From contig DATENU010000024.1 of the NCBI GenBank assembly GCA_035274845.1, positions 1 through 64,000 on the forward strand: DNA of 64,000 nt, written 5' to 3'. The position numbers and the translations under genes were made by a program. Each line of letters starts with the position of its first letter. Position 1 is the first letter of the stretch. Below are positions 1 to 64,000 of the stretch, piece after piece. The DNA comes from Chthoniobacterales bacterium. GTDB taxonomy: Bacteria; Verrucomicrobiota; Verrucomicrobiia; Chthoniobacterales; UBA10450. Below the pieces are notes generated by a model. The model was not told the origin of the DNA. It saw only the letters and a list, made by a program, of their open reading frames with translations, and did not search any database.

Positions 1-61
1 GGATCGCGCGCTACGTCGCGCGATGGAGGCGACTCTCATCGCGCGACGTAGCGCGCGATCC
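1..61. repeat. Perfect 25-bp inverted repeat at the menG 3' end
   Basis: Bases 1-25 and 37-61 are exact reverse complements, separated by an 11-base loop. The stem carries a GTAG/CTAC word. The minus-strand copy of that word provides the TAG stop of menG, and the rest encodes its Arg/Ser-rich tail. It may act as a terminator-like hairpin but has no T-run, so I read it as a mobile palindromic repeat. Confidence 0.85.
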
Positions 62-748
62 ACCTGTATAAATCGTCGCAATTCCTCCCATCAGCGGCTC
101 AGCGGTCGCGTCGGTGAATCCATTTTGCTCAATCAACTCCAGCATCGCCGGACCACTCGGAAATTTCTCGATCGAGCCGCCGAGATAATCATACGCGGCT
201 TTTTGGCCGGTCACGACAGAGGCAAGGAGCGGCAGACAGCGATGCAAATAGAAACGATATGCGGGGCGAAGAGCGCCTATTGGAATGGAAAAATCGAGAA
301 CGAGGAGATGGCCGCCCGGTCGCAGAACCCGCGCCATTTCCGCCAGAGCGCGGTCCCAATCCGCCATGTTGCGCAATCCGAACGCGACCGTGACCGCATC
401 GAATGACGCGCTCTCGAATGGCAATTGCAGGGCGTCTGCCACTACGGTGTTGGCCACGCTCTTTCTTCGCGCGACCTCCAGCATGTCCGGCGAGAAATCG
501 GCGGCCACGATCTTTGTTTCCGGCAACTGGCGTTGAATCGCCAGAGCCAGATCGCCGCTGCCGGTGGCCAGATCGAGAAGATCGCGTGGCTTCCAGTCGC
601 TCACGATTTTGGCTGCCCGGCGCCGCCACAAAAAGTCGGCGCCGCCGCTGAGCAGATGATTCGCGAGATCGTAGCGCCGCGCGATTCGGTCGAACATCGC
701 GCGCACGGACTCGGGATCGCGCGAAACGTCAGCTTGGCCGGCAGTCAC
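11..748 (-). CDS. menG: Demethylmenaquinone/ubiquinone methyltransferase
   Basis: This is a class I SAM-dependent C-methyltransferase (UbiE/MenG family) that methylates demethylmenaquinone in the last step of menaquinone synthesis. The family N-terminus (residues about 15-45, with FDRIARRYD and LLSGG), the SAM-binding DLATGSGDLAL at about 60 and the AFGLRNM/RVLRPGG segments are all visible. The start is GTG at 748; its GTGA overlaps the stop of the upstream TPR-like gene, so the two are translationally coupled at the end of an sdhA-sdhB-TPR-menG run. The normal family C-terminus is followed by about 16 extra residues encoded by a perfect 25-bp hairpin (1-61), which also supplies the TAG stop. 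Whether the quinone is mena- or ubiquinone cannot be read from this gene alone; menaquinone is inferred from the Sdh type. Confidence 0.93.
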   Translation of the reverse strand: MTAGQADVSRDPESVRAMFDRIARRYDLANHLLSGGADFLWRRRAAKIVSDWKPRDLLDLATGSGDLALAIQRQLPETKIVAADFSPDMLEVARRKSVANTVVADALQLPFESASFDAVTVAFGLRNMADWDRALAEMARVLRPGGHLLVLDFSIPIGALRPAYRFYLHRCLPLLASVVTGQKAAYDYLGGSIEKFPSGPAMLELIEQNGFTDATAEPLMGGIATIYTGGSRATSRDESRLHRAT

Positions 749-1242
749 TCCAAAGGCGGCTCGAAGTGGTCTTCGTCCCGCGGAACGAGGTGATTTTTCT
801 CGATGATCCGCGCGCAGGTGTTCCAGCGCAGAAGCGCGTCGTCATTCCCGGCGGGGCGCAACGCTTCCGCTTTCTCAAACCAGCCCATTGCTTCGCGAAA
901 GCCATCGTGGGCGTGGAACCTCGATCCGGGAGTCCCCTGGGCGAGCTTCGCCTTGGCGCGGCGCTCGGCGAGAATACCGGCATAATACGTCCGTTCATAG
1001 TCGCCTTTTACGCGGGACAACAATTCCTTCGCCTGCGTATCGCTGACTCCGTATCCCTTTCCAAAACGATCCGTGATCGCGAGCAGGAGCGTGATCAGGG
1101 CCGTCTGGTTGCCGGGATCCGCGTGCAGGACATCAAGGCAAATGCTCTCGGCCTCGCCCGGTTCATTGAGCAACCGGTAGCGCTCGGCTTTTTCCAGCGC
1201 CGCCGGGATCGCCTCCCGCGAAAGTGGTTTCAAATCAGACAT
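745..1242 (-). CDS. TPR-like cytosolic protein of unknown function
   Basis: A 165-residue protein made almost wholly of predicted helices. It has a TPR-like pair (residues about 10-50, YRLLNEPGEAESICLDVLHADPGN) and a second helical pair near 115-150 (AMGWFEKAEALRPAGND). No signal peptide or catalytic motif is seen. It lies 12 bases after sdhB and overlaps the GTG of menG by 4 bases, so it is almost certainly co-transcribed with them. A scaffold or assembly role for the respiratory genes would be guesswork; I do not recognise a named family. Confidence 0.75.
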   Translation of the reverse strand: MSDLKPLSREAIPAALEKAERYRLLNEPGEAESICLDVLHADPGNQTALITLLLAITDRFGKGYGVSDTQAKELLSRVKGDYERTYYAGILAERRAKAKLAQGTPGSRFHAHDGFREAMGWFEKAEALRPAGNDDALLRWNTCARIIEKNHLVPRDEDHFEPPLE

Positions 1243-1254
1243 CGCTCAGCGGTT

Positions 1255-1989
1255 CTACTTTAGTTTCTTCCAGATCCAACCCAGCGGATCGTAGTGATCA
1301 TCGACCACTCGCTCCTTCAACGGAATGATCCCGTTGTCGGTGATGTGAATCTCCTCGGGACAAACCTTCGTGCAACATTTCGTGATGTTGCAGTAACCGA
1401 TGCCGTGCGCCTTCCGCAATTCCTCGAGGCGATCCTCGGTGTCGAGTGGATGCATCTCGAGCGCGGCCGTGTAAATCAGGAAACGCGGGCCGATGAATTC
1501 CTCGTGCTTCCGGTGATCGCGCAGGACGTGGCAAACGTCCTGGCACAGGAAGCACTCGATGCATTTCCGGAATTCCTGGACGCGATCGATGTCTTCCTGC
1601 GCCATGCGCCAGGTGCCGTCGGCGGCATCCGGCGGGCGCGGTTTGAAGGGCTTGATTTTTTTCTTCACCCGAAAATTCCAGGACACATCGGTGATCAGGT
1701 CTTTCTTGATCGGGAACGACTTGATCGGCTCGATCGTGACCGGCTTGTCGAGGGGGAGATCGTTGAGGCGCGACATGCACATCAATTTCGGGATGCCATT
1801 TACCTCGGCGGAACAGGAGCCGCACTTGCCGGCCTTGCAATTCCATCGGCAGGCCAGGTCGTTCGCCTGTTTCGCCTGGATGTCGTGAACGGCATCGAGC
1901 ACCACCATGCCTTCGGAAACTTCCGTTGTGTAATCCTCGAAGGCGCCGCCGCTCGCGTCGCCTCGCCAGATCTTGAAAGTGGCTTGCAC
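1255..1989 (-). CDS. sdhB: Succinate dehydrogenase/fumarate reductase iron-sulfur subunit
   Basis: Electron-transfer subunit linking SdhA flavin to the quinone site. An N-terminal plant-type [2Fe-2S] ferredoxin domain has Cys51, Cys56, Cys59 and Cys71. The C-terminal domain carries C143xxC146xxC149xxxC153 and a second set, C200, C205/C206 and C210, for the [4Fe-4S] and [3Fe-4S] centres. At 244 residues it is the usual length. The start is GTG at 1989. It lies 98 bases after sdhA, and that gap holds a hairpin of 8-bp words (2002-2067). No membrane-anchor gene adjoins it; the likely anchor is the gene at 8812-9618. Confidence 0.93.
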   Translation of the reverse strand: MQATFKIWRGDASGGAFEDYTTEVSEGMVVLDAVHDIQAKQANDLACRWNCKAGKCGSCSAEVNGIPKLMCMSRLNDLPLDKPVTIEPIKSFPIKKDLITDVSWNFRVKKKIKPFKPRPPDAADGTWRMAQEDIDRVQEFRKCIECFLCQDVCHVLRDHRKHEEFIGPRFLIYTAALEMHPLDTEDRLEELRKAHGIGYCNITKCCTKVCPEEIHITDNGIIPLKERVVDDHYDPLGWIWKKLK

Positions 1990-2001
1990 AGGAAAAAATT
2001 A

Positions 2002-2067
2002 ACCGCGGATTACGCGGATACCACGGATGAATTTCGGGACATCCGCGTCATCCGAGTAATCCGCGGT
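2002..2067. repeat. Hairpin of (CGCGGATN)-type words between sdhA and sdhB
   Basis: Arms 2002-2029 and 2040-2067 pair at about 24 of 28 positions. Each arm is itself a degenerate tandem of an 8-9 bp CGCGGAT word. It is inside the sdhA-sdhB transcription unit and could affect relative expression, for example by mRNA processing or attenuation. It belongs to the same structural class as the hairpins at 12485, 40190 and 50386. Confidence 0.7.
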
Positions 2068-2087
2068 AAAAGTGCTCCCTTTTCTGC

Positions 2088-3896
2088 TCATTTCATCTCC
2101 TCGATCACCTGCCGGAGATAATCCGGCATTTCGGGCAGCGGCTCCAGCCGAACTTCCATGGTGCCGTCAGCGCCCTGGCGCGTAATCGTGTTCACTTTCG
2201 AGAACCGTTCGTCCTTGTCCGGAAAATCTTCGCGAAATTGCGCACCGCGACTTTCCTTGCGCTCCAACGCGGCCCGCGTGACGGCCTCCGAGACGGTCAG
2301 CAGATTCTTCAAGTCGAGCGCGGTGTGCCAGCCGGGATTGAATTCCCGGTTAGCCTGGGCGGAGACTTTGGCGGCGCGTTCCCAGAGCTTTTGTAATCCA
2401 GCCAGCGCCTTCTGCATTTCCTCCTCGTTTCGGACGATGCCGACGAGTTCCTGCATCATCTCCTGCAAATCATGCTGGACCTGGTACGGGCTCTCCCCGG
2501 TGCGCTCGAATGGCTCCAGCGCCTGCCGAGCCGTCTCTTCCAGCGCTGCGTTATCAACCGCGCCTAATGAATTTTCCTTCGCGAATTTCGCGGCGTGTTC
2601 GCCCGCGCGTTTCCCAAAAACGAGCAGGTCCGAGAGCGAATTTCCGCCGAGACGATTCGCGCCGTTGATCCCGGCCGCGCATTCGCCGCAAGCGAACAAT
2701 CCGGGCACCCGGGACATTTGGGTATCCGGATCGACGCGAATGCCGCCCATGACGTAGTGGGTCGTCGGGCCCACTTCCATCGGTTCCTGGGTGATGTCGA
2801 TGTCGGCCAGTTGTTTGAACTGGTGATACATGCTCGGCAGCTTGCGCTTGATGTAATCCTCGCCGTTCGAGAGTTTTTTCTTGATCCAGGCGATGTCGAG
2901 AAACACCCCGCCGTGCGGACTCCCCCGCCCCGCCTTGATCTCGCGCACGATGCAGCGCGCCACGTGATCGCGCGTGAGCAACTCGGGCGGCCGGCGCGCA
3001 TTCTTGTCCCCCTGGCAATAGCGCCAGCCTTCCTCTTCGCTGTCGGCGGTCTGCGATTTGTAGTTGTCCGGGATGTCTTCAAACATGAAGCGCTTCCCTT
3101 CCTTGTTCGTCAGGATCCCACCTTCGCCGCGCACACCTTCGGTCACGAGGATTCCGCGGACGCTCGGCGGCCAGACCATCCCGGTGGGATGGAACTGGAT
3201 GAACTCCATGTCGATCAGCTCCGCCCCGGCCTGATACCCGAGCGAATGGCCGTCGCCGGTGTATTCCCAGCTGTTGCTCGTGATCTTATAGGCGCGCCCG
3301 ATTCCGCCCGTCGCCAGCACGACGGCTTTCGCGCGGAAAATCAGGAACCGGCCCCGCTCGCGGTCGTAACCAAAAGCACCCACGACGCGGTCGTCCTCTT
3401 TGAGTAACGAAAGAATCGTCCGCTCCATGTGAACATCGATTCCCTGGTGAACACCATGGTCCTGCAACGTCCGGATCATCTCCAAGCCGGTTCGGTCGCC
3501 GACATGAGCCAGCCGCGGATACCGGTGACCGCCGAAGTTTCGTTGCAGGATGCGCCCGTCCTTGGTGCGATCGAAAACGGCGCCCCACGCTTCGAGCTCA
3601 CGCACTCGATCGGGAGCTTCCTTGGCGTGCAATTCCGCCATCCGCCAATTGTTGACGTACTGCCCGCCGCGCATCGTATCGGCGAAATGGACCCGCCAGT
3701 TATCGCGATCGTCGACGTTCGCCAGCGCGGCCGCGATCCCGCCTTCAGCCATGACGGTGTGGGCCTTGCCCAGGAGCGATTTGCAGACAAGGCCGACAGA
3801 AACGCCCGCCGCCGAGGCCTCGATCGCTGCCCGCAAACCGGCGCCCCCCGCGCCGATCACCAGGACATCGTGCTGAAACGTTTCGTATTCGGTCAT
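2088..3896 (-). CDS. sdhA: Succinate dehydrogenase/fumarate reductase flavoprotein subunit
   Basis: Catalytic FAD subunit oxidising succinate to fumarate. The Rossmann motif VIGAGGAGLRAA sits at residues 13-24, and the histidine expected to carry covalent FAD is His46 in KAHTVMAEGG. The substrate-site motifs FHPTGM and RGEGG and the later THYVMGGI and NRLGGNSL segments are present. Length is 602 residues, as expected. The ATG start is at 3896. It is first in the minus-strand run sdhA-sdhB-TPR-menG. The sequence style matches the actinobacterial Sdh1 type (Rv0248c-like) rather than the E. coli type; that is a judgement by eye. Confidence 0.93.
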   Translation of the reverse strand: MTEYETFQHDVLVIGAGGAGLRAAIEASAAGVSVGLVCKSLLGKAHTVMAEGGIAAALANVDDRDNWRVHFADTMRGGQYVNNWRMAELHAKEAPDRVRELEAWGAVFDRTKDGRILQRNFGGHRYPRLAHVGDRTGLEMIRTLQDHGVHQGIDVHMERTILSLLKEDDRVVGAFGYDRERGRFLIFRAKAVVLATGGIGRAYKITSNSWEYTGDGHSLGYQAGAELIDMEFIQFHPTGMVWPPSVRGILVTEGVRGEGGILTNKEGKRFMFEDIPDNYKSQTADSEEEGWRYCQGDKNARRPPELLTRDHVARCIVREIKAGRGSPHGGVFLDIAWIKKKLSNGEDYIKRKLPSMYHQFKQLADIDITQEPMEVGPTTHYVMGGIRVDPDTQMSRVPGLFACGECAAGINGANRLGGNSLSDLLVFGKRAGEHAAKFAKENSLGAVDNAALEETARQALEPFERTGESPYQVQHDLQEMMQELVGIVRNEEEMQKALAGLQKLWERAAKVSAQANREFNPGWHTALDLKNLLTVSEAVTRAALERKESRGAQFREDFPDKDERFSKVNTITRQGADGTMEVRLEPLPEMPDYLRQVIEEMK

Positions 3897-3969
3897 GCGT
3901 CGGTTGAGCGTCTAATGCATCGCACTTCTAAATGCGATCTTTAATCCGCTCAACCGCGCATCGTCTCTC

Positions 3970-4368
3970 CTATCGCAATGCCGGCTCTGATTCGGCCACC
4001 CACTCCACGTCCCAATAAACGAAAAGCGGTTCCGCGGCCGCGGCGGGATAAAGCCGCTCGTAATTTTTACCTTCCACCCGGGGTGCCTTTTCCAGGCGCT
4101 CCTTGCTGGCATCGAGCAAATATTTGGTCACGCCATTTGCACTCTCGATCTGGAAGGCCAGCCACGGCACTGCCACTCGCGTGGTCCCCAAACCGAGGAA
4201 GCCGCCGACGCTCAGGACAGCGAATCTGACTACGCCCGTCGCGGGCTCGACGAGAATTTCGTCGATGTCGCCAATCTCCTGATTCTGGAAGTTTGTTACT
4301 GTCGTTCCTTTGATTTCGGAAGCCGCCAACAAGGTCGCGGCCCCCGTTCTGTTTTCTGCTGTGTTCAT
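3970..4368 (-). CDS. PRC-barrel domain protein, cytosolic copy
   Basis: A 132-residue protein with one PRC-barrel domain: SEIKGTTVTNFQNQEIGDIDEILVEP at about 17-42, then the VVRFAVLSVGGFLGLG strand pair. There is no signal peptide. PRC-barrels occur in RNA-processing and photosystem-assembly proteins and as stand-alone sensors, so no reaction can be assigned. It is clearly homologous over its length to the exported protein at 4426-4938 (shared EIKG, NxxxxxxGxIDEILxEPxTG, VGGFLGLGxTxVAVPW and YERLYxxAxAEPxFVYW). The pair is a diverged tandem duplication. It could be transcribed with sdhA, 74 bases downstream. Confidence 0.8.
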   Translation of the reverse strand: MNTAENRTGAATLLAASEIKGTTVTNFQNQEIGDIDEILVEPATGVVRFAVLSVGGFLGLGTTRVAVPWLAFQIESANGVTKYLLDASKERLEKAPRVEGKNYERLYPAAAAEPLFVYWDVEWVAESEPALR

Positions 4369-4425
4369 TTATTTTTCCCTTTGTGTGGTTTTGATTTCCT
4401 GGATGATTTGTGAACGGACGTTGTC

Positions 4426-4938
4426 CTAGGGCGAAGTGGACGCGGACGGTGAAGCCGCAGAGGACGACGACGGAGACCGGGAAGTTACTGGCTCGATCCA
4501 CGTGACCTTCCAATAAACGAAGACCGGTTCGGCATCGGCACTCGTATAAAGGCGCTCGTATCCCTTGCCTTGAATCTTCGGCGCGTTCTTGAGTTTGTCC
4601 TTGTCGGCATCAAGCACCCACTTCGGTTTGTCGCCTTCCTTGGTGAGTTGGAACGCAGTCCACGGGACGGCCACTTTGGTGGCGCCCAGCCCGAGGAAGC
4701 CTCCCACTTCGAGGATGACAAATCTCACTTGGCCCGTATCCGGCTCGATCAGGACTTCGTCGATGGCGCCGAGGTCCTGGCCCCGCAGGTTTTTGACGTG
4801 GCTGCCCTTGATCTCCGAACCCGCCATGAGCGCTGGATAATTAGTCGCTGGATTTTTCGCAGCGTCCCCGATTGAGCCGCCAAGCCCAAGCAAGGCGACG
4901 ACGAGCAACGCTGCTGATGTGTTGATTCTTATCTTCAT
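4426..4938 (-). CDS. PRC-barrel domain protein, exported paralogue
   Basis: A 170-residue paralogue of the preceding protein with an N-terminal signal peptide (MKIRINTSAALLVVALLGLG). The PRC-barrel runs from about residue 38 to 145, followed by a low-complexity Ser/Ala/Pro tail of about 20 residues. I chose the ATG at 4938: the much longer open frame upstream runs antisense through the thioredoxin gene, whereas this Met begins a proper signal sequence. The shared C-terminal YERLYxSADAEPVFVYWKVTW block suggests a conserved function in two compartments. Function is unknown. Confidence 0.8.
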   Translation of the reverse strand: MKIRINTSAALLVVALLGLGGSIGDAAKNPATNYPALMAGSEIKGSHVKNLRGQDLGAIDEVLIEPDTGQVRFVILEVGGFLGLGATKVAVPWTAFQLTKEGDKPKWVLDADKDKLKNAPKIQGKGYERLYTSADAEPVFVYWKVTWIEPVTSRSPSSSSAASPSASTSP

Positions 4939-5046
4939 AACTCGGAAACGGCTGCACGTGCCGGAACAGATCGGTAACTTAGGTGGCCTTTTTGCGGGAA
5001 CGTCAGCAAAGACTTGTTCGTTTGGTCTGAGCGCGTTTGTTGTTTC

Positions 5047-5514
5047 ATGAACAACATCGGGACCGATGAGCGCGGCCTGCTCCTGGCCTGCCCGAACTGC
5101 GGGAAGCGCAACCGGTTGAAGTATGAAGGGCTCGGAAAAATATTTCGGTGCGCTCAGTGCAAGGATGAATTGCCGTCGCCCGGGGAGCCAGTCGATCTGG
5201 CAAGCGATCTCGTTTTCGACGCGCTGATCAGTCGCTCGGCTCTGCCCGTGTTGATTGATTTTTGGGCGCCGTGGTGCGGGCCGTGCAAGATGGTTGCGCC
5301 AGAGTTCGTCAAACTGGCCAGGGAAACCGCGGGCAAATTCGTCATCGCAAAAGTCAATACGGAAGAGGTGCCCGCCCTGTCCCAGCGCTTCCACATTACC
5401 GCGATTCCGACGATGATGATTTTCAACAACGGATTGGAAAAGGCGCGCCAGGCCGGTGCGATGCCGGCAGCGGCGATCCGGAAATTTGCCGAGCACGCTC
5501 TGGTCGAAAGATAA
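5047..5514 (+). CDS. trxC: Thioredoxin with N-terminal zinc ribbon (thioredoxin-2 type)
   Basis: Cytosolic disulfide reductase. The N-terminal zinc ribbon has C15xxC18 and C35xxC38, as in TrxC/Trx2, followed by a thioredoxin fold with the redox motif W76-C77-G-P-C80 and the cis-proline in AIPTMMIF. Length is 155 residues. I prefer ATG 5047 over an upstream start because the zinc ribbon then begins at the normal distance. The gene is followed after 7 bases by PPK2, so the two are likely co-transcribed, linking redox repair and polyphosphate use. The symbol is by domain architecture only. Confidence 0.88.
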   Translation: MNNIGTDERGLLLACPNCGKRNRLKYEGLGKIFRCAQCKDELPSPGEPVDLASDLVFDALISRSALPVLIDFWAPWCGPCKMVAPEFVKLARETAGKFVIAKVNTEEVPALSQRFHITAIPTMMIFNNGLEKARQAGAMPAAAIRKFAEHALVER

Positions 5515-5521
5515 AGCGAAA

Positions 5522-6325
5522 ATGAAATCGACGGCAGTTAAGGCGCGGCCCGGCCACAAGATTCGGCTTTCCAAAATCGATCCCGGCGACACTGGCGGCT
5601 TGAGCAAGGAAGAGGCGTGCTCGCGTTTTGCCGAGCTGCAAGAGGAAGCGGCCTCGCTCCAGGAGAAATTGTTCGCCGAACATCAGCGAAGTCTGTTGAT
5701 CGTTTTTCAGGCGATGGATACGGGTGGAAAAGATGGCGCCTTAAAAGCACTTTGCTCCGGTTTGGATCCAAGTGGCCTGGAAATCGCCCGCTTCAAGGCG
5801 CCGACGCAGGCTGAGCTCGACCATGATTTTCTTTGGCGCGCTCACAAAGTGACCCCGAGCAAAGGCATGATCGGGCTTTGGAACCGGTCGCATTACGAGG
5901 ATGTGCTGGTGGTGCGCGTCCACAAACTGGTTCCAAAGAAGGTCTGGAAGGCGCGCTACCGCCAGATCAATGCCTTCGAGAAAATCCTGAGCCAGAACGG
6001 GACGACAATCGTGAAAATCATGCTCCACATCTCGAGCGACGAGCAAAAGAAACGGCTGCAAGCGCGAGTCGAGAATCCAAAAAAACGCTGGAAGTTTTTG
6101 CCGGCCGATCTCAAAGAGCGCGGATTTTGGGACGATTACCAGGAAGCGTATGAAGTCGCGATCAATTGCTGCACGACCGATTGCGCGCCCTGGTACGTCG
6201 TTCCAGCCAACCATAAATGGGCGCGCGACCTCGCGATCGCCGAAGTGGTTTTGCGGGCGTTGAAAAAAATGAAACCGCGTTATCCCAAGCTGCGCTTCGA
6301 TCCGAAAGAGGTGAAGTTCAGGTAA
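5522..6325 (+). CDS. ppk2: Polyphosphate kinase 2 family phosphotransferase
   Basis: Transfers phosphate between polyphosphate and nucleotides. The PPK2 P-loop AMDTGGKDG is at residues 64-72. The family segments FKAPTQAELDHDFLWRAHK, GLWNRSHYEDVLVVRVH and the C-terminal WYVVPANHKWARDLAIAEVV follow in order. At 267 residues it is a single-domain enzyme of the polyphosphate:AMP/ADP phosphotransferase type (class III-like); the exact nucleotide preference cannot be decided from sequence. ATG 5522 was chosen because it lies 7 bases after the thioredoxin stop with an AAAGCGAAA spacer. Confidence 0.9.
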   Translation: MKSTAVKARPGHKIRLSKIDPGDTGGLSKEEACSRFAELQEEAASLQEKLFAEHQRSLLIVFQAMDTGGKDGALKALCSGLDPSGLEIARFKAPTQAELDHDFLWRAHKVTPSKGMIGLWNRSHYEDVLVVRVHKLVPKKVWKARYRQINAFEKILSQNGTTIVKIMLHISSDEQKKRLQARVENPKKRWKFLPADLKERGFWDDYQEAYEVAINCCTTDCAPWYVVPANHKWARDLAIAEVVLRALKKMKPRYPKLRFDPKEVKFR

Positions 6326-6388
6326 AGGTGAGCGGCACCCAATCCGCAAAATTTCTCGAGCAGAACTTGCGGTAGCCGCCGGCGGCGA

Positions 6389-7576
6389 TCAGCGCATGAG
6401 CGCGATCAACCGGCTGCGGCTGGGAACTTCGAGCTTCCGGAACATGGCGTGCAGATGTTTTTTCACCATGGCCACGCTCACGGCGGCTTTGTCGGCGATT
6501 TCCTGATTACTAAAACCGTCGCAAACCAGTCGCGCCACCTGCTGTTCCCGCTGGCTCAGCCGGGCCAACTGGGGCAAGTGCGTTCCGCGTTCCCGTGCCC
6601 GCTTGCGTTCTTCGCATTCGATCAGGAAATGCGGCCGCGCGACGCCGGCGGAATGGAGTTCTTGCATGCTGACCTTCGCGCGAAGGTCGGGCATCTTCGG
6701 GTGCCGAACCATCTCCTCGTAAACAACCGGACGAAGTTCGTGGCCGCGCGACCCCGCCTTCCACCGCTCCTTCAGCGACCGGCATCCATCCAGGATCTCG
6801 AGTGGCACCGGCGCGATTAATTTCATCATCCGCGTCATTTCCGGGCCCTGTTTCCAGAGCGCGCAGAATTCCAACGCAGCCTTGTTTCGGTAGACTATCT
6901 TCAGGTTCCAGCGCAGCAAAATCGTCGGCAGCGGCAGCCGTCCGAGAAGTTCTTCAAAGACCATCCGGGCCGAGTGTTCGCGTTCCAGCGAGCGAAGGCG
7001 ATTGAGCGCCGTCTGAAACTGCGGATAAAAATTACGCAGGCTCTTCATCTCCCCTTCACTCAAATCGCCTTGTCTCGCCGTCCGCATGACAATGACGACG
7101 CCAATCAGTCTTCTCGCGTCCCAGAAAAAGAGACCGATGGCGTGCTCGCATCGGGCCCGCGCCATGTATTTACGATAGAATTCCGATCTCAGCAGCTTGC
7201 TCCGGATTGGAAAAATATCGCTAATCCGGACGAACCGGCTCCGCGGATGGGCCCGCAGATAATTCTGGATTGGTTTGGCGTGGCAAAAACCATCGGCAAT
7301 GGGTTCCGTCCATTTCGAGATCAAAGGCAAGACCGGACTATGCTGGAGGGTTAGTCCGATGACCGAATCCGGCATGCCGGCGTTGATGACACGCTGCACG
7401 GCCTTCCAGAATGCCGCCACATCGATTGCCGCGTGCAGCGCCAGCAATGCTTTGGCCGCCACGACATCGACGTCTGCTTTGCGAGCGGTCAACAGCGAGT
7501 CTCCCCGGTGCCGCCTGTAAGCTTCATGTTGCCAATCATCAGGCCGGCGCAGGCGGAAGACGAGCGAATGTTTCAC
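6389..7576 (-). CDS. LuxR-family transcriptional regulator
   Basis: A 395-residue regulator with a C-terminal LuxR/GerE helix-turn-helix (residues about 338-395: LSQREQQVARLVCDGFSNQEIA, then VSVAMVKKHLHAMFRKL). The long N-terminal region (about 40-320) looks like a GAF- or PAS-type sensor, with LPLPTILLRWNLKIVYRN resembling a PAS core, but no ligand motif is evident. No receiver-domain aspartate is seen, so it is not a response regulator. The start is GTG at 7576. It is divergent from the MerR_2-like gene; the 200-base region between them probably holds both promoters. Confidence 0.85.
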   Translation of the reverse strand: MKHSLVFRLRRPDDWQHEAYRRHRGDSLLTARKADVDVVAAKALLALHAAIDVAAFWKAVQRVINAGMPDSVIGLTLQHSPVLPLISKWTEPIADGFCHAKPIQNYLRAHPRSRFVRISDIFPIRSKLLRSEFYRKYMARARCEHAIGLFFWDARRLIGVVIVMRTARQGDLSEGEMKSLRNFYPQFQTALNRLRSLEREHSARMVFEELLGRLPLPTILLRWNLKIVYRNKAALEFCALWKQGPEMTRMMKLIAPVPLEILDGCRSLKERWKAGSRGHELRPVVYEEMVRHPKMPDLRAKVSMQELHSAGVARPHFLIECEERKRARERGTHLPQLARLSQREQQVARLVCDGFSNQEIADKAAVSVAMVKKHLHAMFRKLEVPSRSRLIALMR

Positions 7577-7776
7577 CGCCTTTTTTAGTGAACTTAAGTT
7601 ACCGCCGCGGGGCGTGTCCGGGGCGCGAAGTCTACATAAAGGGACTGCTACAGACTCGCTTTCTTCTGGTATGCCGGCGGCCGGGGGCGGAGCAAAAGTC
7701 GATCACCGCCGGCCAACCCATTTTTCATCTGACTATGATCAATCCCAGCCCAAGATCACCATCGACCCGGGCGATC

Positions 7777-8193
7777 ATGAAAGCGCCGACGCGCGAAATC
7801 GAATTGTTCGATCCTTCTCCGAACGCGGTTTACACGATCGAAGCGGCGGCCCATCTGGTCGACACCTCGCGTCGAACCATTCTCGTTTACTGCAAGCACC
7901 GGCTGCTTTCGCCAATGAAGAATGCCGCTAATGGCGCCTACTCTTTCGATCGAAATAATATTCGCGCTCTGCGCCGAATCGAAGCGCTCCGCCGGGTCTG
8001 CGGCGACGACCTGGCCGGGATCAGGATGATCCTGGAGCTCACCGAGGCGCTGGAAAATCTGCATTCGCAGTTACGCGCGGTGTCGGCCAAACCGGCGGCG
8101 AGAGAGCCCCAGGACAAAAGCCGGCGCGATAGAGAAAAAAAATCGTCTCGAAGTATTAGACCGAAAACGAACCCTCGGAGGAAAAGAAAATGA
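7777..8193 (+). CDS. MerR_2/CbpM-like helix-turn-helix protein
   Basis: A 138-residue protein with a MerR-type winged helix (YTIEAAAHLVDTSRRTILVY at about 18-37, then YSFDRNNIRALRRIEALRRV) and a short dimerisation helix (LAGIRMILELTEALENLHSQLR). It ends in a very basic Lys/Arg tail. This is the MerR_2 pattern seen in CbpM, the modulator of the DnaJ homologue CbpA, and in HspR. No dnaJ or dnaK is adjacent, so a DNA-binding role is equally likely. An alternative ATG lies at 7736. The stop overlaps the start of the HdeD-like gene (ATGA), so the two are coupled. Confidence 0.75.
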   Translation: MKAPTREIELFDPSPNAVYTIEAAAHLVDTSRRTILVYCKHRLLSPMKNAANGAYSFDRNNIRALRRIEALRRVCGDDLAGIRMILELTEALENLHSQLRAVSAKPAAREPQDKSRRDREKKSSRSIRPKTNPRRKRK

Positions 8194-8792
8194 ATGAATC
8201 AAATGGAATTGGTATCGCCACCGTGGCTGACACGCTCAGCCACAATTGGTGGCTGCTTGCATTGCGCGGCCTGACCGCGGTGATCTTCGGCGTCCTGACC
8301 TTCATCTGGCCGGCGATCTCGCTCTTCGCGCTCATCATGTTGTTCGGCGCATTTGCCCTGGTGAACGGCGTCCTGTCCGTTTTCCTGGCGGCAAAAGCAC
8401 CGAAAGGTTATCCGCGCTTTGGCAGCCTCTTGATCGGAGGACTGCTCGGCATTTTCACCGGGTTTCTGACGTTCTTCTGGCCCGGCCTGACCGCGCTCGG
8501 ACTACTCATAATGATCGCGGCGTGGGCGATCGCGACGGGAGTGATGGAGATCGTCGCGGCAATCAAGCTCCGCAAAAAAATCAAGGGCGAATGGCTTCTC
8601 GTCCTGGCTGGAATCTGTTCGGTTGCGTTCGGTATAATGCTGCTGCTCATGCCCGGGCCGGGTGCGCTCGTCCTGGTTTTATGGATCGGGGCGTATGCCC
8701 TGGTCTCCGGCATTCTGCTCATAATCCTTGCATTCAAAATGCGGAAACTGGGGAACGAAACGGACTTTGCCACAGCCGCGGCGCGCGCCTGA
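8190..8792 (+). CDS. HdeD-like (DUF308) membrane protein
   Basis: A 200-residue inner-membrane protein with six predicted transmembrane helices in three similar pairs (LRGLTAVIFGVLTFIWP, RFGSLLIGGLLGIFTGFLTFFWP, WLLVLAGICSVAFGIMLLLMP). This repeat architecture is typical of the HdeD/DUF308 family, linked to acid-stress resistance in E. coli. A good Shine-Dalgarno (GGAGGAAAAG, 8177-8186) precedes ATG 8190. The gene overlaps the MerR_2-like regulator by 4 bases, which suggests that the regulator controls it or is co-expressed with it. Confidence 0.85.
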   Translation: MNESNGIGIATVADTLSHNWWLLALRGLTAVIFGVLTFIWPAISLFALIMLFGAFALVNGVLSVFLAAKAPKGYPRFGSLLIGGLLGIFTGFLTFFWPGLTALGLLIMIAAWAIATGVMEIVAAIKLRKKIKGEWLLVLAGICSVAFGIMLLLMPGPGALVLVLWIGAYALVSGILLIILAFKMRKLGNETDFATAAARA

Positions 8793-8811
8793 TACCGTCC
8801 CAAAAGATCAA

Positions 8812-9618
8812 CTAAATCAAACGGAAGTCGTGCCAGATGCCCATTGAGCAGAGGCGCACGTAGAGATCGCTGAAGCCAACCCAAAAAAGACTAAGCCAGG
8901 CCCAGAGCATGTGGCGGCGGTTGAAACAACTGACGCAGCGATAGGCCTGGTAACAGGCAGGCGACCGCGAGAGTTGATCCCGGGCTCCGCCGACCAGGTG
9001 GCGCAGGGCATGACAACCAAACGTAAAACTGCCCAGCAGAATGACGTTCACCAAAAGCACGAGGGTGCCGATGCCGATGCCGAAAGAGGTCTTGCCCGTG
9101 GCCGGATCGGCGAACCAAAGCGCTTTCCAAACATCGATGGAAAGGAAGACGATAAAGAACAGCGCGAGATAAAGAAAATAGCGGTGCACGTTCTGCATGA
9201 TCAGCGGAAACGAACGCTCGCCGAGATACGTCTTTCTCGGTTCGCCGACAGCGCACGCCGGCGGGTCGGCCCAGAACGCTTTGTAATAGGCGCCGCGATA
9301 ATAATAACAGGTGAGCCGTAATCCGCCCGGCGCCCAAAGAATCAGCAGCGCCGGGGAAAACAGGAGCCAGCCGGGCCACCAAGCCGGTTTCGGCCCGAAC
9401 CAGCTGTGAGGCGACTCACCAAAAAGCTCGGGCGAATAAAACGGCGAGAGATAAGGACCGAAATAATAATGGTTCCCCTGGAACGCGGCCCAGGTGGAAT
9501 AAACGATAAACGCGCCCAGCCCCAGGAAGACCAGCAGCGGCTGCGTCCACCAGGCATCGGCACGCATGGTCTGGCCGAATTTGCGCGGTGCGATCGTAGA
9601 GGTTGCTGCTTCAGCCAT
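8812..9618 (-). CDS. Probable succinate dehydrogenase membrane anchor (Rv0249c type)
   Basis: A 268-residue membrane protein with about five predicted helices (LLVFLGLGAFIVYSTWAAF; LLFSPALLILWAPGG; YFLYLALFFIVFLSID; GIGTLVLLVNVILLGSF; LWAWLSLFWVGFSDLYV). Motifs YFGPYLSPFYSPELFG, CYYYRGAYYKAFW, PPACAVGEPR and NVHRYFLYLAL resemble the anchor encoded with Sdh1-type sdhA and sdhB in actinobacteria and others. Histidines in QNVHRYF, GCHALRH and nearby are heme-ligand candidates. The ATG at 9618 has GGAG upstream. It is unusual here because it stands alone, about 4.9 kb upstream of sdhAB on the same strand. The family assignment is from memory of the motifs. Confidence 0.65.
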   Translation of the reverse strand: MAEAATSTIAPRKFGQTMRADAWWTQPLLVFLGLGAFIVYSTWAAFQGNHYYFGPYLSPFYSPELFGESPHSWFGPKPAWWPGWLLFSPALLILWAPGGLRLTCYYYRGAYYKAFWADPPACAVGEPRKTYLGERSFPLIMQNVHRYFLYLALFFIVFLSIDVWKALWFADPATGKTSFGIGIGTLVLLVNVILLGSFTFGCHALRHLVGGARDQLSRSPACYQAYRCVSCFNRRHMLWAWLSLFWVGFSDLYVRLCSMGIWHDFRLI

Positions 9619-9673
9619 GTGAAAGGACTCCGCCGATTAGATAGCGACGCGGCAGGCTCTTTTCAACAAAATG

Positions 9674-9698
9674 GTAGGGACGCCGCGCTGCGGCGTCC
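9674..9698 (+). repeat. REP-like palindrome, GTAG head (family GGACGCCGC)
   Basis: GTAG at 9674-9677 is followed by the 21-base palindrome 9678-9698 (GGACGCCGC stem). It lies between the divergent anchor and DUF1801 genes. The same element recurs at 29344, 52302 (minus) and 60485 (minus). Confidence 0.8.
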
Positions 9699-9776
9699 TT
9701 TCCTCCCGGCCTTGCGACTCGACAAAAACTTTTGCGCCCTTGTATTCTCGGATCGAACCCAACCAAAGGAGGGCCC

Positions 9777-10388
9777 ATGGCCACCAAGGATCCCAGAGTT
9801 GACGCTTACATTGCAAAATCGGCCGACTTCGCAAAGCCGATCCTGAAGCACTTGCGCAAGATCGTTCACACCGGCTGCCCCCAAGTCGTGGAGACAATAA
9901 AATGGTCGATGCCCCATTTCGATTACAGGGGGGTGATGGCTGGCATGGGCGCGTTCAAGGAACATTGCGCTTTTGGCTTCTGGAAGTCGGAACTCATTCT
10001 TCCCCCTGACAAAAATGCGGAGAAGACTGCGATGGGCAGCTTCGGCTGCATCAAGTCGCTGGCGGATTTGCCCAGCGATAAGAGGCTCATTGGGTATGTG
10101 AAAAAAGCAGCCGCGTTAAATGACGCGGGAATCAAGGCCCCCTGGCAGACGACAAGGAAAAAGAAAGCGTCGTTTACTGTTCCCGATTATTTCACGGCGG
10201 CGTTAAAAAAGAACTCGAAGGCGCGAAAAACGTTCGAGGATTTTTCGCCAAGTCACCGGCGCGAATACGTCGAGTGGGTGGGCGAGGCGAAGCGCGAGGA
10301 GACGCGCCAGCAGCGCCTGGCTCAATCCATCGAGTGGCTCTCCGAAGGGAAGCCGCGCCATTGGAAGTACATGCCGGCCAAAAAATAG
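9777..10388 (+). CDS. YdeI-like DUF1801 protein
   Basis: A 203-residue cytosolic protein with a DUF1801/YdhG fold in the first 110 residues (DPRVDAYIAKSADFAKPILKHLRKIV; KWSMPHFDY; AFGFWKS) and a YdeI/OmpD-associated C-terminus rich in Lys/Arg (FTVPDYFTAALKKN; PSHRREYVEWVGEAKREETRQQRL). The start ATG 9777 has a strong AAGGAGG at 9767-9773. The family is common in bacteria. Its biochemical role is not established and nothing next to it suggests one. Confidence 0.85.
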   Translation: MATKDPRVDAYIAKSADFAKPILKHLRKIVHTGCPQVVETIKWSMPHFDYRGVMAGMGAFKEHCAFGFWKSELILPPDKNAEKTAMGSFGCIKSLADLPSDKRLIGYVKKAAALNDAGIKAPWQTTRKKKASFTVPDYFTAALKKNSKARKTFEDFSPSHRREYVEWVGEAKREETRQQRLAQSIEWLSEGKPRHWKYMPAKK

Positions 10389-10417
10389 CCGGCCCGGGGG
10401 CGAACAAGGCTCGGACG

Positions 10418-11584
10418 ATGGCGCACGACGTTTTCATTTCCCACTCGAGCAATAATCGGCCGATCGCCAACGCCGTTTGCGCCGCGCTCGAAAGTGCCGG
10501 GATCCGCTGCTGGATCGCCCCGCGCGATGTGATGCCGGGCCGATCCTATTCCGGCGAAATCACCCGCGCTATTCAGCAAAGCCGCGCCTTCATCCTGATT
10601 TTCTCCGAGCACTCGAACAACTCGGAGCAGGTCTTGCGGGAGGTGCAGCTGGCGGCGAATTCACGGCTCCACATTATCCAGTTCCGCATCGACGCCGTGG
10701 TGCCGAGCGACGACCTCGAATATTACCTGAGCGGCCCGCATTGGCTGGATGCGGTCACCCCTCCCCTGGAAAACCATCTCGATCAGCTTAAGAGCTCGAC
10801 GAAAGCGCTTCTTGCTCTGCCGCGAGCGACCGAGCCGGTTGGCGCACCTCGGCCGCCGGCGCCGACCGCGCCAGCGCCCGTCGCGCCGCCGCCTCCGCCA
10901 CCGGCCCCGCCCGCTGTTTCCACGCCGGCCTTCGTAACGCCGGGCCCGGCCAAACCGGGCTCTAACGCGTGGAAATGGATCGCACTCGCGATTGCCGGTT
11001 TTGCGGCGCTGGGATTGGTCGCGTTCGTCATCATTTTCGCCCTGATCCGCCCCAAGCCGCCGGTTGCGCCAACGCCGTCGTCCAGCGCGACCGCTGCACC
11101 TCAGGTCGCCGCGACCGTTCAGCCGAAACCGACTGCGGAACCCACTTCGGAACCCCGCCTCTCGGTCGCGCCGCCGGCGACGAGTCCGGTCGTGAGCGCC
11201 GAGGAAGCGGAGCGGTACGTGAAGGAGTTCAATCGCGACATGGAACGCGGCGATCTCGGGGCCACGATGGCTTATCTCGATGACACGGTGGACTACTATG
11301 CGTTTGGGCCGAAAGACAAGGCGTTCATCGGCGAGCAACTCCGCCAATACTTCGCCGCCGTGCCGGCGCGCGCCTTTGTGGTGGGCGAGGTGAAAGTGCA
11401 GCCCGGTCCGAAGCCGACCGTGGCGACCGTGATCTTCGACACCCGTTACTCCATTCGCGATGCGCTGGGCACTCGGGCGACGGGCCGGACCCGAACGGAA
11501 TGGGACCTGGTGCGAAAGAGCGATGGGTTGAAGATTATTCGCTCGAATTGGATGACGTATCCGGATCCTGCGCCCTCCCCCTGA
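10418..11584 (+). CDS. TIR domain-transmembrane-NTF2-like protein
   Basis: A 388-residue chimera. Residues 1-130 are a bacterial TIR domain (HDVFISHSSNNRPIANAV, CWIAPRDVMPG, FILIFSEHSNNSEQVLREVQLA), in which Glu75 sits where TIR NADases keep their catalytic glutamate. A Pro/Ala-rich linker (about 140-180), one transmembrane helix (about 184-212), another Thr/Pro linker and a C-terminal NTF2-like/SnoaL domain (about 265-385: YVKEFNRDMERGDLGATMAYLDDTVDYYA) follow. The topology places TIR in the cytosol and the NTF2-like domain outside. No Thoeris- or CBASS-type partner is adjacent, so signalling rather than phage defence is as likely. ATG 10418 was chosen because it starts the TIR fold. Confidence 0.85.
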   Translation: MAHDVFISHSSNNRPIANAVCAALESAGIRCWIAPRDVMPGRSYSGEITRAIQQSRAFILIFSEHSNNSEQVLREVQLAANSRLHIIQFRIDAVVPSDDLEYYLSGPHWLDAVTPPLENHLDQLKSSTKALLALPRATEPVGAPRPPAPTAPAPVAPPPPPPAPPAVSTPAFVTPGPAKPGSNAWKWIALAIAGFAALGLVAFVIIFALIRPKPPVAPTPSSSATAAPQVAATVQPKPTAEPTSEPRLSVAPPATSPVVSAEEAERYVKEFNRDMERGDLGATMAYLDDTVDYYAFGPKDKAFIGEQLRQYFAAVPARAFVVGEVKVQPGPKPTVATVIFDTRYSIRDALGTRATGRTRTEWDLVRKSDGLKIIRSNWMTYPDPAPSP

Positions 11585-11859
11585 ACACGAGGCTGGCGTG
11601 ATTAGCGGAAACAGTGAGGGCCTGGTGGCTCGGCGTCGCCCCAAGCTGGATCGATAAGACGGGCGATAGTGGGAACTACGATCGGAATGGCGGCACGCGC
11701 TGGACCTCGCTCGCCTATGGATTCGATACCGAACCATTCTCAACACCGGCCTGGATCAGAACTCGAATTTTTCTACATCCCCTTAACCCTTTTTTATTGA
11801 TTGCCCGGCCCAAAAGTTCACGATCCAAGTCGTAACCCTCAACCAGAAAGCAACCCACC

Positions 11860-12288
11860 ATGAACAAGACATCCGTTCCCACATCCGCCTTCCTCACTCC
11901 ACGAACCTTAATCGGTTTCGGTTTCTCCTCTATCGGCGTCCTGCTGGCGCTGTTTGGCTTTATCGCGTTTCCTAAGCACTCCGCCTGGGCCATACCTTCG
12001 CCGTGTACCGCCGTGGTGTACTCGGAAGCACCCTCGCAGGACATCCCGGGTGCGATCAATGTGTCCATGGAGTCCCACAATGGGGGCACCGCGACCCAAT
12101 GCACGATTTACTTCACCGTAGGCGCTACAAACCCGCCCAACCCCACCCACAGTTCCACTATCTATACCGGTCCGTACGTCGTGTCATACGGCGACGCGAA
12201 GTTTTTCAAGGCGTTCGGTCATGCATTGTATGCGGAGCCGGAGGATTCGCAGATCACCGGCCACTACACGGACAACCTCGGATTCTGA
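11860..12288 (+). CDS. Small secreted protein with chitobiase C-terminal-like domain
   Basis: A 142-residue exported protein. A long N-terminal hydrophobic segment (LIGFGFSSIGVLLALFGFIAF, residues about 17-37) precedes a mature part with the pattern CTIYFTVGATNPPNP...HSSTIYTGPYVVSYGDAKFFKAFG. That resembles the CHB_HEX_C_1 beta-sandwich found at the end of beta-hexosaminidases and many surface proteins. ATG 11860 follows a gap of about 275 bases from the TIR gene in which I see no other gene. Function is unknown; a free-standing adhesion or accessory module is possible. Confidence 0.6.
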   Translation: MNKTSVPTSAFLTPRTLIGFGFSSIGVLLALFGFIAFPKHSAWAIPSPCTAVVYSEAPSQDIPGAINVSMESHNGGTATQCTIYFTVGATNPPNPTHSSTIYTGPYVVSYGDAKFFKAFGHALYAEPEDSQITGHYTDNLGF

Positions 12289-12339
12289 ACGCCTCTTAGG
12301 ACCGGCATTACTGCCTGCGGCCGTCCACGTTCGAAAAGC

Positions 12340-12420
12340 TGCTCACGAGAGGAGTCGAACCTCCACGGGTTTCCCCATACGGTCCTGAGCCGTACGCGTC
12401 TGCCATTCCGCCACGTGAGC
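12340..12420 (-). tRNA. tRNA-Leu (anticodon CAG)
   Basis: The minus strand folds as a class II tRNA. Acceptor arms GCTCACG/CGTGAGC pair, followed by discriminator A. The anticodon loop CTCAGGA sits in a TACGG/CCGTA stem, there is an extra arm, and the T-loop is TTCGACT. The anticodon CAG reads CUG. CCA is not encoded. Confidence 0.95.
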
Positions 12421-12484
12421 TTTTCGGGGAGCGGTTGCTAAGGTGCGCTCTTCCAAAATCCGCGCAAGGGCAAAGGCGGAGAGG

Positions 12485-12548
12485 GTGAATGGTGAGCGGT
12501 GATTGGTGAATGGCGAGTTCCATTCACTAATCACCAGTCACCATTCAC
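12485..12548. repeat. Hairpin of GGTGAWT-type 7-bp words
   Basis: Arms 12485-12513 and 12520-12548 (29 bases each, three mismatches, 6-base loop) are built from degenerate GGTGAAT/GGTGATT words. It lies upstream of tRNA-Leu and just after the TPR gene. A close relative is at 40190-40252. Confidence 0.8.
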
Positions 12549-12576
12549 AGCCCGCTTCAGATTCGGCGCCGAATTA

Positions 12577-13455
12577 CTAAGACCGCCGCTTCTTCCGCGC
12601 CCGCTCTTCGAGCTGGTTCGCCTGCCGGGCTTTGCCTAACGAGCGCAAAAGATCGGCGTAGTTCGAGGCGACGATCTCGTAATCCTCCGGCGGTTTGTCG
12701 GTGGCCGCTTCCCAGGTCTTGATCGAGGCCCGGTAAAGCTCCGAGGCCCGGGCGTAGTCGCCGTTGGAATGGTAAACCACCGCCAGGTTGCATTTCGATT
12801 GCGCGATGTCGGGATGGGTGGGCGGATGGAATTTTTCCCGGATGGCCAACGCCCGAAGGTGGGTTTTCTCCGCCTCCGCGAAACGCCGCTCGTTCGTGTA
12901 AAAGACGGCCAGGTTATTGAGGACCGAAGCGACGTCGGGATGCTCCGGGCCGAGCTGCTTCTCGTAAATCTCCAGGGCGTGAAGATAATAAGGTTCGGCC
13001 GCTTTTTGCCGGCCCGTCTTACGATAAATCAAGGCGACGTTGTTCAGGATCGTTCCGAGATCGGAATAAGGAATATCCGGCAAACGCGCGCCGGCCTTGA
13101 AGGCTGCTTCGTAATAGGCGAGCGCGGCGTCGGTTTCGCCGAGATTATCGCAAACAAATCCGAGACGCCGGGAAGAACGAAAAAGAGCGCGATCATCGGG
13201 CGGCTCCGCTTTTTCCAGGTACGAGTGCGCCTTTACCAGGTACGGCTTGGCCGCCGCGCGGTCGCCTGCCTGGTCGTGAAGCTGGCCGAGCCTCTCCAGG
13301 CTCTCGATGTAGGATTTCTCGCCCGGTTTGAAGGCGCGCTGGGCCAGAGTGAACGCCGTCTCCGCGACGCGGATAGCCTCAGGCAACCGATTGCTGGCCC
13401 GCAACATGTCCAGCTTGTCGTTGAGAATGCTCCACAGCTTCGCGTCGCCTTTCAT
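12577..13455 (-). CDS. TPR repeat protein (kinesin-light-chain-like repeats)
   Basis: A 292-residue protein of about six tetratricopeptide repeats, with regular units such as ALAYYEAAFKAGARLPD, AAEPYYLHALEIYEKQLGPEHPDVA and AEKTHLRALAIREKFHPPTHPDIA. The 42-residue spacing matches TPR_10/TPR_12 types. No signal peptide is seen. It is the third gene of a compact minus-strand set bamD-lptE-TPR (6 bases after lptE), so it may take part in envelope assembly, but repeats of this type bind varied partners. Confidence 0.85.
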   Translation of the reverse strand: MKGDAKLWSILNDKLDMLRASNRLPEAIRVAETAFTLAQRAFKPGEKSYIESLERLGQLHDQAGDRAAAKPYLVKAHSYLEKAEPPDDRALFRSSRRLGFVCDNLGETDAALAYYEAAFKAGARLPDIPYSDLGTILNNVALIYRKTGRQKAAEPYYLHALEIYEKQLGPEHPDVASVLNNLAVFYTNERRFAEAEKTHLRALAIREKFHPPTHPDIAQSKCNLAVVYHSNGDYARASELYRASIKTWEAATDKPPEDYEIVASNYADLLRSLGKARQANQLEERARKKRRS

Positions 13456-13461
13456 TCCACA

Positions 13462-13968
13462 TCACCAACCCTCGCTCAGTTGGCTGACAAGATGCCGCGC
13501 CAGCTCTTCCGCGGCCAGAGGCATCGCCTGACGTTCGTCGGTGCTCACATCAGTCCCGACGAAAAAGCTCGTGGTGCCACTGACTGCGCCGGGATTTCCA
13601 AGGACTTTGCCATCACGCCCGAGGAGTTTGTAGCTCACGGTCATGGCGAGGTTGAATTCAGTCGTCGAAAGAACGTTCCCCCGCACCGAACGGGCCGGGT
13701 GGCGCCCGACGGAAACGATCTCGGCCTTCAGGACCGCATCGGCCTGGTCTTCGTTGGCGATGCGGTAGGTGCCGTCCTGTTGAAATTGCTTGATGACGGT
13801 TCCCGTGACGAGCACTTCAATGCGTGGGATGAGAGTGGTGTTGCCAAACGTCGGCACGGCAATGGTGTGGATGTCGCGAAGGTGATTCGGCTTCGCCGGC
13901 CCAAGCGTGTAGCCCATGCATCCGCCGAGCAGCAACGGGAGGAGTAAAGTGGCTGCCGCGCGTTTCAC
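13462..13968 (-). CDS. lptE: LptE-like LPS-assembly lipoprotein
   Basis: A 168-residue lipoprotein. The N-terminus has a short basic head, a hydrophobic stretch and the lipobox LLGGC (Cys about 16). The mature part has the LptE pattern (GYTLGP, IHTIAVPTFGNTTLIPRIE, TGTVIKQFQQDGTYRI, VLKAEIV). LptE plugs the LptD barrel that inserts LPS in the outer membrane. I chose GTG 13968 because it starts the signal peptide 4 bases after the stop of the preceding gene; an open frame further upstream is only overlap with that gene. The family is weakly conserved, so the name is probable rather than certain. Confidence 0.75.
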   Translation of the reverse strand: MKRAAATLLLPLLLGGCMGYTLGPAKPNHLRDIHTIAVPTFGNTTLIPRIEVLVTGTVIKQFQQDGTYRIANEDQADAVLKAEIVSVGRHPARSVRGNVLSTTEFNLAMTVSYKLLGRDGKVLGNPGAVSGTTSFFVGTDVSTDERQAMPLAAEELARHLVSQLSEGW

Positions 13969-13972
13969 GGGC

Positions 13973-15211
13973 TTACGGCCTGGCCGATTCCTCAGGAGTC
14001 GCTGAGGCCTGGGGCGTGGCCGCGGGCGCGGGCGTCGAATCGGAAAGGGACGAGGGCGGCGCGGTAGTCGTATCCGGCAGGAGAGAAGCCGGCGGCGGCA
14101 GCGAAACATCGGTGTCGGAAGGAGGCAAAGGCGCCAATTCATTCGACGATGGGGGCGGCGCTTCCTCCGAGCGGTAACGCTCCGCAGGTGGTTTCCGGCT
14201 CTTGCGGGTAGCGGCGGCGGCCGTCACGGAGGGCGCCTGAAGTTTATCGTCGCCCACTTTTGCCCGCAGCTCGCTGATCCTCTTCTTGGCCCGCTCACCT
14301 TCGGTCGAGCCAGGCTGTTGCCGGATCACTTCGTTGTAATAAATGGCGGCGGCCTTGTATTGCTTCTGTTTGTCGTAAAACTTTGCGATCTCGTAGGCGG
14401 TGCTGGTCTGCTTGTGCTCCAGCTGCTTCAGGTTCTCCTTCGCCTGGGCTGATTTCTCGCTGTTCGGGTGGCGCGCCAGAAAATCCTCAAAGCCGGTCTT
14501 GGCGTTGCTGGCCGCCGCCGGATCGTAGGTTCCGGACTTGGACGCCTTCGCCCAGATGTAGCCAATCTGGTATTGGGCGTCGACCGCCAGCGGATCGTTC
14601 GGGAATTTCTCCACCAGCGCCTGGTAGGCCGCGATCGCCGACTCATTCGAACCCTGTTTTTCGTAAGCTCGGCCCAGATCAAATTGCGCCCGGGCGGTAT
14701 ACTTTCCGTAGGGAGCCGTCCGTATGATCATGGTGTAAATATCGATCGCCTGGTTCATCGAAGCCTTGAAGGGAATCCCGAGAAACTTGATTTTCTTGCC
14801 GTTGAGGTACATCTCCCCGATTCGAAAAAGGCCTTCCACCCCTTCCTCGAAGCGCTCGCTTTTCCCATACTTTTGGCAGAGGACAGCATAGCTTTGAGCG
14901 GCTCCCAAATAATCGTGAATCTGCTCCTGCAATTGGCCCATCCGGAAGCAGGCTCCGGCCGCGAGAGTATCCTTGGGATGTTTCTTGACGATGATGCGGT
15001 AAGCCTTGATCGCGTGCTTCAGATCGCCCCGTTTTTCGGCCTGTTGGGCCTGCTCGAAAAGCTGCTGGGCGGTGCCGCTCATCTGCTCTTCCCCCGGCTC
15101 CATATAATGCGCCTTTTCACCGGGCTTGAAGATGATCGACGCCAGGGCCGGCCGGCACAAAGCCAGGCAAATCAGGATCGGGACAAAAAGGATGCGAAAG
15201 GAGTATTTCAT
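13973..15211 (-). CDS. BamD-like outer membrane assembly TPR protein
   Basis: A 412-residue exported protein: signal peptide (about 1-24), then BamD/YbgF-type tetratricopeptide repeats to about residue 320 (LFEQAQQAEKRGDLKHAIKAY; AQFDLGRAYEKQGSNESAIAAYQALVEKFPND; ALVEKFP-like turns). It ends in a Pro/Ser/Ala-rich tail of about 90 residues not found in proteobacterial BamD. No lipobox cysteine at the usual place was obvious, so anchoring may differ. It leads a three-gene minus-strand operon with lptE-like and TPR genes, which fits a role in the outer membrane. Its length exceeds BamD (about 245) because of extra repeats and the tail. Confidence 0.75.
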   Translation of the reverse strand: MKYSFRILFVPILICLALCRPALASIIFKPGEKAHYMEPGEEQMSGTAQQLFEQAQQAEKRGDLKHAIKAYRIIVKKHPKDTLAAGACFRMGQLQEQIHDYLGAAQSYAVLCQKYGKSERFEEGVEGLFRIGEMYLNGKKIKFLGIPFKASMNQAIDIYTMIIRTAPYGKYTARAQFDLGRAYEKQGSNESAIAAYQALVEKFPNDPLAVDAQYQIGYIWAKASKSGTYDPAAASNAKTGFEDFLARHPNSEKSAQAKENLKQLEHKQTSTAYEIAKFYDKQKQYKAAAIYYNEVIRQQPGSTEGERAKKRISELRAKVGDDKLQAPSVTAAAATRKSRKPPAERYRSEEAPPPSSNELAPLPPSDTDVSLPPPASLLPDTTTAPPSSLSDSTPAPAATPQASATPEESARP

Positions 15212-15294
15212 CGCGTTGCGCAGGGTAGTTAACCTTCCCGGCTAGTCAAGTTGGACCGGGACCCGCAAAGCCGATAGGGGATGCGGGATTTGGG

Positions 15295-16251
15295 ATGCGA
15301 GATATCTTCATTTCGGACCATGGACGCCTCGGCTCGCCACTCACCTTGAACCTTTCGGCCCAGCAAAAAATCCGGCTCGGGACGTGCGCCTGGAGTTTTG
15401 AGGAATGGCGGGGCAATTTCTATCCGGCGGACCTGCCCCCGTCGCGCTGGCTGGAATTCTACGCCCGTTATTTCCCGGCGGTGGAAGTCGATTCCACCTT
15501 CTACCACGCGCCTGCGGAGGGAACCGTTCGGCGCTGGGCGGAGAACACGCCCGCATCGTTCCGTTTCGCCTGCAAACTGCCCCGCGAGATCACCCATGAG
15601 CGGGGCCTGCACGATTGCGACGATCAGCTGGTCGCCTTTCTCCGCGCCCTGGAGCCGCTGGGTTCCAAAATGCACGTCGTCCTCATCCAGTTGCCCGCTT
15701 CATTTTCGCCCAAAACGGGACGGCCGGCGCTGAGAAGGTTCGTCGAACAATTGCCGCGCGATTTCCGGTTTGCCATCGAGTTCCGGCATCCAGGCTGGCA
15801 TCGGCCGCAAAATATCAGCCTGCTCGAAAAACACCGCGTTTGCTGGGTTTGGGCCGACTCGAGCCCGCTGAACGAACGCAATCTCGCGCCCTTCGAATTT
15901 CTCCCGGACACAGCCGACTTCATTTACCTGCGGCTCCTGGGCGATTACTCAACAAAATACGACGGCGACGGCCAGCATCTGCATCGCTACGGCAAGTTGC
16001 TCTGGAAACGCGAAGCCGCGCTCGAAAGCTGGACTCTCAAGATCGAGCGCCACCTCGATGAAAAGCGAAGCATTTGGGGGTTCGTGAACAACCATTTTGA
16101 AGGCTTTTCGCCCGAGACGTGCCAGCGCCTGGCCCAGCGCCTGGGCTTCGAGCTCCCCCTTCCCTCCGCCGAGGAGACCGCCTCCGCCGATCCCGGCCAG
16201 CTAGATCTCTTCGCCGGCAAAGAACGCCCTTCTCTCGAATCCCAATCGTAA
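15295..16251 (+). CDS. DUF72 (YecE-like) TIM-barrel protein
   Basis: A 318-residue DUF72 protein: IRLGTCAWSFEEWRGNFYP, YFPAVEVDSTFYHAP, FACKLPREITHERGL, FRFAIEFRHPGWHR, the DFIYLRLLGD segment and the C-terminal WGFVNNHFEGFSPETC are family hallmarks. The fold is a TIM barrel; the activity is unknown. The first 20 residues may be over-called because a later start would still include the domain. The stop TAA (16249-16251) falls inside the TCGTAATCGTGCTCG head of a CTCGTG-type hairpin, the same sequence that ends the GH26-like gene at 53965. Confidence 0.9.
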   Translation: MRDIFISDHGRLGSPLTLNLSAQQKIRLGTCAWSFEEWRGNFYPADLPPSRWLEFYARYFPAVEVDSTFYHAPAEGTVRRWAENTPASFRFACKLPREITHERGLHDCDDQLVAFLRALEPLGSKMHVVLIQLPASFSPKTGRPALRRFVEQLPRDFRFAIEFRHPGWHRPQNISLLEKHRVCWVWADSSPLNERNLAPFEFLPDTADFIYLRLLGDYSTKYDGDGQHLHRYGKLLWKREAALESWTLKIERHLDEKRSIWGFVNNHFEGFSPETCQRLAQRLGFELPLPSAEETASADPGQLDLFAGKERPSLESQS

Positions 16252-16283
16252 TCGTGCTCGTGCTCGTGCTCGTGCTCGAATGA
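16246..16283. repeat. CTCGTG hexamer array in the DUF72-serS gap
   Basis: Four CTCGTG-type hexamers follow TCGTAATCG, with a short GTAATC/GATTAC closing stem. The array fills almost the whole gap between the convergent DUF72 and serS genes and supplies the DUF72 stop codon. Confidence 0.75.
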
Positions 16284-17552
<1,269 letters not shown>

Positions 17553-17585
17553 GGCTTGGCATATCAGCGGGCACGCTCTCGCGCA

Positions 17586-17698
17586 ACTTTGTCGCACGAC
17601 CATCGCTCCTCGTCCTCGTACTCGTTCTCGTCCTCGTGCTCCATCTCCGCTGCGTCGAGGACGAGGACGATTACGAGGACGAGGAGGAGCACGAGGAT
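17586..17698. repeat. CTCGTC/CTCGTN hairpin upstream of serS
   Basis: The arm at about 17586-17640 (CTCCTCGTCCTCGTACTCG start) pairs with the arm at about 17654-17698 (GAGGACGAGGACGATTACG start). Both are tandem 6-base words. It sits in the 184-base divergent region between serS and the DUF4126 gene, where the promoters of both must lie. Confidence 0.75.
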
Positions 17699-17736
17699 TG
17701 AACATGACAAGCGAAACCCCGGTCTGATATTGCGCC

Positions 17737-18789
17737 GTGGATAAGTTGAACCTCCTGAGCATCGCGCTCGGTCTCGCCTGCCTCGCCGGCCTCAATCTTT
17801 ACCTGACCGTTTTCGTCTCCGGTCTCGCCATCCACTTTCACTGGATCACGCTCTCCCCCCAATACCAGTCACTCGCCGTCCTGGGAGAGCCGTGGATCAT
17901 CACCATCGCCGGGATTCTTTATTTGCTGGAATTCTTCGCCGACAAAATCCCGTGGGTCGATTCCGCGTGGGACACGGTCCACACCATCATCCGGCCAATC
18001 GGCGGCGCGTTACTCGCCATCCAGGTGCTCGGCCATCATTCGCCGTTCATGGATGTGCTGATCGTCCTGCTCGCGGGCACCACCAGCCTGGTCACCCACA
18101 GCGCAAAAGCATCGTCGCGCCTCGTCGCCAACAGTTCACCCGAGCCGCTTTCCAATATCGGTCTGAGCATTGCGGAAGACGTGGCCGTGTTCGGCGGCCT
18201 CGCGCTCATCCATTACAATCCCGTCCTGGCGTTTTCCATTTTCGCGATCGCCATCGCCGCGTTTCTTTATTTCGCGCCAAAAATTCTGCGCTCGATGAAG
18301 GCCAGGATCTGGCTGGCTCTCACGAAACTAAACGCCGCGGCCGATTTCCACCGACCCTCGACCCTGCCCATCGCGTTGCCGTCGCGCCTGGCGCCGATCT
18401 TTAGCAAACAAAACCTGCTCGGTGAAACCATCGCCTGGGCCGTGCCTTGCATCAGCGGACGCGGCCGGCGCATTCCCGCTAATCTTTTCGGCGCGCTCGT
18501 CGCCACCAACGAAGAACCGCACAAGATTGTTTTCGTCGCGCGCCGGAACTGGAAAGCCTTTTGCCAGACGATCGACCTCGAGGGCTCAACCATCGCCCGC
18601 GAACCGCAGTTCCTGTCGGAGAACCTGGTCATCGTCCCCGGCGAAGGCCGCGGACCGAAGTATTCCTTCTTGTTCACTCGCTCGCGCGCGTCGTTGGTCG
18701 AACTCATTGCCGAAGATCTGCGGGACAAGTTGCAGACGTCCGCGCCGGTTCATCAGCTGCGGGCGCCCGAACCGGTAGCCCACGTTTAG
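17737..18789 (+). CDS. DUF4126 membrane protein with C-terminal extension
   Basis: A 350-residue protein. Residues 1-190 form the DUF4126 membrane domain: about five helices (SIALGLACLAGLNLYLTVFVSG; IITIAGILYLLEFFADKIPWVDSAWDTVHT; GGALLAIQVLG; LIVLLAGTTSLVTHSAKA; LAFSIFAIAIAAFLYFAPKILR). The following 150 soluble residues (ISGRGRRIPANLFGALVAT; NLVIVPGEGRGPKYSFLFTRSRASLVE) are not part of the usual short family members. GTG 17737 is used as start. Substrate and role are unknown; the PWVDSAWDTVHT loop is the conserved signature. Confidence 0.8.
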   Translation: MDKLNLLSIALGLACLAGLNLYLTVFVSGLAIHFHWITLSPQYQSLAVLGEPWIITIAGILYLLEFFADKIPWVDSAWDTVHTIIRPIGGALLAIQVLGHHSPFMDVLIVLLAGTTSLVTHSAKASSRLVANSSPEPLSNIGLSIAEDVAVFGGLALIHYNPVLAFSIFAIAIAAFLYFAPKILRSMKARIWLALTKLNAAADFHRPSTLPIALPSRLAPIFSKQNLLGETIAWAVPCISGRGRRIPANLFGALVATNEEPHKIVFVARRNWKAFCQTIDLEGSTIAREPQFLSENLVIVPGEGRGPKYSFLFTRSRASLVELIAEDLRDKLQTSAPVHQLRAPEPVAHV

Positions 18790-18798
18790 CGCGGCCAT

Positions 18799-18822
18799 GG
18801 AGACGGCACGCCATCGTGCCGT
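18799..18822 (+). repeat. REP-like palindrome with GGAG head
   Basis: GGAG (18799-18802) followed by the 20-base palindrome 18803-18822 with ACGGCACG arms. It is a single unit just after the DUF4126 gene. Confidence 0.65.
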
Positions 18823-18951
18823 CCGCCGCTTCGACGAGAGGATATCTCACGCTCTCTCCCCGGCCTGATGGCAGGCCGGCTCCAATAGGTTCCATTTTCG
18901 TATCGCCAAAACGAGCGGCCTCTTCCACACTTCCCTCAGTCATCCCCCCAG

Positions 18952-20319
18952 ATGCAGTTTGCCAGCCGCTACGCCGAGCTCCGTGAGTCTGCGCGCGTTC
19001 ATGAACGCGTGCTTTTCCCCGCCCTTCGCACGCCGAGCGAACTCGAGCTGCAGGCCCGCTGGTTCGCCGGCGATTTCGGGCGGCGCTTCTCCTCCGTCGC
19101 CGGAGACGAAATCGAGGTCGTCCAGTTTGGGACTTGGAACCGTGAAGCCGGCCCTGATTTTTCCGATGCGGTCATTCGCATTAACCAGGGCGACCTGATT
19201 CGCGGCACGATTGAATTCGACCTCGCCGATCGCAGCTGGGAAACGCATGGACATTCCACCAACACCGCGTTCGACGGCGCCATCCTCCACGTCTTCGTGC
19301 AACAGAGCGAACGCCTCTTTTTCACCCGCACCAATTCGCATCGCAATGTGCCGCAGGTCCGGGTCGATCCCGCCTTGTTGCCCAACAAATTCTCCCTGAA
19401 TGTGCCGCTGGCGCGACCCGGCCGTTGCCAGGCGCCCCTGAAGGATTTGCCCCAGGAACGCCTCGAAAGCATTCTCACTGCTGCTTCGCAATTCCGGCTT
19501 CAGCGGAAGGCGGCGCGGATCAAAAATATCGTCGAAAGCCACGGGCGTGATGCCGCGCTCTTCCAGGAGATCGCGTCGGCGCTTGGTTATAAAAACAACA
19601 AGCTCGCCTTCGCGCTTCTGGCGCAGCGGGCGCCGCTCTCGTTCCTGCGCAAAAAATCTGACGACATCGAGGCAATACTCTTCGGCCTGGCCGGCTTTTT
19701 GGGGACTCCCGACCTCGGCGTTTATCCCGAAGCCGCTCGCGCTTACGTGCGACAACTTTGGGACCGCTGGTGGCCGCACCGCGACGATATGCTGCGCCTC
19801 GTCTTGCCCGGCAAACTCTGGCGCCTGAGCGGCGCCCGGCCGCTAAACCATCCTCAACGCCGCCTCGGCGCCCTCGCTCTTCTCGCGCATTCCTGGCCCA
19901 CCTTGATCAAATCAATCGCCGGGAAAAACGCGACGACCGTCGAAAATTTTTTCCTGAACCTGAGCCACCCATTCTGGAACTTTCATTACACGCTCACCTC
20001 CGACGCGGTTCCAACCGAAATGGCCATCGTCGGCCAATCCCGCGTCGCGGAGATTCTAGCCAATGTTCTCCTCCCGCTCTTCCTCGCGGAAGGCTGCGAC
20101 ATTTGGCCGGATTATCAAAAGCTTCGGGCGCGCCTGACCAACCGCCGTCTGGAAACCGGAGCAACCCGGCTTTTTGGAGCCGACCCCCGCCGTCCACGCT
20201 TCACGAAAACCATCGCGCAACAGCAGGGTTTGCTTCAGATCTACGAGGATTTTTGTTTGCAGGACAACTCCGATTGCGCCCAATGCCCTTTCCCGGAGCA
20301 AATGCAAAAATGGAAATGA
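18952..20319 (+). CDS. DUF2851 family protein
   Basis: A 455-residue cytosolic protein of the DUF2851 family, frequent in Bacteroidetes and Verrucomicrobia. Recognisable stretches are ELELQARWFAGDFGRRFSS, FGTWNREAGPDFSDAVIRI, GTIEFDLADRSWETHGH, FFTRTNSHRN and a C-terminal cysteine pair, DNSDCAQCPFPEQ. Early residues suggest a nuclease-like GxE...D arrangement (GPDF...GTIEFD), but I cannot show activity. Its TGA overlaps the ATG of the pseudopilin gene, so the two are translationally linked, which is an unexpected pairing. Confidence 0.85.
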   Translation: MQFASRYAELRESARVHERVLFPALRTPSELELQARWFAGDFGRRFSSVAGDEIEVVQFGTWNREAGPDFSDAVIRINQGDLIRGTIEFDLADRSWETHGHSTNTAFDGAILHVFVQQSERLFFTRTNSHRNVPQVRVDPALLPNKFSLNVPLARPGRCQAPLKDLPQERLESILTAASQFRLQRKAARIKNIVESHGRDAALFQEIASALGYKNNKLAFALLAQRAPLSFLRKKSDDIEAILFGLAGFLGTPDLGVYPEAARAYVRQLWDRWWPHRDDMLRLVLPGKLWRLSGARPLNHPQRRLGALALLAHSWPTLIKSIAGKNATTVENFFLNLSHPFWNFHYTLTSDAVPTEMAIVGQSRVAEILANVLLPLFLAEGCDIWPDYQKLRARLTNRRLETGATRLFGADPRRPRFTKTIAQQQGLLQIYEDFCLQDNSDCAQCPFPEQMQKWK

Positions 20320-20900
20320 AAAACGAGCGCGCTTTCACCGTCATCGAACTGCTCGTCGTCATCGCGATAATCGCGGTGCTGATAAGCTGCGCCTTTCCCG
20401 TTTTTCAAACCGCGCAGAACCAGGCGAAGAAAGCGCAGGCAAAAAGCGACCTGAACCAAATCGTGGTCGCGGTGAACGCCTTTTACTCGGAATACGGGAG
20501 GTATCCGGTGGCCGTGGACGACACCCCGATGGCGGATACGAGCGAGATTTTCTATACGCTTCGGGCCATCGCAAAAGGAACGGCAAACCTGAATGACGCC
20601 GCTAATCCTCGAAAGATTGTGTTCCTCAATATTCCGGACGCCAAAGACCAGACGGCGCCCCGCTCAGGAATCAGGGTTTCCGACGGCCAATGGTACGATC
20701 CGTGGGGGCAGGCCTATCGAATCGCGATCGACGGCACCTACGATAATCAGCTGGCGAACCCGTACGGCTCGTCTGGCGGCGCCGGATCAGATCCGATCCG
20801 GGCCGGGGTCATCGCCTGGTCGCTTGGGAAAGACACGAAGCTGGGCACGAACGGAAACGGCAAGTTCACCGGCTCGGACGACGTTATCTCCTGGCAGTGA
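20310..20900 (+). CDS. Type II secretion/type IV pilus pseudopilin (GspG-like)
   Basis: A 196-residue prepilin-like protein. A short basic leader, then the cleavage and methylation motif AFTVIELLVVIAIIAVLI (residues about 8-25), in which Glu is at position 5 of the mature chain. The C-terminal globular part has the GspG-type DPWGQAYRI and a Gly/Asp-rich end that may bind calcium. Prepilin peptidase and the rest of a secretion machine are not in the window. The start is ATG 20310 (or 20316), overlapping the stop of DUF2851. Lone pseudopilins of this style are common in Verrucomicrobia and Planctomycetes. Confidence 0.85.
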   Translation: MEMKNERAFTVIELLVVIAIIAVLISCAFPVFQTAQNQAKKAQAKSDLNQIVVAVNAFYSEYGRYPVAVDDTPMADTSEIFYTLRAIAKGTANLNDAANPRKIVFLNIPDAKDQTAPRSGIRVSDGQWYDPWGQAYRIAIDGTYDNQLANPYGSSGGAGSDPIRAGVIAWSLGKDTKLGTNGNGKFTGSDDVISWQ

Positions 20901-20951
20901 CTTTGCCGCTTGCAAATCGGCATTCGAAAATCGACAATCGAAAATTCTTCT

Positions 20952-21022
20952 GCGGGTGTAGTTCAATGGTAGAACGCCAGCTTCCCAAGCTGGACACGAG
21001 GGTTCGATTCCCTTCACCCGCT
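20952..21022 (+). tRNA. tRNA-Gly (anticodon CCC)
   Basis: Acceptor GCGGGTG/CACCCGC with discriminator T, D-loop TTCAATGGTAGA, anticodon loop TTCCCAA in a CCAGC/GCTGG stem and T-loop TTCGATT. The anticodon CCC reads GGG. It is 71 bases long with CCA not encoded. Confidence 0.95.
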
Positions 21023-21150
21023 CTCTGGCGGCCCCGCTAATGAGGGCGGCTTCACCGCGTTACTCCGCGGTTTCGGCGCCTTGCGCCCGTGAAACGGTGT
21101 TTCGCGACATTTGGGAAGCGGCTTCGATCCAAGCCGCGTAATCTCGGAGC

Positions 21151-21729
21151 ATGAGCATTTCTTTCACTCGAAAGCGCTTTCTTATGACGAGCGCGGTTGC
21201 CGGGGCCGGCTTTCTCTTTGGGCGTAATGCCCGGTCGCAGCCCGGAGTCGCATCCCCCACTCCCGCTTCAGCGAGCACTCCAGAATCGGCCGATAATGTT
21301 CCGGATTTTCCCGAGCACGATCCCCAGCTTGAGCGCGCGCGAGTGAAACGATTCGTCATTGCGGGCCACGGCAATCTGGCCGCCGTGAAAAAGATGCTTG
21401 GGGAAGATCCGACCCTGATCAACAGCACGATCGACTGGGGGAACGGCGACTTCGAGACGGCCCTGGGTGGAGCTTCCCACATGGGCCGCCGGGACATCGC
21501 TGATTTCCTGCTCGAGCACAATGCGCGGCTCGATATTTTTGCCGCGACGATGCTCGGCAAGCTCGACATCGTGAAAGCGGCAGTGGCTGCATTCCCGGGC
21601 ATTGTGCACGTGCCGGGACCGCACAAGATTCCGCTAATCGTCCACGCCCAAAAAGGAGGCGCGCCTGCCACTCAGGTCCTGGAGTTTCTGAAGCCACTTG
21701 TCGCGCAAGCGCAGCCGCCCCCGAAATGA
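21151..21729 (+). CDS. Exported ankyrin-repeat protein
   Basis: A 192-residue protein. The N-terminus TRKRFLMTSAVAGAGFLFG looks like a Tat-type signal (twin basic residues, FLM) followed by a Pro/Ser/Ala linker. Residues about 65-175 hold three or so ankyrin-type repeats (VIAGHGNLAAVKKMLGEDPTLIN; LGGASHMGRRDIADFLLEHNARL; TMLGKLDIVKAAVAAFPGIVH). Partner and function are unknown. It stands alone between tRNA-Gly and the two-component genes. Confidence 0.75.
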   Translation: MSISFTRKRFLMTSAVAGAGFLFGRNARSQPGVASPTPASASTPESADNVPDFPEHDPQLERARVKRFVIAGHGNLAAVKKMLGEDPTLINSTIDWGNGDFETALGGASHMGRRDIADFLLEHNARLDIFAATMLGKLDIVKAAVAAFPGIVHVPGPHKIPLIVHAQKGGAPATQVLEFLKPLVAQAQPPPK

Positions 21730-21838
21730 CACCGGTTTCTCTGGCGCCGTAATTCTTTGACGGGTTCGCGGATCTGCGTTGGAATGGCGCTCAATCTTCC
21801 AACCGGTGAAGGTCCTCCGAACAGGCGCGGTTACCACT

Positions 21839-22957
21839 ATGGAAGCTAGGTCGTACTCGGCCTGGCGCGTGGCAGCTCTGCTGTTCCTTGGTTGGAGCAT
21901 CGTGGGGCTTACCTTTGCCGCGGTGTCGTACACCGCCGGCATCATTGAGAACCGGGCGTTCTCACTCGCCGACGCGCTTCGGCTTAACCTGATTCAATTC
22001 TATCTTTGGGGAGCGTTTTCGCCCCTTATCTTTTGGTTCGATCGCCGGTTTACGATCGAGCTGCGACCGCTGCAGGTTCGCAGGCTCCTGGCGCATTTCG
22101 GAGCTTTGGTCCTGCTCTCCGCCATTCATCAGACCATTCATCTCGCCATCTTCTGGTCGCTGTCGCCGCGCCTCAGAGAACGTTTCCCGGCTATCATCGA
22201 CTGTTACCGGGCCTACTTCGGGTTTGGTTTCTACATCGGTCTGATCATCGCCCTCCTGATCTCGATCGCGGTGCATGCTCTCCTCTACTATCGGAATTTT
22301 CGCGCGATCGAATCGCAGCAGGCCGCGACGAAGACTCAGCTGGCCCAGGCCCAGCTCAAGGCCTTGAAAATGCAGATCCATCCGCATTTCCTGTTCAATA
22401 CCCTGCACTCGATCTCTTCCCTGGTGCTCGATGACCCTCCGAAGGCCAACAGCATGATCGCGCGCCTGGGCGATTTTCTTCGGCTAACTCTCGACCATTC
22501 CGACCAGCAATTGGTCACCCTGCAGCAGGAAATGGAATTCGTCCGTTGTTACCTGGAGATCGAGCAGGTCCGCTTCGGTGACAGGCTCAAGGTGGAGTAC
22601 CTAGTCGAGCCGGGCACGACTTCGGCGCGCGTCCCGCACCTGATTCTGCAGCCGCTGGTCGAGAATGCCATTCAGCACGCGATCGCTCCGCGCCGCGATC
22701 GCGGCCAGATCACGATCAGTGCCAGGCAAACTGGCGATCTGCTCGAGTTGGAAATCAGAGACACCGGCGCGGGACCTGCCACGACAATCGCGCCAGGTAA
22801 TGGGCACGGTCTCGGCCTTGCGAATGTGCGGGCGCGCCTCGCTGGACTCTATGGCTCAACCGCTCTCTTTGAAGCGGGCCGGGGCTCGGACAGCGGACTG
22901 ACCGTTAGGATTCGGATTCCTTTCCAGGCGGAGGACGACGGGAACTTCGATGAGTAA
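21839..22957 (+). CDS. LytS-type membrane sensor histidine kinase
   Basis: A 372-residue kinase with four predicted membrane helices in the first 170 residues and no large extracellular domain. The His_kinase domain has QIHPHFLFNTLHSISSLV (the phospho-acceptor His is in this block), and an HATPase domain has LVENAIQHAI, DTGAGP and GLGLANVRARL. ATG 21839 is chosen; the frame is open to a TTG 60 bases upstream. The last 8 bases overlap the response-regulator gene, so the pair is co-translated. The stimulus is unknown. Confidence 0.92.
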   Translation: MEARSYSAWRVAALLFLGWSIVGLTFAAVSYTAGIIENRAFSLADALRLNLIQFYLWGAFSPLIFWFDRRFTIELRPLQVRRLLAHFGALVLLSAIHQTIHLAIFWSLSPRLRERFPAIIDCYRAYFGFGFYIGLIIALLISIAVHALLYYRNFRAIESQQAATKTQLAQAQLKALKMQIHPHFLFNTLHSISSLVLDDPPKANSMIARLGDFLRLTLDHSDQQLVTLQQEMEFVRCYLEIEQVRFGDRLKVEYLVEPGTTSARVPHLILQPLVENAIQHAIAPRRDRGQITISARQTGDLLELEIRDTGAGPATTIAPGNGHGLGLANVRARLAGLYGSTALFEAGRGSDSGLTVRIRIPFQAEDDGNFDE

Positions 22958-23726
22958 CGCGAAGCTCAGAGTTCTGGTTGCAGACGACGAACCGCTGGCC
23001 AGGAAGCTTATTCGGCGCTTCCTCAAACAAGAACCGGACGTCGAACTCCTGGCTGAATGCAGCGACGGCAAAGAAGCTGTCGCGACCATCCGAAAAACAA
23101 AGCCGGACCTTCTCTTTCTCGATATCCAGATGCCGGAGCTCGATGGTTTTGCCGTGCTCGACACCCTCGGGGCGGCGGAAATGCCGCAGGTTATCTTTAC
23201 GACCGCCTACGAGTCGTATGCGATCCGGGCGTTTGAGCTCCACGCTTTGGATTACCTTCTCAAACCGTTCGACCAGGTCCGCTTCAAAGCCGCGATGCAG
23301 CATGCGAGGGAGCGCCTTCGGACTCGCCGCCCGGGCGAAGAAGGCGTCCAGATCGGCAGCTTGCTTGAAACCATTAAGGCTCAGCAACAGCATCTGGATC
23401 GTCTGATCATCAAGGCGGATGGCCGCATCACTTTTCTCAACACTCATGACATCGAGTGGATCGAAGCGGACGACAAGTATGTCTATCTGCATACTGCCAA
23501 AGGAAAGAAGATGGTCAGGCAGACTCTTTCGGGAATGGAAGCACAGCTTGATCCGAAGCGCTTCCGCCGCATTCATCGCTCGGCGATCGTGAACGTTGAG
23601 CGGATCAAGGAAATGCAGCCATTGTTCAATGGAGAGCACTCCGTTTTGATGGGCGATGGGACAAAGCTGACCCTGAGCCGGACCTACAAGGACAAGCTAT
23701 TCGAGCTGCTGGGCAAGCCGCTCTAG
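22950..23726 (+). CDS. LytR/AlgR-type response regulator
   Basis: A 258-residue response regulator. The receiver domain (1-120) has the acidic pair DDE at 12-14, the phospho-acceptor Asp in FLDIQMPELDG and the conserved Lys in LLKPF. The LytTR DNA-binding domain (about 150-255) has the typical ITFLNTHDIEWIEADDKYVYLHTA and RFRRIHRSAIVNVERI. It is cognate to the overlapping LytS-type kinase. LytTR regulators usually bind direct repeats upstream of their targets; no obvious target next to it is recognised. Confidence 0.93.
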   Translation: MSNAKLRVLVADDEPLARKLIRRFLKQEPDVELLAECSDGKEAVATIRKTKPDLLFLDIQMPELDGFAVLDTLGAAEMPQVIFTTAYESYAIRAFELHALDYLLKPFDQVRFKAAMQHARERLRTRRPGEEGVQIGSLLETIKAQQQHLDRLIIKADGRITFLNTHDIEWIEADDKYVYLHTAKGKKMVRQTLSGMEAQLDPKRFRRIHRSAIVNVERIKEMQPLFNGEHSVLMGDGTKLTLSRTYKDKLFELLGKPL

Positions 23727-23840
23727 TTCGTTCGCGCCCCCCTCTAAACGGTTCACGACATTGTAGCCGCCGCTCACGTCATTCTCATAGGCCCATTCCG
23801 CGGCGGCCCATATCGTCGTCTCATAACCAAGAGGTGTCTT

Positions 23841-24644
23841 ATGAATACAAAACTGGCAGCAACATTATTTTTCGCCCTCTCGTTTCTCTCCGCTTTGCGA
23901 GCGGACCAGACCTCGCGCGACAGGGTAACGGAGATTGTCACGGCGATTCAACGTTCCGATTACGAAGGAAATCGGTCCGCGCTCAAGCAACAATACGATC
24001 AACTCACTCCGTTCCTCGACGACAAAGATCTCGCATCGCGTATTCGTTACTGGCGCGGGTTCGCACGGTGGCGAGATGGAATAAACGCCGGCAACGAGAC
24101 GGTAGATCCAAGTGAAATGGAGAAACTGTTCCTGAGCGGCGCGGACGAATTCAAAGCGGCCCTGGCTGTCGATTCGAGCTTTGTGGACGCAAAGGTCGGC
24201 CTGATCTCGTGCCTCGGTCACGTCGTCTATTTGCATCGAAACGAAAAAGAGCGAGCGCAGGAACTGGTCGCTCAGATAATGCCTCTGGTTAAGGAAGCGA
24301 AGGATCAGGCGCCTGACAATCCGAGGCTCATCTGGGTATGCGGCCCGATCCTTTGGTACACACCGGTCTATAAAGGCGGAGGGATCGACAAGGTCATCGA
24401 GAATTACGAAAGAGGCCTGGTGGTTTGTTCCACACTCCAAGCTCCGGCAGACCCGCTCGAGCCAGCCTGGGGTAAGCCCGAGCTGTTAATGAATCTCGCC
24501 TACACCCAATTATCTAAAAACCCGCCTGAGATCGAAAAGGCGGAAGCTAACGCGCGGGCCGCGCTCGAACTTGTCCCCTACTGGCACTACGTGCGCGACA
24601 TCCTTTTGCCGAAAATTGATGCGTTGAAAAACAAACCCAAGTGA
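23841..24644 (+). CDS. Exported TPR-like protein
   Basis: A 267-residue protein with a clear signal peptide (MNTKLAATLFFALSFLSALRA) and helical, TPR-like units (LSGADEFKAALAVDSSFVDAKVGLISCLGH; MPLVKEAKDQAPDNPRLIWVCG; KVIENYERGLVV; AEANARAALELVP). It probably acts in the periplasm. Its stop overlaps the GTG of the methyltransferase gene (GTGA), giving a coupled pair. No known family name could be attached. Confidence 0.75.
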   Translation: MNTKLAATLFFALSFLSALRADQTSRDRVTEIVTAIQRSDYEGNRSALKQQYDQLTPFLDDKDLASRIRYWRGFARWRDGINAGNETVDPSEMEKLFLSGADEFKAALAVDSSFVDAKVGLISCLGHVVYLHRNEKERAQELVAQIMPLVKEAKDQAPDNPRLIWVCGPILWYTPVYKGGGIDKVIENYERGLVVCSTLQAPADPLEPAWGKPELLMNLAYTQLSKNPPEIEKAEANARAALELVPYWHYVRDILLPKIDALKNKPK

Positions 24645-25510
24645 AATCGGTCATTCACCCTGCGCCGGATCTCGCCGAGGCCAGAACTCTTGAGCAACCC
24701 TTTCGGGGTGATCGAGGTTCTGGGTTTCACTCCGGCCCGGACATGAGTCACGATCCAGTAGACCTGCTCTTCGGAGGAATGGAGAAACTAGGGCCGGGGA
24801 GCAACGCCGATACACGCCACGTTCTCAGCTTGCTTCCGGAGCGTCAGTTCGGGGTTGTCGTGGATGCGGGATGCGGTTCAGGCCGGCAAACGCTGGTGTT
24901 GGCTCGGGAACTCGGGACGCAGATTTACGCGATCGATTCGTCCCAGCTTTTCTTGAACGACCTGGTGCGGCGGGCTGGGGCCGCAAACCTCGGGCACCTC
25001 GTGCAGGTTCGTCGCATGAATATGAAGAATATTCCTCAAGCTTTCGATCACATCGATCTGCTTTGGTCGGAAGGCGCTGCCTACAACATCGGATTTTCCC
25101 ATGCTCTGGCGGCCTGGGCGCCTGCCATAACGCCGGGCGGTTTCGCAGTCTTGAGCGAAATCTCATGGCTTGATGCGCACGCGGCGCCTCCGGCGGTATA
25201 CGAATTCTTCCGGACGGCCTATCCCGCTATGCACACGGTCGAGGAGAACATCAGGGCCGCGGAAGGATCAGGTTACAAATTGATTACCACTCACACCTTG
25301 CCGCGACGAACCTGGATCGACGGCTATTACGAAATTCTCCGTCCCAGGGCCAGCGCGCTGCTCAAACATTCAGATCCTTCGGTCCGCGATTTCGCCGCCC
25401 AGACCCTGCGGGAGATCGAAGTTTTCGAATGTTCGGAAAATAGCTACGGATATGTGTTTTATGTGCTCCAACGGGCCCGCCGATTTTCAGGCGGCCTAAT
25501 CTGGCTTTGA
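24641..25510 (+). CDS. SAM-dependent methyltransferase
   Basis: A 289-residue class I methyltransferase. The SAM motif VVVDAGCGSGRQTLVLA is at about 73-89, the acidic ribose-binding residue is in IYAIDSS, and LLWSEGAAYNIGF and the motif ALAAWAPAITPGGFAVLSEISW follow. The substrate is unknown; similarity in layout is to small-molecule methyltransferases (Methyltransf_11/25). The start GTG 24641 overlaps the preceding stop. An internal Met near residue 35 could also initiate, as the first 40 residues are not typical. Confidence 0.82.
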   Translation: MKSVIHPAPDLAEARTLEQPFRGDRGSGFHSGPDMSHDPVDLLFGGMEKLGPGSNADTRHVLSLLPERQFGVVVDAGCGSGRQTLVLARELGTQIYAIDSSQLFLNDLVRRAGAANLGHLVQVRRMNMKNIPQAFDHIDLLWSEGAAYNIGFSHALAAWAPAITPGGFAVLSEISWLDAHAAPPAVYEFFRTAYPAMHTVEENIRAAEGSGYKLITTHTLPRRTWIDGYYEILRPRASALLKHSDPSVRDFAAQTLREIEVFECSENSYGYVFYVLQRARRFSGGLIWL

Positions 25511-25621
25511 GGCGCTGGGATTTTTCCGATCGCCCTGGACTTCGCGATTATAAAGGGATCGGAGAGCTGACCGATCTTTCCTTCCGCGAGCGGAGGGGAT
25601 GCGCTAACGTCGCGCGCATCG

Positions 25622-27316
25622 ATGTCAGTTACGCGCAATCAACCTCAGAGTTCCACGTCCTCCGCGCGCGCTTTCCCGATGGAAAGCTCGATCTGGCAAC
25701 GCTACGGCCTCCTCCTTGGACTGCTGGGCCTCGTGCTCTTCAAACTTTGGGTGGTGCACACGGAGGAAATGTATGGGGACTCCAGCGAGTACGACGCGCT
25801 TTGGTATGTAGGCTCCGCCAAACATTGGTATTGGGGCACGCCCTACAGTTGGACTGCATTCGTCAGGCCATGTGCTTATCCGCTCTTTATCGCCGTTCTT
25901 CACTTTCTTGGGATCCCGCTCCGCCTCGGCATTGAGCTGATGCAAATGGCCGGATACGCCGTGTTAATCCTCGCCCTTCGCAAAGCAGCCGTGCCGCGGG
26001 CCCTCTGCCTGTTTATTTTCGCCGCCATGATCCTTCACCCAGCCGCGCTCACCTTCAACAACCGCAGCATGAGCGATAGTTTCTACACGGCCATTCTTCC
26101 GCTCGCGTTGGGAGGCTCGCTTTTAACGCTCTTGACCGCGAAATGGGGCCATGCCGCCTGGACCGGCGTCGCCTACGCCGTCCTCTGGAATACGCGCGAA
26201 GAAAGTTTCCTCATCCCGGTTATTCTGGCGGTTATTCTCGTTCTGGCCCTGCTTCAGCGACGAACCGCACCCAACCGCGGGACGCATTTTGTTTTCTGGT
26301 TGAAGCGCGTCACTGTCCTGGCCGGCACTCTCCTTTTGTTGCTGGCGGCGGTGTACTCGGCCAATCACGCCGCGTTCGGGAGTTTCGCGAAATCCGACAT
26401 GAGTTCGACCACGTTTGAATCTGCTTTCAAAGCGTTGCTTCGGATCAATCCGGGGGAATCGATGCGTTACATCGCGGTCAAAACCGACGCGCTGAAGATG
26501 GCTTACGAAGTTAGTCCGACCTTTGCGGAGCTTAAACCCTATTTTGAAGAGGGGCCCGGGCGTGGATGGACGGACCCTGTCTTCGATACCCTGGGCATCC
26601 GTGAGTACGGGCCCTGGTTTATGTGGGCGCTCCGAAACGTGACCGCGAAAGCCGGTTATTATCGAGATCCGCTCACCGCGAGAGGTTTTTATCGCAAGGT
26701 CGCCCGCGAGATAAATCGCGCTTGCGACGAAGGCCGAATTCCGAGCCGCTTCGTGCTTTCGAGTTTTCTCGATCCCGGAGCGCTCTCTCGAATTCAATTT
26801 TTGCCCGAATCAATTCTAAACATGGGGAAGCTGTTCCTGTTTCGGCATCAGAAGCTCATGGCCCGGGGGGACACCAACATGGTCCCGTGGATGGACAGCC
26901 TTTATCAGGAAATGGTTTTTCGTCAGCCCCAGCCGCAGCCCTCTTTCCATCCGGAAACAAACGTCGTCGTAATACCGGACACGTTGTCGGCCCGGTTGGC
27001 CGTCGCGACCCAGAACTTTATCGGTGCTAACTACGTTTATCTCGTTATCGCACTGAGCTGGGCGAGCCTTGCCGCGCTCGCCGTTGTAATCGCCCTGTTC
27101 CGGCGATGGCGCCTGAGTGATCCGCTTGTGACGATTCTTATCCTCCTCGGAACGACGATCGCCGCCCGGGTTGTATTCTTTGCCTTCCTTCAGGCTACCT
27201 GGTGGATGGGCGGCTACGAGCGTTACCTGTTCCCGGTGATGCCATTGGCTTCGTGTTTTTTCATTCTCCTGATCCACCTTGCGATCGCGCTTTGCCGGAA
27301 CCGGAACGCTCTCTAG
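25622..27316 (+). CDS. GT39/PMT-like polytopic membrane glycosyltransferase
   Basis: A 564-residue membrane protein with about eleven predicted helices. After the first helix (GLLLGLLGLVLFKLWVV) comes an acidic loop, EEMYGDSSEYDALWYV, as in RgtABCD/ArnT-like glycosyltransferases that use polyprenyl-phosphate sugars. A long extracytoplasmic loop (about 260-430) lies between helices. Acceptor and sugar cannot be predicted. The start may instead be ATG 25679 (19 residues later). There is a 111-base gap after the methyltransferase gene. Confidence 0.75.
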   Translation: MSVTRNQPQSSTSSARAFPMESSIWQRYGLLLGLLGLVLFKLWVVHTEEMYGDSSEYDALWYVGSAKHWYWGTPYSWTAFVRPCAYPLFIAVLHFLGIPLRLGIELMQMAGYAVLILALRKAAVPRALCLFIFAAMILHPAALTFNNRSMSDSFYTAILPLALGGSLLTLLTAKWGHAAWTGVAYAVLWNTREESFLIPVILAVILVLALLQRRTAPNRGTHFVFWLKRVTVLAGTLLLLLAAVYSANHAAFGSFAKSDMSSTTFESAFKALLRINPGESMRYIAVKTDALKMAYEVSPTFAELKPYFEEGPGRGWTDPVFDTLGIREYGPWFMWALRNVTAKAGYYRDPLTARGFYRKVAREINRACDEGRIPSRFVLSSFLDPGALSRIQFLPESILNMGKLFLFRHQKLMARGDTNMVPWMDSLYQEMVFRQPQPQPSFHPETNVVVIPDTLSARLAVATQNFIGANYVYLVIALSWASLAALAVVIALFRRWRLSDPLVTILILLGTTIAARVVFFAFLQATWWMGGYERYLFPVMPLASCFFILLIHLAIALCRNRNAL

Positions 27317-27328
27317 GATTCGACTGAA

Positions 27329-28921
27329 ATGACGGCGCCGAAAGTTCTGATTGCGGATTCGATTTCCCAACGCGGGATCGAAGAGATGAGGCGCGATGGC
27401 GCGCTCGACGTCTCCGTCCAGACCGGATTGAGCGAAGCGGCCCTGATCGAAATAATTCCGGAATTCAGCGGAGTCGTCGTCCGCAGCCAGACGAAAATCA
27501 CCGCCCGGATCGTGAACGCGGGGACGCGGCTGCGGGTGGTCGGGCGCGCCGGGGTCGGCATTGACAATGTGGACGTCGAGGCCGCTACCCGGCGCGGCGT
27601 TATCGTGATGAATGCGCCCGGCGGGAACACCATCTCGACCGCCGAACATGCGTTCTCGCTCCTGCTTTGCGCCGCTCGAAAAATTCCGCAGGCTGATTCG
27701 CAGCTGCGCGGCGGAAAATGGGACCGAAAAAACCTCGAGGGCGTGGAGCTTTTCAACAAGGTCCTCGGGATCGTCGGGATGGGGCGGATCGGCAGCGAGC
27801 TGAGCCGGCGCGCCATTGCCTTTGGCATGCGCGTTGCCGCCTACGACCCGTATCTCTCCGCCACGCGCGCCCGGACCCTGCAGGTAGAACTGGTCGAGGA
27901 ACTCGATGATTTGCTCGCGATCGCCGACTTCATCACCCTCCACACTCCGTTGACGCCGGAGACGCACCATCTCCTCGACCACGCCCGGCTGGCCAAAACG
28001 AAGCGCGGCGTCCGCATAATCAACTGTGCCCGGGGCGGCCTCGTCGATGAAACCGCGCTCGGGGAAGCCTTGCGGTCAGGGCAGGTGGCGGCCGCCGCGC
28101 TCGACGTTTTTGAAACGGAGCCGTTGCCGCTGGATTCGCCGCTGCGTGAGTTGCCGACCCTCATTCTGACTCCGCACCTGGGCGCTTCCACGGCCGAGGC
28201 GCAGGAAAGCGTCGGTATCGAAATCGCACAATCCATCCGCGCCGCCCTGCTCGAAGGAACGATCCGCAACGCGGTGAACATGCCGAACCTGGATGCCAAG
28301 ACGCTGGCGGTCGTCGGCCCACACCTGCGCTTCGGGGAAAAGCTGGCGCGCTTCCTTTCCCAGCTGGCGCCGAAACGAGTCGAAAGCCTGAACATCAACT
28401 ACAGCGGAAAAGTAAACGAAGTCGATACCACCGCGATCACGCGCTCCGTCCTGAAGGGGTTTTTGCAAGGCGCCGGCGGCAGCGAGATCAACGAAGTCAA
28501 CGCGCCGGCGTTTGCCGAGAGTCTCGGCCTGAAAATCACTGAAACGCGTTTGAGCGCGGCCGGCGATTACACCGATCTGCTCGAGCTTTCCGCTGTGGCC
28601 GAAGGAAAAACCGTTTCCGTGGCCGGGGCCTTTTTCGGAGCGACGCCGAGGATTGTGAATGTAAACAGCCGCCACGTCGAGGCGCGTCCTCACGGCGTGG
28701 TCCTGGTCCTGGAAAACACGGATCGCCCCGGAATCGTGGGCCGAATTGGGACAATGCTCGGAGACCATGGAGTCAACATCGCGACCATGTCGCTGAGCCG
28801 GAACCAGGCGGGCGGCACGGCGTTGACCGTGCTCAATCTCGACACCGCGCCCGATGACGTTTTGCTCGAAAAGATCCGCGCCAGCGAAGACATCCGATCC
28901 GCGCAGGTAATTGAGTTGTAG
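27329..28921 (+). CDS. serA: D-3-phosphoglycerate dehydrogenase
   Basis: Oxidises 3-phosphoglycerate with NAD in the first step of serine synthesis. The long (530-residue) type has a substrate domain (VVVRSQTKITARIV, GRAGVGIDNVDVEAATRRGV), a Rossmann domain (GIVGMGRIGSELSRRA), the catalytic region INCARGGLVDE with the His in TPHLGAST, an intervening domain (about 315-450) and a C-terminal ACT domain (VLVLENTDRPGIVGRIGTML). The ACT domain usually gives serine feedback. ATG 27329 is 12 bases after the upstream stop. Confidence 0.96.
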   Translation: MTAPKVLIADSISQRGIEEMRRDGALDVSVQTGLSEAALIEIIPEFSGVVVRSQTKITARIVNAGTRLRVVGRAGVGIDNVDVEAATRRGVIVMNAPGGNTISTAEHAFSLLLCAARKIPQADSQLRGGKWDRKNLEGVELFNKVLGIVGMGRIGSELSRRAIAFGMRVAAYDPYLSATRARTLQVELVEELDDLLAIADFITLHTPLTPETHHLLDHARLAKTKRGVRIINCARGGLVDETALGEALRSGQVAAAALDVFETEPLPLDSPLRELPTLILTPHLGASTAEAQESVGIEIAQSIRAALLEGTIRNAVNMPNLDAKTLAVVGPHLRFGEKLARFLSQLAPKRVESLNINYSGKVNEVDTTAITRSVLKGFLQGAGGSEINEVNAPAFAESLGLKITETRLSAAGDYTDLLELSAVAEGKTVSVAGAFFGATPRIVNVNSRHVEARPHGVVLVLENTDRPGIVGRIGTMLGDHGVNIATMSLSRNQAGGTALTVLNLDTAPDDVLLEKIRASEDIRSAQVIEL

Positions 28922-28932
28922 CTTCCCCTCCC

Positions 28933-29016
28933 CACTCTTGCTCTTGCTCTTGCTCTTGCCAAAAGCGCGTCGCGGATTCCGGCAAGAGCAAGTGTAAGAG
29001 TATGAGCAAGAGCAAA
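28933..29016. repeat. CTCTTG hexamer hairpin after serA
   Basis: An arm of four CTCTTG words (28933-28959) pairs with a GGCAAGAGCAAG... arm (28979-29014). Same architecture as the CTCGTG hairpins at 16246 and 53902. It lies 10 bases after the serA stop and could double as a transcript end. Confidence 0.75.
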
Positions 29017-29064
29017 ATCAGGAGATTTCAGGATTGACCGCAGGTCGGCGCGGTCGCCAAACTA

Positions 29065-29334
29065 GTGATTATGGACTTCGGCTCTCACTCGATTATTTGG
29101 ATGTTGTTTGCAGGGCTCGTCATCGGCTTCATCGCGAAGTTACTGATGCCGGGGAAGGATCCGGGCGGTTGCATCATTACCATGCTCCTCGGCGTCGCCG
29201 GCGCTTTTGTCGGCACCTGGATTGGGCGAATGGTTTCCGGCAACGAGAACTACATGGCGCATTGGATCATGTCGATCGTCGGCGCGATGCTGCTCCTGTT
29301 GCTCTATCGGTTGATCGCCGGGCGACGCAGCTGA
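29065..29334 (+). CDS. GlsB/YeaQ/YmgE family small membrane protein
   Basis: An 89-residue protein with three predicted helices (IIWMLFAGLVIGFIAKLLMPG; CIITMLLGVAGAFVGTWIG; HWIMSIVGAMLLLLLYRLI). The GxIAxxLMPGxDPGG and GxxGAxxGxxIG motifs define the transglycosylase-associated (YeaQ/YmgE) family, often stress-induced. The start is GTG 29065 or ATG 29071. Confidence 0.88.
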   Translation: MIMDFGSHSIIWMLFAGLVIGFIAKLLMPGKDPGGCIITMLLGVAGAFVGTWIGRMVSGNENYMAHWIMSIVGAMLLLLLYRLIAGRRS

Positions 29335-29343
29335 TTCAATGTC

Positions 29344-29417
29344 GTAGGGACGCCGCACTGCGGCGTCCGCGGCCTGTAGAACCAACGTTGGCGGTCGGCG
29401 CAACGCGCCGACCCTAC
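29344..29417. repeat. Inverted pair of REP-like palindromes (GTAG...CTAC)
   Basis: GTAG 29344-29347 with a GGACGCCGC palindrome, and on the other strand GTAG (CTAC 29414-29417) with a GGTCGGCGC palindrome. The heads face outward as in a BIME. It fills the gap between the YeaQ-like and EamA genes. Confidence 0.8.
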
Positions 29418-29467
29418 CTTTGCGAAAAGCGATTGGCGCGAATCTCGCCGCAATGACACGCTAGGCG

Positions 29468-30430
29468 GTGGCCGTTCCGCCAAAAAAATCCGCGATCATC
29501 CTGGCGTTCGCCGCCCTTTACCTCATCTGGGGCTCGACTTATCTCGGAATCCTCCTGGCCATTCGTTCCATCCCGCCGCTTCTCATGGCCGGAACGCGGT
29601 TTCTTTTCGCCGGGCTCATTCTTTTTCTGGCCGCGCGGCTGGGCGGCGCGACCCGGTCCAAACCGAGCGAATGGCGAACCGCGCTGATCGTAGGCGCGTG
29701 TCTGCTTCTTTGCGGGAATGGCGGGGTCACGCTCGCCGAGCAATACGTTCCCTCGGGTCTGGCCGCGTTGCTGGTCGCGACCGTTCCGCTTTACATCGCG
29801 CTCCTCAGCTGGCTTTTCGGGATCTCGGAAAAGCCGGGACTCGTCAAAGTGCTGGGTCTCGCCGGCGGCTTTGTGGGCGTGGGCATCCTCGTCGGTCCGG
29901 CGTTGCGTTTTTCGTCCAGCGGCGAATCGCCTCATGCCTGGATCGGGATGACGATCCTGCTTTGCTCTTCGCTCATCTGGTCGGCCGGCTCCCTGTATTC
30001 CCGGGCCGCCCCGCAGCCGGGCTCCCCCTTTCTTGCTGCCGGGCAACAAATGCTTTGCGGCGGCGGCTTGCTCATCGTGGCCGGTCTCGCGACCGGAGAG
30101 TTGCGGCATTTCAATCCGCGCCAGATAACCGCGGTCTCGTTAGGCGCGTTTGTCTATCTCGTCCTGATCGGGGGAATCATCGGCTACGTTTCCTACGCGT
30201 GGCTGCTCCGGCATTGCGATCCGGCAAAGGTCGCGACCTACGCCTACGTGAATCCGATCGTGGCCATCCTGCTCGGCACTTTGTTCGCCAATGAAACTCT
30301 CTCGTTGCGGACGCTCGTCGGGGCGGGATTGATTATCGGCTCGGTCGCGGTTGTAATCATGGCGCAACAGATGAAAGCAAAAGCTTCGCCGGTCCCCGCG
30401 ATCATCGAACCGGCTAATTGTGCGCGATGA
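29468..30430 (+). CDS. EamA/DMT family exporter
   Basis: A 320-residue drug/metabolite transporter with ten predicted helices in two EamA repeats (residues about 8-140 and 155-300). The N-terminal LAFAALYLIWGSTYLGILLAI and GTRFLFAGLILF are typical of YedA-like members. Substrate unknown. The start is GTG 29468. The TGA overlaps the ATG of the ferritin-VIT gene, so the two are coupled. Confidence 0.88.
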   Translation: MAVPPKKSAIILAFAALYLIWGSTYLGILLAIRSIPPLLMAGTRFLFAGLILFLAARLGGATRSKPSEWRTALIVGACLLLCGNGGVTLAEQYVPSGLAALLVATVPLYIALLSWLFGISEKPGLVKVLGLAGGFVGVGILVGPALRFSSSGESPHAWIGMTILLCSSLIWSAGSLYSRAAPQPGSPFLAAGQQMLCGGGLLIVAGLATGELRHFNPRQITAVSLGAFVYLVLIGGIIGYVSYAWLLRHCDPAKVATYAYVNPIVAILLGTLFANETLSLRTLVGAGLIIGSVAVVIMAQQMKAKASPVPAIIEPANCAR

Positions 30431-31602
30431 AAACGAGCGAGCCAGGAGAAAATCCGAAGGCCGAGACGATCGAGGTCATCAAGCGAAACTGGCGCGCGGA
30501 AGTGGAGACCGCGGAAGTTTACCGCGACCTCGCTTCTCGTGAGACAGACGAAAAACGGAAAGGGATTTTGCTGCGGATGGCCGAGGCGGAAGAACGTCAC
30601 GCCCAGCGTTGGGAACAAAAGTTGAAAGACCTCGGTTTGGAAGCGCCGGTTTTGCAGGACACGATCGGCCGGCGTTTCAATCGCTGGTGGAATAAGATCG
30701 CCGGCACCGATATCGCCATCCGCCGGATGGAAGCCGCGGAAGAAAAACATGAAGCGGCGTTTCGCGACCAGCGGGATCGCGCCCTGGCCGGCGAACAGGA
30801 CGTCCAGGAATTTCTGCGCGAGAGCGCGCTGGAGGAAAAGGCCCACGCCCGCGCGCTGAATGCGATGGCGCCACCGCCGGGGCCGCGCACTCTCCTCGAT
30901 TCCATCCTGAAACGCGAACGCTGGCACGGGCGCGGCGGCAGCTGGGTGGCCGACGCGATCTATGGCGTGAACGACGGACTCGGGGCGGTCTTCGGCATTG
31001 TCTCCGGCGTGGCCGGCGCGACCAACAACCAGCAGCATTACGTTCTCATTTCCGGCCTGGCCGGCATGCTCGCTTCATCGCTTTCCATGGGCGCCGGCGC
31101 TTATCTCGCCGCGAAAAGCGAGGCGGAAGTTTACGAAGCGGAAATTGCCCGCGAGAAACGCGAGGTCGAAGAAAACCCGGAAGAAGAGATCGAGGAGATG
31201 TCGCTCTTCTATCAGCTTCAGGGATTCACTCCGGAAGAATCACAGCGCATGGCCGAGCGACTCGCGGAGCAGCCCGACCAGATGGTCCAGGCCATGGCGC
31301 AGCATGAGTTGGGACTTTCCGAACATCACTTTCCGAATCATTGGAAGTCCGCTGCCTCTGCCGCGATCTCGACCGCCATCGGCGCCTTCATCCCGATTAT
31401 TCCCTTCTTTTTCATGAGCGGAATCGAAGCCGTGATCGCCTCATTCGTGGTCAGCATTGTGGCGCACTTTGCCGTTGGCGCGGTGAAGTCTCTGATCACG
31501 ATCCGCTCATGGTGGGCTTCCGGTCTGGAGATGACGGTCGTTGGCGTTATCGAAGCCGTTGTCACCTACGGTCTCGGTCTTGCCTTCGGCGCGATGGCCT
31601 AG
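30427..31602 (+). CDS. Ferritin-like/VIT1 fusion, putative Fe/Mn transporter (MbfA-like)
   Basis: A 391-residue fusion. The N-terminal half is a ferritin-like four-helix bundle with Glu and ExxH ligands (EVETAEVYRDLA; MAEAEERHAQRWE; AAEEKHEAAF; SALEEKAHARAL). The C-terminal half is a VIT1/CCC1 domain (DAIYGVNDGLGAVFGIVSGVAGA; SSLSMGAGAYLAAKSE) with about five helices. The architecture matches MbfA, which exports iron, or iron/manganese carriers. The 3' end (31510-31602) is copied at 31988-32080, 32465-32556 and, degenerate, at 32688-32722, each copy beyond a GIY-YIG cassette or spacer. Confidence 0.87.
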   Translation: MKTSEPGENPKAETIEVIKRNWRAEVETAEVYRDLASRETDEKRKGILLRMAEAEERHAQRWEQKLKDLGLEAPVLQDTIGRRFNRWWNKIAGTDIAIRRMEAAEEKHEAAFRDQRDRALAGEQDVQEFLRESALEEKAHARALNAMAPPPGPRTLLDSILKRERWHGRGGSWVADAIYGVNDGLGAVFGIVSGVAGATNNQQHYVLISGLAGMLASSLSMGAGAYLAAKSEAEVYEAEIAREKREVEENPEEEIEEMSLFYQLQGFTPEESQRMAERLAEQPDQMVQAMAQHELGLSEHHFPNHWKSAASAAISTAIGAFIPIIPFFFMSGIEAVIASFVVSIVAHFAVGAVKSLITIRSWWASGLEMTVVGVIEAVVTYGLGLAFGAMA

Positions 31603-31620
31603 ATCCCGAGGACGGACCCG

Positions 31621-31869
31621 TTACAGCCGCTTTTTTTGAAAAGCGCGCCCGGACGACGATTTCAAATACCGTTCGAGATTCCTGGCTCTATCCTCATCGG
31701 AAAGTGCGATGTACGTCTTGATCCGCCACGGCTTCCATTTTGAGGTATGCGGCACTTCGCCGCGATTGTGCCGAACCAATCTCGAACGGAGGTCGTCGGT
31801 GCATCCGGTATAGAATCGGCTTGGTTCGGTCTCGCTTTGCAACACGTACACGTAGGTAAAGCGTCCCAT
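31621..31869 (-). CDS. GIY-YIG nuclease-like protein, copy 1
   Basis: An 82-residue single-domain GIY-YIG protein (UPF0213/YhbQ-like): YVYVLQS and FYTG are the GIY and YIG strands, followed by LRSRLVRHNRG (Arg and His of the active site), TSKWKPWRIKTYIA, and the Glu in ERYLKSSSGRAF. Such proteins are DNA nuclease-fold enzymes, often of unknown target. ATG 31869 is used; the frame is open further but only into repeat sequence. It runs antisense to, and 18 bases beyond, the VIT stop. It is almost identical to copy 2 (two differences: Ser/Asn and Leu/Phe). Confidence 0.85.
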   Translation of the reverse strand: MGRFTYVYVLQSETEPSRFYTGCTDDLRSRLVRHNRGEVPHTSKWKPWRIKTYIALSDEDRARNLERYLKSSSGRAFQKKRL

Positions 31870-31987
31870 CTGATTAAACTGGCATGCCGAGTCGTAGCTC
31901 GCAGCAACGAATGAGCGATTCGCGCCCGCCTTCGCCAAGGCTACGGCGCGGCAGTCTTCGCGTCCCCCTTGTCTGGCGAGCGAAGAC

Positions 31988-32080
31988 TGGTGGGCTTCCG
32001 GTCTGGAAATGACGGTCGTTGGCGTTATCGAAGCCGTTGTCACCTACGGTCTCGGTCTTGCCTTCGGCGCGATGGCCTAG
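31988..32080 (+). pseudogene. VIT gene 3'-end copy 2
   Basis: Ninety-three bases nearly identical to the end of the ferritin-VIT gene, including the TAG at 32078-32080. It lacks the rest of the gene. It is part of tandem unit 2. Confidence 0.85.
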
Positions 32081-32097
32081 ATCCCGAGACGGACCCG

Positions 32098-32346
32098 TTA
32101 CAGCCGCTTTTTTTGAAAAGCGCGCCCGGACGACGATTTCAAATACCGTTCGAAGTTCCTGGCTCTATCCTCATCGGAAAGTGCGATGTACGTCTTGATC
32201 CGCCACGGCTTCCATTTTGAGGTATGCGGCACTTCGCCGCGATTGTGCCGAACCAATCTCGAACGGAGGTCGTCGGTGCAGCCGGTGTAGAATCGGTTTG
32301 GTTCGGTCTCGCTTTGCAACACGTACACGTAGGTAAAGCGTCCCAT
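32098..32346 (-). CDS. GIY-YIG nuclease-like protein, copy 2
   Basis: Second copy of the 82-residue GIY-YIG protein, with 80 of 82 residues the same as copy 1. It occupies the same position in the second 477-bp unit, between VIT end copies 2 and 3. Both copies retain all motif residues, so neither looks decayed. Near-identity at DNA level implies a recent duplication or gene conversion. Confidence 0.85.
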   Translation of the reverse strand: MGRFTYVYVLQSETEPNRFYTGCTDDLRSRLVRHNRGEVPHTSKWKPWRIKTYIALSDEDRARNFERYLKSSSGRAFQKKRL

Positions 32347-32464
32347 CTGATTAAGCTGGCATGCCGAGTGGTAGCTCTCAGCAACGAATGAGCGATTCGC
32401 GCCCGCCTTCGCCAAGGCTACGGCGCGGCAGTCTTCGCGTCCCCCGTGTCTGGCGAGCGAAGAC

Positions 32465-32556
32465 TGGTGGGCGTCGGGTTGGAAATGACGATCGTTGGCG
32501 TTATCGAAGCCGTTGTCACTTACGGTCTCGGCCTTGCCTTCGGCGCGATGGGATGA
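32465..32556 (+). pseudogene. VIT gene 3'-end copy 3
   Basis: A more diverged copy of the VIT end (GCGTCGGGTTGG instead of GCTTCCGGTCTGG), finishing with an altered GGATGA stop at 32551-32556. It marks the right edge of the 477-bp array. Confidence 0.8.
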
Positions 32557-32566
32557 CCTAGAAGGA

Positions 32567-32675
32567 AATCCCAAATCCCAGGGACCAAATCCCAAGTAAT
32601 TCCAAACGCCCAAATTCCAACTGCGCGGCGAGGGTTCGCTTTGAAACTCATTTGGAGCTTGGGGTTTGATGGTTG
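32567..32675. repeat. CAAATCC-type word repeat with partial hairpin
   Basis: AAATCCCAAATCCCAGGGACCAAATCCCAAG and ATTCCAAACGCCCAAATTCC words are followed by complementary TTTGG/TTGGGGTTTG words. It is a degenerate member of the word-hairpin class, wedged between VIT end copies 3 and 4. Confidence 0.55.
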
Positions 32676-32687
32676 AATGTCTTAAAC

Positions 32688-32722
32688 ACGCTCTCGGTCT
32701 TGCCTTTGGAGCGATGGCGTAA
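32688..32722 (+). pseudogene. VIT gene 3'-end copy 4 (short, degenerate)
   Basis: Reads LGLAFGAMA then TAA (32720-32722), matching the last nine residues of the ferritin-VIT protein with synonymous differences. This is the outermost copy and may be the remnant of the original gene end. Confidence 0.7.
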
Positions 32723-32734
32723 CAGAGTCGCGGC

Positions 32735-33322
32735 ATGAGTCGACCGCTTCCAAACGTTATCTTTTGTATCCTGGCACTCGCTGTTTGCCAACCGGCCATG
32801 GGCGCTCGCCCATCGACGGCCCCGGGCACCTATCACGATTGGCACGACGTGGATGAAGTCACGATCATTCAGCCTTTCGTCGCGGCAAGCTACAGCCAGA
32901 TCGCGGTGGAATCGTTCGATACCGCCGGGGTGAAATTGCCGCCGACCAATGACAACACTTACAAAGCTGTGCAGTTGGCGCTCCAGCGAATGAAGCCCGC
33001 ATTCATTCAAGGTGTCGGCGAGAAGGCAAAGAGAAAGACGTCCGGCAACGCGCCGGGAAAGACGCTGGTCATTCGCGCCCGTCTGACAAAAGTTGATCCG
33101 GGTTCGCAAGCCGCGCGCTATTTCGTCGGGTTCGGCGCCGGGGCCGTGAAAATAGCCATTGCCGGCGAAATCGTTGACCGCGCTTCGGGCAAAGTCCTTA
33201 TGCGTTTCGCGCAGGAACGCCGGTCCGGTTTCGGCGCGTTCGGCGGCGGTTACAGCACGTTGTTCGAACGGACCGCGCGCCAACTGGGCGGCGACGTGGG
33301 GGAATTAATCAACGCATTCTGA
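32735..33322 (+). CDS. Exported DUF4410-like protein
   Basis: A 195-residue protein with a signal peptide (VIFCILALAVCQPAMGA). The mature domain has the DUF4410 layout: a strand ending in ARLTKVDPGSQAARY, then FVGFGAGAVKIAIAGEIVDRASGKVLMRFAQERR and a final helix with LGGDVGELINAF. Function unknown. ATG 32735 is 12 bases after the outermost VIT-end copy, so the array sits between what were probably neighbouring genes. Confidence 0.75.
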   Translation: MSRPLPNVIFCILALAVCQPAMGARPSTAPGTYHDWHDVDEVTIIQPFVAASYSQIAVESFDTAGVKLPPTNDNTYKAVQLALQRMKPAFIQGVGEKAKRKTSGNAPGKTLVIRARLTKVDPGSQAARYFVGFGAGAVKIAIAGEIVDRASGKVLMRFAQERRSGFGAFGGGYSTLFERTARQLGGDVGELINAF

Positions 33323-33372
33323 CGAAACACCGCGCTCCAGAAACGATCATGAGCACGATTTTTTCGAAGAAG

Positions 33373-33445
33373 TGGAGGTAAGGGGATTCGAACCCCTGAC
33401 CTTCTCATTGCGAACGAGACGCTCTACCAACTGAGCTATACCCCC
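33373..33445 (-). tRNA. tRNA-Ala (anticodon CGC)
   Basis: Acceptor GGGGGTA/TACCTCC contains the G3:U70 pair that identifies tRNA-Ala; discriminator A. D-loop AGCTCAGTTGGTAGAGC, anticodon loop TTCGCAA (CGC, reads GCG) and T-loop TTCGAAT are all present. CCA is not encoded. Confidence 0.95.
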
Positions 33446-33502
33446 TTCCCGATCTGGCGGGCGACATGTTAACGCCGCCCGCCACCTTTTCAAGGAACGC
33501 CG

Positions 33503-36500
33503 CTAGTTGTCCAGCTTGTAGGCTTCGGACAGACCGATGCCGGTGGTGCCGTTCACGCCGCGGACAATGGTCGTGTAATTCCCGGCCGTGAGGGTCAGCA
33601 GAATGGCCGGTTCGCGATCGTCGGGGGGCGCGAGACCGGTAGTCTGGATTTCTGAGGCGTTCGTCGCACTACGCCAATCATCATTGGTCTGAAGCAGCGC
33701 GCCATTGCCGTCGCGGAGCTCGAGAACCGGATTTTGCAACGTTCCCGGCACTGGGACGCCGCCCACCGAAATGGATGGGCCCAGGGACCGGAAGAGAACG
33801 CGCTTCGGATTGCCGCCTCGGAGAATGATTCCATCAATCAAAACATTATCGCCAGTCTGCACATCAGCGCGGACTGAGAGGTTGCCCAGCTCGGTCGTGA
33901 AGCCCTCGGGGCCTTCCGGTCCCTTGTTCTCATGTTCGACCGATCCGACTTGTCCGAGATCGTAGATTTCGATCAGGCCGATGCCGCTTTGCCCCCCCAC
34001 GCCGCGAATGATCGCCGTGTAACTCCCCGCCGGAACAGTGCGGATGATGGCTGATTCGCGATCGTCGGTCGGCGCGAGGCCGCTCGCCTGGATTTCCGCC
34101 TGCTGGGTGCTGCGCCAGTTATCGTTCGTGATGGTGGCGCCATTGCTGTCGTGCAGTTCGAGAATCGGATCCTGCAAGGTGCCGGGCACGGGCTGGCCGT
34201 TTATCTGGATCGAAGGTCCGAGAGCGCGAGCGATGAAGCGCTTGAAACCGGTTCCTTTAACGATGAACCCGCCGATGCCGACTTTGTCGCCCGGCTGAGT
34301 AACGACGCGGCCCGAAATATTGAGAAGCTCAAGGTCCACCGGGGTCGGGACCGGCGTCGCGCTTGGAGTTGCAGTTGCGGTGGGAGTGGCCGTCGGCGCG
34401 ATCGTGGCCGTCACGGTAGGCGTCGCCGTGGGGGCAACGGTAGCGGTTGCCGTCGGAGTGGCAGTCGGTGGAACCGTAGCCGTCGCGGTAGGCGTCGCCG
34501 TGGGTGGAATCGTGGCCGTCGGCGTCACGCTGGGCGCAACGGTGGCCGTTGGGGTGGGTGTTGGCGGTGTCCCCGAAGGATCGAACACATATCCCTGCGC
34601 CACATCGGTGAGATTGAAAAAGGAGCCGCCAATACCGCCGAAGGGCGGAACGGTGTTCGCCGCCTCCTGAAGGGTCATGGTCGACGCCGTGACTTCATGC
34701 AGCTTATTGTCGAGTGGGTCCATTTCCGCCACCATCGACTTGGGGACGTAGATGGTGATGTTGCCATTGGCGCCCAGCGTTGAAGTGCAATTCGCGGCGG
34801 GCAATTGCGTGCTGCCGGGATAAGTCAACGCCGCGCCTCCGCCCAAAAGCATGATCGCGTTCTCCCCCACAAAGCATTGCAGAGCGGCGCCGTTCAGCGA
34901 TTCGGCGTAAACGTGGAAGTTTTTTCCGCCGGTCGGATCGGTGGTCGACGGCACGAACCACTGGGTGGACCAAACCAGATCGGGGTCCGGGTCGTCGGTC
35001 GTACTTGGCGCCAGGCTGAGGTTGCTCAATTGCATGACGACCTTGTAGCATGGGGCCGCGGCCGAGCAGGGCGCGGCGATCGTCTCGCTCATGTTCGAGC
35101 CGATGATATCCAGCTGCGGCATGCTGGCGCTGCTGGTCCCGCTCACTTCATATTTCGCGTCGCCCGTTGGGTCCGTGACGGAATTGAATGGAGCGAGACC
35201 CGGAATATTGACGGGAGAACTTGCGACCAAGAGGCCGTCCCCGCCGTTCTGCTGCACGAACATGCCATGGGGGACGAGGGGTTCGTCGATGTTGTTCGAA
35301 TCCGAATACGAAATGCGCGCTTCGCCCTGGGGCCCAAGCCGGATTTGAAGAAAATCGCCCAGGGTACGATCGCCGGCCTGCCCGCCGATGAGCGTGTTCA
35401 TGCTGCCGCGGTGATTGAAGTGCTGGCTTGCCTGGATGGGCGCGGTGAACGTTGGACTCGCGGCGTGCCCGTTCAGAGTTTGCACCATCCAGAGACTCCA
35501 ATCGCAGTTCGTGCCGCACGAATCCGGACCGGCGGATGGATGAGTCGGCTGGCCGGGCGTTCCGTACCACGCGATATCGACCCGGCCATCGTCGCCCGCC
35601 ACCGGCCACACAAAAACGTTGGTGTGAAGGACGCCAAAGGGCGAACCGCTGGTGTCGATCTGGATCGGTGGCGCCCACGTGGCTCCCTGGTTAGTGGAGT
35701 AAGTGTACTTAATGACGGTGTCTCCCGTCACCATGCCACTGGCGTCGATCGGCGCCTGGCTCCAGACGGCGTAAAGGTTGCCGGCCTTGTCGATGGCCAT
35801 GCTCGGAAAATTTGCGCCCGTCTTTACATTGGCGCCCAAATCCGCAACCGGGAGATCGACGCAATTGAGGCCGCTGGGATCACTGACGTTCGGGATCGGC
35901 GCACCGAAAGGGACCGGAAAGCAACGGCCGATCAGGATCTTGTTCAATTGCGCGTTGTCGTGGATGACAAAAATGTGTTTTACCGGGGCCGGCAGGGTGG
36001 CGAATCCGCCGAGGCCATCAGGCTGGCCCAGGGTGGTGGGCACCGGGCTGAGCTCGTTGTTGCCCATGATGGCTTCATCGCAGCTTCCCACCGCGCTGAC
36101 GTGATTGGCGGGTCCGAACTCGATGCCCGCCGACGGGCCCAGGCCGCTTATCGGCGAGCGATACATCACGAGCACGTTGTTGCCCGTGCTATTTCCGCAC
36201 ATGACTCCGCCGGGCCCGATCTCGTCGTTGGCAAGATAGATGGAACCCGCGCCGGTCGGGTCGCCGTCGATCGTATACCACTGGCGGTCCACGGCGGTAT
36301 CGGGCACGCCGGTATTGCTGCAGGTGAAACTCACTCCCTGGTCGTCCGAACGGCCCGTGCTGAAGTTCGCCAGGGTCAGGTCATTGAAATAAAGATGTCC
36401 CGCGGAATCGACACCCAGCTCGGTGTCGCCGCCACCATGGCAGGTCGTCACTTTCCCGGTAAGCGGAGCGCCGTTGGGGACCCATTTGAACGTCTTGCCG

Positions 36501-36805
36501 GCATCGAGCGAACGCCAGATCCAGCTCGTGTCGGAGGAAAGAGCGCCCGGCGCGCTCATGTAAATGCGATTGCCGTTGGAAGGATCCACGCGGATGTCGA
36601 TTTCAAATCCGCTGCCACCGATCCCGGCAATGACGGGATTACCGAACGTCGGGGTCACGGTTGGGGCGGCCACGGCGCTAATTCGAGCGGGCGCGGGCCC
36701 GGCCCAACTGAACATGGCGAGCGATACGCCGGCGAGACAGAGAATGAAGGCTACAAAAACGCGGGGATTGAAAACGCCAGATTCCGAATTGTTTTTCTTT
36801 TGCAT
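33503..36805 (-). CDS. Large secreted sialidase-like protein with Thr/Pro linker and twin C-terminal domains
   Basis: An 1100-residue exported protein. After a signal peptide (FVAFILCLAGVSLAMFSWAG) comes a BNR/exo-sialidase-like beta-propeller region (about 50-560; WRSLDAGKTFKWVP, GRSDDQGVSF, STNQGATWAPP), then a domain to about 740. A linker of VAPTATPTATAT units follows (about 743-825). Two homologous domains of about 120 residues end the protein (826-960, 975-1100), with ARALGPSI/FRSLGPSI, DDRESAI, SYTAIIRG and GIGLxEIYDL motifs. The same twin domains end the SBBP protein at 45139. No enzyme residues were confirmed; a surface or matrix role is likely. Confidence 0.8.
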   Translation of the reverse strand: MQKKNNSESGVFNPRVFVAFILCLAGVSLAMFSWAGPAPARISAVAAPTVTPTFGNPVIAGIGGSGFEIDIRVDPSNGNRIYMSAPGALSSDTSWIWRSLDAGKTFKWVPNGAPLTGKVTTCHGGGDTELGVDSAGHLYFNDLTLANFSTGRSDDQGVSFTCSNTGVPDTAVDRQWYTIDGDPTGAGSIYLANDEIGPGGVMCGNSTGNNVLVMYRSPISGLGPSAGIEFGPANHVSAVGSCDEAIMGNNELSPVPTTLGQPDGLGGFATLPAPVKHIFVIHDNAQLNKILIGRCFPVPFGAPIPNVSDPSGLNCVDLPVADLGANVKTGANFPSMAIDKAGNLYAVWSQAPIDASGMVTGDTVIKYTYSTNQGATWAPPIQIDTSGSPFGVLHTNVFVWPVAGDDGRVDIAWYGTPGQPTHPSAGPDSCGTNCDWSLWMVQTLNGHAASPTFTAPIQASQHFNHRGSMNTLIGGQAGDRTLGDFLQIRLGPQGEARISYSDSNNIDEPLVPHGMFVQQNGGDGLLVASSPVNIPGLAPFNSVTDPTGDAKYEVSGTSSASMPQLDIIGSNMSETIAAPCSAAAPCYKVVMQLSNLSLAPSTTDDPDPDLVWSTQWFVPSTTDPTGGKNFHVYAESLNGAALQCFVGENAIMLLGGGAALTYPGSTQLPAANCTSTLGANGNITIYVPKSMVAEMDPLDNKLHEVTASTMTLQEAANTVPPFGGIGGSFFNLTDVAQGYVFDPSGTPPTPTPTATVAPSVTPTATIPPTATPTATATVPPTATPTATATVAPTATPTVTATIAPTATPTATATPSATPVPTPVDLELLNISGRVVTQPGDKVGIGGFIVKGTGFKRFIARALGPSIQINGQPVPGTLQDPILELHDSNGATITNDNWRSTQQAEIQASGLAPTDDRESAIIRTVPAGSYTAIIRGVGGQSGIGLIEIYDLGQVGSVEHENKGPEGPEGFTTELGNLSVRADVQTGDNVLIDGIILRGGNPKRVLFRSLGPSISVGGVPVPGTLQNPVLELRDGNGALLQTNDDWRSATNASEIQTTGLAPPDDREPAILLTLTAGNYTTIVRGVNGTTGIGLSEAYKLDN

Positions 36806-37123
36806 ACCTGTTTTTTCTCTGGATGCCAGGGCCGGGACTCCCTGAGTTATTGGGTCATGAGTTCGAAATCACGACCCCCGCGAGCGAGGGCACGCGACGT
36901 GAACGCTTTCTGTTCGCTTTTCGCAAATCCAATGGCGGTCAGAATGACGAAAATGTAATCTCCCGAGCTTAGGCGTCGGGGGGAACCGGAGGTTCGTGAC
37001 GGAAAACAGCACAATATTTCTGGCAATCCCCCCGCCAATCGTCTTCTTTCCCGGGATGTCAGCTATTTACTCAGGAGACCCGCTCCATTCCCGGGCAATC
37101 GACCCGCATCCAGGCCTGCTCTC
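36806..37123. other. Divergent intergenic region without a gene
   Basis: This 318-base stretch separates the large secreted protein (minus) from the DsbA-like gene (plus) and should hold both promoters. A small minus-strand frame at 36847-37038 lacks coding features. I could not identify a riboswitch or clear repeat. Confidence 0.6.
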
Positions 37124-37777
37124 ATGAAACGCGCTCTGCCTTTCATCATTGTCGGGGCGGTGCTGTTTATTTTGTGCGGGTCGCTGGTCATGCTCTACCG
37201 GGCAAAACGGCTGCCGACTCCCACGGCAGCAACAGGCGAAGAAAACCTGGCCGGATTGCATGTGCGCGGCGAAGCCAGGGCGCCGGTCACGTTGGAGGAG
37301 TTCGGCGACTTCCAATGCCCGCCCTGCGGCAGGGTAGCCAAGGATTTGAAAGAAATTGAAAAAGACTACGGCTCTCGTCTGCGCGTGATCTTTCACCAGT
37401 TTCCTCTCGACATGCACGCCCATGCCCGCGAGGCGGCTTTCGCCTCGGAAGCGGCGGACCGGCAGCACCGCTTCTGGGAAATGCACGACATGCTCTACCA
37501 GGAGCAGGAGACTTGGAGCAAAGCGGCGGATGTCCCCGCTCTCTTCAGGGAGTACGCCGGGAAGATTGGGCTCGATCTGGAGCGATTTGAGAAAGACATA
37601 AAGGACCCGGAGGTGGCGGCGAAAGTCGATGCCGATCAAAAGGTCGGGCTGGCTCGCGGAGTGGCGAGCACGCCGACCCTGTTCATAAACAAGACCCTCG
37701 TGCCAGCCACTTCGCTGAATTCCACCGCTGTCCGTCAAGCCATCGACGAAGCGCTCAAAGAGAAACCCAAACCCTGA
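37124..37777 (+). CDS. DsbA-like thiol-disulfide oxidoreductase
   Basis: A 217-residue membrane-tethered thioredoxin-fold protein: N-terminal helix (PFIIVGAVLFILCGSLVMLY), short Pro/Thr linker, then the DsbA-like domain (PF13462 type) with active site C65-P-P-C68 in EEFGDFQCPPC, the PLDMHAHAREAAFASEAA helix and the cis-Pro loop STPTLFIN. It introduces disulfides in exported proteins. It is followed after 7 bases by a VKOR gene that would re-oxidise it, making a complete DsbA-VKOR pathway. Confidence 0.9.
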   Translation: MKRALPFIIVGAVLFILCGSLVMLYRAKRLPTPTAATGEENLAGLHVRGEARAPVTLEEFGDFQCPPCGRVAKDLKEIEKDYGSRLRVIFHQFPLDMHAHAREAAFASEAADRQHRFWEMHDMLYQEQETWSKAADVPALFREYAGKIGLDLERFEKDIKDPEVAAKVDADQKVGLARGVASTPTLFINKTLVPATSLNSTAVRQAIDEALKEKPKP

Positions 37778-37784
37778 CCTGCTG

Positions 37785-38255
37785 GTGAAACAAAAGCGAC
37801 AAAACCCAAAGGCAGAGCCTGGCTCACGGGTCCGAACCATTCTCTACAGCATCGCCGCGTTCTGCTGTCTGGCGGGGCTGGCGGATGCGGCTTATTTGAC
37901 GGTGCTGGCGTTGACCGGGGAAACCGCCGCTTGCGGAGGACAGACAGGCTGCTTCGAAGTCCTGGGGAGCGCCTACGCCCGGGTGGGTGGGATCCCCGTC
38001 GCCGCGGTTGGCGTCCTGGGTTATTTCACCGCTTTTACCTTCGCGACGTTTGCTGCGTTTAATTATGTCCGCGCCCGGACGTTCTTCGCCCTGACTGTTT
38101 GTTTGATGTTCGCGGCGACGTTGTGGCTGCTCTACGTGCAGGCCTTCCTTTTGCACGCCTTCTGCCGCTACTGCCTGTTTTCCGCCGCTCTCAGCTTCCT
38201 GCTCATGGGCCTTGTCGTCGCGAGTCCTTTGCCAGGCAGCCGGGCCGCAGAATAA
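37785..38255 (+). CDS. Vitamin K epoxide reductase (VKOR) family protein
   Basis: A 156-residue four-helix membrane protein that re-oxidises DsbA by passing electrons to quinone. The active-site pair is C127-RY-C130 and the shuttle cysteines are C50 and C56 in the loop after helix 1; the conserved Ser62 (GSAYARVGGIPVA) is also present. The start is GTG 37785. Quinone dependence fits the menaquinone gene at 11-748. It partners with the DsbA-like protein encoded immediately upstream. Confidence 0.92.
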   Translation: MKQKRQNPKAEPGSRVRTILYSIAAFCCLAGLADAAYLTVLALTGETAACGGQTGCFEVLGSAYARVGGIPVAAVGVLGYFTAFTFATFAAFNYVRARTFFALTVCLMFAATLWLLYVQAFLLHAFCRYCLFSAALSFLLMGLVVASPLPGSRAAE

Positions 38256-38274
38256 TCCCGGACCAACGTCGACG

Positions 38275-39156
38275 ATGGAATTAACGAGCTACCTGAGCGC
38301 TCGCCAGAAAGAGGTGGACCGCGCGCTGGATCGTTTTCTGCCAAAGGCATCGGTTGCTCCCGCCACGATCCACAAGGCGATGCGTTACAGCTTGTTCGCC
38401 GGCGGAAAACGCCTGCGACCGGTTCTCTGCCTGGCCGCGACCGATGCTTGCGGCGGCCCGACCAGCGCTGCCCTTCCCCTGGCCTGCGCTCTGGAATGCA
38501 TCCACACCTATTCGCTGATCCATGACGATCTTCCCAGCATGGACAATGACGACCTGCGCCGGGGCCGCGCGACCTGCCACAAAGTTTTCGGCGATGGGAT
38601 TGCCATTCTGGCGGGAGACGCCCTGCTCACGATCGCGTTCGAGATCGCGGCGAAGGCCAAGGAAACGAAGCGTTACGATCTCCGCCAGATCTTCCAGGAA
38701 ATTGCGACCGCGGCCGGCAGCCAGAAACTGATCGCCGGCCAGGTAGCCGATCTCGAAGGCGAAGGCCGCCGGATCAACCGCGCCCAGTTGCGTTACATCC
38801 ACGAAAACAAGACGGCGGCGCTGTTGACCTGTTCGGTGCGCCTGGGAGCGATGGCCGCGAACGCCCGCGCCAGCGAGCTGGCGGCGATCACTGCTTTCGG
38901 CCGAGCCCTCGGACTGGCTTTCCAGGTCATAGACGACATCCTCGATGTGACCCAAACCTCCGAAAAGCTCGGCAAGAGCGCCGGAAAGGATGTCGCGGCA
39001 AAAAAGGCGACCTATCCGGCTGTGATTGGTTTGGAAAAATCGCGAGCCGAAGCGCGTCGTTTGACGGCGAAAGCGCACGGCGCGCTCGAATCACTTGGAA
39101 AAAAGGCCGGCGTGCTGCGCGCCCTCGCGGATTACCTGCTCGCGCGCGAGTATTGA
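38275..39156 (+). CDS. ispA: Polyprenyl (farnesyl/geranylgeranyl) diphosphate synthase
   Basis: A 293-residue trans-isoprenyl diphosphate synthase. The first Asp-rich motif D84DLPSMD90 followed by NDDLRRGRAT, the second Asp-rich motif VIDDILDVT, the GGKRLRP segment and the AGQVADL block are intact. It makes the prenyl chain used for quinones and cell-wall carriers. Two bulky residues before the first motif (TYSLIHDD) suggest a short product (C15-C20), but chain length is uncertain. ATG 38275 was chosen; the frame is open further upstream into the VKOR gene. Confidence 0.9.
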   Translation: MELTSYLSARQKEVDRALDRFLPKASVAPATIHKAMRYSLFAGGKRLRPVLCLAATDACGGPTSAALPLACALECIHTYSLIHDDLPSMDNDDLRRGRATCHKVFGDGIAILAGDALLTIAFEIAAKAKETKRYDLRQIFQEIATAAGSQKLIAGQVADLEGEGRRINRAQLRYIHENKTAALLTCSVRLGAMAANARASELAAITAFGRALGLAFQVIDDILDVTQTSEKLGKSAGKDVAAKKATYPAVIGLEKSRAEARRLTAKAHGALESLGKKAGVLRALADYLLAREY

Positions 39157-39179
39157 TTGTAGGAACGCACCACGATCGC

Positions 39180-40232
39180 TCAAACTAACGCCAGATTCGG
39201 GTCGATTTCCTGGGTCACCGGCGAGCTCAAACCGACGCGAAATCGCAACGACGCGGCGAACCCGATCATGGCGGCGTTATCCGTGCAAAGCAGCGGCGCG
39301 GCGGTGAGCAGCCGTAATCCCGCCTCGTTGCATGCTTCGGTCATCGCGGTCCGCAATGCCTGATTACAGCTCACTCCGCCGCTCATCGTGACCAGATTGG
39401 CTCCGCAAATCCCGGCGGCCCGCAGCGTCTTTTTCACGAGCACGTCGATCGCGGCCTGCTGAAAGGAGGCGCAAAAATCCGCCACCAGTCCGGCATCCCG
39501 GCTGTCTGATTCAAAATCCGCGAGCCGATAGCGCACGGCGGTTTTCAAACCGCTAAAGCTGAAGTTGTGATCGGCCGAGTCCAGCATGCTCCGGGGAAAA
39601 TCAAAACGCGCGGGATTCCCGGAAATGGCGCGGCGCTCGATCTCCGGACCGCCCGGGTATCCGAGTCCAAGAAGCTTCGCCACCTTGTCAAAAGCCTCGC
39701 CTGCGGCGTCATCAACGGTCCGGCCGAGAAGCCGGTACTGGCCAACGCCCAGGACCTCCACCAGCAACGTATGCCCGCCACTGACGACGAGGGAGACATT
39801 TGGCTGAACCTCGAAGTCGCTCGTAAAAAAAGGCGACAGCAAATGACCTTCGAGATGATTGATTGCGAGGTAGGGCCGCCCGGCGCCGAGCGCGAGCCCC
39901 TTGGCAACCGACGCACCGATCATCAACGAGCTGGCAAGGCCCGGTCCGGAGGTGGCCGCGAAGCAATCCACTTCTTCCGGCGCAACCTGGGCGAACTCCA
40001 ATGCTTTGGCCAACAAACGCGGGGCGTGGAGAAGATGATTGCGCGACGCCACTTCCGGCACCACGCCGCCATAAGTTTCGTGCTCGGTCTGCGACGAGAC
40101 CTCGCTCGCCAGCAGCTCAGTCCCGCGCAGGATGGCGACGGCCGTTTCGTCGCAGGATGTCTCGATGGCGAGGATGGTCCTGGCGGATGGTGAATCGTGA
40201 CTGGTGACTGGTGAATTGTGCACACCATTCAC
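39180..40232 (-). CDS. tsaD: tRNA N6-adenosine threonylcarbamoyltransferase
   Basis: Catalyses the last step of t6A synthesis at A37 of ANN-decoding tRNAs with TsaB and TsaE. Motifs ILAIETSCDETA, GGVVPEVASRNHL (metal ligands), AINHLEGH, SLVVSGGHT and SGGVSCNQALR are present. Length is 350 residues. The ATG 40232 and the first 15 or so codons (NGVHNSPVTSHDSPSA) come from a GGTGAAT-type hairpin repeat; conserved sequence begins at about residue 18. No other ATG lies closer, so a repeat-derived N-terminus is likely real. Confidence 0.95.
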   Translation of the reverse strand: MNGVHNSPVTSHDSPSARTILAIETSCDETAVAILRGTELLASEVSSQTEHETYGGVVPEVASRNHLLHAPRLLAKALEFAQVAPEEVDCFAATSGPGLASSLMIGASVAKGLALGAGRPYLAINHLEGHLLSPFFTSDFEVQPNVSLVVSGGHTLLVEVLGVGQYRLLGRTVDDAAGEAFDKVAKLLGLGYPGGPEIERRAISGNPARFDFPRSMLDSADHNFSFSGLKTAVRYRLADFESDSRDAGLVADFCASFQQAAIDVLVKKTLRAAGICGANLVTMSGGVSCNQALRTAMTEACNEAGLRLLTAAPLLCTDNAAMIGFAASLRFRVGLSSPVTQEIDPNLALV

Positions 40233-40252
40233 TGATCACAGATCAGCATTCA
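40190..40252. repeat. GGTGAMT word hairpin spanning the tsaD start and S41 protease stop
   Basis: The arm 40190-40220 (GTGAATCGTGACTGGTGACT...) pairs with the arm 40221-40252. It is related to the hairpin at 12485-12548. It supplies the TGA of the S41 protease gene (40250-40252) and the initiation codon and N-terminal codons of tsaD. Confidence 0.75.
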
Positions 40253-41551
40253 CTTCTTCACCGGATCGAGCTTCGGCGCGGTTTCCTGCGCATAAACCAT
40301 CACCCCTTTCAGGGCGTCGATCGCGCGCAGCAATTGCGGATCTTTCGTCTTGATCGCGGTTTTCTCTTCCTCGGGCTTAACATTGTCGGCACTCCGCAAT
40401 GCGAAGAGCGCGCGTTCCTGCTCCGCGGTCATCGGCACCCGGATATTCGGGACAACGCCGTTTCCGTGAATGACCTGTTTGCTCGGCGTGTAGTACTTTG
40501 CCGTCGTAAAACGCAGTGCCGAGCCGTCCGGCAGCTGGACCACATTCTGCACCGAACCTTTCCCGAAAGTCGTCTCGCCGACTAAAACAGCCCGCTTCAA
40601 ATCCTTTAATGCCCCGGCCACGATTTCCGAACCGCTCGCGCTCCCTTCGTTGACCAGCACCGCCAGGGGAAAATGCGGGCGTTCTTTCGTGCCGCTCGCG
40701 GTCGAATAATCATGTTGCTGCGAGGCGACCCGGCCCTGGGTCGAAACAACCTTCGTCCCCGGCGGCAGGAACTGCGCGCAGACATCCACCGCCACATTCA
40801 GGAGGCCGCCCGGGTTGTTCCGCAGGTCGAGCACCAGCGCCTGCATCCCCTGTTTTTGCAGTCCATCGAGCGCTTTCGCCAGCTCTTCCGCGGTTGGTTC
40901 ATTGAATTGAATCAGCCGGACGTAACCGATCTTGAACGGACCGCTCAGCTCCGCGTCGAGCAGTTTCGTTCCCTTAACGCTTTGAACCTTTATCTCGGTC
41001 CGCTCGAGCGCGAAATCTTTGATCTCTTTCGTCGAGGGCCGCAAAATCGTCAGCGTCACTTTTTGGCCGGAAGTTCCCCGGAGGAAATTGACTGCGTCCT
41101 GCAAATCCATTTTTTCGGTCGAGTTGCCATTGATCCGGAGGATCTGGTCGCCCGAGAGAATCCCCGCCTTGGCGGCCGGAGTGTCCTCCATCGGCGTGAT
41201 CACGGTCAGGAGCCCGCCTTTCACCGCGACCTCGATGCCGAGGCCGTTGAAGCGGCTCCGGGTATCGTCCTGCATGTCCTTGAAGTCGTTCGGGTCCATG
41301 AACTGGCTATGCGGGTCGAGCGACGCGAGCATGCCCTTCATCGCGGCGTAAATCAGGTCGTGGTAACTGGTCTTCCCGCCGTCCACGTAATCCTGCCGGA
41401 GTAGCTGGACCGCCTTGGCGAAGACCGAAATCTGGGCATAACCGCTGTCGTCATCGCCGCCAGCCGCGTAGGCGTTATAGAACCGGACTCCGAGGAGAAG
41501 GTTGAACACGAGAAGGCAGGCGAAGGTGCTGAGCAGGAGGCGGCGCTTCAT
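40250..41551 (-). CDS. ctpA: C-terminal processing peptidase, S41 family
   Basis: A 433-residue exported serine protease. Signal peptide or anchor (LLLSTFACLLVFNLLLG), a helical N-region, a PDZ domain (about 95-180; GLGIEVAVKGGLLTVITPMEDTPAAKAGI) and the tail-specific protease domain with the catalytic Ser in NEGSASGSEIVAGAL and Lys in FGKGSVQ. It trims C-termini of envelope proteins. The stop TGA comes from a word hairpin, and the gene is followed by tsaD with an 18-base gap between the stop and the tsaD start. Confidence 0.93.
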   Translation of the reverse strand: MKRRLLLSTFACLLVFNLLLGVRFYNAYAAGGDDDSGYAQISVFAKAVQLLRQDYVDGGKTSYHDLIYAAMKGMLASLDPHSQFMDPNDFKDMQDDTRSRFNGLGIEVAVKGGLLTVITPMEDTPAAKAGILSGDQILRINGNSTEKMDLQDAVNFLRGTSGQKVTLTILRPSTKEIKDFALERTEIKVQSVKGTKLLDAELSGPFKIGYVRLIQFNEPTAEELAKALDGLQKQGMQALVLDLRNNPGGLLNVAVDVCAQFLPPGTKVVSTQGRVASQQHDYSTASGTKERPHFPLAVLVNEGSASGSEIVAGALKDLKRAVLVGETTFGKGSVQNVVQLPDGSALRFTTAKYYTPSKQVIHGNGVVPNIRVPMTAEQERALFALRSADNVKPEEEKTAIKTKDPQLLRAIDALKGVMVYAQETAPKLDPVKK

Positions 41552-41737
41552 GGGAATTATCGAATCCGGGAGGACGATGATCGCTCATACGGAAATTTTT
41601 GGCAACGCGCAAAGCGTCGTCTAAGGTGGCCGCAGGTGGAATTCAGTCGTCGCCGCGGCGACCTCGAGGCAAAGTCACGCGGTGAAGCCGCGTTCACTTG
41701 GCCTCGCCCGGCGGAGCGGCCGATCCCACCTCTATCC

Positions 41738-43741
41738 ATGAGACGCTGCTCGTTTATTCTGGCACTGGCCCTGGGCCTGGCACTGTCTTGCGCCCTGGCC
41801 GCCCCCTCACCCTCGCCTTCCCCCAAGCCCACTCCTTCCGCCCCCTTGAAGCCCACCGGGCCGGTTAAGCCTCTGCCGGGAGCCTCGCCGAGCCCGTCCG
41901 AGAAACCGGCGCACACCCCGCGAGCGAAACACAAATCTTCCCCGAGCCCCTCACCCTCTTCCGATTCCGCCTCCCCTTCGCCTTCTCCCACCTCCAAGTC
42001 GTCTCCCACCTCCAAGTCGGCTTCCTCCCAAAGTTCCTCCTCCCTCAAGCCCGACGCGGAGTACGACATTGTCGCGGACGAATACATCAAAGGCCATCTC
42101 GCGGCCCGCCCGCTCCAGGCCACCGCCCTCGGTTTCCACGAATATGACGGCCGCATCAACGAGCATACCCGGCTGGCCATCGACGCCGAGCTGGCGCGCC
42201 TCCGGCGATTCGAAGATCGCCTGACGAAGTTCGACCTGGCCAAACTCAGCCCGCGCACCGCGATCGATCTCCGGCTTCTTCAGACGGCGATCAGGAAAGA
42301 ACTCTTTCTCTGGCAGGACATGGGGATTTACGAGCACAACCCCATGAGTTACGCCCGCGCGATCGACGTTGGCGTTTACATGAAGCGCAAATACGCGCCG
42401 GTCGAGGATCGCGTCCGCAGCATCATCGTCGTCGAAAACCAGGCGTCGAACATCATGATCGCCGCGAAAACGAATCTCGCCGACGTCCTGCCGAAACCGT
42501 ATGTCGAGCTTGCAATCCAGATTGCCCGGGGATCGTCCGAGTTCTTCAAGAAGGGCCTCGTCGAGGGACTGGCGGATTTGAAGGACGAAAACCTCCGCGC
42601 CACCTTTATGCAGTCGAATCGGCGGGCGGCTACCGCGCTGGCCGATTACGCCTCCTGGCTGGAAAAGGAAAAGCTTCCGAAGGCCATCGCCGATTTCGCC
42701 GTTGGCGAGGAAAAGTATCAGCGTTTCCTGGCCGAGAGCGAACTGGTGAATATGCCGCCGGCCAGGATCCTGGAGCTTGCGATGGCGGAATTAGCCCGGG
42801 AACAGGAAGTGTTTTCGGAGGCGGCCAGGAAGATTGACGAAACGAGACCCGCTCCGGTCGTCTTCAAGCAAATCCAAAGCGACCACCCGACGGCGGAAAA
42901 CCTCATTCCCGAGGTCGCCAAACGAATGGACGCGGTGCGGAAGTTTGTGGTCGATCGCAAACTGGTCACCATTCCGTCGCAGGCTTCAGCGCAGGTGAAG
43001 GAGACGCCGCAGGACCGGCGCTCCACCAGTTTTGCTTCGATGGACACGCCCGGGCCGTTCGAAAAAAGGGCGAACGAAGCTTATTATTACGTCACCCCAC
43101 CCGAGCCCGATTGGCCGGACGCCCAAAAGGAGGAATGGCTGACCTCCTTCAATTACTACATGGAGGACCTGCTCGCGATTCATGAAGTTTATCCCGGACA
43201 CTACGTGCAGTTCCTCCACCTGAATGCGTCGAAGGCGACGAAGACAGAGAAGGTTTTCGGAGCCACCTCCTTCATCGAGGGATGGGCGCATTATTGTGAG
43301 AAAATGATCATCGACGAGGGGTTCGGCGTTCCCGGCGGCCCTCATCCGACGGAAGACGAACTCCAGCGCGCCGCGAAGTATCGGATGGTGCAGGCCCAGG
43401 CCGCCATCCTGCGGCTCTGCCGGCTTTGTGTTTCGGTGAAGATGCACACCCAGGGAATGACCGTGGAAGAGGCGACCCGGTTCTTCCGGGAGAACTGTTA
43501 CTACGAGGAAAAACCGGCCCGGGCGGAGGCGATGCGGGGCACTTTCGATCTCAGTTACGGCAGCTACTCACTCGGCAAGCTTCAGATTGTGAAACTCCGC
43601 AACGATTACCAGATCCAGGAAGGCTCAAATTTTTCGCTCAAAAAATTCCACGACGAGATTCTCAACCACGGCCAGCTGCCGATTCGCCTCCTCCGCGAGA
43701 TCATGCTCAAGGACAAGTCGAAGTGGGACGAGGTGCTCTGA
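41738..43741 (+). CDS. DUF885 zinc-peptidase-like exported protein
   Basis: A 667-residue exported protein. The signal peptide (RRCSFILALALGLALSCALA) is followed by a Ser/Pro/Lys-rich linker of about 85 residues and then the DUF885 domain (about 105-667). The metal motif HEVYPGHYVQ (HExxxGH) and the downstream FIEGWAHYCEKM (Glu ligand) mark a gluzincin-like metallopeptidase, related to dipeptidyl carboxypeptidase-type enzymes. The YSLGKLQIVKLR block is also family-typical. ATG 41738 begins the signal peptide; the upstream open frame is unconvincing. The substrate is unknown. Confidence 0.88.
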   Translation: MRRCSFILALALGLALSCALAAPSPSPSPKPTPSAPLKPTGPVKPLPGASPSPSEKPAHTPRAKHKSSPSPSPSSDSASPSPSPTSKSSPTSKSASSQSSSSLKPDAEYDIVADEYIKGHLAARPLQATALGFHEYDGRINEHTRLAIDAELARLRRFEDRLTKFDLAKLSPRTAIDLRLLQTAIRKELFLWQDMGIYEHNPMSYARAIDVGVYMKRKYAPVEDRVRSIIVVENQASNIMIAAKTNLADVLPKPYVELAIQIARGSSEFFKKGLVEGLADLKDENLRATFMQSNRRAATALADYASWLEKEKLPKAIADFAVGEEKYQRFLAESELVNMPPARILELAMAELAREQEVFSEAARKIDETRPAPVVFKQIQSDHPTAENLIPEVAKRMDAVRKFVVDRKLVTIPSQASAQVKETPQDRRSTSFASMDTPGPFEKRANEAYYYVTPPEPDWPDAQKEEWLTSFNYYMEDLLAIHEVYPGHYVQFLHLNASKATKTEKVFGATSFIEGWAHYCEKMIIDEGFGVPGGPHPTEDELQRAAKYRMVQAQAAILRLCRLCVSVKMHTQGMTVEEATRFFRENCYYEEKPARAEAMRGTFDLSYGSYSLGKLQIVKLRNDYQIQEGSNFSLKKFHDEILNHGQLPIRLLREIMLKDKSKWDEVL

Positions 43742-43746
43742 TTTCT

Positions 43747-43832
43747 GTAGCCGTCGCCCTATGGGCGACGCGAGATTGACTTCAGCTGCAATCACCGCCC
43801 CTTTCCGGCGCTTCGCACAGCGAAGCGGCTAC
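43747..43832. repeat. Inverted REP pair between DUF885 and rmuC
   Basis: GTAG (43747-43750) with palindrome CGTCGCCC...GGGCGACG, and opposite CTAC (43829-43832) with palindrome CGCTTCGC...GCGAAGCG. The second head (CTGTAG on the minus strand) supplies the last Leu codon and the stop of rmuC. Confidence 0.85.
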
Positions 43833-45043
43833 AGCATTTCCTCCTCCTCGTCGAGTGGCAGCAATTCACGCAAGAGCGGCTGCGGATTAGAGGGAAGCGC
43901 CTCGACCTGGTTAAGGCGTTTCTCGATCGTTCTCGATTTCCGGGCGACGTCGTCGATCTGCGATGAAGCCTGGTCGAGCTTTCGCTTCACGCCATCCAGG
44001 AGAGCGCCAAATTTCCCGAATTCATTTTTCACGCTCGCGAGGAGGTTCCAAACTTCGCTGGAACTTTTTTGGATCGCCAGGGTCCGGAATCCCATCTGCA
44101 AACTGTTCAGCAACGCGGCCAGCGTCGTCGGGCCGGCGAAGATCACGCGGCACTCGCGTTGCACCTGCTCGACTAATCCAATCCGGCGGATCGCTTCCGC
44201 ATACAATCCTTCCGTCGGCAAAAACATCAGTGCGAAATCTGTCGTGCGCGGCGGGTTGATGTATTTCCCGCAAATGTCTTTCGCGTTTTTCTTCAGTTGC
44301 GTCTCCAGGCCTTTCATCGCGGTCTCAATCGAATCGGCATCGCCTCGGTCCTGGGCCGCTAGCAGCCGCTGGTAATCCTCCGTCGGAAATTTGGAATCGA
44401 TCGGCAACCAGACGGGCGCACCGTTTTCGTCGCCCGGCAGCTTGATCGCGAAATCGACCCGCTCCGCCGAATCGCTTCGCGTCTGGACATTGCGCGAAAA
44501 CTGATCCGCGGTAAGCACCTGCTCGAGCAAACTGCCGAGCTGGACTTCCCCCCAGCCGCCGCGGGTCTTGACGTTCGCCAGCACCTTCTGCAATCCGCCC
44601 ACATCGCTCGCCAGTTGCCGCATCGCCCCGAGGCCCTGGTGCACCTGTTCCAGCCGTTCGCTCACCAGCTTGAACGATTCGCCCAGCCGTTTCTCGAGCG
44701 TCCCCTGCAGTTTTTCGTCGACCGTCGCGCGCATCTTTTCCAGCTGCCCCGTGTTGTCCTCCTGCAATTGCTTCAGACGGACGTCCACAATTCCGCGCAC
44801 GCTTTCGAGCGACGCCGTCAGCTCGCCGCGCTGCGTCTTGGCCGCATTCGCATTTTCTTCGCGGCTCCGCGCCATCTCTTCACGGATAAGTCGCTCACCC
44901 CGCTCTTGCGCATGTTCCAGCAGTTCCAGGCGCTTGATTAGCTCCGCGTCGTCATCCCGATTTCGCCGCGTGATGACGAAAATGATCGCCGCGATGGCCG
45001 CACCAGCGAGCAACCCGATCAAAGCGTAGATCAGCGGAGTCAT
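43829..45043 (-). CDS. rmuC: RmuC family protein
   Basis: A 404-residue protein: N-terminal membrane anchor (ALIGLLAGAAIAAIIFVITRR), a long coiled coil (about 30-160) and the RmuC nuclease-like domain (ANVKTRGGWGEVQLGSLLEQVLTADQF; LPIDSKFPTEDYQRL; DFALMFLPTEGLYAEAI; VIFAGPTTLAALLNSLQMGFRTLAIQ). RmuC limits recombination at inverted repeats, which is notable in a genome full of hairpins. ATG 45043 is chosen because upstream codons come from a REP. The last two codons are CTG TAG from a REP head. Confidence 0.93.
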   Translation of the reverse strand: MTPLIYALIGLLAGAAIAAIIFVITRRNRDDDAELIKRLELLEHAQERGERLIREEMARSREENANAAKTQRGELTASLESVRGIVDVRLKQLQEDNTGQLEKMRATVDEKLQGTLEKRLGESFKLVSERLEQVHQGLGAMRQLASDVGGLQKVLANVKTRGGWGEVQLGSLLEQVLTADQFSRNVQTRSDSAERVDFAIKLPGDENGAPVWLPIDSKFPTEDYQRLLAAQDRGDADSIETAMKGLETQLKKNAKDICGKYINPPRTTDFALMFLPTEGLYAEAIRRIGLVEQVQRECRVIFAGPTTLAALLNSLQMGFRTLAIQKSSSEVWNLLASVKNEFGKFGALLDGVKRKLDQASSQIDDVARKSRTIEKRLNQVEALPSNPQPLLRELLPLDEEEEML

Positions 45044-45052
45044 CTGCCTATT

Positions 45053-45128
45053 GTAGCCGTCGCCCTGTGGGCGACGCAACGCATGTCCTTCGCCGTCATG
45101 TTTACACTTCGCTTAGCGAAGCGGCTAC
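45053..45128. repeat. Inverted REP pair between rmuC and the SBBP gene
   Basis: GTAG (45053-45056) with palindrome CGTCGCCC...GGGCGACG, and CTAC (45125-45128) with CGCTTCGC-type arms (here CTTCGCTTAGCGAAG). Same pair as at 43747, 48199 and 53361. Confidence 0.85.
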
Positions 45129-45138
45129 AGAAGAGCGC

Positions 45139-48099
45139 TTACGGCACGTTATAAAATTCCACCACTCCCACGCCAGTCGCGCCACCCTTACCGCGCAGGA
45201 TCACCGTGAAATTGCCCTGCGGCAGGGAAGTCAGAAGCGCGGATTCGCGGCTGTCACTGGGCGCGAGGCCGAGCGCGGTAATCTCCGTCGGCTGGCCTTG
45301 TTGCCAGTCATCGTTTGTCATCAAGGTGGTGCCATTCGCGTTCTTTAGATCGATGATCGGATCCTGCAACGCGGCGGTGACTCCGAAAGCGCCAAGCGAC
45401 GGGCCTATTCCACGCACAACTACCCGCGTATCGCCTTGCCCACTGCCTCCAATAATGAATCCGCCGATCATCACGTTGTCGCCGGTACCGACAAATCCGC
45501 GGCTGCCGAGGTTGGCCATTCTGGTATTTGACGGGTCGGAGCCCTCCAAATCGTACACTTCCACCACGCCGATACCAGTGCCGTTGTTTTGCCCCCGCAA
45601 AACAGCGGTGTAAGCGCCCGAAGACAATTCTACCACGATGGCGGACTCGCGGTCGTTAGTTGGCGGAATTCCCGTCGCTTCCACTTCCGCACGATTGGTT
45701 ATCCAATCGTCGTTGCTCACGATTAGCCTCTGGTTTGAATCGAACAGGTCGAGCGTCGGGTCGGCCAGCGCTCCCTGGACGCCATTGCTGCTCAAGGATG
45801 GGCCGAGACCACGGATGATCACGCGCTTTAGATCGTTCCCGGTGATGATGAAACCTGCGATTAGTGCGCCATTTCCAGGCAGAACGCCCAGACGAGTAGA
45901 GAGATTGAGCAAGTCCGAGGGACATGGGTTGAGACCCACCGGCTGGGCCGTTTCGCTGATTTTGGTGATGAAGGCATCGGAATCACCCATCGCCAACCTG
46001 GTATCGAAAGCGCCGATCGTGGTGGGAAAGCATCTTGAGAACGTCTCCCCCGTCACATACGCGCTTCCGGCCGAGTCCACGGCGATGGCGTGTCCGGAAT
46101 CGCCGCCATTACCGCCGAGATACGTGGAATAAACCAGCGCCGTGCCTGCCGGGTTGAGCTTGGTGACAAAGGCATCGCTGACTGGATCGCCTGGGCTCTG
46201 GAGAGGATTGACGGTGGGAAAGTCGGTGGAATCGGTGAAGCCCGTGACATAGGCGTTGCCGGCTAAGTCCACCGCAATTCCGGCGCCGTTCTCACTGGCG
46301 TCGCCCCCGAGATAGGTGGAATAGATCAGGGCCGATCCGGCGGAATTAAATTTTGTGACAAAGGCGTCGTCAAAACCGCTGAGCGCACTTTTGAAAGCAT
46401 TGGCAGTCGGGAAATTCGTCGCGATAGTATACCCGGTGAGATAGGCGCTGCCGGTCGAATCGACGGCTATGCTTGCACCGACATCTTCGCCGTCACCGCC
46501 AAGATACGTGGAATACACCAGCGCCGAGCCCGCAGCATTGAACTTGGTGACAAAGACATCGGAATACGAATTGCTCCCGCCCGCTATCTTGTTTTGGAAA
46601 GCATTAACCGTCGGAAAATTGGCCGAACTGGTATATCCCGTCACATAGGCACTGCCCGCGCCGTCAACGGCTATGCCGTAGACAACATCCTCGCTATTAC
46701 CCCCGAGATACGTGGAATAGATGAGCGCCGACCCTGTTGCATTGAACTTTGCGACAAAAGCATCGTGCCCTCCCCCGCTTGTGCTTTGGATAGCGTTGGC
46801 CGTCGGAAAGTTGGTTGAGTGGGTTGTTCCCGTGACATAAGCATTGCCCCCGGAGTCCACCGCGATGCCAGCGCCCTGATCATCGTCACTCCCGCCAAGA
46901 TAAGTGGAATAGATCAGCGCCGACCCCGTCGCGCTCAGCTTTGTGACAAAGGCATCCTCTGGGAAGTTGCCGCTGCTTCCATTCATACTTTGCAACGCAT
47001 TAGCGATCGGAAAATTGGTGGAAGTAGTAGTTCCTGTCACGTAGACACTGCCTCCGGAGTCCACCGCAATGCCATAGCCGAAATCAAAACCGCTTCCGCC
47101 GAGATAGGTGGAATAGACGAGCGCCGAGCCCGCCGCGTTGAACTTTGCGATAAACACATCTATCCCACGCACCGTGCTTTGAATGGCATTGGCAATCGGA
47201 AAATCGGTGGAGTTGGTAAGTCCCGCGACATAGGCACGTCCGCTCGAGTCCACTACGATACTCGTGGCTTGCTCAGAAAGCGGAACGCTCCCGCTCCCGC
47301 CCAGAAAGGTGGAATACTCCAGCACTGGATCAATAATCAGGGCCGCGCTCGCATCGTACTGACCGACCTCAAACCCCACTCGTGCGCCGTTGCGAACGAC
47401 ATACCGGCTCTCGATCTCACGTCGCGCGCCGCTAATTTCCTGATACGCAATCGGCTTGTGCTGCCGGAGGTTTTCCCCGCCCACCGCGATGAGTAAATCA
47501 CCCGTCGCACCTTCTACTTCCACTTTGTCCGTCCCCGCAAATTCCAGGGCAATCGCGCGCGAGTCCTGGCCGGGCCCGACCACGAAGTCATACTCCAGCC
47601 GTCGCTGGTTGCCGTAATAAACCACGTCGATGCCCGGATAAACTTCCGCGTAACGCACGCGCTCGAAAGTGGGAACCTCCGTCCGCCACTTTGACGGGTC
47701 GTTGCCAATGAAATAATTCACCCGGCCCTCCAACTCATTCTGGCCCGCAGCCTTTGCCGCACCGTTCGCGCCGACGAGATTCATCCGCAGCACAGTGGAC
47801 GGAGCCGCGTTCTTCGCCGAATCAGATGAAAGCTTGGAAAGCGAAAAGGCTGCTTCGGTGGGCGCGAGGGCGAGCGCGTACCCGGGACCGCGCGCCACAA
47901 AATCGACCGATTCATTCGCCTGGCCGCGGTTCTCCTCGAAACTCAATGGCAGTTTACCGTAGGCTTCCCGCGCTTGTGCCGCTGTGCGCGGTGCGGTTTG
48001 CGGTGGAGTGACCGGGTTGACGATGAGGACTGCGGAGACGGTCGAAACAATTAGCAACGCCAGAACAACCGCTTTCAGGGATGACAGATTTGATTTCAT
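45139..48099 (-). CDS. Secreted SBBP-repeat protein with twin C-terminal domains
   Basis: A 986-residue exported protein. After a signal peptide (VVLALLIVSTVSAVLIV) comes an N-terminal region (about 50-270; LPLSFEENRGQ, VNYFIGNDPSKWRTEVPTFERVRY, GIDVVYYGNQRRLEYDFVV). Then follow seven to eight SBBP beta-propeller repeats of about 60 residues (STYLGGxxxDxGxGIAVDSxGxAYVTG, FVTKFNAAGSALVY). From about 731 two domains of about 120 residues match those ending the protein at 33503. ATG 48099 was chosen at the signal peptide. It is a likely cell-surface or matrix protein with no catalytic motif. Confidence 0.85.
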   Translation of the reverse strand: MKSNLSSLKAVVLALLIVSTVSAVLIVNPVTPPQTAPRTAAQAREAYGKLPLSFEENRGQANESVDFVARGPGYALALAPTEAAFSLSKLSSDSAKNAAPSTVLRMNLVGANGAAKAAGQNELEGRVNYFIGNDPSKWRTEVPTFERVRYAEVYPGIDVVYYGNQRRLEYDFVVGPGQDSRAIALEFAGTDKVEVEGATGDLLIAVGGENLRQHKPIAYQEISGARREIESRYVVRNGARVGFEVGQYDASAALIIDPVLEYSTFLGGSGSVPLSEQATSIVVDSSGRAYVAGLTNSTDFPIANAIQSTVRGIDVFIAKFNAAGSALVYSTYLGGSGFDFGYGIAVDSGGSVYVTGTTTSTNFPIANALQSMNGSSGNFPEDAFVTKLSATGSALIYSTYLGGSDDDQGAGIAVDSGGNAYVTGTTHSTNFPTANAIQSTSGGGHDAFVAKFNATGSALIYSTYLGGNSEDVVYGIAVDGAGSAYVTGYTSSANFPTVNAFQNKIAGGSNSYSDVFVTKFNAAGSALVYSTYLGGDGEDVGASIAVDSTGSAYLTGYTIATNFPTANAFKSALSGFDDAFVTKFNSAGSALIYSTYLGGDASENGAGIAVDLAGNAYVTGFTDSTDFPTVNPLQSPGDPVSDAFVTKLNPAGTALVYSTYLGGNGGDSGHAIAVDSAGSAYVTGETFSRCFPTTIGAFDTRLAMGDSDAFITKISETAQPVGLNPCPSDLLNLSTRLGVLPGNGALIAGFIITGNDLKRVIIRGLGPSLSSNGVQGALADPTLDLFDSNQRLIVSNDDWITNRAEVEATGIPPTNDRESAIVVELSSGAYTAVLRGQNNGTGIGVVEVYDLEGSDPSNTRMANLGSRGFVGTGDNVMIGGFIIGGSGQGDTRVVVRGIGPSLGAFGVTAALQDPIIDLKNANGTTLMTNDDWQQGQPTEITALGLAPSDSRESALLTSLPQGNFTVILRGKGGATGVGVVEFYNVP

Positions 48100-48198
48100 A
48101 GGGAGGCGGGTGCGATGGGTTTCCCCCGCAAGATGCGGGAAAGGTAGTCCAATGTCAGCCTTTTTCCTGTCAAATTCGCTTCCAGCGAACCTTCTTCT

Positions 48199-48275
48199 GT
48201 AGCCGTCGCCCTGTGGGCGACGCAAGGCATGTCTTTTCGAGGTCGCCCTCGCGCTTCGCACAGCGAAGCGGCTCC
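48199..48275. repeat. Inverted REP pair (GTAG and GGAG heads) after the TonB receptor gene
   Basis: GTAG 48199-48202 with the CGTCGCCC palindrome; the opposing head is GGAG (CTCC 48272-48275) with the CGCTTCGC palindrome. It shows that GTAG and GGAG are interchangeable heads of the same element. Confidence 0.8.
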
Positions 48276-48287
48276 AGAAGCACTTGG

Positions 48288-50180
48288 TTAAAAGCGCACT
48301 TTGAATCCGGCGAATGCCGTCCTCCCCAATGCCGGGAAGCCGAACACCTCGGAATACTGCTCGTCGGTGAGATTGTTAATGCGCGCGAAAACGGAAACGC
48401 ACGAGTTGATCTCGTATTCCGCCGCCAGATTCACAAACGCGTAATCCTCGATATCGATATTCGTGGGAAGAAAGTCGGGAGGCGGAAAAGTCAGCTCTTC
48501 GCGCGCGTTGACGAACTTCGCTTCGATGGTCGTCCGCAGTTTTCCGAACCAGAGATACGTGCCCGAAACATAGGCCTCGTTCCGCGGTCGACGCGGCAGG
48601 CGCGAGCCCTCCGGCTGGTTAAGGTCGGCGGCGGACGTCTTCTCCGCGTCGAGATACGTGTAGGCCGCGGTGAACTCCAGATCGCGTATCGGCCGCAGCT
48701 TCAACTCCGCTTCGATCCCCTGCGTCCGCGCCGCCCCCAGGTTCAAGGTCTGGAACAGCCCGTTAAACCCGATCACGTTCGACAGGTCGTTGTGAAAATA
48801 AGTGAGGCCCATCATCACCCGCCCCTGGCAAAACCGCTGCTCGACGCCGAGGTCCCAGCCGAGGTTTTCCTCCGGTTCCAAGCCAAAGTTCATCCCGAAA
48901 ATCTTGTCCTGCGCGCTCGGCGGACTGAATCCGGTCGCGACACTGGCATGAAAATGGGTGTCGGTTTTCGCGATCCGATAACTGCCGGCGAAGCGATAGG
49001 TCCAGATATCGCCGAATTGGTTGAAATGATCGTAGCGCCCACCGGCGACGAGGTTCAGTTCTTTGAACGGCGTCACGCTCGCCTGCACGAAGAGCGACGT
49101 CTGTTCCGTCTCGTCCCCGATGAACTTGTCACCGAACAGAACGAACGGCCGCTCCTGCCCGGCGTCCACTTCGCTGTAGAAAAATCCCGACGTAAGCGTC
49201 AGCCACGAAGCGGGTTTGAGATCGTTTTGATAATCGACCGTCGCCCGGGTAAACAAGGCCCGGGTCGGGCCCACGAAACCGTCGTCGTTTGGATCATTCA
49301 CCTGACGTTCTTCGTCGTAACTGAAGATCAAGCGGTGCTGCCACCACTCGACTGGCTTGTAATCGAGGTGCGGCGCGACGAGCCAGCGTTCGGTCAGGAA
49401 ATTATCGCGCGGCCGCGGATCGAAAATCGTGTTGGGCAGGCCAAGGTCGGCCAGCGAATAGGTGATGAGCGCGCTCAACCGCACCTGTTCGCTCGGCGAC
49501 CAACCGAGGTTCGCAATGCCGTTCCAGAGCCTATACTGGTTGTTCGGCCGTTCGTTGTCGGTGGTGAGCCCGCTCAAACCCACCGAATAATCGAACTGCT
49601 TCGCTGAGCCGGAACTGGTCAGCGTTCCCCGGATGGTCGTGTTGGACCCGCCCTCGAGGCTGAACTCGCCGCTCGGTTCGCCGCTCCCCCGTTTCGTGAA
49701 AATCTGGATCACCCCCGCCAGGGCGCGCGGCCCGTAGAGCGTGCTCTGCGGTCCACGCACGATCTCGATCCGATCGATGTTGTCCGTGGTCAGATCCCCG
49801 AAGTTGAACGCACCCTGCAAACCCTGGTTGATCGGAATACCGTCGAGCAGGACCTGCGTGTGCTCGCTCCGAAGACCACGGGTGAAGACAGAGGTCAGCG
49901 ATCCAGGCGGCCCGGATTGAACGACCGAAACGCCGGGCACCTGCCGGAGCGCATCGGCAACGCGACGCGTTTGTTTGATCTCGAAGTCATTCGAACGAAT
50001 GACGTCGATGGTGGCCGGTGAGTCTTCCTCAACCGTCTCGACCCGTGTCGCGCTGACAACGATCCGTTCCGATTCCGCTTCCGTGGTTTGAAGCCCAAAT
50101 GAAAGCGCCTCCTGGGCGCGACTGCTGATTGGCGCGGCCGAAAGAAAGGCCACTGCCAGAAGCCATAAACGATTCCGCAT
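48288..50180 (-). CDS. TonB-dependent receptor, BtuB-like
   Basis: A 630-residue outer-membrane receptor. Signal peptide (1-22), TonB-box region (ERIVVSATRVETVEEDSPATIDVI), plug domain (about 50-165; TRRVADALRQVPGVSVVQSGPPGS, VLLDGIPINQG, IDRIEIVRGPQSTLYGPRALAGVIQIFTK) and a 22-strand-type barrel ending in the terminal Phe of FAGFKVRF. Short length and plug style resemble BtuB. The upstream leader holds a probable cobalamin riboswitch, so cobalamin or a relative is the likely substrate. ATG 50180 has GGAGG at 50192-50196. Confidence 0.9.
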   Translation of the reverse strand: MRNRLWLLAVAFLSAAPISSRAQEALSFGLQTTEAESERIVVSATRVETVEEDSPATIDVIRSNDFEIKQTRRVADALRQVPGVSVVQSGPPGSLTSVFTRGLRSEHTQVLLDGIPINQGLQGAFNFGDLTTDNIDRIEIVRGPQSTLYGPRALAGVIQIFTKRGSGEPSGEFSLEGGSNTTIRGTLTSSGSAKQFDYSVGLSGLTTDNERPNNQYRLWNGIANLGWSPSEQVRLSALITYSLADLGLPNTIFDPRPRDNFLTERWLVAPHLDYKPVEWWQHRLIFSYDEERQVNDPNDDGFVGPTRALFTRATVDYQNDLKPASWLTLTSGFFYSEVDAGQERPFVLFGDKFIGDETEQTSLFVQASVTPFKELNLVAGGRYDHFNQFGDIWTYRFAGSYRIAKTDTHFHASVATGFSPPSAQDKIFGMNFGLEPEENLGWDLGVEQRFCQGRVMMGLTYFHNDLSNVIGFNGLFQTLNLGAARTQGIEAELKLRPIRDLEFTAAYTYLDAEKTSAADLNQPEGSRLPRRPRNEAYVSGTYLWFGKLRTTIEAKFVNAREELTFPPPDFLPTNIDIEDYAFVNLAAEYEINSCVSVFARINNLTDEQYSEVFGFPALGRTAFAGFKVRF

Positions 50181-50304
50181 AACAAGTTACCTCCAACTTT
50201 TTTGAGAGGCAGACTTGCTCCCGCCCTGGCGGAACGCCGCGTCTACAGCTCTCATTCTTCTTTTTCGCGAAGAAGTTTTTTCGAGCCGCCGGGCTGCAGA
50301 TCGC

Positions 50305-50327
50305 CCGCGATCAACGATCGCGGCTAC
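50305..50327 (-). repeat. REP-like palindrome in the TonB receptor leader
   Basis: CTAC 50324-50327 (GTAG on the minus strand) with palindrome CCGCGATC...GATCGCGG at 50305-50323. It lies between the riboswitch and the receptor start. Confidence 0.7.
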
Positions 50328-50385
50328 AGCTTCGGCTCGAATGAGGTGGAGACGGGCGAATATTCTGGCTTCTGGCTTACCGGGG

Positions 50386-50470
50386 AGGTTGAGAGTTCAT
50401 GGTTGAGAGTTGAGAGCCGCGGAAAAGCCATTCAGCCTCTCTCAACTCTCAACTCGTAACTCTCAACTGG
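50386..50470. repeat. TTGAGAG word hairpin in the TonB receptor leader
   Basis: The arm 50386-50416 (GGTTGAGAGTTCATGGTTGAG...) pairs with the arm 50436-50470 (CTCTCTCAACTCTCAACTC...). Both arms are 7-base tandem words. It follows the riboswitch directly and would be transcribed in the receptor leader. Confidence 0.8.
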
Positions 50471-50650
50471 CCCCAACCTCTTTCCCGCCTTCACCCCCGA
50501 ACAGTTTCGAAGATTGGCCCTGGGAAATCGTATCCAGTCACAGCAGCGCAACTGCTCCCGAATCTCACGGGAATTCCTCACGCCGCTCCACAACCGCAAC
50601 TAACAAAGAACTAACCCGAGGTGTAGCGCCCGGCCGGTTCGCACTCAAGA
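50465..50650 (-). promoter_or_regulatory. Probable cobalamin riboswitch
   Basis: On the minus strand, GAGCGGCGTGAGGAATTCCCG is followed by GTGAGATTCGGGAGCAGTTG and CGCTGCTGTGACTGGATAC. This matches the cobalamin riboswitch core (GGGAA, GTGxxAxTC, GCGCxxCTGTGA). A degenerate ACTG...GGTGAAGGCGGGAAAG follows at 50470-50500. It lies upstream of the BtuB-like receptor, the classic target. B12 binding would normally reduce receptor expression. The edges are approximate, and the B12 box is poorer than consensus. Confidence 0.72.
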
Positions 50651-50683
50651 TTTATTTGATCCTGGCCTCGGTGAAAACGTCAA

Positions 50684-50735
50684 GGAGCGGCGGTGTCTAC
50701 ACCGCCGACCGACGGCGATTTCAAATCGCCGCTCC
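50684..50735. repeat. Inverted REP pair with GGAG heads
   Basis: GGAG 50684-50687 with a CGGCGGTG...CACCGCC stem and CTCC 50732-50735 with a GGCGATTTCAAATCGCC stem. It belongs to the family with AAGGAGCGGCG heads also seen at 51194 and 55051. Confidence 0.75.
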
Positions 50736-50739
50736 TTGA

Positions 50740-51271
50740 AGCGCCAACCGCTTTCTCGCGCCTCGGGAAGGGCGCTTTCCAAACCGCCCGCTTTCCGTCG
50801 CCCCTGTGAGGGGCTCGAGTGATTTAATCGAGCACCCGGGAGTTTCGCATCGCTTCACTCCCGGCTTTAATTCCGCCGCGCCTTTCGGCGCTGCACTCCC
50901 CCCCGAGATCTCGTCGCCCACCCGCGCCCCGCGCAGGAGACCACAGGCCGTGGCCGTCCGTCGTCCAACGCCAGAGGCCACAGGCGGAGGCCACATACGG
51001 CTCACCACCGATCGCCCCAGCGCCGGAAGCGCGAAGGACTAAAGCCCGGGGTGTAGCGCAGCGAAACCCCGGGGAACTGCGTCATAATCATTTCCCCAAC
51101 CCCTGACAAGGGGTGACGGATCGGCGAGTTTGACCACATCAAGGCGAGCTTTCCAACCGCCCTCTGAATTCGTTCGGCGGTTTCAAACCGCCGCTCCTTG
51201 ATGCACAAGCCGCTTGCGCTCGCCGTCTCTGGAATTATCTGTCAGGAACGCTCATCATCGCACCGTCCATT
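50740..51271. other. Gene-free repeat-rich stretch before the hldD-like gene
   Basis: These 530 bases contain no credible gene. They hold CCCGGGAGT...ACTCCCGG and CCCCGGGGTGTAGCG...CCCCGGGG palindromes (about 50830-50870 and 51042-51085), a CCCCTGACAAGGGG stem near 51105 and a GGAG-headed REP (palindrome 51175-51193, CTCC 51194-51197). The same palindromes recur at 60778-61045. Confidence 0.7.
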
Positions 51272-52207
51272 GTGTCTTCCTCTGCCAAATCCATTCTCGT
51301 AACGGGCGGCGCCGGCTTCATCGGCTCCAACCTCGTGCTCGCGCTCCAGGAACGAATGCCGGACGCGCGCCTGACCGTGATCGATGATTTTCGCTCCGGC
51401 GATTTCAAGAACCTCGCCGGATACAAAGGCGATTTCGTCGCCCAAAACCTGGCTACGCTCGATTGGAAACAACAATTCGGCGACGAACGATTCGACGCGA
51501 TCTTTCATCTCGCCTCGATTACCGACACGACGCTGCACGATCAGTTCGTTCAGACGCACGACAACGTGGAAAGCTTTCGACGGTTGCTCAATTTCGCGCG
51601 CCCGAACAAGACTCGCGTGATCTACGCTTCGTCCGGCTCGACTTACGGCGCCGCGACGGAAGCTCTTACCGAAACAAGCACCGCGGCGCCGGCGAACATT
51701 TATGCCTTCTCAAAGGTGATCATGGACAATCTCGCGAACCGCGCCGCGAGCGACGTGAGCGGCTGGATCATCGTCGGCCTGCGCTACTTCAACGTTTACG
51801 GTCCGCGGGAAGCCCACAAAGGCGTCCCGGCGAGCATGATTCTTCATCTCTCGCGCCAGATCAAAGCCGGGCAACGGCCTCGCATTTTCAAGCACGGCGA
51901 ACAGAAGCGGGATTTCGTTTACGTGAAGGACATCGTCGAAGGAAGCATCCGCGCGCTCGAAGCGAAGCAAAGCGGGGTTTTCAATCTCGGCACCGGCCAG
52001 GCGCGATCGTTCAACGAGCTGGTCGATATCCTCAACCGCTCGTTCGGCACCGACTTCAAACCGGACTACATCGACAACCCGCACGCGCACTACCAGAATT
52101 TCACCCAGGCTGATCTGACCAGCGTTCGAAACGGCCTCGGCTACGAGCCGCGCTATTCGCTCGAGACCGGCGTGGCTGATTACATGAAGTGGCTCTATCC
52201 CGAATGA
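51272..52207 (+). CDS. hldD: ADP-L-glycero-D-manno-heptose-6-epimerase-like (SDR) protein
   Basis: A 311-residue extended SDR epimerase: NAD motif TGGAGFIGSNLV (about 10-21), active-site Ser/Tyr/Lys in SSGSTYGA and Y-AFSK, then the NVYGPREAHKG and RDFVYVKDIV segments, which match HldD/RfaD of the LPS core heptose pathway better than GalE. GTG 51272 is the start. HldD provides ADP-L-glycero-heptose for LPS, consistent with the lptE-like gene. A different NDP-sugar epimerase remains possible. Confidence 0.82.
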   Translation: MSSSAKSILVTGGAGFIGSNLVLALQERMPDARLTVIDDFRSGDFKNLAGYKGDFVAQNLATLDWKQQFGDERFDAIFHLASITDTTLHDQFVQTHDNVESFRRLLNFARPNKTRVIYASSGSTYGAATEALTETSTAAPANIYAFSKVIMDNLANRAASDVSGWIIVGLRYFNVYGPREAHKGVPASMILHLSRQIKAGQRPRIFKHGEQKRDFVYVKDIVEGSIRALEAKQSGVFNLGTGQARSFNELVDILNRSFGTDFKPDYIDNPHAHYQNFTQADLTSVRNGLGYEPRYSLETGVADYMKWLYPE

Positions 52208-52224
52208 AACCGACGATCCACACG

Positions 52225-52305
52225 GTAGGGACGGCGCGCTGCGCCGTCCGAGCGGCCGTCATAGCCGCGGTTGCAAGCGCGGACGCCGCAGCGCGGCGTC
52301 CCTAC
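52225..52305. repeat. Inverted REP pair (GTAG...CTAC)
   Basis: GTAG 52225-52228 with GGACGGCGC...GCGCCGTCC and CTAC 52302-52305 with GGACGCCGC...GCGGCGTCC. It fills the gap between the hldD-like and DHS-like genes. Confidence 0.8.
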
Positions 52306-52317
52306 CACCCCTAAACG

Positions 52318-53364
52318 ATGAAACCCAAACGGCGGTCAAAAAGCCCGGAAGAGATCAACGCCGCGCTCGCGGGAAAGAAAGGGCCGATCTCGAAATTCAT
52401 CGCGAAAAATTACCGGCACTTTAACGCGGCCGCATTGCTCGACGCGGCCAAAGGATACGAGGACCACCTCGCCGCCGGCGGCAAAATGCTGATGACGGTC
52501 GCGGGCGCCATGTCGACCGCCGAGCTCGGCATTTCCCTCGCGGAGATGATTCGCCGCGACAAGGTCCACCTGATCGTCTGCACCGGCGCAAACCTCGAGG
52601 AGGACATTTTCAATCTCGTCGCGCATGACCATTACGAACGCGTGCCGCACTACCGGCAGCTCACTCCCCAGGACGAGCAAAAACTGCTCGGCCGGCACAT
52701 GAATCGCGTCACCGACACTTGCATTCCGGAAATGGAAGCGATGCGGCGAATAGAAAAGGCCGTGCTCGAAGAGTGGATGGCGGCCGATCGCGCCGGAGAA
52801 CATTATTTTCCGCACGAGTTCATGTATAAAATTCTGCGCAGCGGAAAGCTGAAGAAGAGTTTCCAGATCGACCCGAAGCATTCGTGGATGGTTGCGGCGT
52901 GTGAGAAAAATTTGCCGATCGTGGTCCCGGGCTGGGAGGACGCGACCCTGGGCAACATGTATGCGGCCGCGGTGATCCGCGGCGACGTGAAGAATGTCCA
53001 CACCGTGCGCACCGGCATCGAGTACATGACCTGGCTCGCCGACTACTACACGAAGAACTCAAAGAAACTGCGCAACGGCGAAGGCTCGATCGGATTTTTC
53101 CAGATCGGCGGCGGCATCGCCGGCGATTTCCCAATCTGCGTCGTCCCGATGCTGCACCAGGACCTTGAACGCACCGGGGTGCCGTTGTGGGGTTATTTTT
53201 GCCAAATCAGCGACTCGACGACGAGTTACGGCAGTTACTCCGGCGCCGTGCCGAACGAGAAGATCACCTGGGGCAAGCTTGCGGCCTCGACTCCGAAGTT
53301 CGTGGTCGAAAGCGACGCGACGATTTGCGCGCCCTTAGTTTTTGCCTGGGTGCTGGGGCTGTAG
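52318..53364 (+). CDS. Deoxyhypusine synthase-like protein
   Basis: A 348-residue bacterial homologue of deoxyhypusine synthase: NAD-binding segments TVAGAMSTAELG, CTGANLEED and VGIGGGIAGDF-like GGGIAGDFPICVVP, the DSTTSYGSYSGAVPNEKITWGK block with the Lys that carries the aminobutyl group in the eukaryotic enzyme, and ESDATIC. Bacteria lack eIF5A, and bacterial homologues have been linked to homospermidine or other polyamine chemistry, so the product is uncertain. The final CTG TAG comes from a REP head (53361-53364). Confidence 0.87.
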   Translation: MKPKRRSKSPEEINAALAGKKGPISKFIAKNYRHFNAAALLDAAKGYEDHLAAGGKMLMTVAGAMSTAELGISLAEMIRRDKVHLIVCTGANLEEDIFNLVAHDHYERVPHYRQLTPQDEQKLLGRHMNRVTDTCIPEMEAMRRIEKAVLEEWMAADRAGEHYFPHEFMYKILRSGKLKKSFQIDPKHSWMVAACEKNLPIVVPGWEDATLGNMYAAAVIRGDVKNVHTVRTGIEYMTWLADYYTKNSKKLRNGEGSIGFFQIGGGIAGDFPICVVPMLHQDLERTGVPLWGYFCQISDSTTSYGSYSGAVPNEKITWGKLAASTPKFVVESDATICAPLVFAWVLGL

Positions 53365-53437
53365 CCGTCGCCCTGCGGGCGACGCATCGCGTTATTTAAC
53401 CCGCGTCTCTCAACGCTTCGCATAGCGAAGCGGCTAC
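53361..53437. repeat. Inverted REP pair after the DHS-like gene
   Basis: GTAG 53361-53364 (overlapping the DHS-like stop) with the CGTCGCCC palindrome, and CTAC 53434-53437 with the CGCTTCGC palindrome. Confidence 0.85.
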
Positions 53438-53450
53438 AGAAGAACGCGAA

Positions 53451-53861
53451 TCAGCCTTCCCAAAAAAATTTCGTCGGGCGATCGATCTCGGGCGGAAGGC
53501 TCTTGTGCACCGGGCAATTGAGCGCTGCGTTCTCAAGCAGCGCACGTTGCGGCGTGCTGGCTGGCAGCGGGATGTGAACTTCCGACGGCAACCCGACGAT
53601 CCGCCGCGGTGCGTCCTTCGACATTTCTTTGCTCACGCTCACGGTCATTCCTTTGACGTCGAGCCCATGTTCCTGCGCCGCCATCGCCAGGATCGTGCTC
53701 ATGCACGTCCCAAGCGCGGTCGCGACGAGATCGGTGGGCGAGAACGACTCGCCTTTCCCCTTGTTATCTGTCGGCGCGTCGGTGGCAATCGTGGAGCCGG
53801 ACGGCCCGTGCGTGGCATCGCAGTGCAGATCGCCGTTGTAGGTGATGGAAACGTTGACCAT
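53451..53861 (-). CDS. OsmC/Ohr family peroxiredoxin-like protein
   Basis: A 136-residue OsmC-family protein. The two redox cysteines are in LGTCMSTILAMAA and LNCPVHKSL; FSPTDLVATAL precedes the first. It uses thiols to reduce organic hydroperoxides. The pattern is closer to YhfA/OsmC-like than to Ohr. ATG 53861 is the start. It stands alone between a REP pair and a CTCGTG hairpin. Confidence 0.88.
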   Translation of the reverse strand: MVNVSITYNGDLHCDATHGPSGSTIATDAPTDNKGKGESFSPTDLVATALGTCMSTILAMAAQEHGLDVKGMTVSVSKEMSKDAPRRIVGLPSEVHIPLPASTPQRALLENAALNCPVHKSLPPEIDRPTKFFWEG

Positions 53862-53901
53862 GAGTGAATATGAGGACGCCCCTGCCTCCGCGCAATCCTA
53901 C

Positions 53902-53970
53902 TCGTAATCGTGCTCGTGCTCGAAATCGAAAACCAGCCGAGCACGAGCAGGAGCACGAGCACGATTACGA
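53902..53970. repeat. CTCGTG word hairpin
   Basis: The arm 53902-53922 (TCGTAATCGTGCTCGTGCTCG) pairs with 53951-53970. The minus-strand TCGTAATCG supplies the TAA of the GH26-like gene (53965-53967), exactly as in the DUF72 gene at 16249. Confidence 0.85.
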
Positions 53971-55029
53971 TGATGGTCCCATGATCTGCACCGGCTGAAT
54001 CTTGTCCGCGTGTTTCGCAAGCTCCTCCCGCCAGACTTTCGTCAGCTCCGCGTCATGCAAAATATTCATGTCGGTGTTGTGCTTCCGGACGTCATCATTC
54101 TCCCACGACTCGTTCCACCAGCAGAAACCGATGACGGCCGGCCAACGACCAGAGAACAGATCGTCGAGCGCACTCTTCGCCCACGCGCTCGCGTCGACTC
54201 TCCGATGATGGAGCGCGCAGCCGAATTCTGCGATCACGATCGGTTTTCCGGCCGCGATCTTTGTCAGCCGAGGGTATGCGGTCGCCATCTTGAATCGAAA
54301 ACTCTCGGTGCCGTCGACGGCCCGCGGAGTCAGGGGACCGTACGCGCTTAACGCCACCCAATCAGCGTGCGAATCGCCCGGGTAATAATTTTCGAACCGG
54401 TTCCATTTCGCTTCCGGCTGATCGAGCCAGTTCACGTGCCAGACCCATTGCAAATTGTCGGCGCCTTCGGCCCGCATCAGGTCGACGATGTGGCGATAGG
54501 CAGCCACGTATCGGGCCGGGCCTTCCTTTGCGCCACCGTTCCATTTCCCGTTCCACGAAAACCAGCTTCCGTTTGGTTCCGTTCCCCATTCCACCAGGAC
54601 GGGCGAGCCGAATTGCTTCGCGTCGCGCGCCCACGTTTTGAGATCTTCGTCGAATTGCCCACCAAGGATTTTTTCCAGGGTAAACAGCTTCTCCGGCCGA
54701 TCCTGTTCCGTGTCCGAGCGCAGCATCAGGCGCACATAGGGGATTTTCCCCAGACCCCGGATCCAATCGCAGGTTTCCCGCGGAAACGTTCTCGACTCAA
54801 ACCAATTATTGGAAAAGAAAATCCAAGTCGTTTTCGTTCCGAGCGTCTCCTCGAAGCGCGCCACGTCGGCGGCCGTTACGTCATGTTCCGTCGGGTCGTG
54901 CCCTGCCTGCGGCTCGTCGAAGTAAAGCCCTTGATAGAGCTTGCCGGCCGGCGGTGGTGCGATGAGCTGCCCACCGCAAACCGACGACGCCGACAACGCA
55001 ATTACGATTGCGCAACGGACTAGAACCAT
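53965..55029 (-). CDS. GH26-like glycoside hydrolase
   Basis: A 354-residue exported protein. The signal peptide (VRCAIVIALSASSVCG) is followed by a TIM-barrel domain. The pattern VLVEWGTEPNGSWFSWNG (acid/base Glu), YVAAYRHIVDLMRAEGADNLQWVWHVN and IVIAEFGC (nucleophile Glu) fits GH26 (beta-mannanase/endoglucanase clan). ATG 55029 begins the signal peptide; a longer frame upstream passes through REP sequence. The substrate is probably a beta-mannan or mixed glucan but is not provable. The last codons come from a CTCGTG hairpin. Confidence 0.75.
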   Translation of the reverse strand: MVLVRCAIVIALSASSVCGGQLIAPPPAGKLYQGLYFDEPQAGHDPTEHDVTAADVARFEETLGTKTTWIFFSNNWFESRTFPRETCDWIRGLGKIPYVRLMLRSDTEQDRPEKLFTLEKILGGQFDEDLKTWARDAKQFGSPVLVEWGTEPNGSWFSWNGKWNGGAKEGPARYVAAYRHIVDLMRAEGADNLQWVWHVNWLDQPEAKWNRFENYYPGDSHADWVALSAYGPLTPRAVDGTESFRFKMATAYPRLTKIAAGKPIVIAEFGCALHHRRVDASAWAKSALDDLFSGRWPAVIGFCWWNESWENDDVRKHNTDMNILHDAELTKVWREELAKHADKIQPVQIMGPSS

Positions 55030-55050
55030 CGCGCGAACGTAGCACATCAA

Positions 55051-55196
55051 GGAGCGGCGGTTTGAAACCGCCGTCTTCTGTAGCCGCGGCCCTGTGGGCC
55101 GCGTTGTGCGGTGCGCTGTCATCAGCGCAACGACCATCAATCCCCTGGCGACAGCGGACGCTACAAGACCCACGCTTCGCATAGCGAAGCGGCTAC
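55051..55196. repeat. Composite cluster of four REP-like palindromes
   Basis: GGAG 55051-55054 with CGGCGGTTTGAAACCGCCG; GTAG 55080-55083 with a CCGCGGCCC palindrome; CTAC 55161-55164 with a GTGCGCTGTC/GACAGCGGAC unit; CTAC 55193-55196 with CGCTTCGC arms. The units appear nested, as if later elements inserted into earlier ones. Confidence 0.8.
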
Positions 55197-55217
55197 AGAA
55201 GGGCAACAGCCGCTAGT

Positions 55218-55673
55218 TTATTTCTTCGTCGCGTCGCGCAACTCCTTGATTCGATCGTGCGCCCGCTTCACTTCGGCGTATTGCCGGGAAACGATCTCGC
55301 GGATCGGCGCAGAGAGCTCCCCCCCTTCCATCGCCTTCCTGAATTCATTTACGGCCGAATCCTCGCCCCGCTCGCATTCCGCGAGGATCGCGTGGTCGTC
55401 CCGGCTCGTGATCGCGGCCTTCAAATTGATCCAGGCCCGATGCATGGCCCCGGCCGCACTGCTCGTGTTCTCCGGATTATGTTCGCCCAAGCTGATGGCT
55501 TCGTTTTGCAGTTCGCCCGCAAATCTGGCGCGCTGAAGGGAGAACTCGCTGAAGATGGACTTCATCCGGGTGTCTTCGACCGCCTCCGACGCTTCGCGAA
55601 ACCCCTTTTGTCCGTCTTTCAGCGTCTCGATCAAATCATTGATCGTGGAGATAATTTCCTTTTGTTGACTCAT
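55218..55673 (-). CDS. PA2169/DUF2383 four-helix-bundle protein
   Basis: A 151-residue ferritin-like helical bundle of the DUF2383 type: IISTINDLIETLKDGQKGFREASEAV at the N-terminus, FSLQRARFAGELQNEA in the middle and a second bundle half containing LAECERGEDSAVNEFRKAM. Members occur with stress and metal-storage genes; no metal site is certain. ATG 55673 is the start. Confidence 0.85.
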   Translation of the reverse strand: MSQQKEIISTINDLIETLKDGQKGFREASEAVEDTRMKSIFSEFSLQRARFAGELQNEAISLGEHNPENTSSAAGAMHRAWINLKAAITSRDDHAILAECERGEDSAVNEFRKAMEGGELSAPIREIVSRQYAEVKRAHDRIKELRDATKK

Positions 55674-55759
55674 ATACTCTCAATACGGATGTCGCGGGAA
55701 AATGGGTTGCTTTTTTGTCCTGGATTTGCGGCGAAGCGGTTCGGGCCTGATTGTTCTTC

Positions 55760-56212
55760 ATGAACAACGATGAGAAGGGAAAAGATCTGACGAAGGAAGC
55801 GCCACGCAGTCCGCGAGTTCGCGTCGGCGGTTACGCAATTCTGGCGCGCACTTACGACAAGTGCCAGGCGTCACTATGGGGAAATCTCGGGGAATACCAT
55901 TTCGATTGTCCGCTCGATAACATGCTTTTTGGGTTCAAGGGCGTGAAGGGCGACGACTTCAAGGCCGAGGTGGAGAAAGGCGCGACCGACGAAGAAATGG
56001 CGCGCTGGCTGGACAGTCACGGCGACAAGAAAACGCCGGAGGAAGTGAAAGCCTGGAGCGATGAAGTTGAGGCGACAAATCCGTATAACAATCCGGAGAA
56101 ACGCGATTGGTTCGTCGAACAATTGCAACCGCACCGGCTCAATCCGCTGACGACGACGCTTTTCGATTGGCTCGAGGTGGACGACAAGGCGAGCCATCCG
56201 AAGGCGGCATAG
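55760..56212 (+). CDS. DUF5069 family protein
   Basis: A 150-residue protein with the DUF5069 signatures RVRVGGYAILARTYDKCQASLWG, GEYHFDCPLD and GATDEEMARWLDSHG. It is common in Verrucomicrobia and Planctomycetes, small and soluble, with no known function. ATG 55760 was chosen over the TTG nine bases upstream. Confidence 0.82.
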   Translation: MNNDEKGKDLTKEAPRSPRVRVGGYAILARTYDKCQASLWGNLGEYHFDCPLDNMLFGFKGVKGDDFKAEVEKGATDEEMARWLDSHGDKKTPEEVKAWSDEVEATNPYNNPEKRDWFVEQLQPHRLNPLTTTLFDWLEVDDKASHPKAA

Positions 56213-56234
56213 GGTCGCGTTTTAGAGTTCCCGG

Positions 56235-56338
56235 GTAGGGTGGGCGTCTCGCCCGCCGGTTTTGGCATCTTGCCAAAACAATCTTGCAAGTTGGTGATCG
56301 CGAGACGCGATTACCGGCGGGCGGGACGCCCACCCTAC
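56235..56338. repeat. Long inverted REP pair (GTAGGGTGGGCG...CGCCCACCCTAC)
   Basis: GTAG 56235-56238 with a GGTGGGCGTCTCGCCCGCC unit and the matching opposite arm ending in CTAC 56335-56338. The spacer holds a TTTTGGCA...TGCCAAAA stem. It may act as a bidirectional terminator before the UbiB gene. Confidence 0.8.
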
Positions 56339-56405
56339 CCGAGACAGACCAGAGGCGTGCGCCTACCAAGACCGTTCTGCGTCTGAAATCCGTTTCAGAG
56401 ATGCA

Positions 56406-58070
56406 ATGGCGATCTCACTCAAACCACAGCACCTCAACCGTTACCGCCAGATCGCGTGGCTCTTCATTAAGTATGGCCGCTCCGACCTGGTGAAGGAAAG
56501 CGGCCTCGAGGGCACGCTCGCCGCGGAGCAACGCGTCACGCCCAAGGAAGCGGCCAAGGCCGACGAGCTGGCAGCGGATCTGGAAAAGCTCGGGCCGACT
56601 TTTGTGAAGCTCGGCCAGCTGATGTCCACCCGCGTGGAGCTCCTGCCCCAGGCCTATCTGGAGGCGCTCGCCCGGTTGCAGGACAAGGTCGAGCCGTTTC
56701 CGTTCGATGACGTCGAAAAGATCGTCTGCTCCGAGCTCGGCGTCAGAATGTCGAGAGCGTTCTCGGATTTCGATGTCCAGCCGATGGCGGCGGCTTCGCT
56801 CGGCCAGGTCCATCGGGCCCGGCTGCGGGACGGCCGGCAGGTCGCGGTGAAAGTCCAGCGCCCCGGGATCCGCGACGCGATGTTTGAGGACCTCGACGCG
56901 CTCGATGAAATCGCGGAATTCCTGGATAACCACACCGCCGCGGGGAAGCGCTACGAGTTTTGCCAGATGCTCGATCAGTTCCGGAAAAGTCTCGTGCGCG
57001 AGCTCGATTACCGCCAGGAAGCCAACAACCTCACTGCGATTGGCGGCCACCTGACAGATTTTCCCAGGATCATCGTGCCGGAGCCGATCTCCGATTACAG
57101 CAGCTCCCGCGTCCTGACGATGGAGTATATCCACGGCAAAAAAATCACCGACCTCAGTCCGCTGGCCCGGATGGAATTCGATGGAAACGCGCTGGCCGAC
57201 GAACTTTTCCGCGCCTACCTCCAGCAGATCCTGGTCGACGGCATCTTTCACGCCGACCCGCATCCGGGAAACGTTTTCATCACGGACGACTACCGGATCG
57301 CGCTCATCGATCTGGGCATGGTCGGCCGCATTATGCCGGGATTGCAGGAACAGCTTCTCCAGCTTCTCCTCGCGATAGCCGAGGGTCGCGGCGATGACGC
57401 GGCCGATATCGCGATCAAAATCGGCGACCGGAAGGAAGATTTCGCCGAGAAAGACTTCAAGCATCGAATCGCGGAGATCGTGGCCCAACAACAGGGCGCG
57501 ACGGTTGCCCAAATGCAGGTCGGCCGCCTCGTCCTGGAAGTGACGCAGGCTTCCGCGGAGAACGGCATCCGGGTTCCTTCGGAGCTGACGATGCTCGGCA
57601 AAACGCTGCTGAATCTCGATCAGGTAGGGCGCGCGATCGAGCCGACCTTCGATCCCAACGCCTCCATTCGCCGCAACGCCGCCCAGATCATGCAGCAGCG
57701 CATGATGAAAAGCTTGTCGCCCGGCAATCTGTTCAGCGGCGTCCTGGAATTGAAGGACCTCCTGCAACGGCTCCCCGCGCGGCTGAACAAGATCATCGAC
57801 GCAATCGCGAACAATGATTTGAAAGTTTCGGTGGACGCCATTGACGAAAAGACGCTGGTGGTCGGTTTCCAAAAAGTCGCGAACCGCATCACGGTGGGAT
57901 TGATCATCGCCGCGTTGATCGTCGGGGCCGCGATGCTGATGCGGGTCGAGACTTCTTTCCGCATCTGGGGTTATCCCGGGCTGGCGATCCTGCTTTTCCT
58001 GGCCGCTGCTGGAGCAGGTGTGTTTCTGCTGATCAACATTCTCTTTTACGATAAGAGCGACGATGGGTAA
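56406..58070 (+). CDS. ubiB: ABC1/UbiB-family atypical kinase
   Basis: A 554-residue ABC1/AarF/UbiB protein needed for quinone synthesis or lipid handling. The invariant KxGQ motif is FVKLGQLMSTR; the Ala-rich loop AAASLGQVH, the Lys in VAVKVQRPGI, the catalytic HADPHPGNVFI and the metal-binding LIDLGMVGRI are present. Two C-terminal membrane helices (VGLIIAALIVGAAMLMRV; LAILLFLAAAGAGVFLLINILF) anchor it. In a menaquinone organism it may serve quinone or lipid trafficking rather than ubiquinone synthesis. Confidence 0.92.
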   Translation: MAISLKPQHLNRYRQIAWLFIKYGRSDLVKESGLEGTLAAEQRVTPKEAAKADELAADLEKLGPTFVKLGQLMSTRVELLPQAYLEALARLQDKVEPFPFDDVEKIVCSELGVRMSRAFSDFDVQPMAAASLGQVHRARLRDGRQVAVKVQRPGIRDAMFEDLDALDEIAEFLDNHTAAGKRYEFCQMLDQFRKSLVRELDYRQEANNLTAIGGHLTDFPRIIVPEPISDYSSSRVLTMEYIHGKKITDLSPLARMEFDGNALADELFRAYLQQILVDGIFHADPHPGNVFITDDYRIALIDLGMVGRIMPGLQEQLLQLLLAIAEGRGDDAADIAIKIGDRKEDFAEKDFKHRIAEIVAQQQGATVAQMQVGRLVLEVTQASAENGIRVPSELTMLGKTLLNLDQVGRAIEPTFDPNASIRRNAAQIMQQRMMKSLSPGNLFSGVLELKDLLQRLPARLNKIIDAIANNDLKVSVDAIDEKTLVVGFQKVANRITVGLIIAALIVGAAMLMRVETSFRIWGYPGLAILLFLAAAGAGVFLLINILFYDKSDDG

Positions 58071-58095
58071 TCAGACGTCGCCTCAAAGCGGCGTT

Positions 58096-58160
58096 GTAGC
58101 GTGCGCTGTCTCAGCGCAGCTATTTGCTGATGACAGTCCGCTGATGACAGCGGACGCTAC
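58096..58160. repeat. Inverted REP pair (GTAGCGTGCGCTG...CGGACGCTAC)
   Basis: GTAG 58096-58099 and CTAC 58157-58160 enclose complementary GTGCGCTGTC/GACAGCGGAC units. A diverged copy lies in the composite cluster at about 55110-55164. Confidence 0.75.
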
Positions 58161-58192
58161 AACGCATTGCCAGCGAACGGGGGCATAGAAGA

Positions 58193-58672
58193 ATGACAAT
58201 TCCAATTGATCCGGGCGCGCGCATCGGCCACGTCCATTTGAAAGTCGCGGACATCGAGCGCTCCCTGGCCTTCTACTGCGGCGTGCTCGGCTTCGAATTA
58301 CGTCAGCGTTATGGATCGCAGGCGGCTTTCATCTCGGCCGGCGGTTATCACCATCATATCGGCCTCAACACCTGGGAGAGCGAAGCTGGGTCGCCGCCTC
58401 CGCCGAATTGCACCGGCCTTTATCATCTCGCCATTCTCTACCCGAACCGCGCCGCTCTCGCCGACGCGTTACGCCGGTTAACCGCCGCGAACATCGCCCT
58501 CGATGGCGCGAGCGATCACGGCGTGAGCGAAGCGCTTTACCTGCGCGATCCCGACCAAAACGGCGTCGAACTTTATTGGGACCGGCCCAGGGAACAATGG
58601 CCCCATGGACCAAACGGCGAGCAAGCCATGTTCACCGTCCCGCTCGATCTCGACGATCTGCTGCGAGCGTAA
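58193..58672 (+). CDS. VOC (glyoxalase/extradiol dioxygenase) family protein
   Basis: A 159-residue protein with two betaalphabetabetabeta modules: IGHVHLKVADIERSLAFYCGVLGFEL (His ligand), GLYHLAILYPNRAALADAL (His) and a final ALYLRDPDQNGVELYWD (Glu). The YHHHIGLNTWES segment is typical of CatE-type catechol 2,3-dioxygenase-like members. The metal-dependent substrate is not known. The ATG is at 58193. Confidence 0.88.
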   Translation: MTIPIDPGARIGHVHLKVADIERSLAFYCGVLGFELRQRYGSQAAFISAGGYHHHIGLNTWESEAGSPPPPNCTGLYHLAILYPNRAALADALRRLTAANIALDGASDHGVSEALYLRDPDQNGVELYWDRPREQWPHGPNGEQAMFTVPLDLDDLLRA

Positions 58673-58673
58673 G

Positions 58674-58731
58674 CGTGCCGCTGTGTCGGCGCGTCTTGGC
58701 ACGGCGACAGAGCGCCGTGGTTACAGCGCTA
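58674..58731. repeat. Possible REP-like palindrome between VOC and permease genes
   Basis: A GTGCCGCTGTGTCGGCGCGTCTTGGCACGGCGACAGAGCGCCG region can fold back on itself. On the minus strand a GTAG at 58729-58732 includes the TAG stop of the permease. It is weaker than the other REPs. Confidence 0.5.
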
Positions 58732-60333
58732 CGGCTTCACGATCGGCGGAACGATATCTTCCGTCGGGCCTTCGTCGACGCCTCCTCGCAACCGGCTGTG
58801 CCGGATGCTGTAGAGGAAATAAATGACCAGCCCAATCGCCAGCCAGACGAAGAACCGAATCCAGGTCAGCACCGGCAGACTAAGCATGAGCGCCACGCAA
58901 AAGATCACGCCAATGAACGGAAATATCGGCACCATCGGGACACGAAACGGCCGGGGACGAGTCGGATCGCTCTTCCGCAGGATAATCACGCCGAAACACA
59001 CCAGGATGAAAGCGAACAGGGTTCCAATGTTCGTCAGGTCCGCGAGCGAGCCGATGTCTGAGACCATGGCGACGCCACCCACGACGATACCGGTCCAGAT
59101 CGTTGTAATGTGCGGAGTGCGATAACGGGGATGAATCCGGGAAAAATATCCGGGCAGCAATCCGTCGCGCGCCATGGCCATGAAAATGCGCGGCTGGCCG
59201 AGTTGAAAGACAAGGAGCACCGACGACATGCCGGCCAGCGCGCCCGCGCTGACGAGCGCCTGCGCCCAGCGCGTCCCGCCAAACGCGGTCGCAACCGCGG
59301 CGGAATCGCCAGCGTAAACCGTGTACTTCTTGATCCCCGTCAGCACTGTCGACATCAGGACGTAGAGGATCGTGCAAATGATCAGGCTGGCGATGATGCC
59401 GATGGGCATGTCGCGTTGCGGCCGTTTCGTTTCCTCCGCCGTGGTCGAAACCGCATCGAATCCGATGAACGCGAAAAAGACAATGGCCGCGCCGCTCATT
59501 ACGCCGGTGAAGCCATTGGGCATGTACGGATGCCAGTTGCCCGGGCTCACCATGAATCCACCGAATGCGATGACGAAAACCACCACGGCGACCTTCAGCA
59601 CGACGATGGCCGTGTTCGCCCGCGCGCTTTCCCGAATGCCGTAAACCAGCAGCACGGTGACCAGGACGACAATGACCAGCGCCGGAAGATTGAAAGCGAT
59701 GGTGTGGCCGCCGATGACCGGCAACGTGGTCGAGGAAAAATTCTGAAGCGCTTCGCTATTGTTCGCGATCAGATTCGTCGCGGTGGCGTGATCGTTCACG
59801 AGCCAGATGGGAAATTTCCAGCCGGCCAGGCTACTGCAGAGTTGAACGAAGTAACCGGACCAACCCACCGCCACCGACATGTTCCCAACCGCGTACTCGA
59901 GAATGAGGTCCCAGCCGATGATCCAGGCGATGATTTCACCCATGGTCGCGTAGGAATACGTGTAAGCCGAACCCGATACCGGAATCATCGACGCCAGCTC
60001 CGCGTAACAGAGCGCCGCAAAACCGCACGCGACGGCCGCCACTACGAATGAAACTGCGATGGCCGGCCCCGCGCCGGCGCGCCCGAGGACGACGTCAGCG
60101 CTGCTGAACCAGGCCTGGATGAAATTGAGCACCGGCGTTTCCAGGCGCGAGGAAAAGGTCTGCCCGGCCGCGGCCGTGCCGGTCATCGCGAAAATACCGG
60201 AGCCGATGATCGCGCCAATCCCAATGCAGGTAAGATCGAACGCGCCGAGAGTCCGCTTCATTTGGCGCTCGGGCGCCGCGGCTTCCTGCATCAGGTGATC
60301 GGGACTCTTGGTTCTGAACAGTTTTGAAGCCAT
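58729..60333 (-). CDS. APC superfamily amino acid permease
   Basis: A 534-residue transporter with about twelve predicted helices. The N-terminal LKRTLGAFDLTCIGIGAIIG-like segment (KRTLGAFDLTCIGIGAIIGSG) is the APC substrate motif, followed by ELASMIPVSGSAYTYSYATMGE. This layout (and the long C-terminal FRVPMVPIFPFIGV) resembles cationic amino acid transporters (YfnA/CAT family). ATG 60333 was chosen; a slightly longer frame adds 17 untypical residues. The stop is TAG at 58729-58731 (CCGTAG). Confidence 0.9.
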   Translation of the reverse strand: MASKLFRTKSPDHLMQEAAAPERQMKRTLGAFDLTCIGIGAIIGSGIFAMTGTAAAGQTFSSRLETPVLNFIQAWFSSADVVLGRAGAGPAIAVSFVVAAVACGFAALCYAELASMIPVSGSAYTYSYATMGEIIAWIIGWDLILEYAVGNMSVAVGWSGYFVQLCSSLAGWKFPIWLVNDHATATNLIANNSEALQNFSSTTLPVIGGHTIAFNLPALVIVVLVTVLLVYGIRESARANTAIVVLKVAVVVFVIAFGGFMVSPGNWHPYMPNGFTGVMSGAAIVFFAFIGFDAVSTTAEETKRPQRDMPIGIIASLIICTILYVLMSTVLTGIKKYTVYAGDSAAVATAFGGTRWAQALVSAGALAGMSSVLLVFQLGQPRIFMAMARDGLLPGYFSRIHPRYRTPHITTIWTGIVVGGVAMVSDIGSLADLTNIGTLFAFILVCFGVIILRKSDPTRPRPFRVPMVPIFPFIGVIFCVALMLSLPVLTWIRFFVWLAIGLVIYFLYSIRHSRLRGGVDEGPTEDIVPPIVKP

Positions 60334-60411
60334 TTCGTTCCTCGGTTGACGTTCTCGAGGAAGAATCGTGGCAGCCGCCTGCAATGAGGGTCAATCCTCA
60401 AGTTTCTGCTG

Positions 60412-60488
60412 GGAGGGATGGCGCGCTGCGCCGACCGCTGCCGCGGCGATTTGGCTGACACGCGGACGCCGCAGCCCGGCGTCCCTAC
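60412..60488. repeat. Inverted REP pair (GGAG...CTAC)
   Basis: GGAG 60412-60415 with a GGCGCGCTGCGCC stem and CTAC 60485-60488 with a GGACGCC...GGCGTCC stem. It is upstream of the small membrane protein gene. Confidence 0.7.
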
Positions 60489-60520
60489 CCTCTGGCGCGG
60501 AATTAGCTCGGAAATACGCC

Positions 60521-60733
60521 ATGCCAGTCTTCAGCGGCGCAAATCTTATCGGCGGATTGCTCTTCGGCTCGATCGGTTTCGTCGCCTTCATTTACGGAAA
60601 GCGGATGCATGTCTGGAAGCCGATGTTCCTCGGGATCGCGCTGATGGCGTACCCGTACTTCGTCGAGAACGACGTGGTTATGTTCGCGATTGGCGTCGTC
60701 GGAACTGCGGCGCTGTTTTTGTTCCGGGATTGA
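60521..60733 (+). CDS. Small two-helix membrane protein
   Basis: A 70-residue protein with two predicted helices (ANLIGGLLFGSIGFVAFIYG and DVVMFAIGVVGTAALFLF) separated by KRMHVWKPMFLGIALMAYPYFVEN. Such small proteins are conserved in many Gram-negatives, without a known role. ATG 60521 begins the protein; the longer upstream frame is repeat-derived. Confidence 0.7.
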   Translation: MPVFSGANLIGGLLFGSIGFVAFIYGKRMHVWKPMFLGIALMAYPYFVENDVVMFAIGVVGTAALFLFRD

Positions 60734-61159
60734 TCGGCCACCGACGTCTCCGGTCGCCGTCTATCGCACCTCTGTATCCGTCACCCCTTGTCAGGGGTTA
60801 GCGACATTATTGCAACTGCGTTTCCCGGAGTTCCGCTGCGCTCCACTCCGCGCTCTAATCCTGTGCGCCTCCGGCGCTGTGGGACGCGGGACGACGCGAC
60901 GAAAGCGCCGGAAGGCGGCGGGCTAGACCCGGGAGTGAATCCATCGTGCCTCCGGCGCTGTGGAACGCGCGCGGTGGGCGAAGCGCCGAAAGGCGCGGCG
61001 GGCTAGAGCCGGGAGTGGAGCGCAGCGGAACTCCCGGTTTCGTTTCAACAACAGGTCAAGCCCCGCAGGGGCGGCGGAAAGCCGCCGGGATTTCGGAACC
61101 CCTTTCTGATCGCAGCGACCTCTCTTGCTCACTCCCCCGCCACCTGATAAACCCACCAT
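60734..61159. other. Gene-free repeat-rich stretch before yebC
   Basis: These 426 bases contain CACCCCTTGTCAGGGG (60782-60797), GGAGTTCCGCTGCGCTCCACTCC, GACCCGGGAGTGAATCC and GCCGGGAGTGGAGCGCAGCGGAACTCCCGG (about 61010-61040) units. They are inverted versions of those at 50820-51115. No gene is credible. Confidence 0.7.
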
Positions 61160-61894
61160 ATGGGTCGCCAATGGTTGCATGCCAAACGGGAAGTCGCCGG
61201 GCTCCGGAAAGGCCAGGTCGTCGGGAAGCTGGTCAAGGAAATCATCGTCGCGGCGAAATTGGGCGGCGCCGAGCCGGCAGGGAATGCGCGGCTGGCGGCG
61301 GTGGTCGACAAAGCCCGCAAAGCCAGCGTCTCACGCGACGTCATTGAGCGCGCGATCAAGAAAGGCGCCGGTATTGGCGACGACAAGCTGGTGATGGAGC
61401 ATGTCGTTTTCGAAGGTTATGCGCCGAACAAGGTGCCGATCATTGTCGAAGTCCTCACCGACAACAACAACCGCACCGCCCCCGAGATTCGGGTCCTGTT
61501 CAAGAAAGGCGGCCAACTCGGCGCGCCGGGCAGCAATAAATTCCTCTTCGATCACGTAGGGCTCGTCGATGCCCACCACGCTGATCCCAGCGCGGACATC
61601 GAAGCCGCCGCGATCGAAGCCGGCGCCCAGGAAGTGGAGACGCTTTCGCCAGAGCAAAATGACGATATTCCCGAAGGAACGGCGGGCGCGCGTTTTACTA
61701 CAGAACGCGGCGATTTGCATGCCGTCACCCAATGGCTGGCGAGCAACGGCTGGACGGTGGTGACCAGCGAACTGGGCTACGTCGCCAAGAGTTTTCCCGA
61801 GCTAACGGACGAAGAACGCGCTCACACCGGCGAATTTCTCCAGACCCTCGAGGATCACGACGATGTTCATCGCGTCTGGGCTGCGCTAAAATGA
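61160..61894 (+). CDS. yebC: YebC/TACO1 family protein
   Basis: A 244-residue YebC-family protein: N-terminal MGRQWLHAKREV (usually MGRxWxxIKxxK), KEIIVAAKLGGAEPAGNARLAAVVDKARKASVSRDVIERAIKKG, then EGYAPNKVPIIVEVLTDNNNRT and the C-terminal FTTERGDLHAVTQWLASNGW. The family was named as a transcriptional regulator; recent work on homologues places it at ribosomes, easing translation of proline stretches. This genome encodes several Pro-rich proteins. The ATG at 61160 has no strong Shine-Dalgarno. Confidence 0.93.
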   Translation: MGRQWLHAKREVAGLRKGQVVGKLVKEIIVAAKLGGAEPAGNARLAAVVDKARKASVSRDVIERAIKKGAGIGDDKLVMEHVVFEGYAPNKVPIIVEVLTDNNNRTAPEIRVLFKKGGQLGAPGSNKFLFDHVGLVDAHHADPSADIEAAAIEAGAQEVETLSPEQNDDIPEGTAGARFTTERGDLHAVTQWLASNGWTVVTSELGYVAKSFPELTDEERAHTGEFLQTLEDHDDVHRVWAALK

Positions 61895-61904
61895 TGCCGA
61901 TCCG

Positions 61905-63242
61905 ATGAGCGACGAGATAGAACAAATCGTCCTGGCCGATTCCGTTTCTGCCATGGCCGAGCAGCCGCCGAGACGGCGCGGAATCTTCGGCCTGCGTCGC
62001 CGGTCGAAATTGCCGGCGAAGCCCCTTACTCATTGTGAGAACTGCGGCGCGCCCCTGACCGGCGAGTTTTGCTCGCAGTGCGGCCAACATGCGATCGATT
62101 ACCGCCGTTCGATTTTTCGCGTTCTCGTCGACGCCGCGGATTCGTTCCTGAACTGGGACACGAAATTTCTCCACAGCATGAACCAGTTGCTCATCCGGCC
62201 GTGGCAACTGACGAACGATTTTAATGCCGGGCGCCGTGCCCGCTACGTTCATCCACTCCGGCTTTACCTCATCGCCAGCATCGTTTTCTTTCTTCTCGCC
62301 CGCGCGATCGACTGGGAATCGCAAGGGCCCATTCAATTGACGGCAGAAGACCGCGCGGAGCTGGCGTCCAGCCTGGCCAGGATGGTTTCGACCGATTCGC
62401 CCCTTTCCCCCGAGGAACGGGCCCGCGTGGAGATCGCGCGGACGAAACTAGCCGAAGCCCAGGGGGCCCTCACCGAAGACGAGCGCGCCGAACTAAAGAA
62501 GGCGTTCCGCGCCTACATTAAATCAAGCGTCGTTCGCAAGCAGATGAGCGCCGAAGAGCGCGCGAAAATGGCTACGATGATGGCGCGCCTTCCGAAAATC
62601 CCCGACCCGGATATTGCCGCGGTCATGCCGCCAATCCCGGCGCCTCCATCGGACTCGGCCGCTCCCCCGCCTGACGTAGCGCAGCCACCAGTGCCGCCGG
62701 TTATCCCAACCCCGAAACCACACGCCAAGCCGCCGATTCATTTCAGCATGGGTCCTGAAGGCAAAACGAAGCCGCCATTCGCACTCTGGCTGGAAAAGCA
62801 GGTCAAGGATAAGATCGGGGAGGACGGCAGCCGGGCGAAGCTTTTCATGGAGACGCTGCGAAGCAATATCCCGGCGATGATGCTTTGCTGCATCCCGCTT
62901 TTCGCCTTCATCCTGAAAATCCTCTACATCGGGAGACCCAGATTCTATGTCGAGCACCTGGTCTACGCGCTTCACATCCACACGTTTCTCTACGTGTCAG
63001 TGATCATCACCTCGCTTGCCGTAATGGCCGCGAACCGGACTCTGCCCGCGCTCAGCGGCTGGATCACCGGGGTGATGGTGATCGCGATTGTGGTCCAGAT
63101 TTTTCTCTCGATTCGCCGCGTCTATCGTCAAAACTGGTTCATGACGTTCATCAAATTCTGCTTCGGCGGACTCGTCTATTGCGTGATCCTGGTGTTCGCG
63201 GTGGCAGCGACGGCGTTTGTTACGCTTTTGCTGCCGAGCTAG
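61905..63242 (+). CDS. DUF3667 zinc-ribbon membrane protein
   Basis: A 445-residue protein. The N-terminal zinc ribbon (HCENCGAPLTGEFCSQCGQH, about 45-64) and RRSIFRVLVDAADSFLNWDTKFLHSMNQLLIRPWQLTNDFNAGRRARYVHPLRLYLIASIVFFLLA identify DUF3667. A soluble insertion (about 150-320) with helices and a Pro-rich run (PPIPAPPSDSAAPPPDVAQPPVPPVI) precedes four C-terminal membrane helices. Function unknown. ATG 61905 is 10 bases after yebC, so the two are likely co-transcribed. Confidence 0.87.
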   Translation: MSDEIEQIVLADSVSAMAEQPPRRRGIFGLRRRSKLPAKPLTHCENCGAPLTGEFCSQCGQHAIDYRRSIFRVLVDAADSFLNWDTKFLHSMNQLLIRPWQLTNDFNAGRRARYVHPLRLYLIASIVFFLLARAIDWESQGPIQLTAEDRAELASSLARMVSTDSPLSPEERARVEIARTKLAEAQGALTEDERAELKKAFRAYIKSSVVRKQMSAEERAKMATMMARLPKIPDPDIAAVMPPIPAPPSDSAAPPPDVAQPPVPPVIPTPKPHAKPPIHFSMGPEGKTKPPFALWLEKQVKDKIGEDGSRAKLFMETLRSNIPAMMLCCIPLFAFILKILYIGRPRFYVEHLVYALHIHTFLYVSVIITSLAVMAANRTLPALSGWITGVMVIAIVVQIFLSIRRVYRQNWFMTFIKFCFGGLVYCVILVFAVAATAFVTLLLPS

Positions 63243-63273
63243 CGACGCGCAACCGCGTCAAATCGCCTCTTCT

Positions 63274-63384
63274 GTAGCCGCCTCGCTGCCTGCCACGCCG
63301 AAGCCATGCGAAGGCGGGTGCGAAGCGCAGGGAGGAAGCGTCGCCTGCGAGGACTCGTTGAGCTGCCCACAGGGCAGCTGCTAC
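63274..63384. repeat. Inverted REP pair at the alaS 3' end
   Basis: GTAG 63274-63277 with a CCGCCTCGC... unit and CTAC 63381-63384 with the GAGCTGCCCACAGGGCAGCTG palindrome. The minus-strand CTGTAG of the second head forms the last Leu codon and the stop of alaS. Confidence 0.8.
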
Positions 63385-64000
63385 AGAAGAAGCTCCCGCG
63401 CGCGAGTCAGCGCTTCGTCGATTTTACCGGCGTCCTTCCCGGCCCCTTGTGCGTTATCCGGCCGACCACCGCCTTTGCCGCCGACAATCGGCGCGATCTC
63501 CTGGATCAACTTATTCGCTTGGAACTGCGTCGTCAGCTCTTTTGGCACCGATGCGATCAAGGCAACGCGCCCGTCGAGCGCGCCCGCGAGAAAAATTGGC
63601 CCGCGAAAATTAGACTTCAGGGCGTCGACGACGCTTTGCAGCAGTTTGCCATCAGCGTCGGGGATTGAGGCAACGATCGCCTTTTCGTCCGAGTGAGTTG
63701 CTCGAAGTTCTTTTGCCACGGCCCCAGCCCGATTCTTCAGGTCCGCTTCGCCCGCCTTGGCCTGTTGCTTCTGCCATTCGTGAACTTCGCTCTCGATCTT
63801 CTCCAAATGCGCTGCCCGAACGTCGACCTGCTTGAGCGCGTTCTCCGTCTCGCTCGTTCCCGCGAACGCCGGTAACGCGGCGATATCGGATTTCTTTCGA
63901 GCGAGCGTCTCGAATTTCTGCTCCTGGCGCGCCGCTTCTTCCTTCGCCCATTCCTTCGCGGCGTCCCCCGACACCGCTTCGATGCGCCGAATGCCGGCGG
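63381..64000 (-). CDS. alaS: Alanyl-tRNA synthetase, C-terminal part (runs off the window)
   Basis: The last 206 residues of AlaRS. The window edge reads AGIRRIEAVSGDAAKEW, the junction of the editing domain and C-Ala region. A coiled coil (about 30-90 of the visible part) follows, then the DHHA1 domain with SNFRGPIFLAGALDGRVALIASVP and the signature GGKGGGRPDNAQGAGKDAGKIDEAL. The gene's catalytic half lies beyond 64000. The stop TAG (63381-63383) is contributed by a REP head (ELLL then TAG). Confidence 0.95.
   Translation of the reverse strand, partial: AGIRRIEAVSGDAAKEWAKEEAARQEQKFETLARKKSDIAALPAFAGTSETENALKQVDVRAAHLEKIESEVHEWQKQQAKAGEADLKNRAGAVAKELRATHSDEKAIVASIPDADGKLLQSVVDALKSNFRGPIFLAGALDGRVALIASVPKELTTQFQANKLIQEIAPIVGGKGGGRPDNAQGAGKDAGKIDEALTRARELLL

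Follow-up and report, generated by a model that had tools for sequence, protein, structure and literature searches.

The end of a ferritin-VIT gene is repeated several times around short GIY-YIG nuclease genes in a Chthoniobacterales bacterium, which raises the question of whether these repeats arose by local duplication or were left behind by a mobile element. The window analysed here is the whole 64,000-nt stretch of contig DATENU010000024.1 (positions 1 to 64,000), and the features of the locus are listed in Table 1. An initial annotation had reported that the last ~93 bases of the VIT gene recur at 31988 and 32465, with a short degenerate copy ending in TAA at 32722, and that minus-strand GIY-YIG genes of 82 aa and hairpins lie between copies 1 and 2 and between copies 2 and 3; both observations were confirmed. 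It had also held that the VIT frame remained intact after each event, which was true of copies 1 and 2, the only copies that keep the reading frame, but not of copy 3, which is shifted. The residues Y5, Y15-I16-G17, R25, H29, E62 and N70 of the GIY-YIG protein were invariant in A1, and the catalytic residues were thus present.

Table 1. Features of the VIT gene and its repeat array, in coordinates of the window.
Feature	Positions	Strand	Remarks
Target gene, rubrerythrin-like ferritin domain and VIT1	30424..31602	+	392 aa, intact, ends with tail copy 1; PF01988 1.8e-67, PF02915 1.1e-6
VIT tail copy 1, fused (functional)	31510..31602	+	true gene end; starts TGGTGGGC
GIY-YIG nuclease gene, unit 1	31621..31869	-	82 aa; PF01541, E 3e-10
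Dispersed REP-like palindrome CCGCCTTCGCCAAGGCTACGGCG, unit 1	31926..31948	no strand	
Element-end hairpin, unit 1	31952..31989		arms CAGTCTTCGC / GCGAAGACTG; abuts VIT tail copy 2
VIT tail copy 2	31988..32080	+	1 difference from copy 1 (99% identity)
GIY-YIG nuclease gene, unit 2	32098..32346	-	82 aa; PF01541, E 1e-10
Dispersed palindrome CCGCCTTCGCCAAGGCTACGGCG, unit 2	32403..32425		
Element-end hairpin, unit 2	32429..32466		arms CAGTCTTCGC / GCGAAGACTG
VIT tail copy 3, displaced, frameshifted	32465..32557	+	94% over 95 nt, 1-nt deletion near start
Unrelated dispersed repeat between VIT tail copies 3 and 4	32561..32687		CCAAATCCC-type ends
VIT tail copy 4	32688..32722	+	34-35 nt, 88%, TAA end at 32722

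The tail copies were spaced at 478 and 476-477 nt. When the 491-nt unit was compared with its own genome, the best matches elsewhere were only palindrome pieces of 28-40 nt, and the tail repeats are therefore not a product of chance. The palindrome CCGCCTTCGCCAAGGCTACGGCG, which the first reading had missed along with the MITE-like repeat that separates copy 3 from copy 4, had 11 matches in the genome (at most 3 mismatches), and its reversed control had 0. Between the tails, units 1 and 2 were identical at 374 of 383 positions (98%), which indicates that unit 2 arose recently when a single insertion was duplicated in tandem. The initial description of the cassette as self-amplifying was abandoned, as ordinary recombination between the copied tails would account for the doubling; by analogy with the phage nuclease SegB, whose breaks cause tandem amplification (PMC13096335), this recombination was possibly helped by nuclease breaks. 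Copy 4 did need the separate account that had been called for, because an unrelated dispersed palindromic repeat parts it from copy 3, and it thus records another event. That MITE-like repeat (32561-32687) showed ~13 more partial matches in the genome, some of them inverted pairs ~90-140 nt apart, and the 35-nt VIT end on its far side may be a further rebuilt gene end, left by this repeat. A tRNA gene was also present on the minus strand at 33373-33445, ~0.65 kb downstream of the VIT repeats (Rfam match in L011). An assembly error was rejected since the same architecture was seen in many independent assemblies, including that of the isolate Rubritalea marina DSM 17716 (L154), and a mobile group I or group II intron was rejected since the window segment had no Rfam match and seven loci matched only tRNAs.

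The VIT gene was present in 43 of 98 relatives, and 30 loci were retrieved for inspection. Among the matches listed, the inspected relatives other than G001, a member of the same genus, had a single VIT end and no cassette; in the same 30 loci and among the matches listed, the tail repeat was absent from every VIT locus except that of G001. The empty sites foreseen in the initial annotation were thus found, and their existence excludes the possibility, raised there as a refutation, that the GIY-YIG gene is a fixed, vertically inherited neighbour of VIT. G001 contained exactly one cassette and two VIT tails. Its fused and displaced tails differed at 11 of 90 positions, all 11 differences being synonymous and 0 nonsynonymous, and the similarity stopped at the VIT stop codon. 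Drift since a local duplication should have altered some amino acids, so the displaced tail of G001 is probably not junk that has drifted in this way. Copy 3 of the window was 87% identical to the displaced tail of G001 and the gene bodies were 88% identical, while the fused tails of the window and G001 were only 79% identical. Judging from this comparison of two species over 90 nt, copy 3 is likely the native VIT tail. The fused copy, which had been likened to the product of integrative elements that rebuild 3' ends, resembles a rescue copy that the element carries more than an attachment site of the integrase type. The latter was rejected because only the GIY-YIG gene, and no integrase, lay between the repeats, and because the tRNA breaks described below fell in the anticodon arm or D-loop.

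Relatives of the window GIY-YIG protein were found across the phylum in 130 of 388 genomes. A called tRNA gene was located 122-274 nt upstream on the same strand in 19 of 27 window-type loci, and 4 further loci of this set came after uncalled tRNA or tmRNA ends. These relatives usually started precisely behind the CCA of a tRNA or tmRNA gene; the commonest junction was CCA followed by GYCTTCGC, and the same junction was found at the window hairpin, where the minus strand reads GGAAGCCCACCA and then GTCTTCGC. The TGGTGGGC that opens tail copy 1 is GCCCACCA on the minus strand, a site that matches tRNA 3' ends and that is preserved on the antisense strand by the VIT codons Trp-Trp-Ala (TGG TGG GC.). 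A protein gene had been named as the target of the cassette; this is correct at VIT, but tRNA and tmRNA genes are the usual targets of this subfamily and the protein gene is the exception. In the window-type elements at tRNA ends, nothing was broken and the tail copy was absent, in contrast to VIT, where the coding end was cut off and a tail copy was present. VIT was the only protein gene for which we found a rescue tail. In L204, L201, L211, L213 and L215, window-type elements had internal direct repeats of 46-127 nt (88-100%), made up of the elements' own palindrome arrays flanking the GIY-YIG gene on each side. In L214, a tRNA-Pro was followed by a palindrome and a 3'-half remnant of the tRNA branch, with a window-type element starting at its CCA, so that two element types were stacked on one tRNA.

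It had likewise been anticipated that cassettes would follow other genes whose 3' ends were also copied, and these were found at tRNA genes. In the source genome itself, two other short GIY-YIG genes lay 13-17 nt behind a tRNA-Met(CAT) and a tRNA-Val gene, and a copy of the respective tRNA 3' end came after each of them. A survey of the relatives and of 84,980 genomes yielded 75 distinct loci of this tRNA branch, 66 of which had a tRNA gene on the same strand within 150 nt and 0 on the opposite strand. The isotypes were Lys, Met/Ile2, Asn, Ala, Pro, Val, Gly, His, Arg, Thr, Asp, Ser and Glu, and the hosts included Verrucomicrobia, Chloroflexi/Dehalococcoidia, several Patescibacteria, Desulfobacteria, Acidobacteria and Kiritimatiellota, together with a small contig binned as Heimdallarchaeota. 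The full form was arranged as tRNA nt 1 to ~26, palindrome, spacer, intact tRNA, GIY-YIG gene, palindrome, and tRNA nt ~42 to the end. The anticodon arm was replaced by a palindrome, which was yCCCGm...kCGGGr in most loci and GGTCGCCGCGGCGACA in Pro. Ten loci had the reversed order, with the nuclease gene before the intact tRNA, and in these the palindrome may sit in the D-loop. In L099 (1268-2222), divergent tRNA-Met and tRNA-Asn genes each had their own GIY-YIG gene and 3'-half copy, representing two different elements back to back.

Half-tRNA copies were counted only at a copy score of at least 20; copies below 20 were discarded because mismatched-isotype controls revealed that conservation of the D-arm and T-arm yields weak scores. 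At this threshold, a copy of the 5' half was present in 30 of the 66 tRNA-adjacent loci and a copy of the 3' half in 44, with either copy in 56 loci and both in 18. Palindromes with a stem of at least 7 were found at 27 of 29 and 38 of 43 half-tRNA junctions, compared with 21 of 330 random windows. The duplication ran from edge to edge of the tRNA: identity was ~99% within the copies (755/758 in the 5' halves and 1359/1379 in the 3' halves) but only 37% and 35%, respectively, in the 20 nt just outside them. These values bear directly on the main rival to a carried rescue copy, namely transposition that duplicates an exceptionally long target site of 30-100 nt, in which the survivors are those whose duplication spans the rest of the gene. 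Such a process needs no donor tRNA and would account for the one-sided forms, both intact tRNA-GIY-3' half and 5' half-GIY-intact tRNA, yet it should extend into the flanks, where the similarity instead ended at the tRNA edges and, in VIT, at the stop codon. The purely synonymous differences between the G001 tails also speak against it, and we regard it as unlikely.

The palindromes and the position of the breaks were relevant to another rival, in which an integrase or transposase acting in trans integrates at the 3' ends of tRNAs or other genes and the GIY-YIG protein is a passenger or a palindrome-processing factor, as RAYT is for REPs. The 3' ends of tRNAs are classic integrase sites. In addition, the palindromes were dispersed in genomes: one Lys palindrome occurred at 4-24 places per genome, with 0 for its reversed control, and the window palindrome behaved likewise. 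Since the Lys palindrome was also found at places without a nearby tRNA, it is a dispersed repeat too. This rival is nevertheless quite improbable, as the constant gene at these loci was the GIY-YIG gene, and the tRNA branch entered the anticodon arm or D-loop rather than the 3' end. The tRNA isotype also tracked the nuclease tree, with 26 changes compared with 46.3 after shuffling and 0 of 200 shuffles as low, on a tree built from few columns and with weak support. Tyrosine-integrase elements at tRNA genes similarly rebuild the 3' end of their target, leaving a direct repeat, but the elements described here had no integrase, measured only ~0.3-0.5 kb, ended in hairpins and had breaks also in the D-loop and anticodon arm. 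RAYT is a Y1 HUH transposase. The REP/RAYT system shares with these elements a small gene family tied to dispersed palindromes, with subfamilies each having their own palindrome; it differs in its HUH transposase, whereas the protein here is GIY-YIG, with matches only to PF01541, and the palindromes were found at split genes.

Homing endonuclease genes are expected to pass through a cycle of gain, decay and loss at fixed sites, and we compared three orthologous tRNA sites among genomes of one genus (G000-G007). The tRNA-Lys site was empty in G000-G004 and G006, where the native promoter immediately adjoined the intact gene. The site was full in G007; the native promoter now preceded a broken 5' half, and the intact tRNA-Lys came after the palindrome and 38 nt of unrelated spacer. 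This inner copy was the only full-length, near-identical tRNA-Lys(TTT) match in G007. The Ile2/Met site was empty in G002, G005, G006 and G007, full in G003 and decayed in two others, G001 lacking the nuclease and the 3' half and G000 lacking the 5' half. Such one-sided forms arise when the full form undergoes deletion between its repeated tRNA halves, and at this site they can therefore be explained without a long target duplication. The Pro(TGG) site was empty in G000 and G003 and full in G005 and G006, whereas the nuclease was decayed in G001 and G002 and mostly gone in G004, and the site held a remnant in G007. In G005, the spacer before the rescue tRNA resembled the native promoter, which is what a local duplication would be predicted to give, and the copying of the promoter region at this site favours the long target duplication. 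Two local rearrangements were also seen at the Pro site: in G005 (L122) the left part (5' half, palindrome and spacer) was duplicated in tandem, and in G006 (L285) the D-loop of the 5' half contained an extra palindromic insertion.

These empty, full and decayed states already contradict a plain unequal tandem duplication of the gene end beside a resident GIY-YIG gene without any mobility. Units 1 and 2 of the window are clearly a tandem duplication, and L126 likewise had two tandem units behind one tRNA-Lys in the same layout. As an explanation of the whole, unequal duplication is nonetheless scarcely credible, as it accounts neither for the empty sites in sister species nor for the recurrence at many tRNA isotypes across phyla nor for the palindromes at the break points.

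We consider it probable that the cassettes are homing-endonuclease-like mobile elements, which break a gene and bring along a rescue copy of it. Each would be a miniature element with one short GIY-YIG nuclease gene and palindromes at its ends, and would spread as free-standing homing endonuclease genes do. The window subfamily would normally insert immediately 3' of the CCA of tRNA or tmRNA genes and would here have used the antisense GCCCACCA in VIT. Because this insertion would sever the last 30 codons, a coding-equivalent tail is needed; it would have been brought by the element, or acquired with the event, and fused in frame, with the native tail displaced to the far side. Recombination between the tail copies would later have doubled the unit. 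In the tRNA branch, the native gene would be interrupted in the anticodon arm or D-loop, each half being capped by a palindrome, and the intact tRNA held beside the nuclease gene would replace the broken gene. The GIY-YIG protein presumably cleaves the DNA of empty alleles and so drives the movement of the element; double-strand-break repair would then copy the element, and the rescue copy, putatively of donor origin, would arrive along with it. As the halves differ so little from the rescue tRNA, a recoded donor copy is unprovable in the tRNA branch. The rescue copy should itself be a substrate of the predicted nuclease unless the flanks decide; one idea is that different flanks spare this copy, although the promoter-like spacer at the Pro site weakens it. 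Cleave-and-rescue was designed as an engineering strategy, and to our knowledge its natural form is known only from fungal mitochondria. With somewhat less than even confidence, we suggest that these elements form a distinct class of prokaryotic mobile elements in numerous bacterial phyla and perhaps also in archaea, a naturally occurring selfish element of the cleave-and-rescue kind whose own GIY-YIG nuclease breaks an essential, often single-copy tRNA gene, whose palindromes replace the anticodon arm and whose complete intact tRNA is the antidote.

The fungal mitochondrial counterparts, the mORFs, were first described in Allomyces and occur in atp6, atp9, cox2 and nad3; according to the available part of their description (PMC3630166), an endonuclease ORF (GIY-YIG in atp9) lies behind a gene whose 3' end has been replaced by a carried copy. 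The inner gene end is foreign and the outer end is native, the latter being displaced downstream with differences that are almost all synonymous. At VIT, too, the 3' end is duplicated on both sides of the endonuclease ORF with the inner copy in frame, and the tail identities in the two species, over 90 nt, would fit a foreign inner end and a native outer one. The mORFs differ in being mitochondrial and mostly LAGLIDADG ORFs of several hundred bp, whereas the elements here are in bacterial chromosomes; palindromes are undescribed in that part of the source, and the mORFs carry no more than the end of a gene and in no case an entire tRNA gene (PMC3630166). The GIY-YIG nuclease SegB of phages T4 and T6 is encoded among tRNA genes, which it cleaves internally at the motif RAWTSGAAC, a match to the T-arm, but its gene has ~220 codons and belongs to a phage tRNA cluster (PMC13096335). 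Around T4 segB we found no half-tRNA copies or rescue tRNA (best partial match score, 10). Among 50,697 phage records there was no close homologue of the GIY-YIG protein, and viral contigs contained one weak relative. By analogy, the strategy would resemble that of the mORFs and the enzyme that of SegB. The rRNA insertion sequences of CPR bacteria also involve homing endonucleases spread through essential RNA genes in overlapping taxa, but those are mostly intron-like and LAGLIDADG (PMC11270868), while here there was no Rfam intron and the gene was replaced rather than spliced. Open-licence PMC text yielded no account of this element, which may be described elsewhere; its anatomy, the rescue of a whole tRNA and the phyla involved appear to us to be new.

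In this compact and apparently undescribed prokaryotic form, the gene at stake is a tRNA that the cell cannot lose. The persistence of selfish nucleases at essential genes, the escape of a rescue copy from its own nuclease, the reason why split or partial tRNA genes litter genomes, and the nature of dispersed palindromes linked to GIY-YIG genes can now be tested. For annotation, half-tRNAs beside 'GIY-YIG nuclease family proteins' can be read as element ends. Other GIY-YIG subfamilies were also observed. Related short GIY-YIG genes in Actinomycetota (L161, L165, L171, L176 and L180) had no tRNA nearby and formed a separate tree group, possibly a non-mobile or differently targeted branch. A third subfamily, HYVYVLRS...GLYIGYS (L078, L100, L104, L107 and L125), had CCGCGTAAAAGGCTTCGCCTCACGCGG-type palindromes on its flanks. 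The FW/FYVYI-type genes (L058, L059, L063, L074, L085 and L116) were flanked by inverted dispersed repeats, TGTCATTCCGAGCGnAGnCGAGGAATCTC or GTCATCCCGAGnnnnGCGAAGGACCTC, and sat just after gene ends, which looks like a nuclease-palindrome pair.
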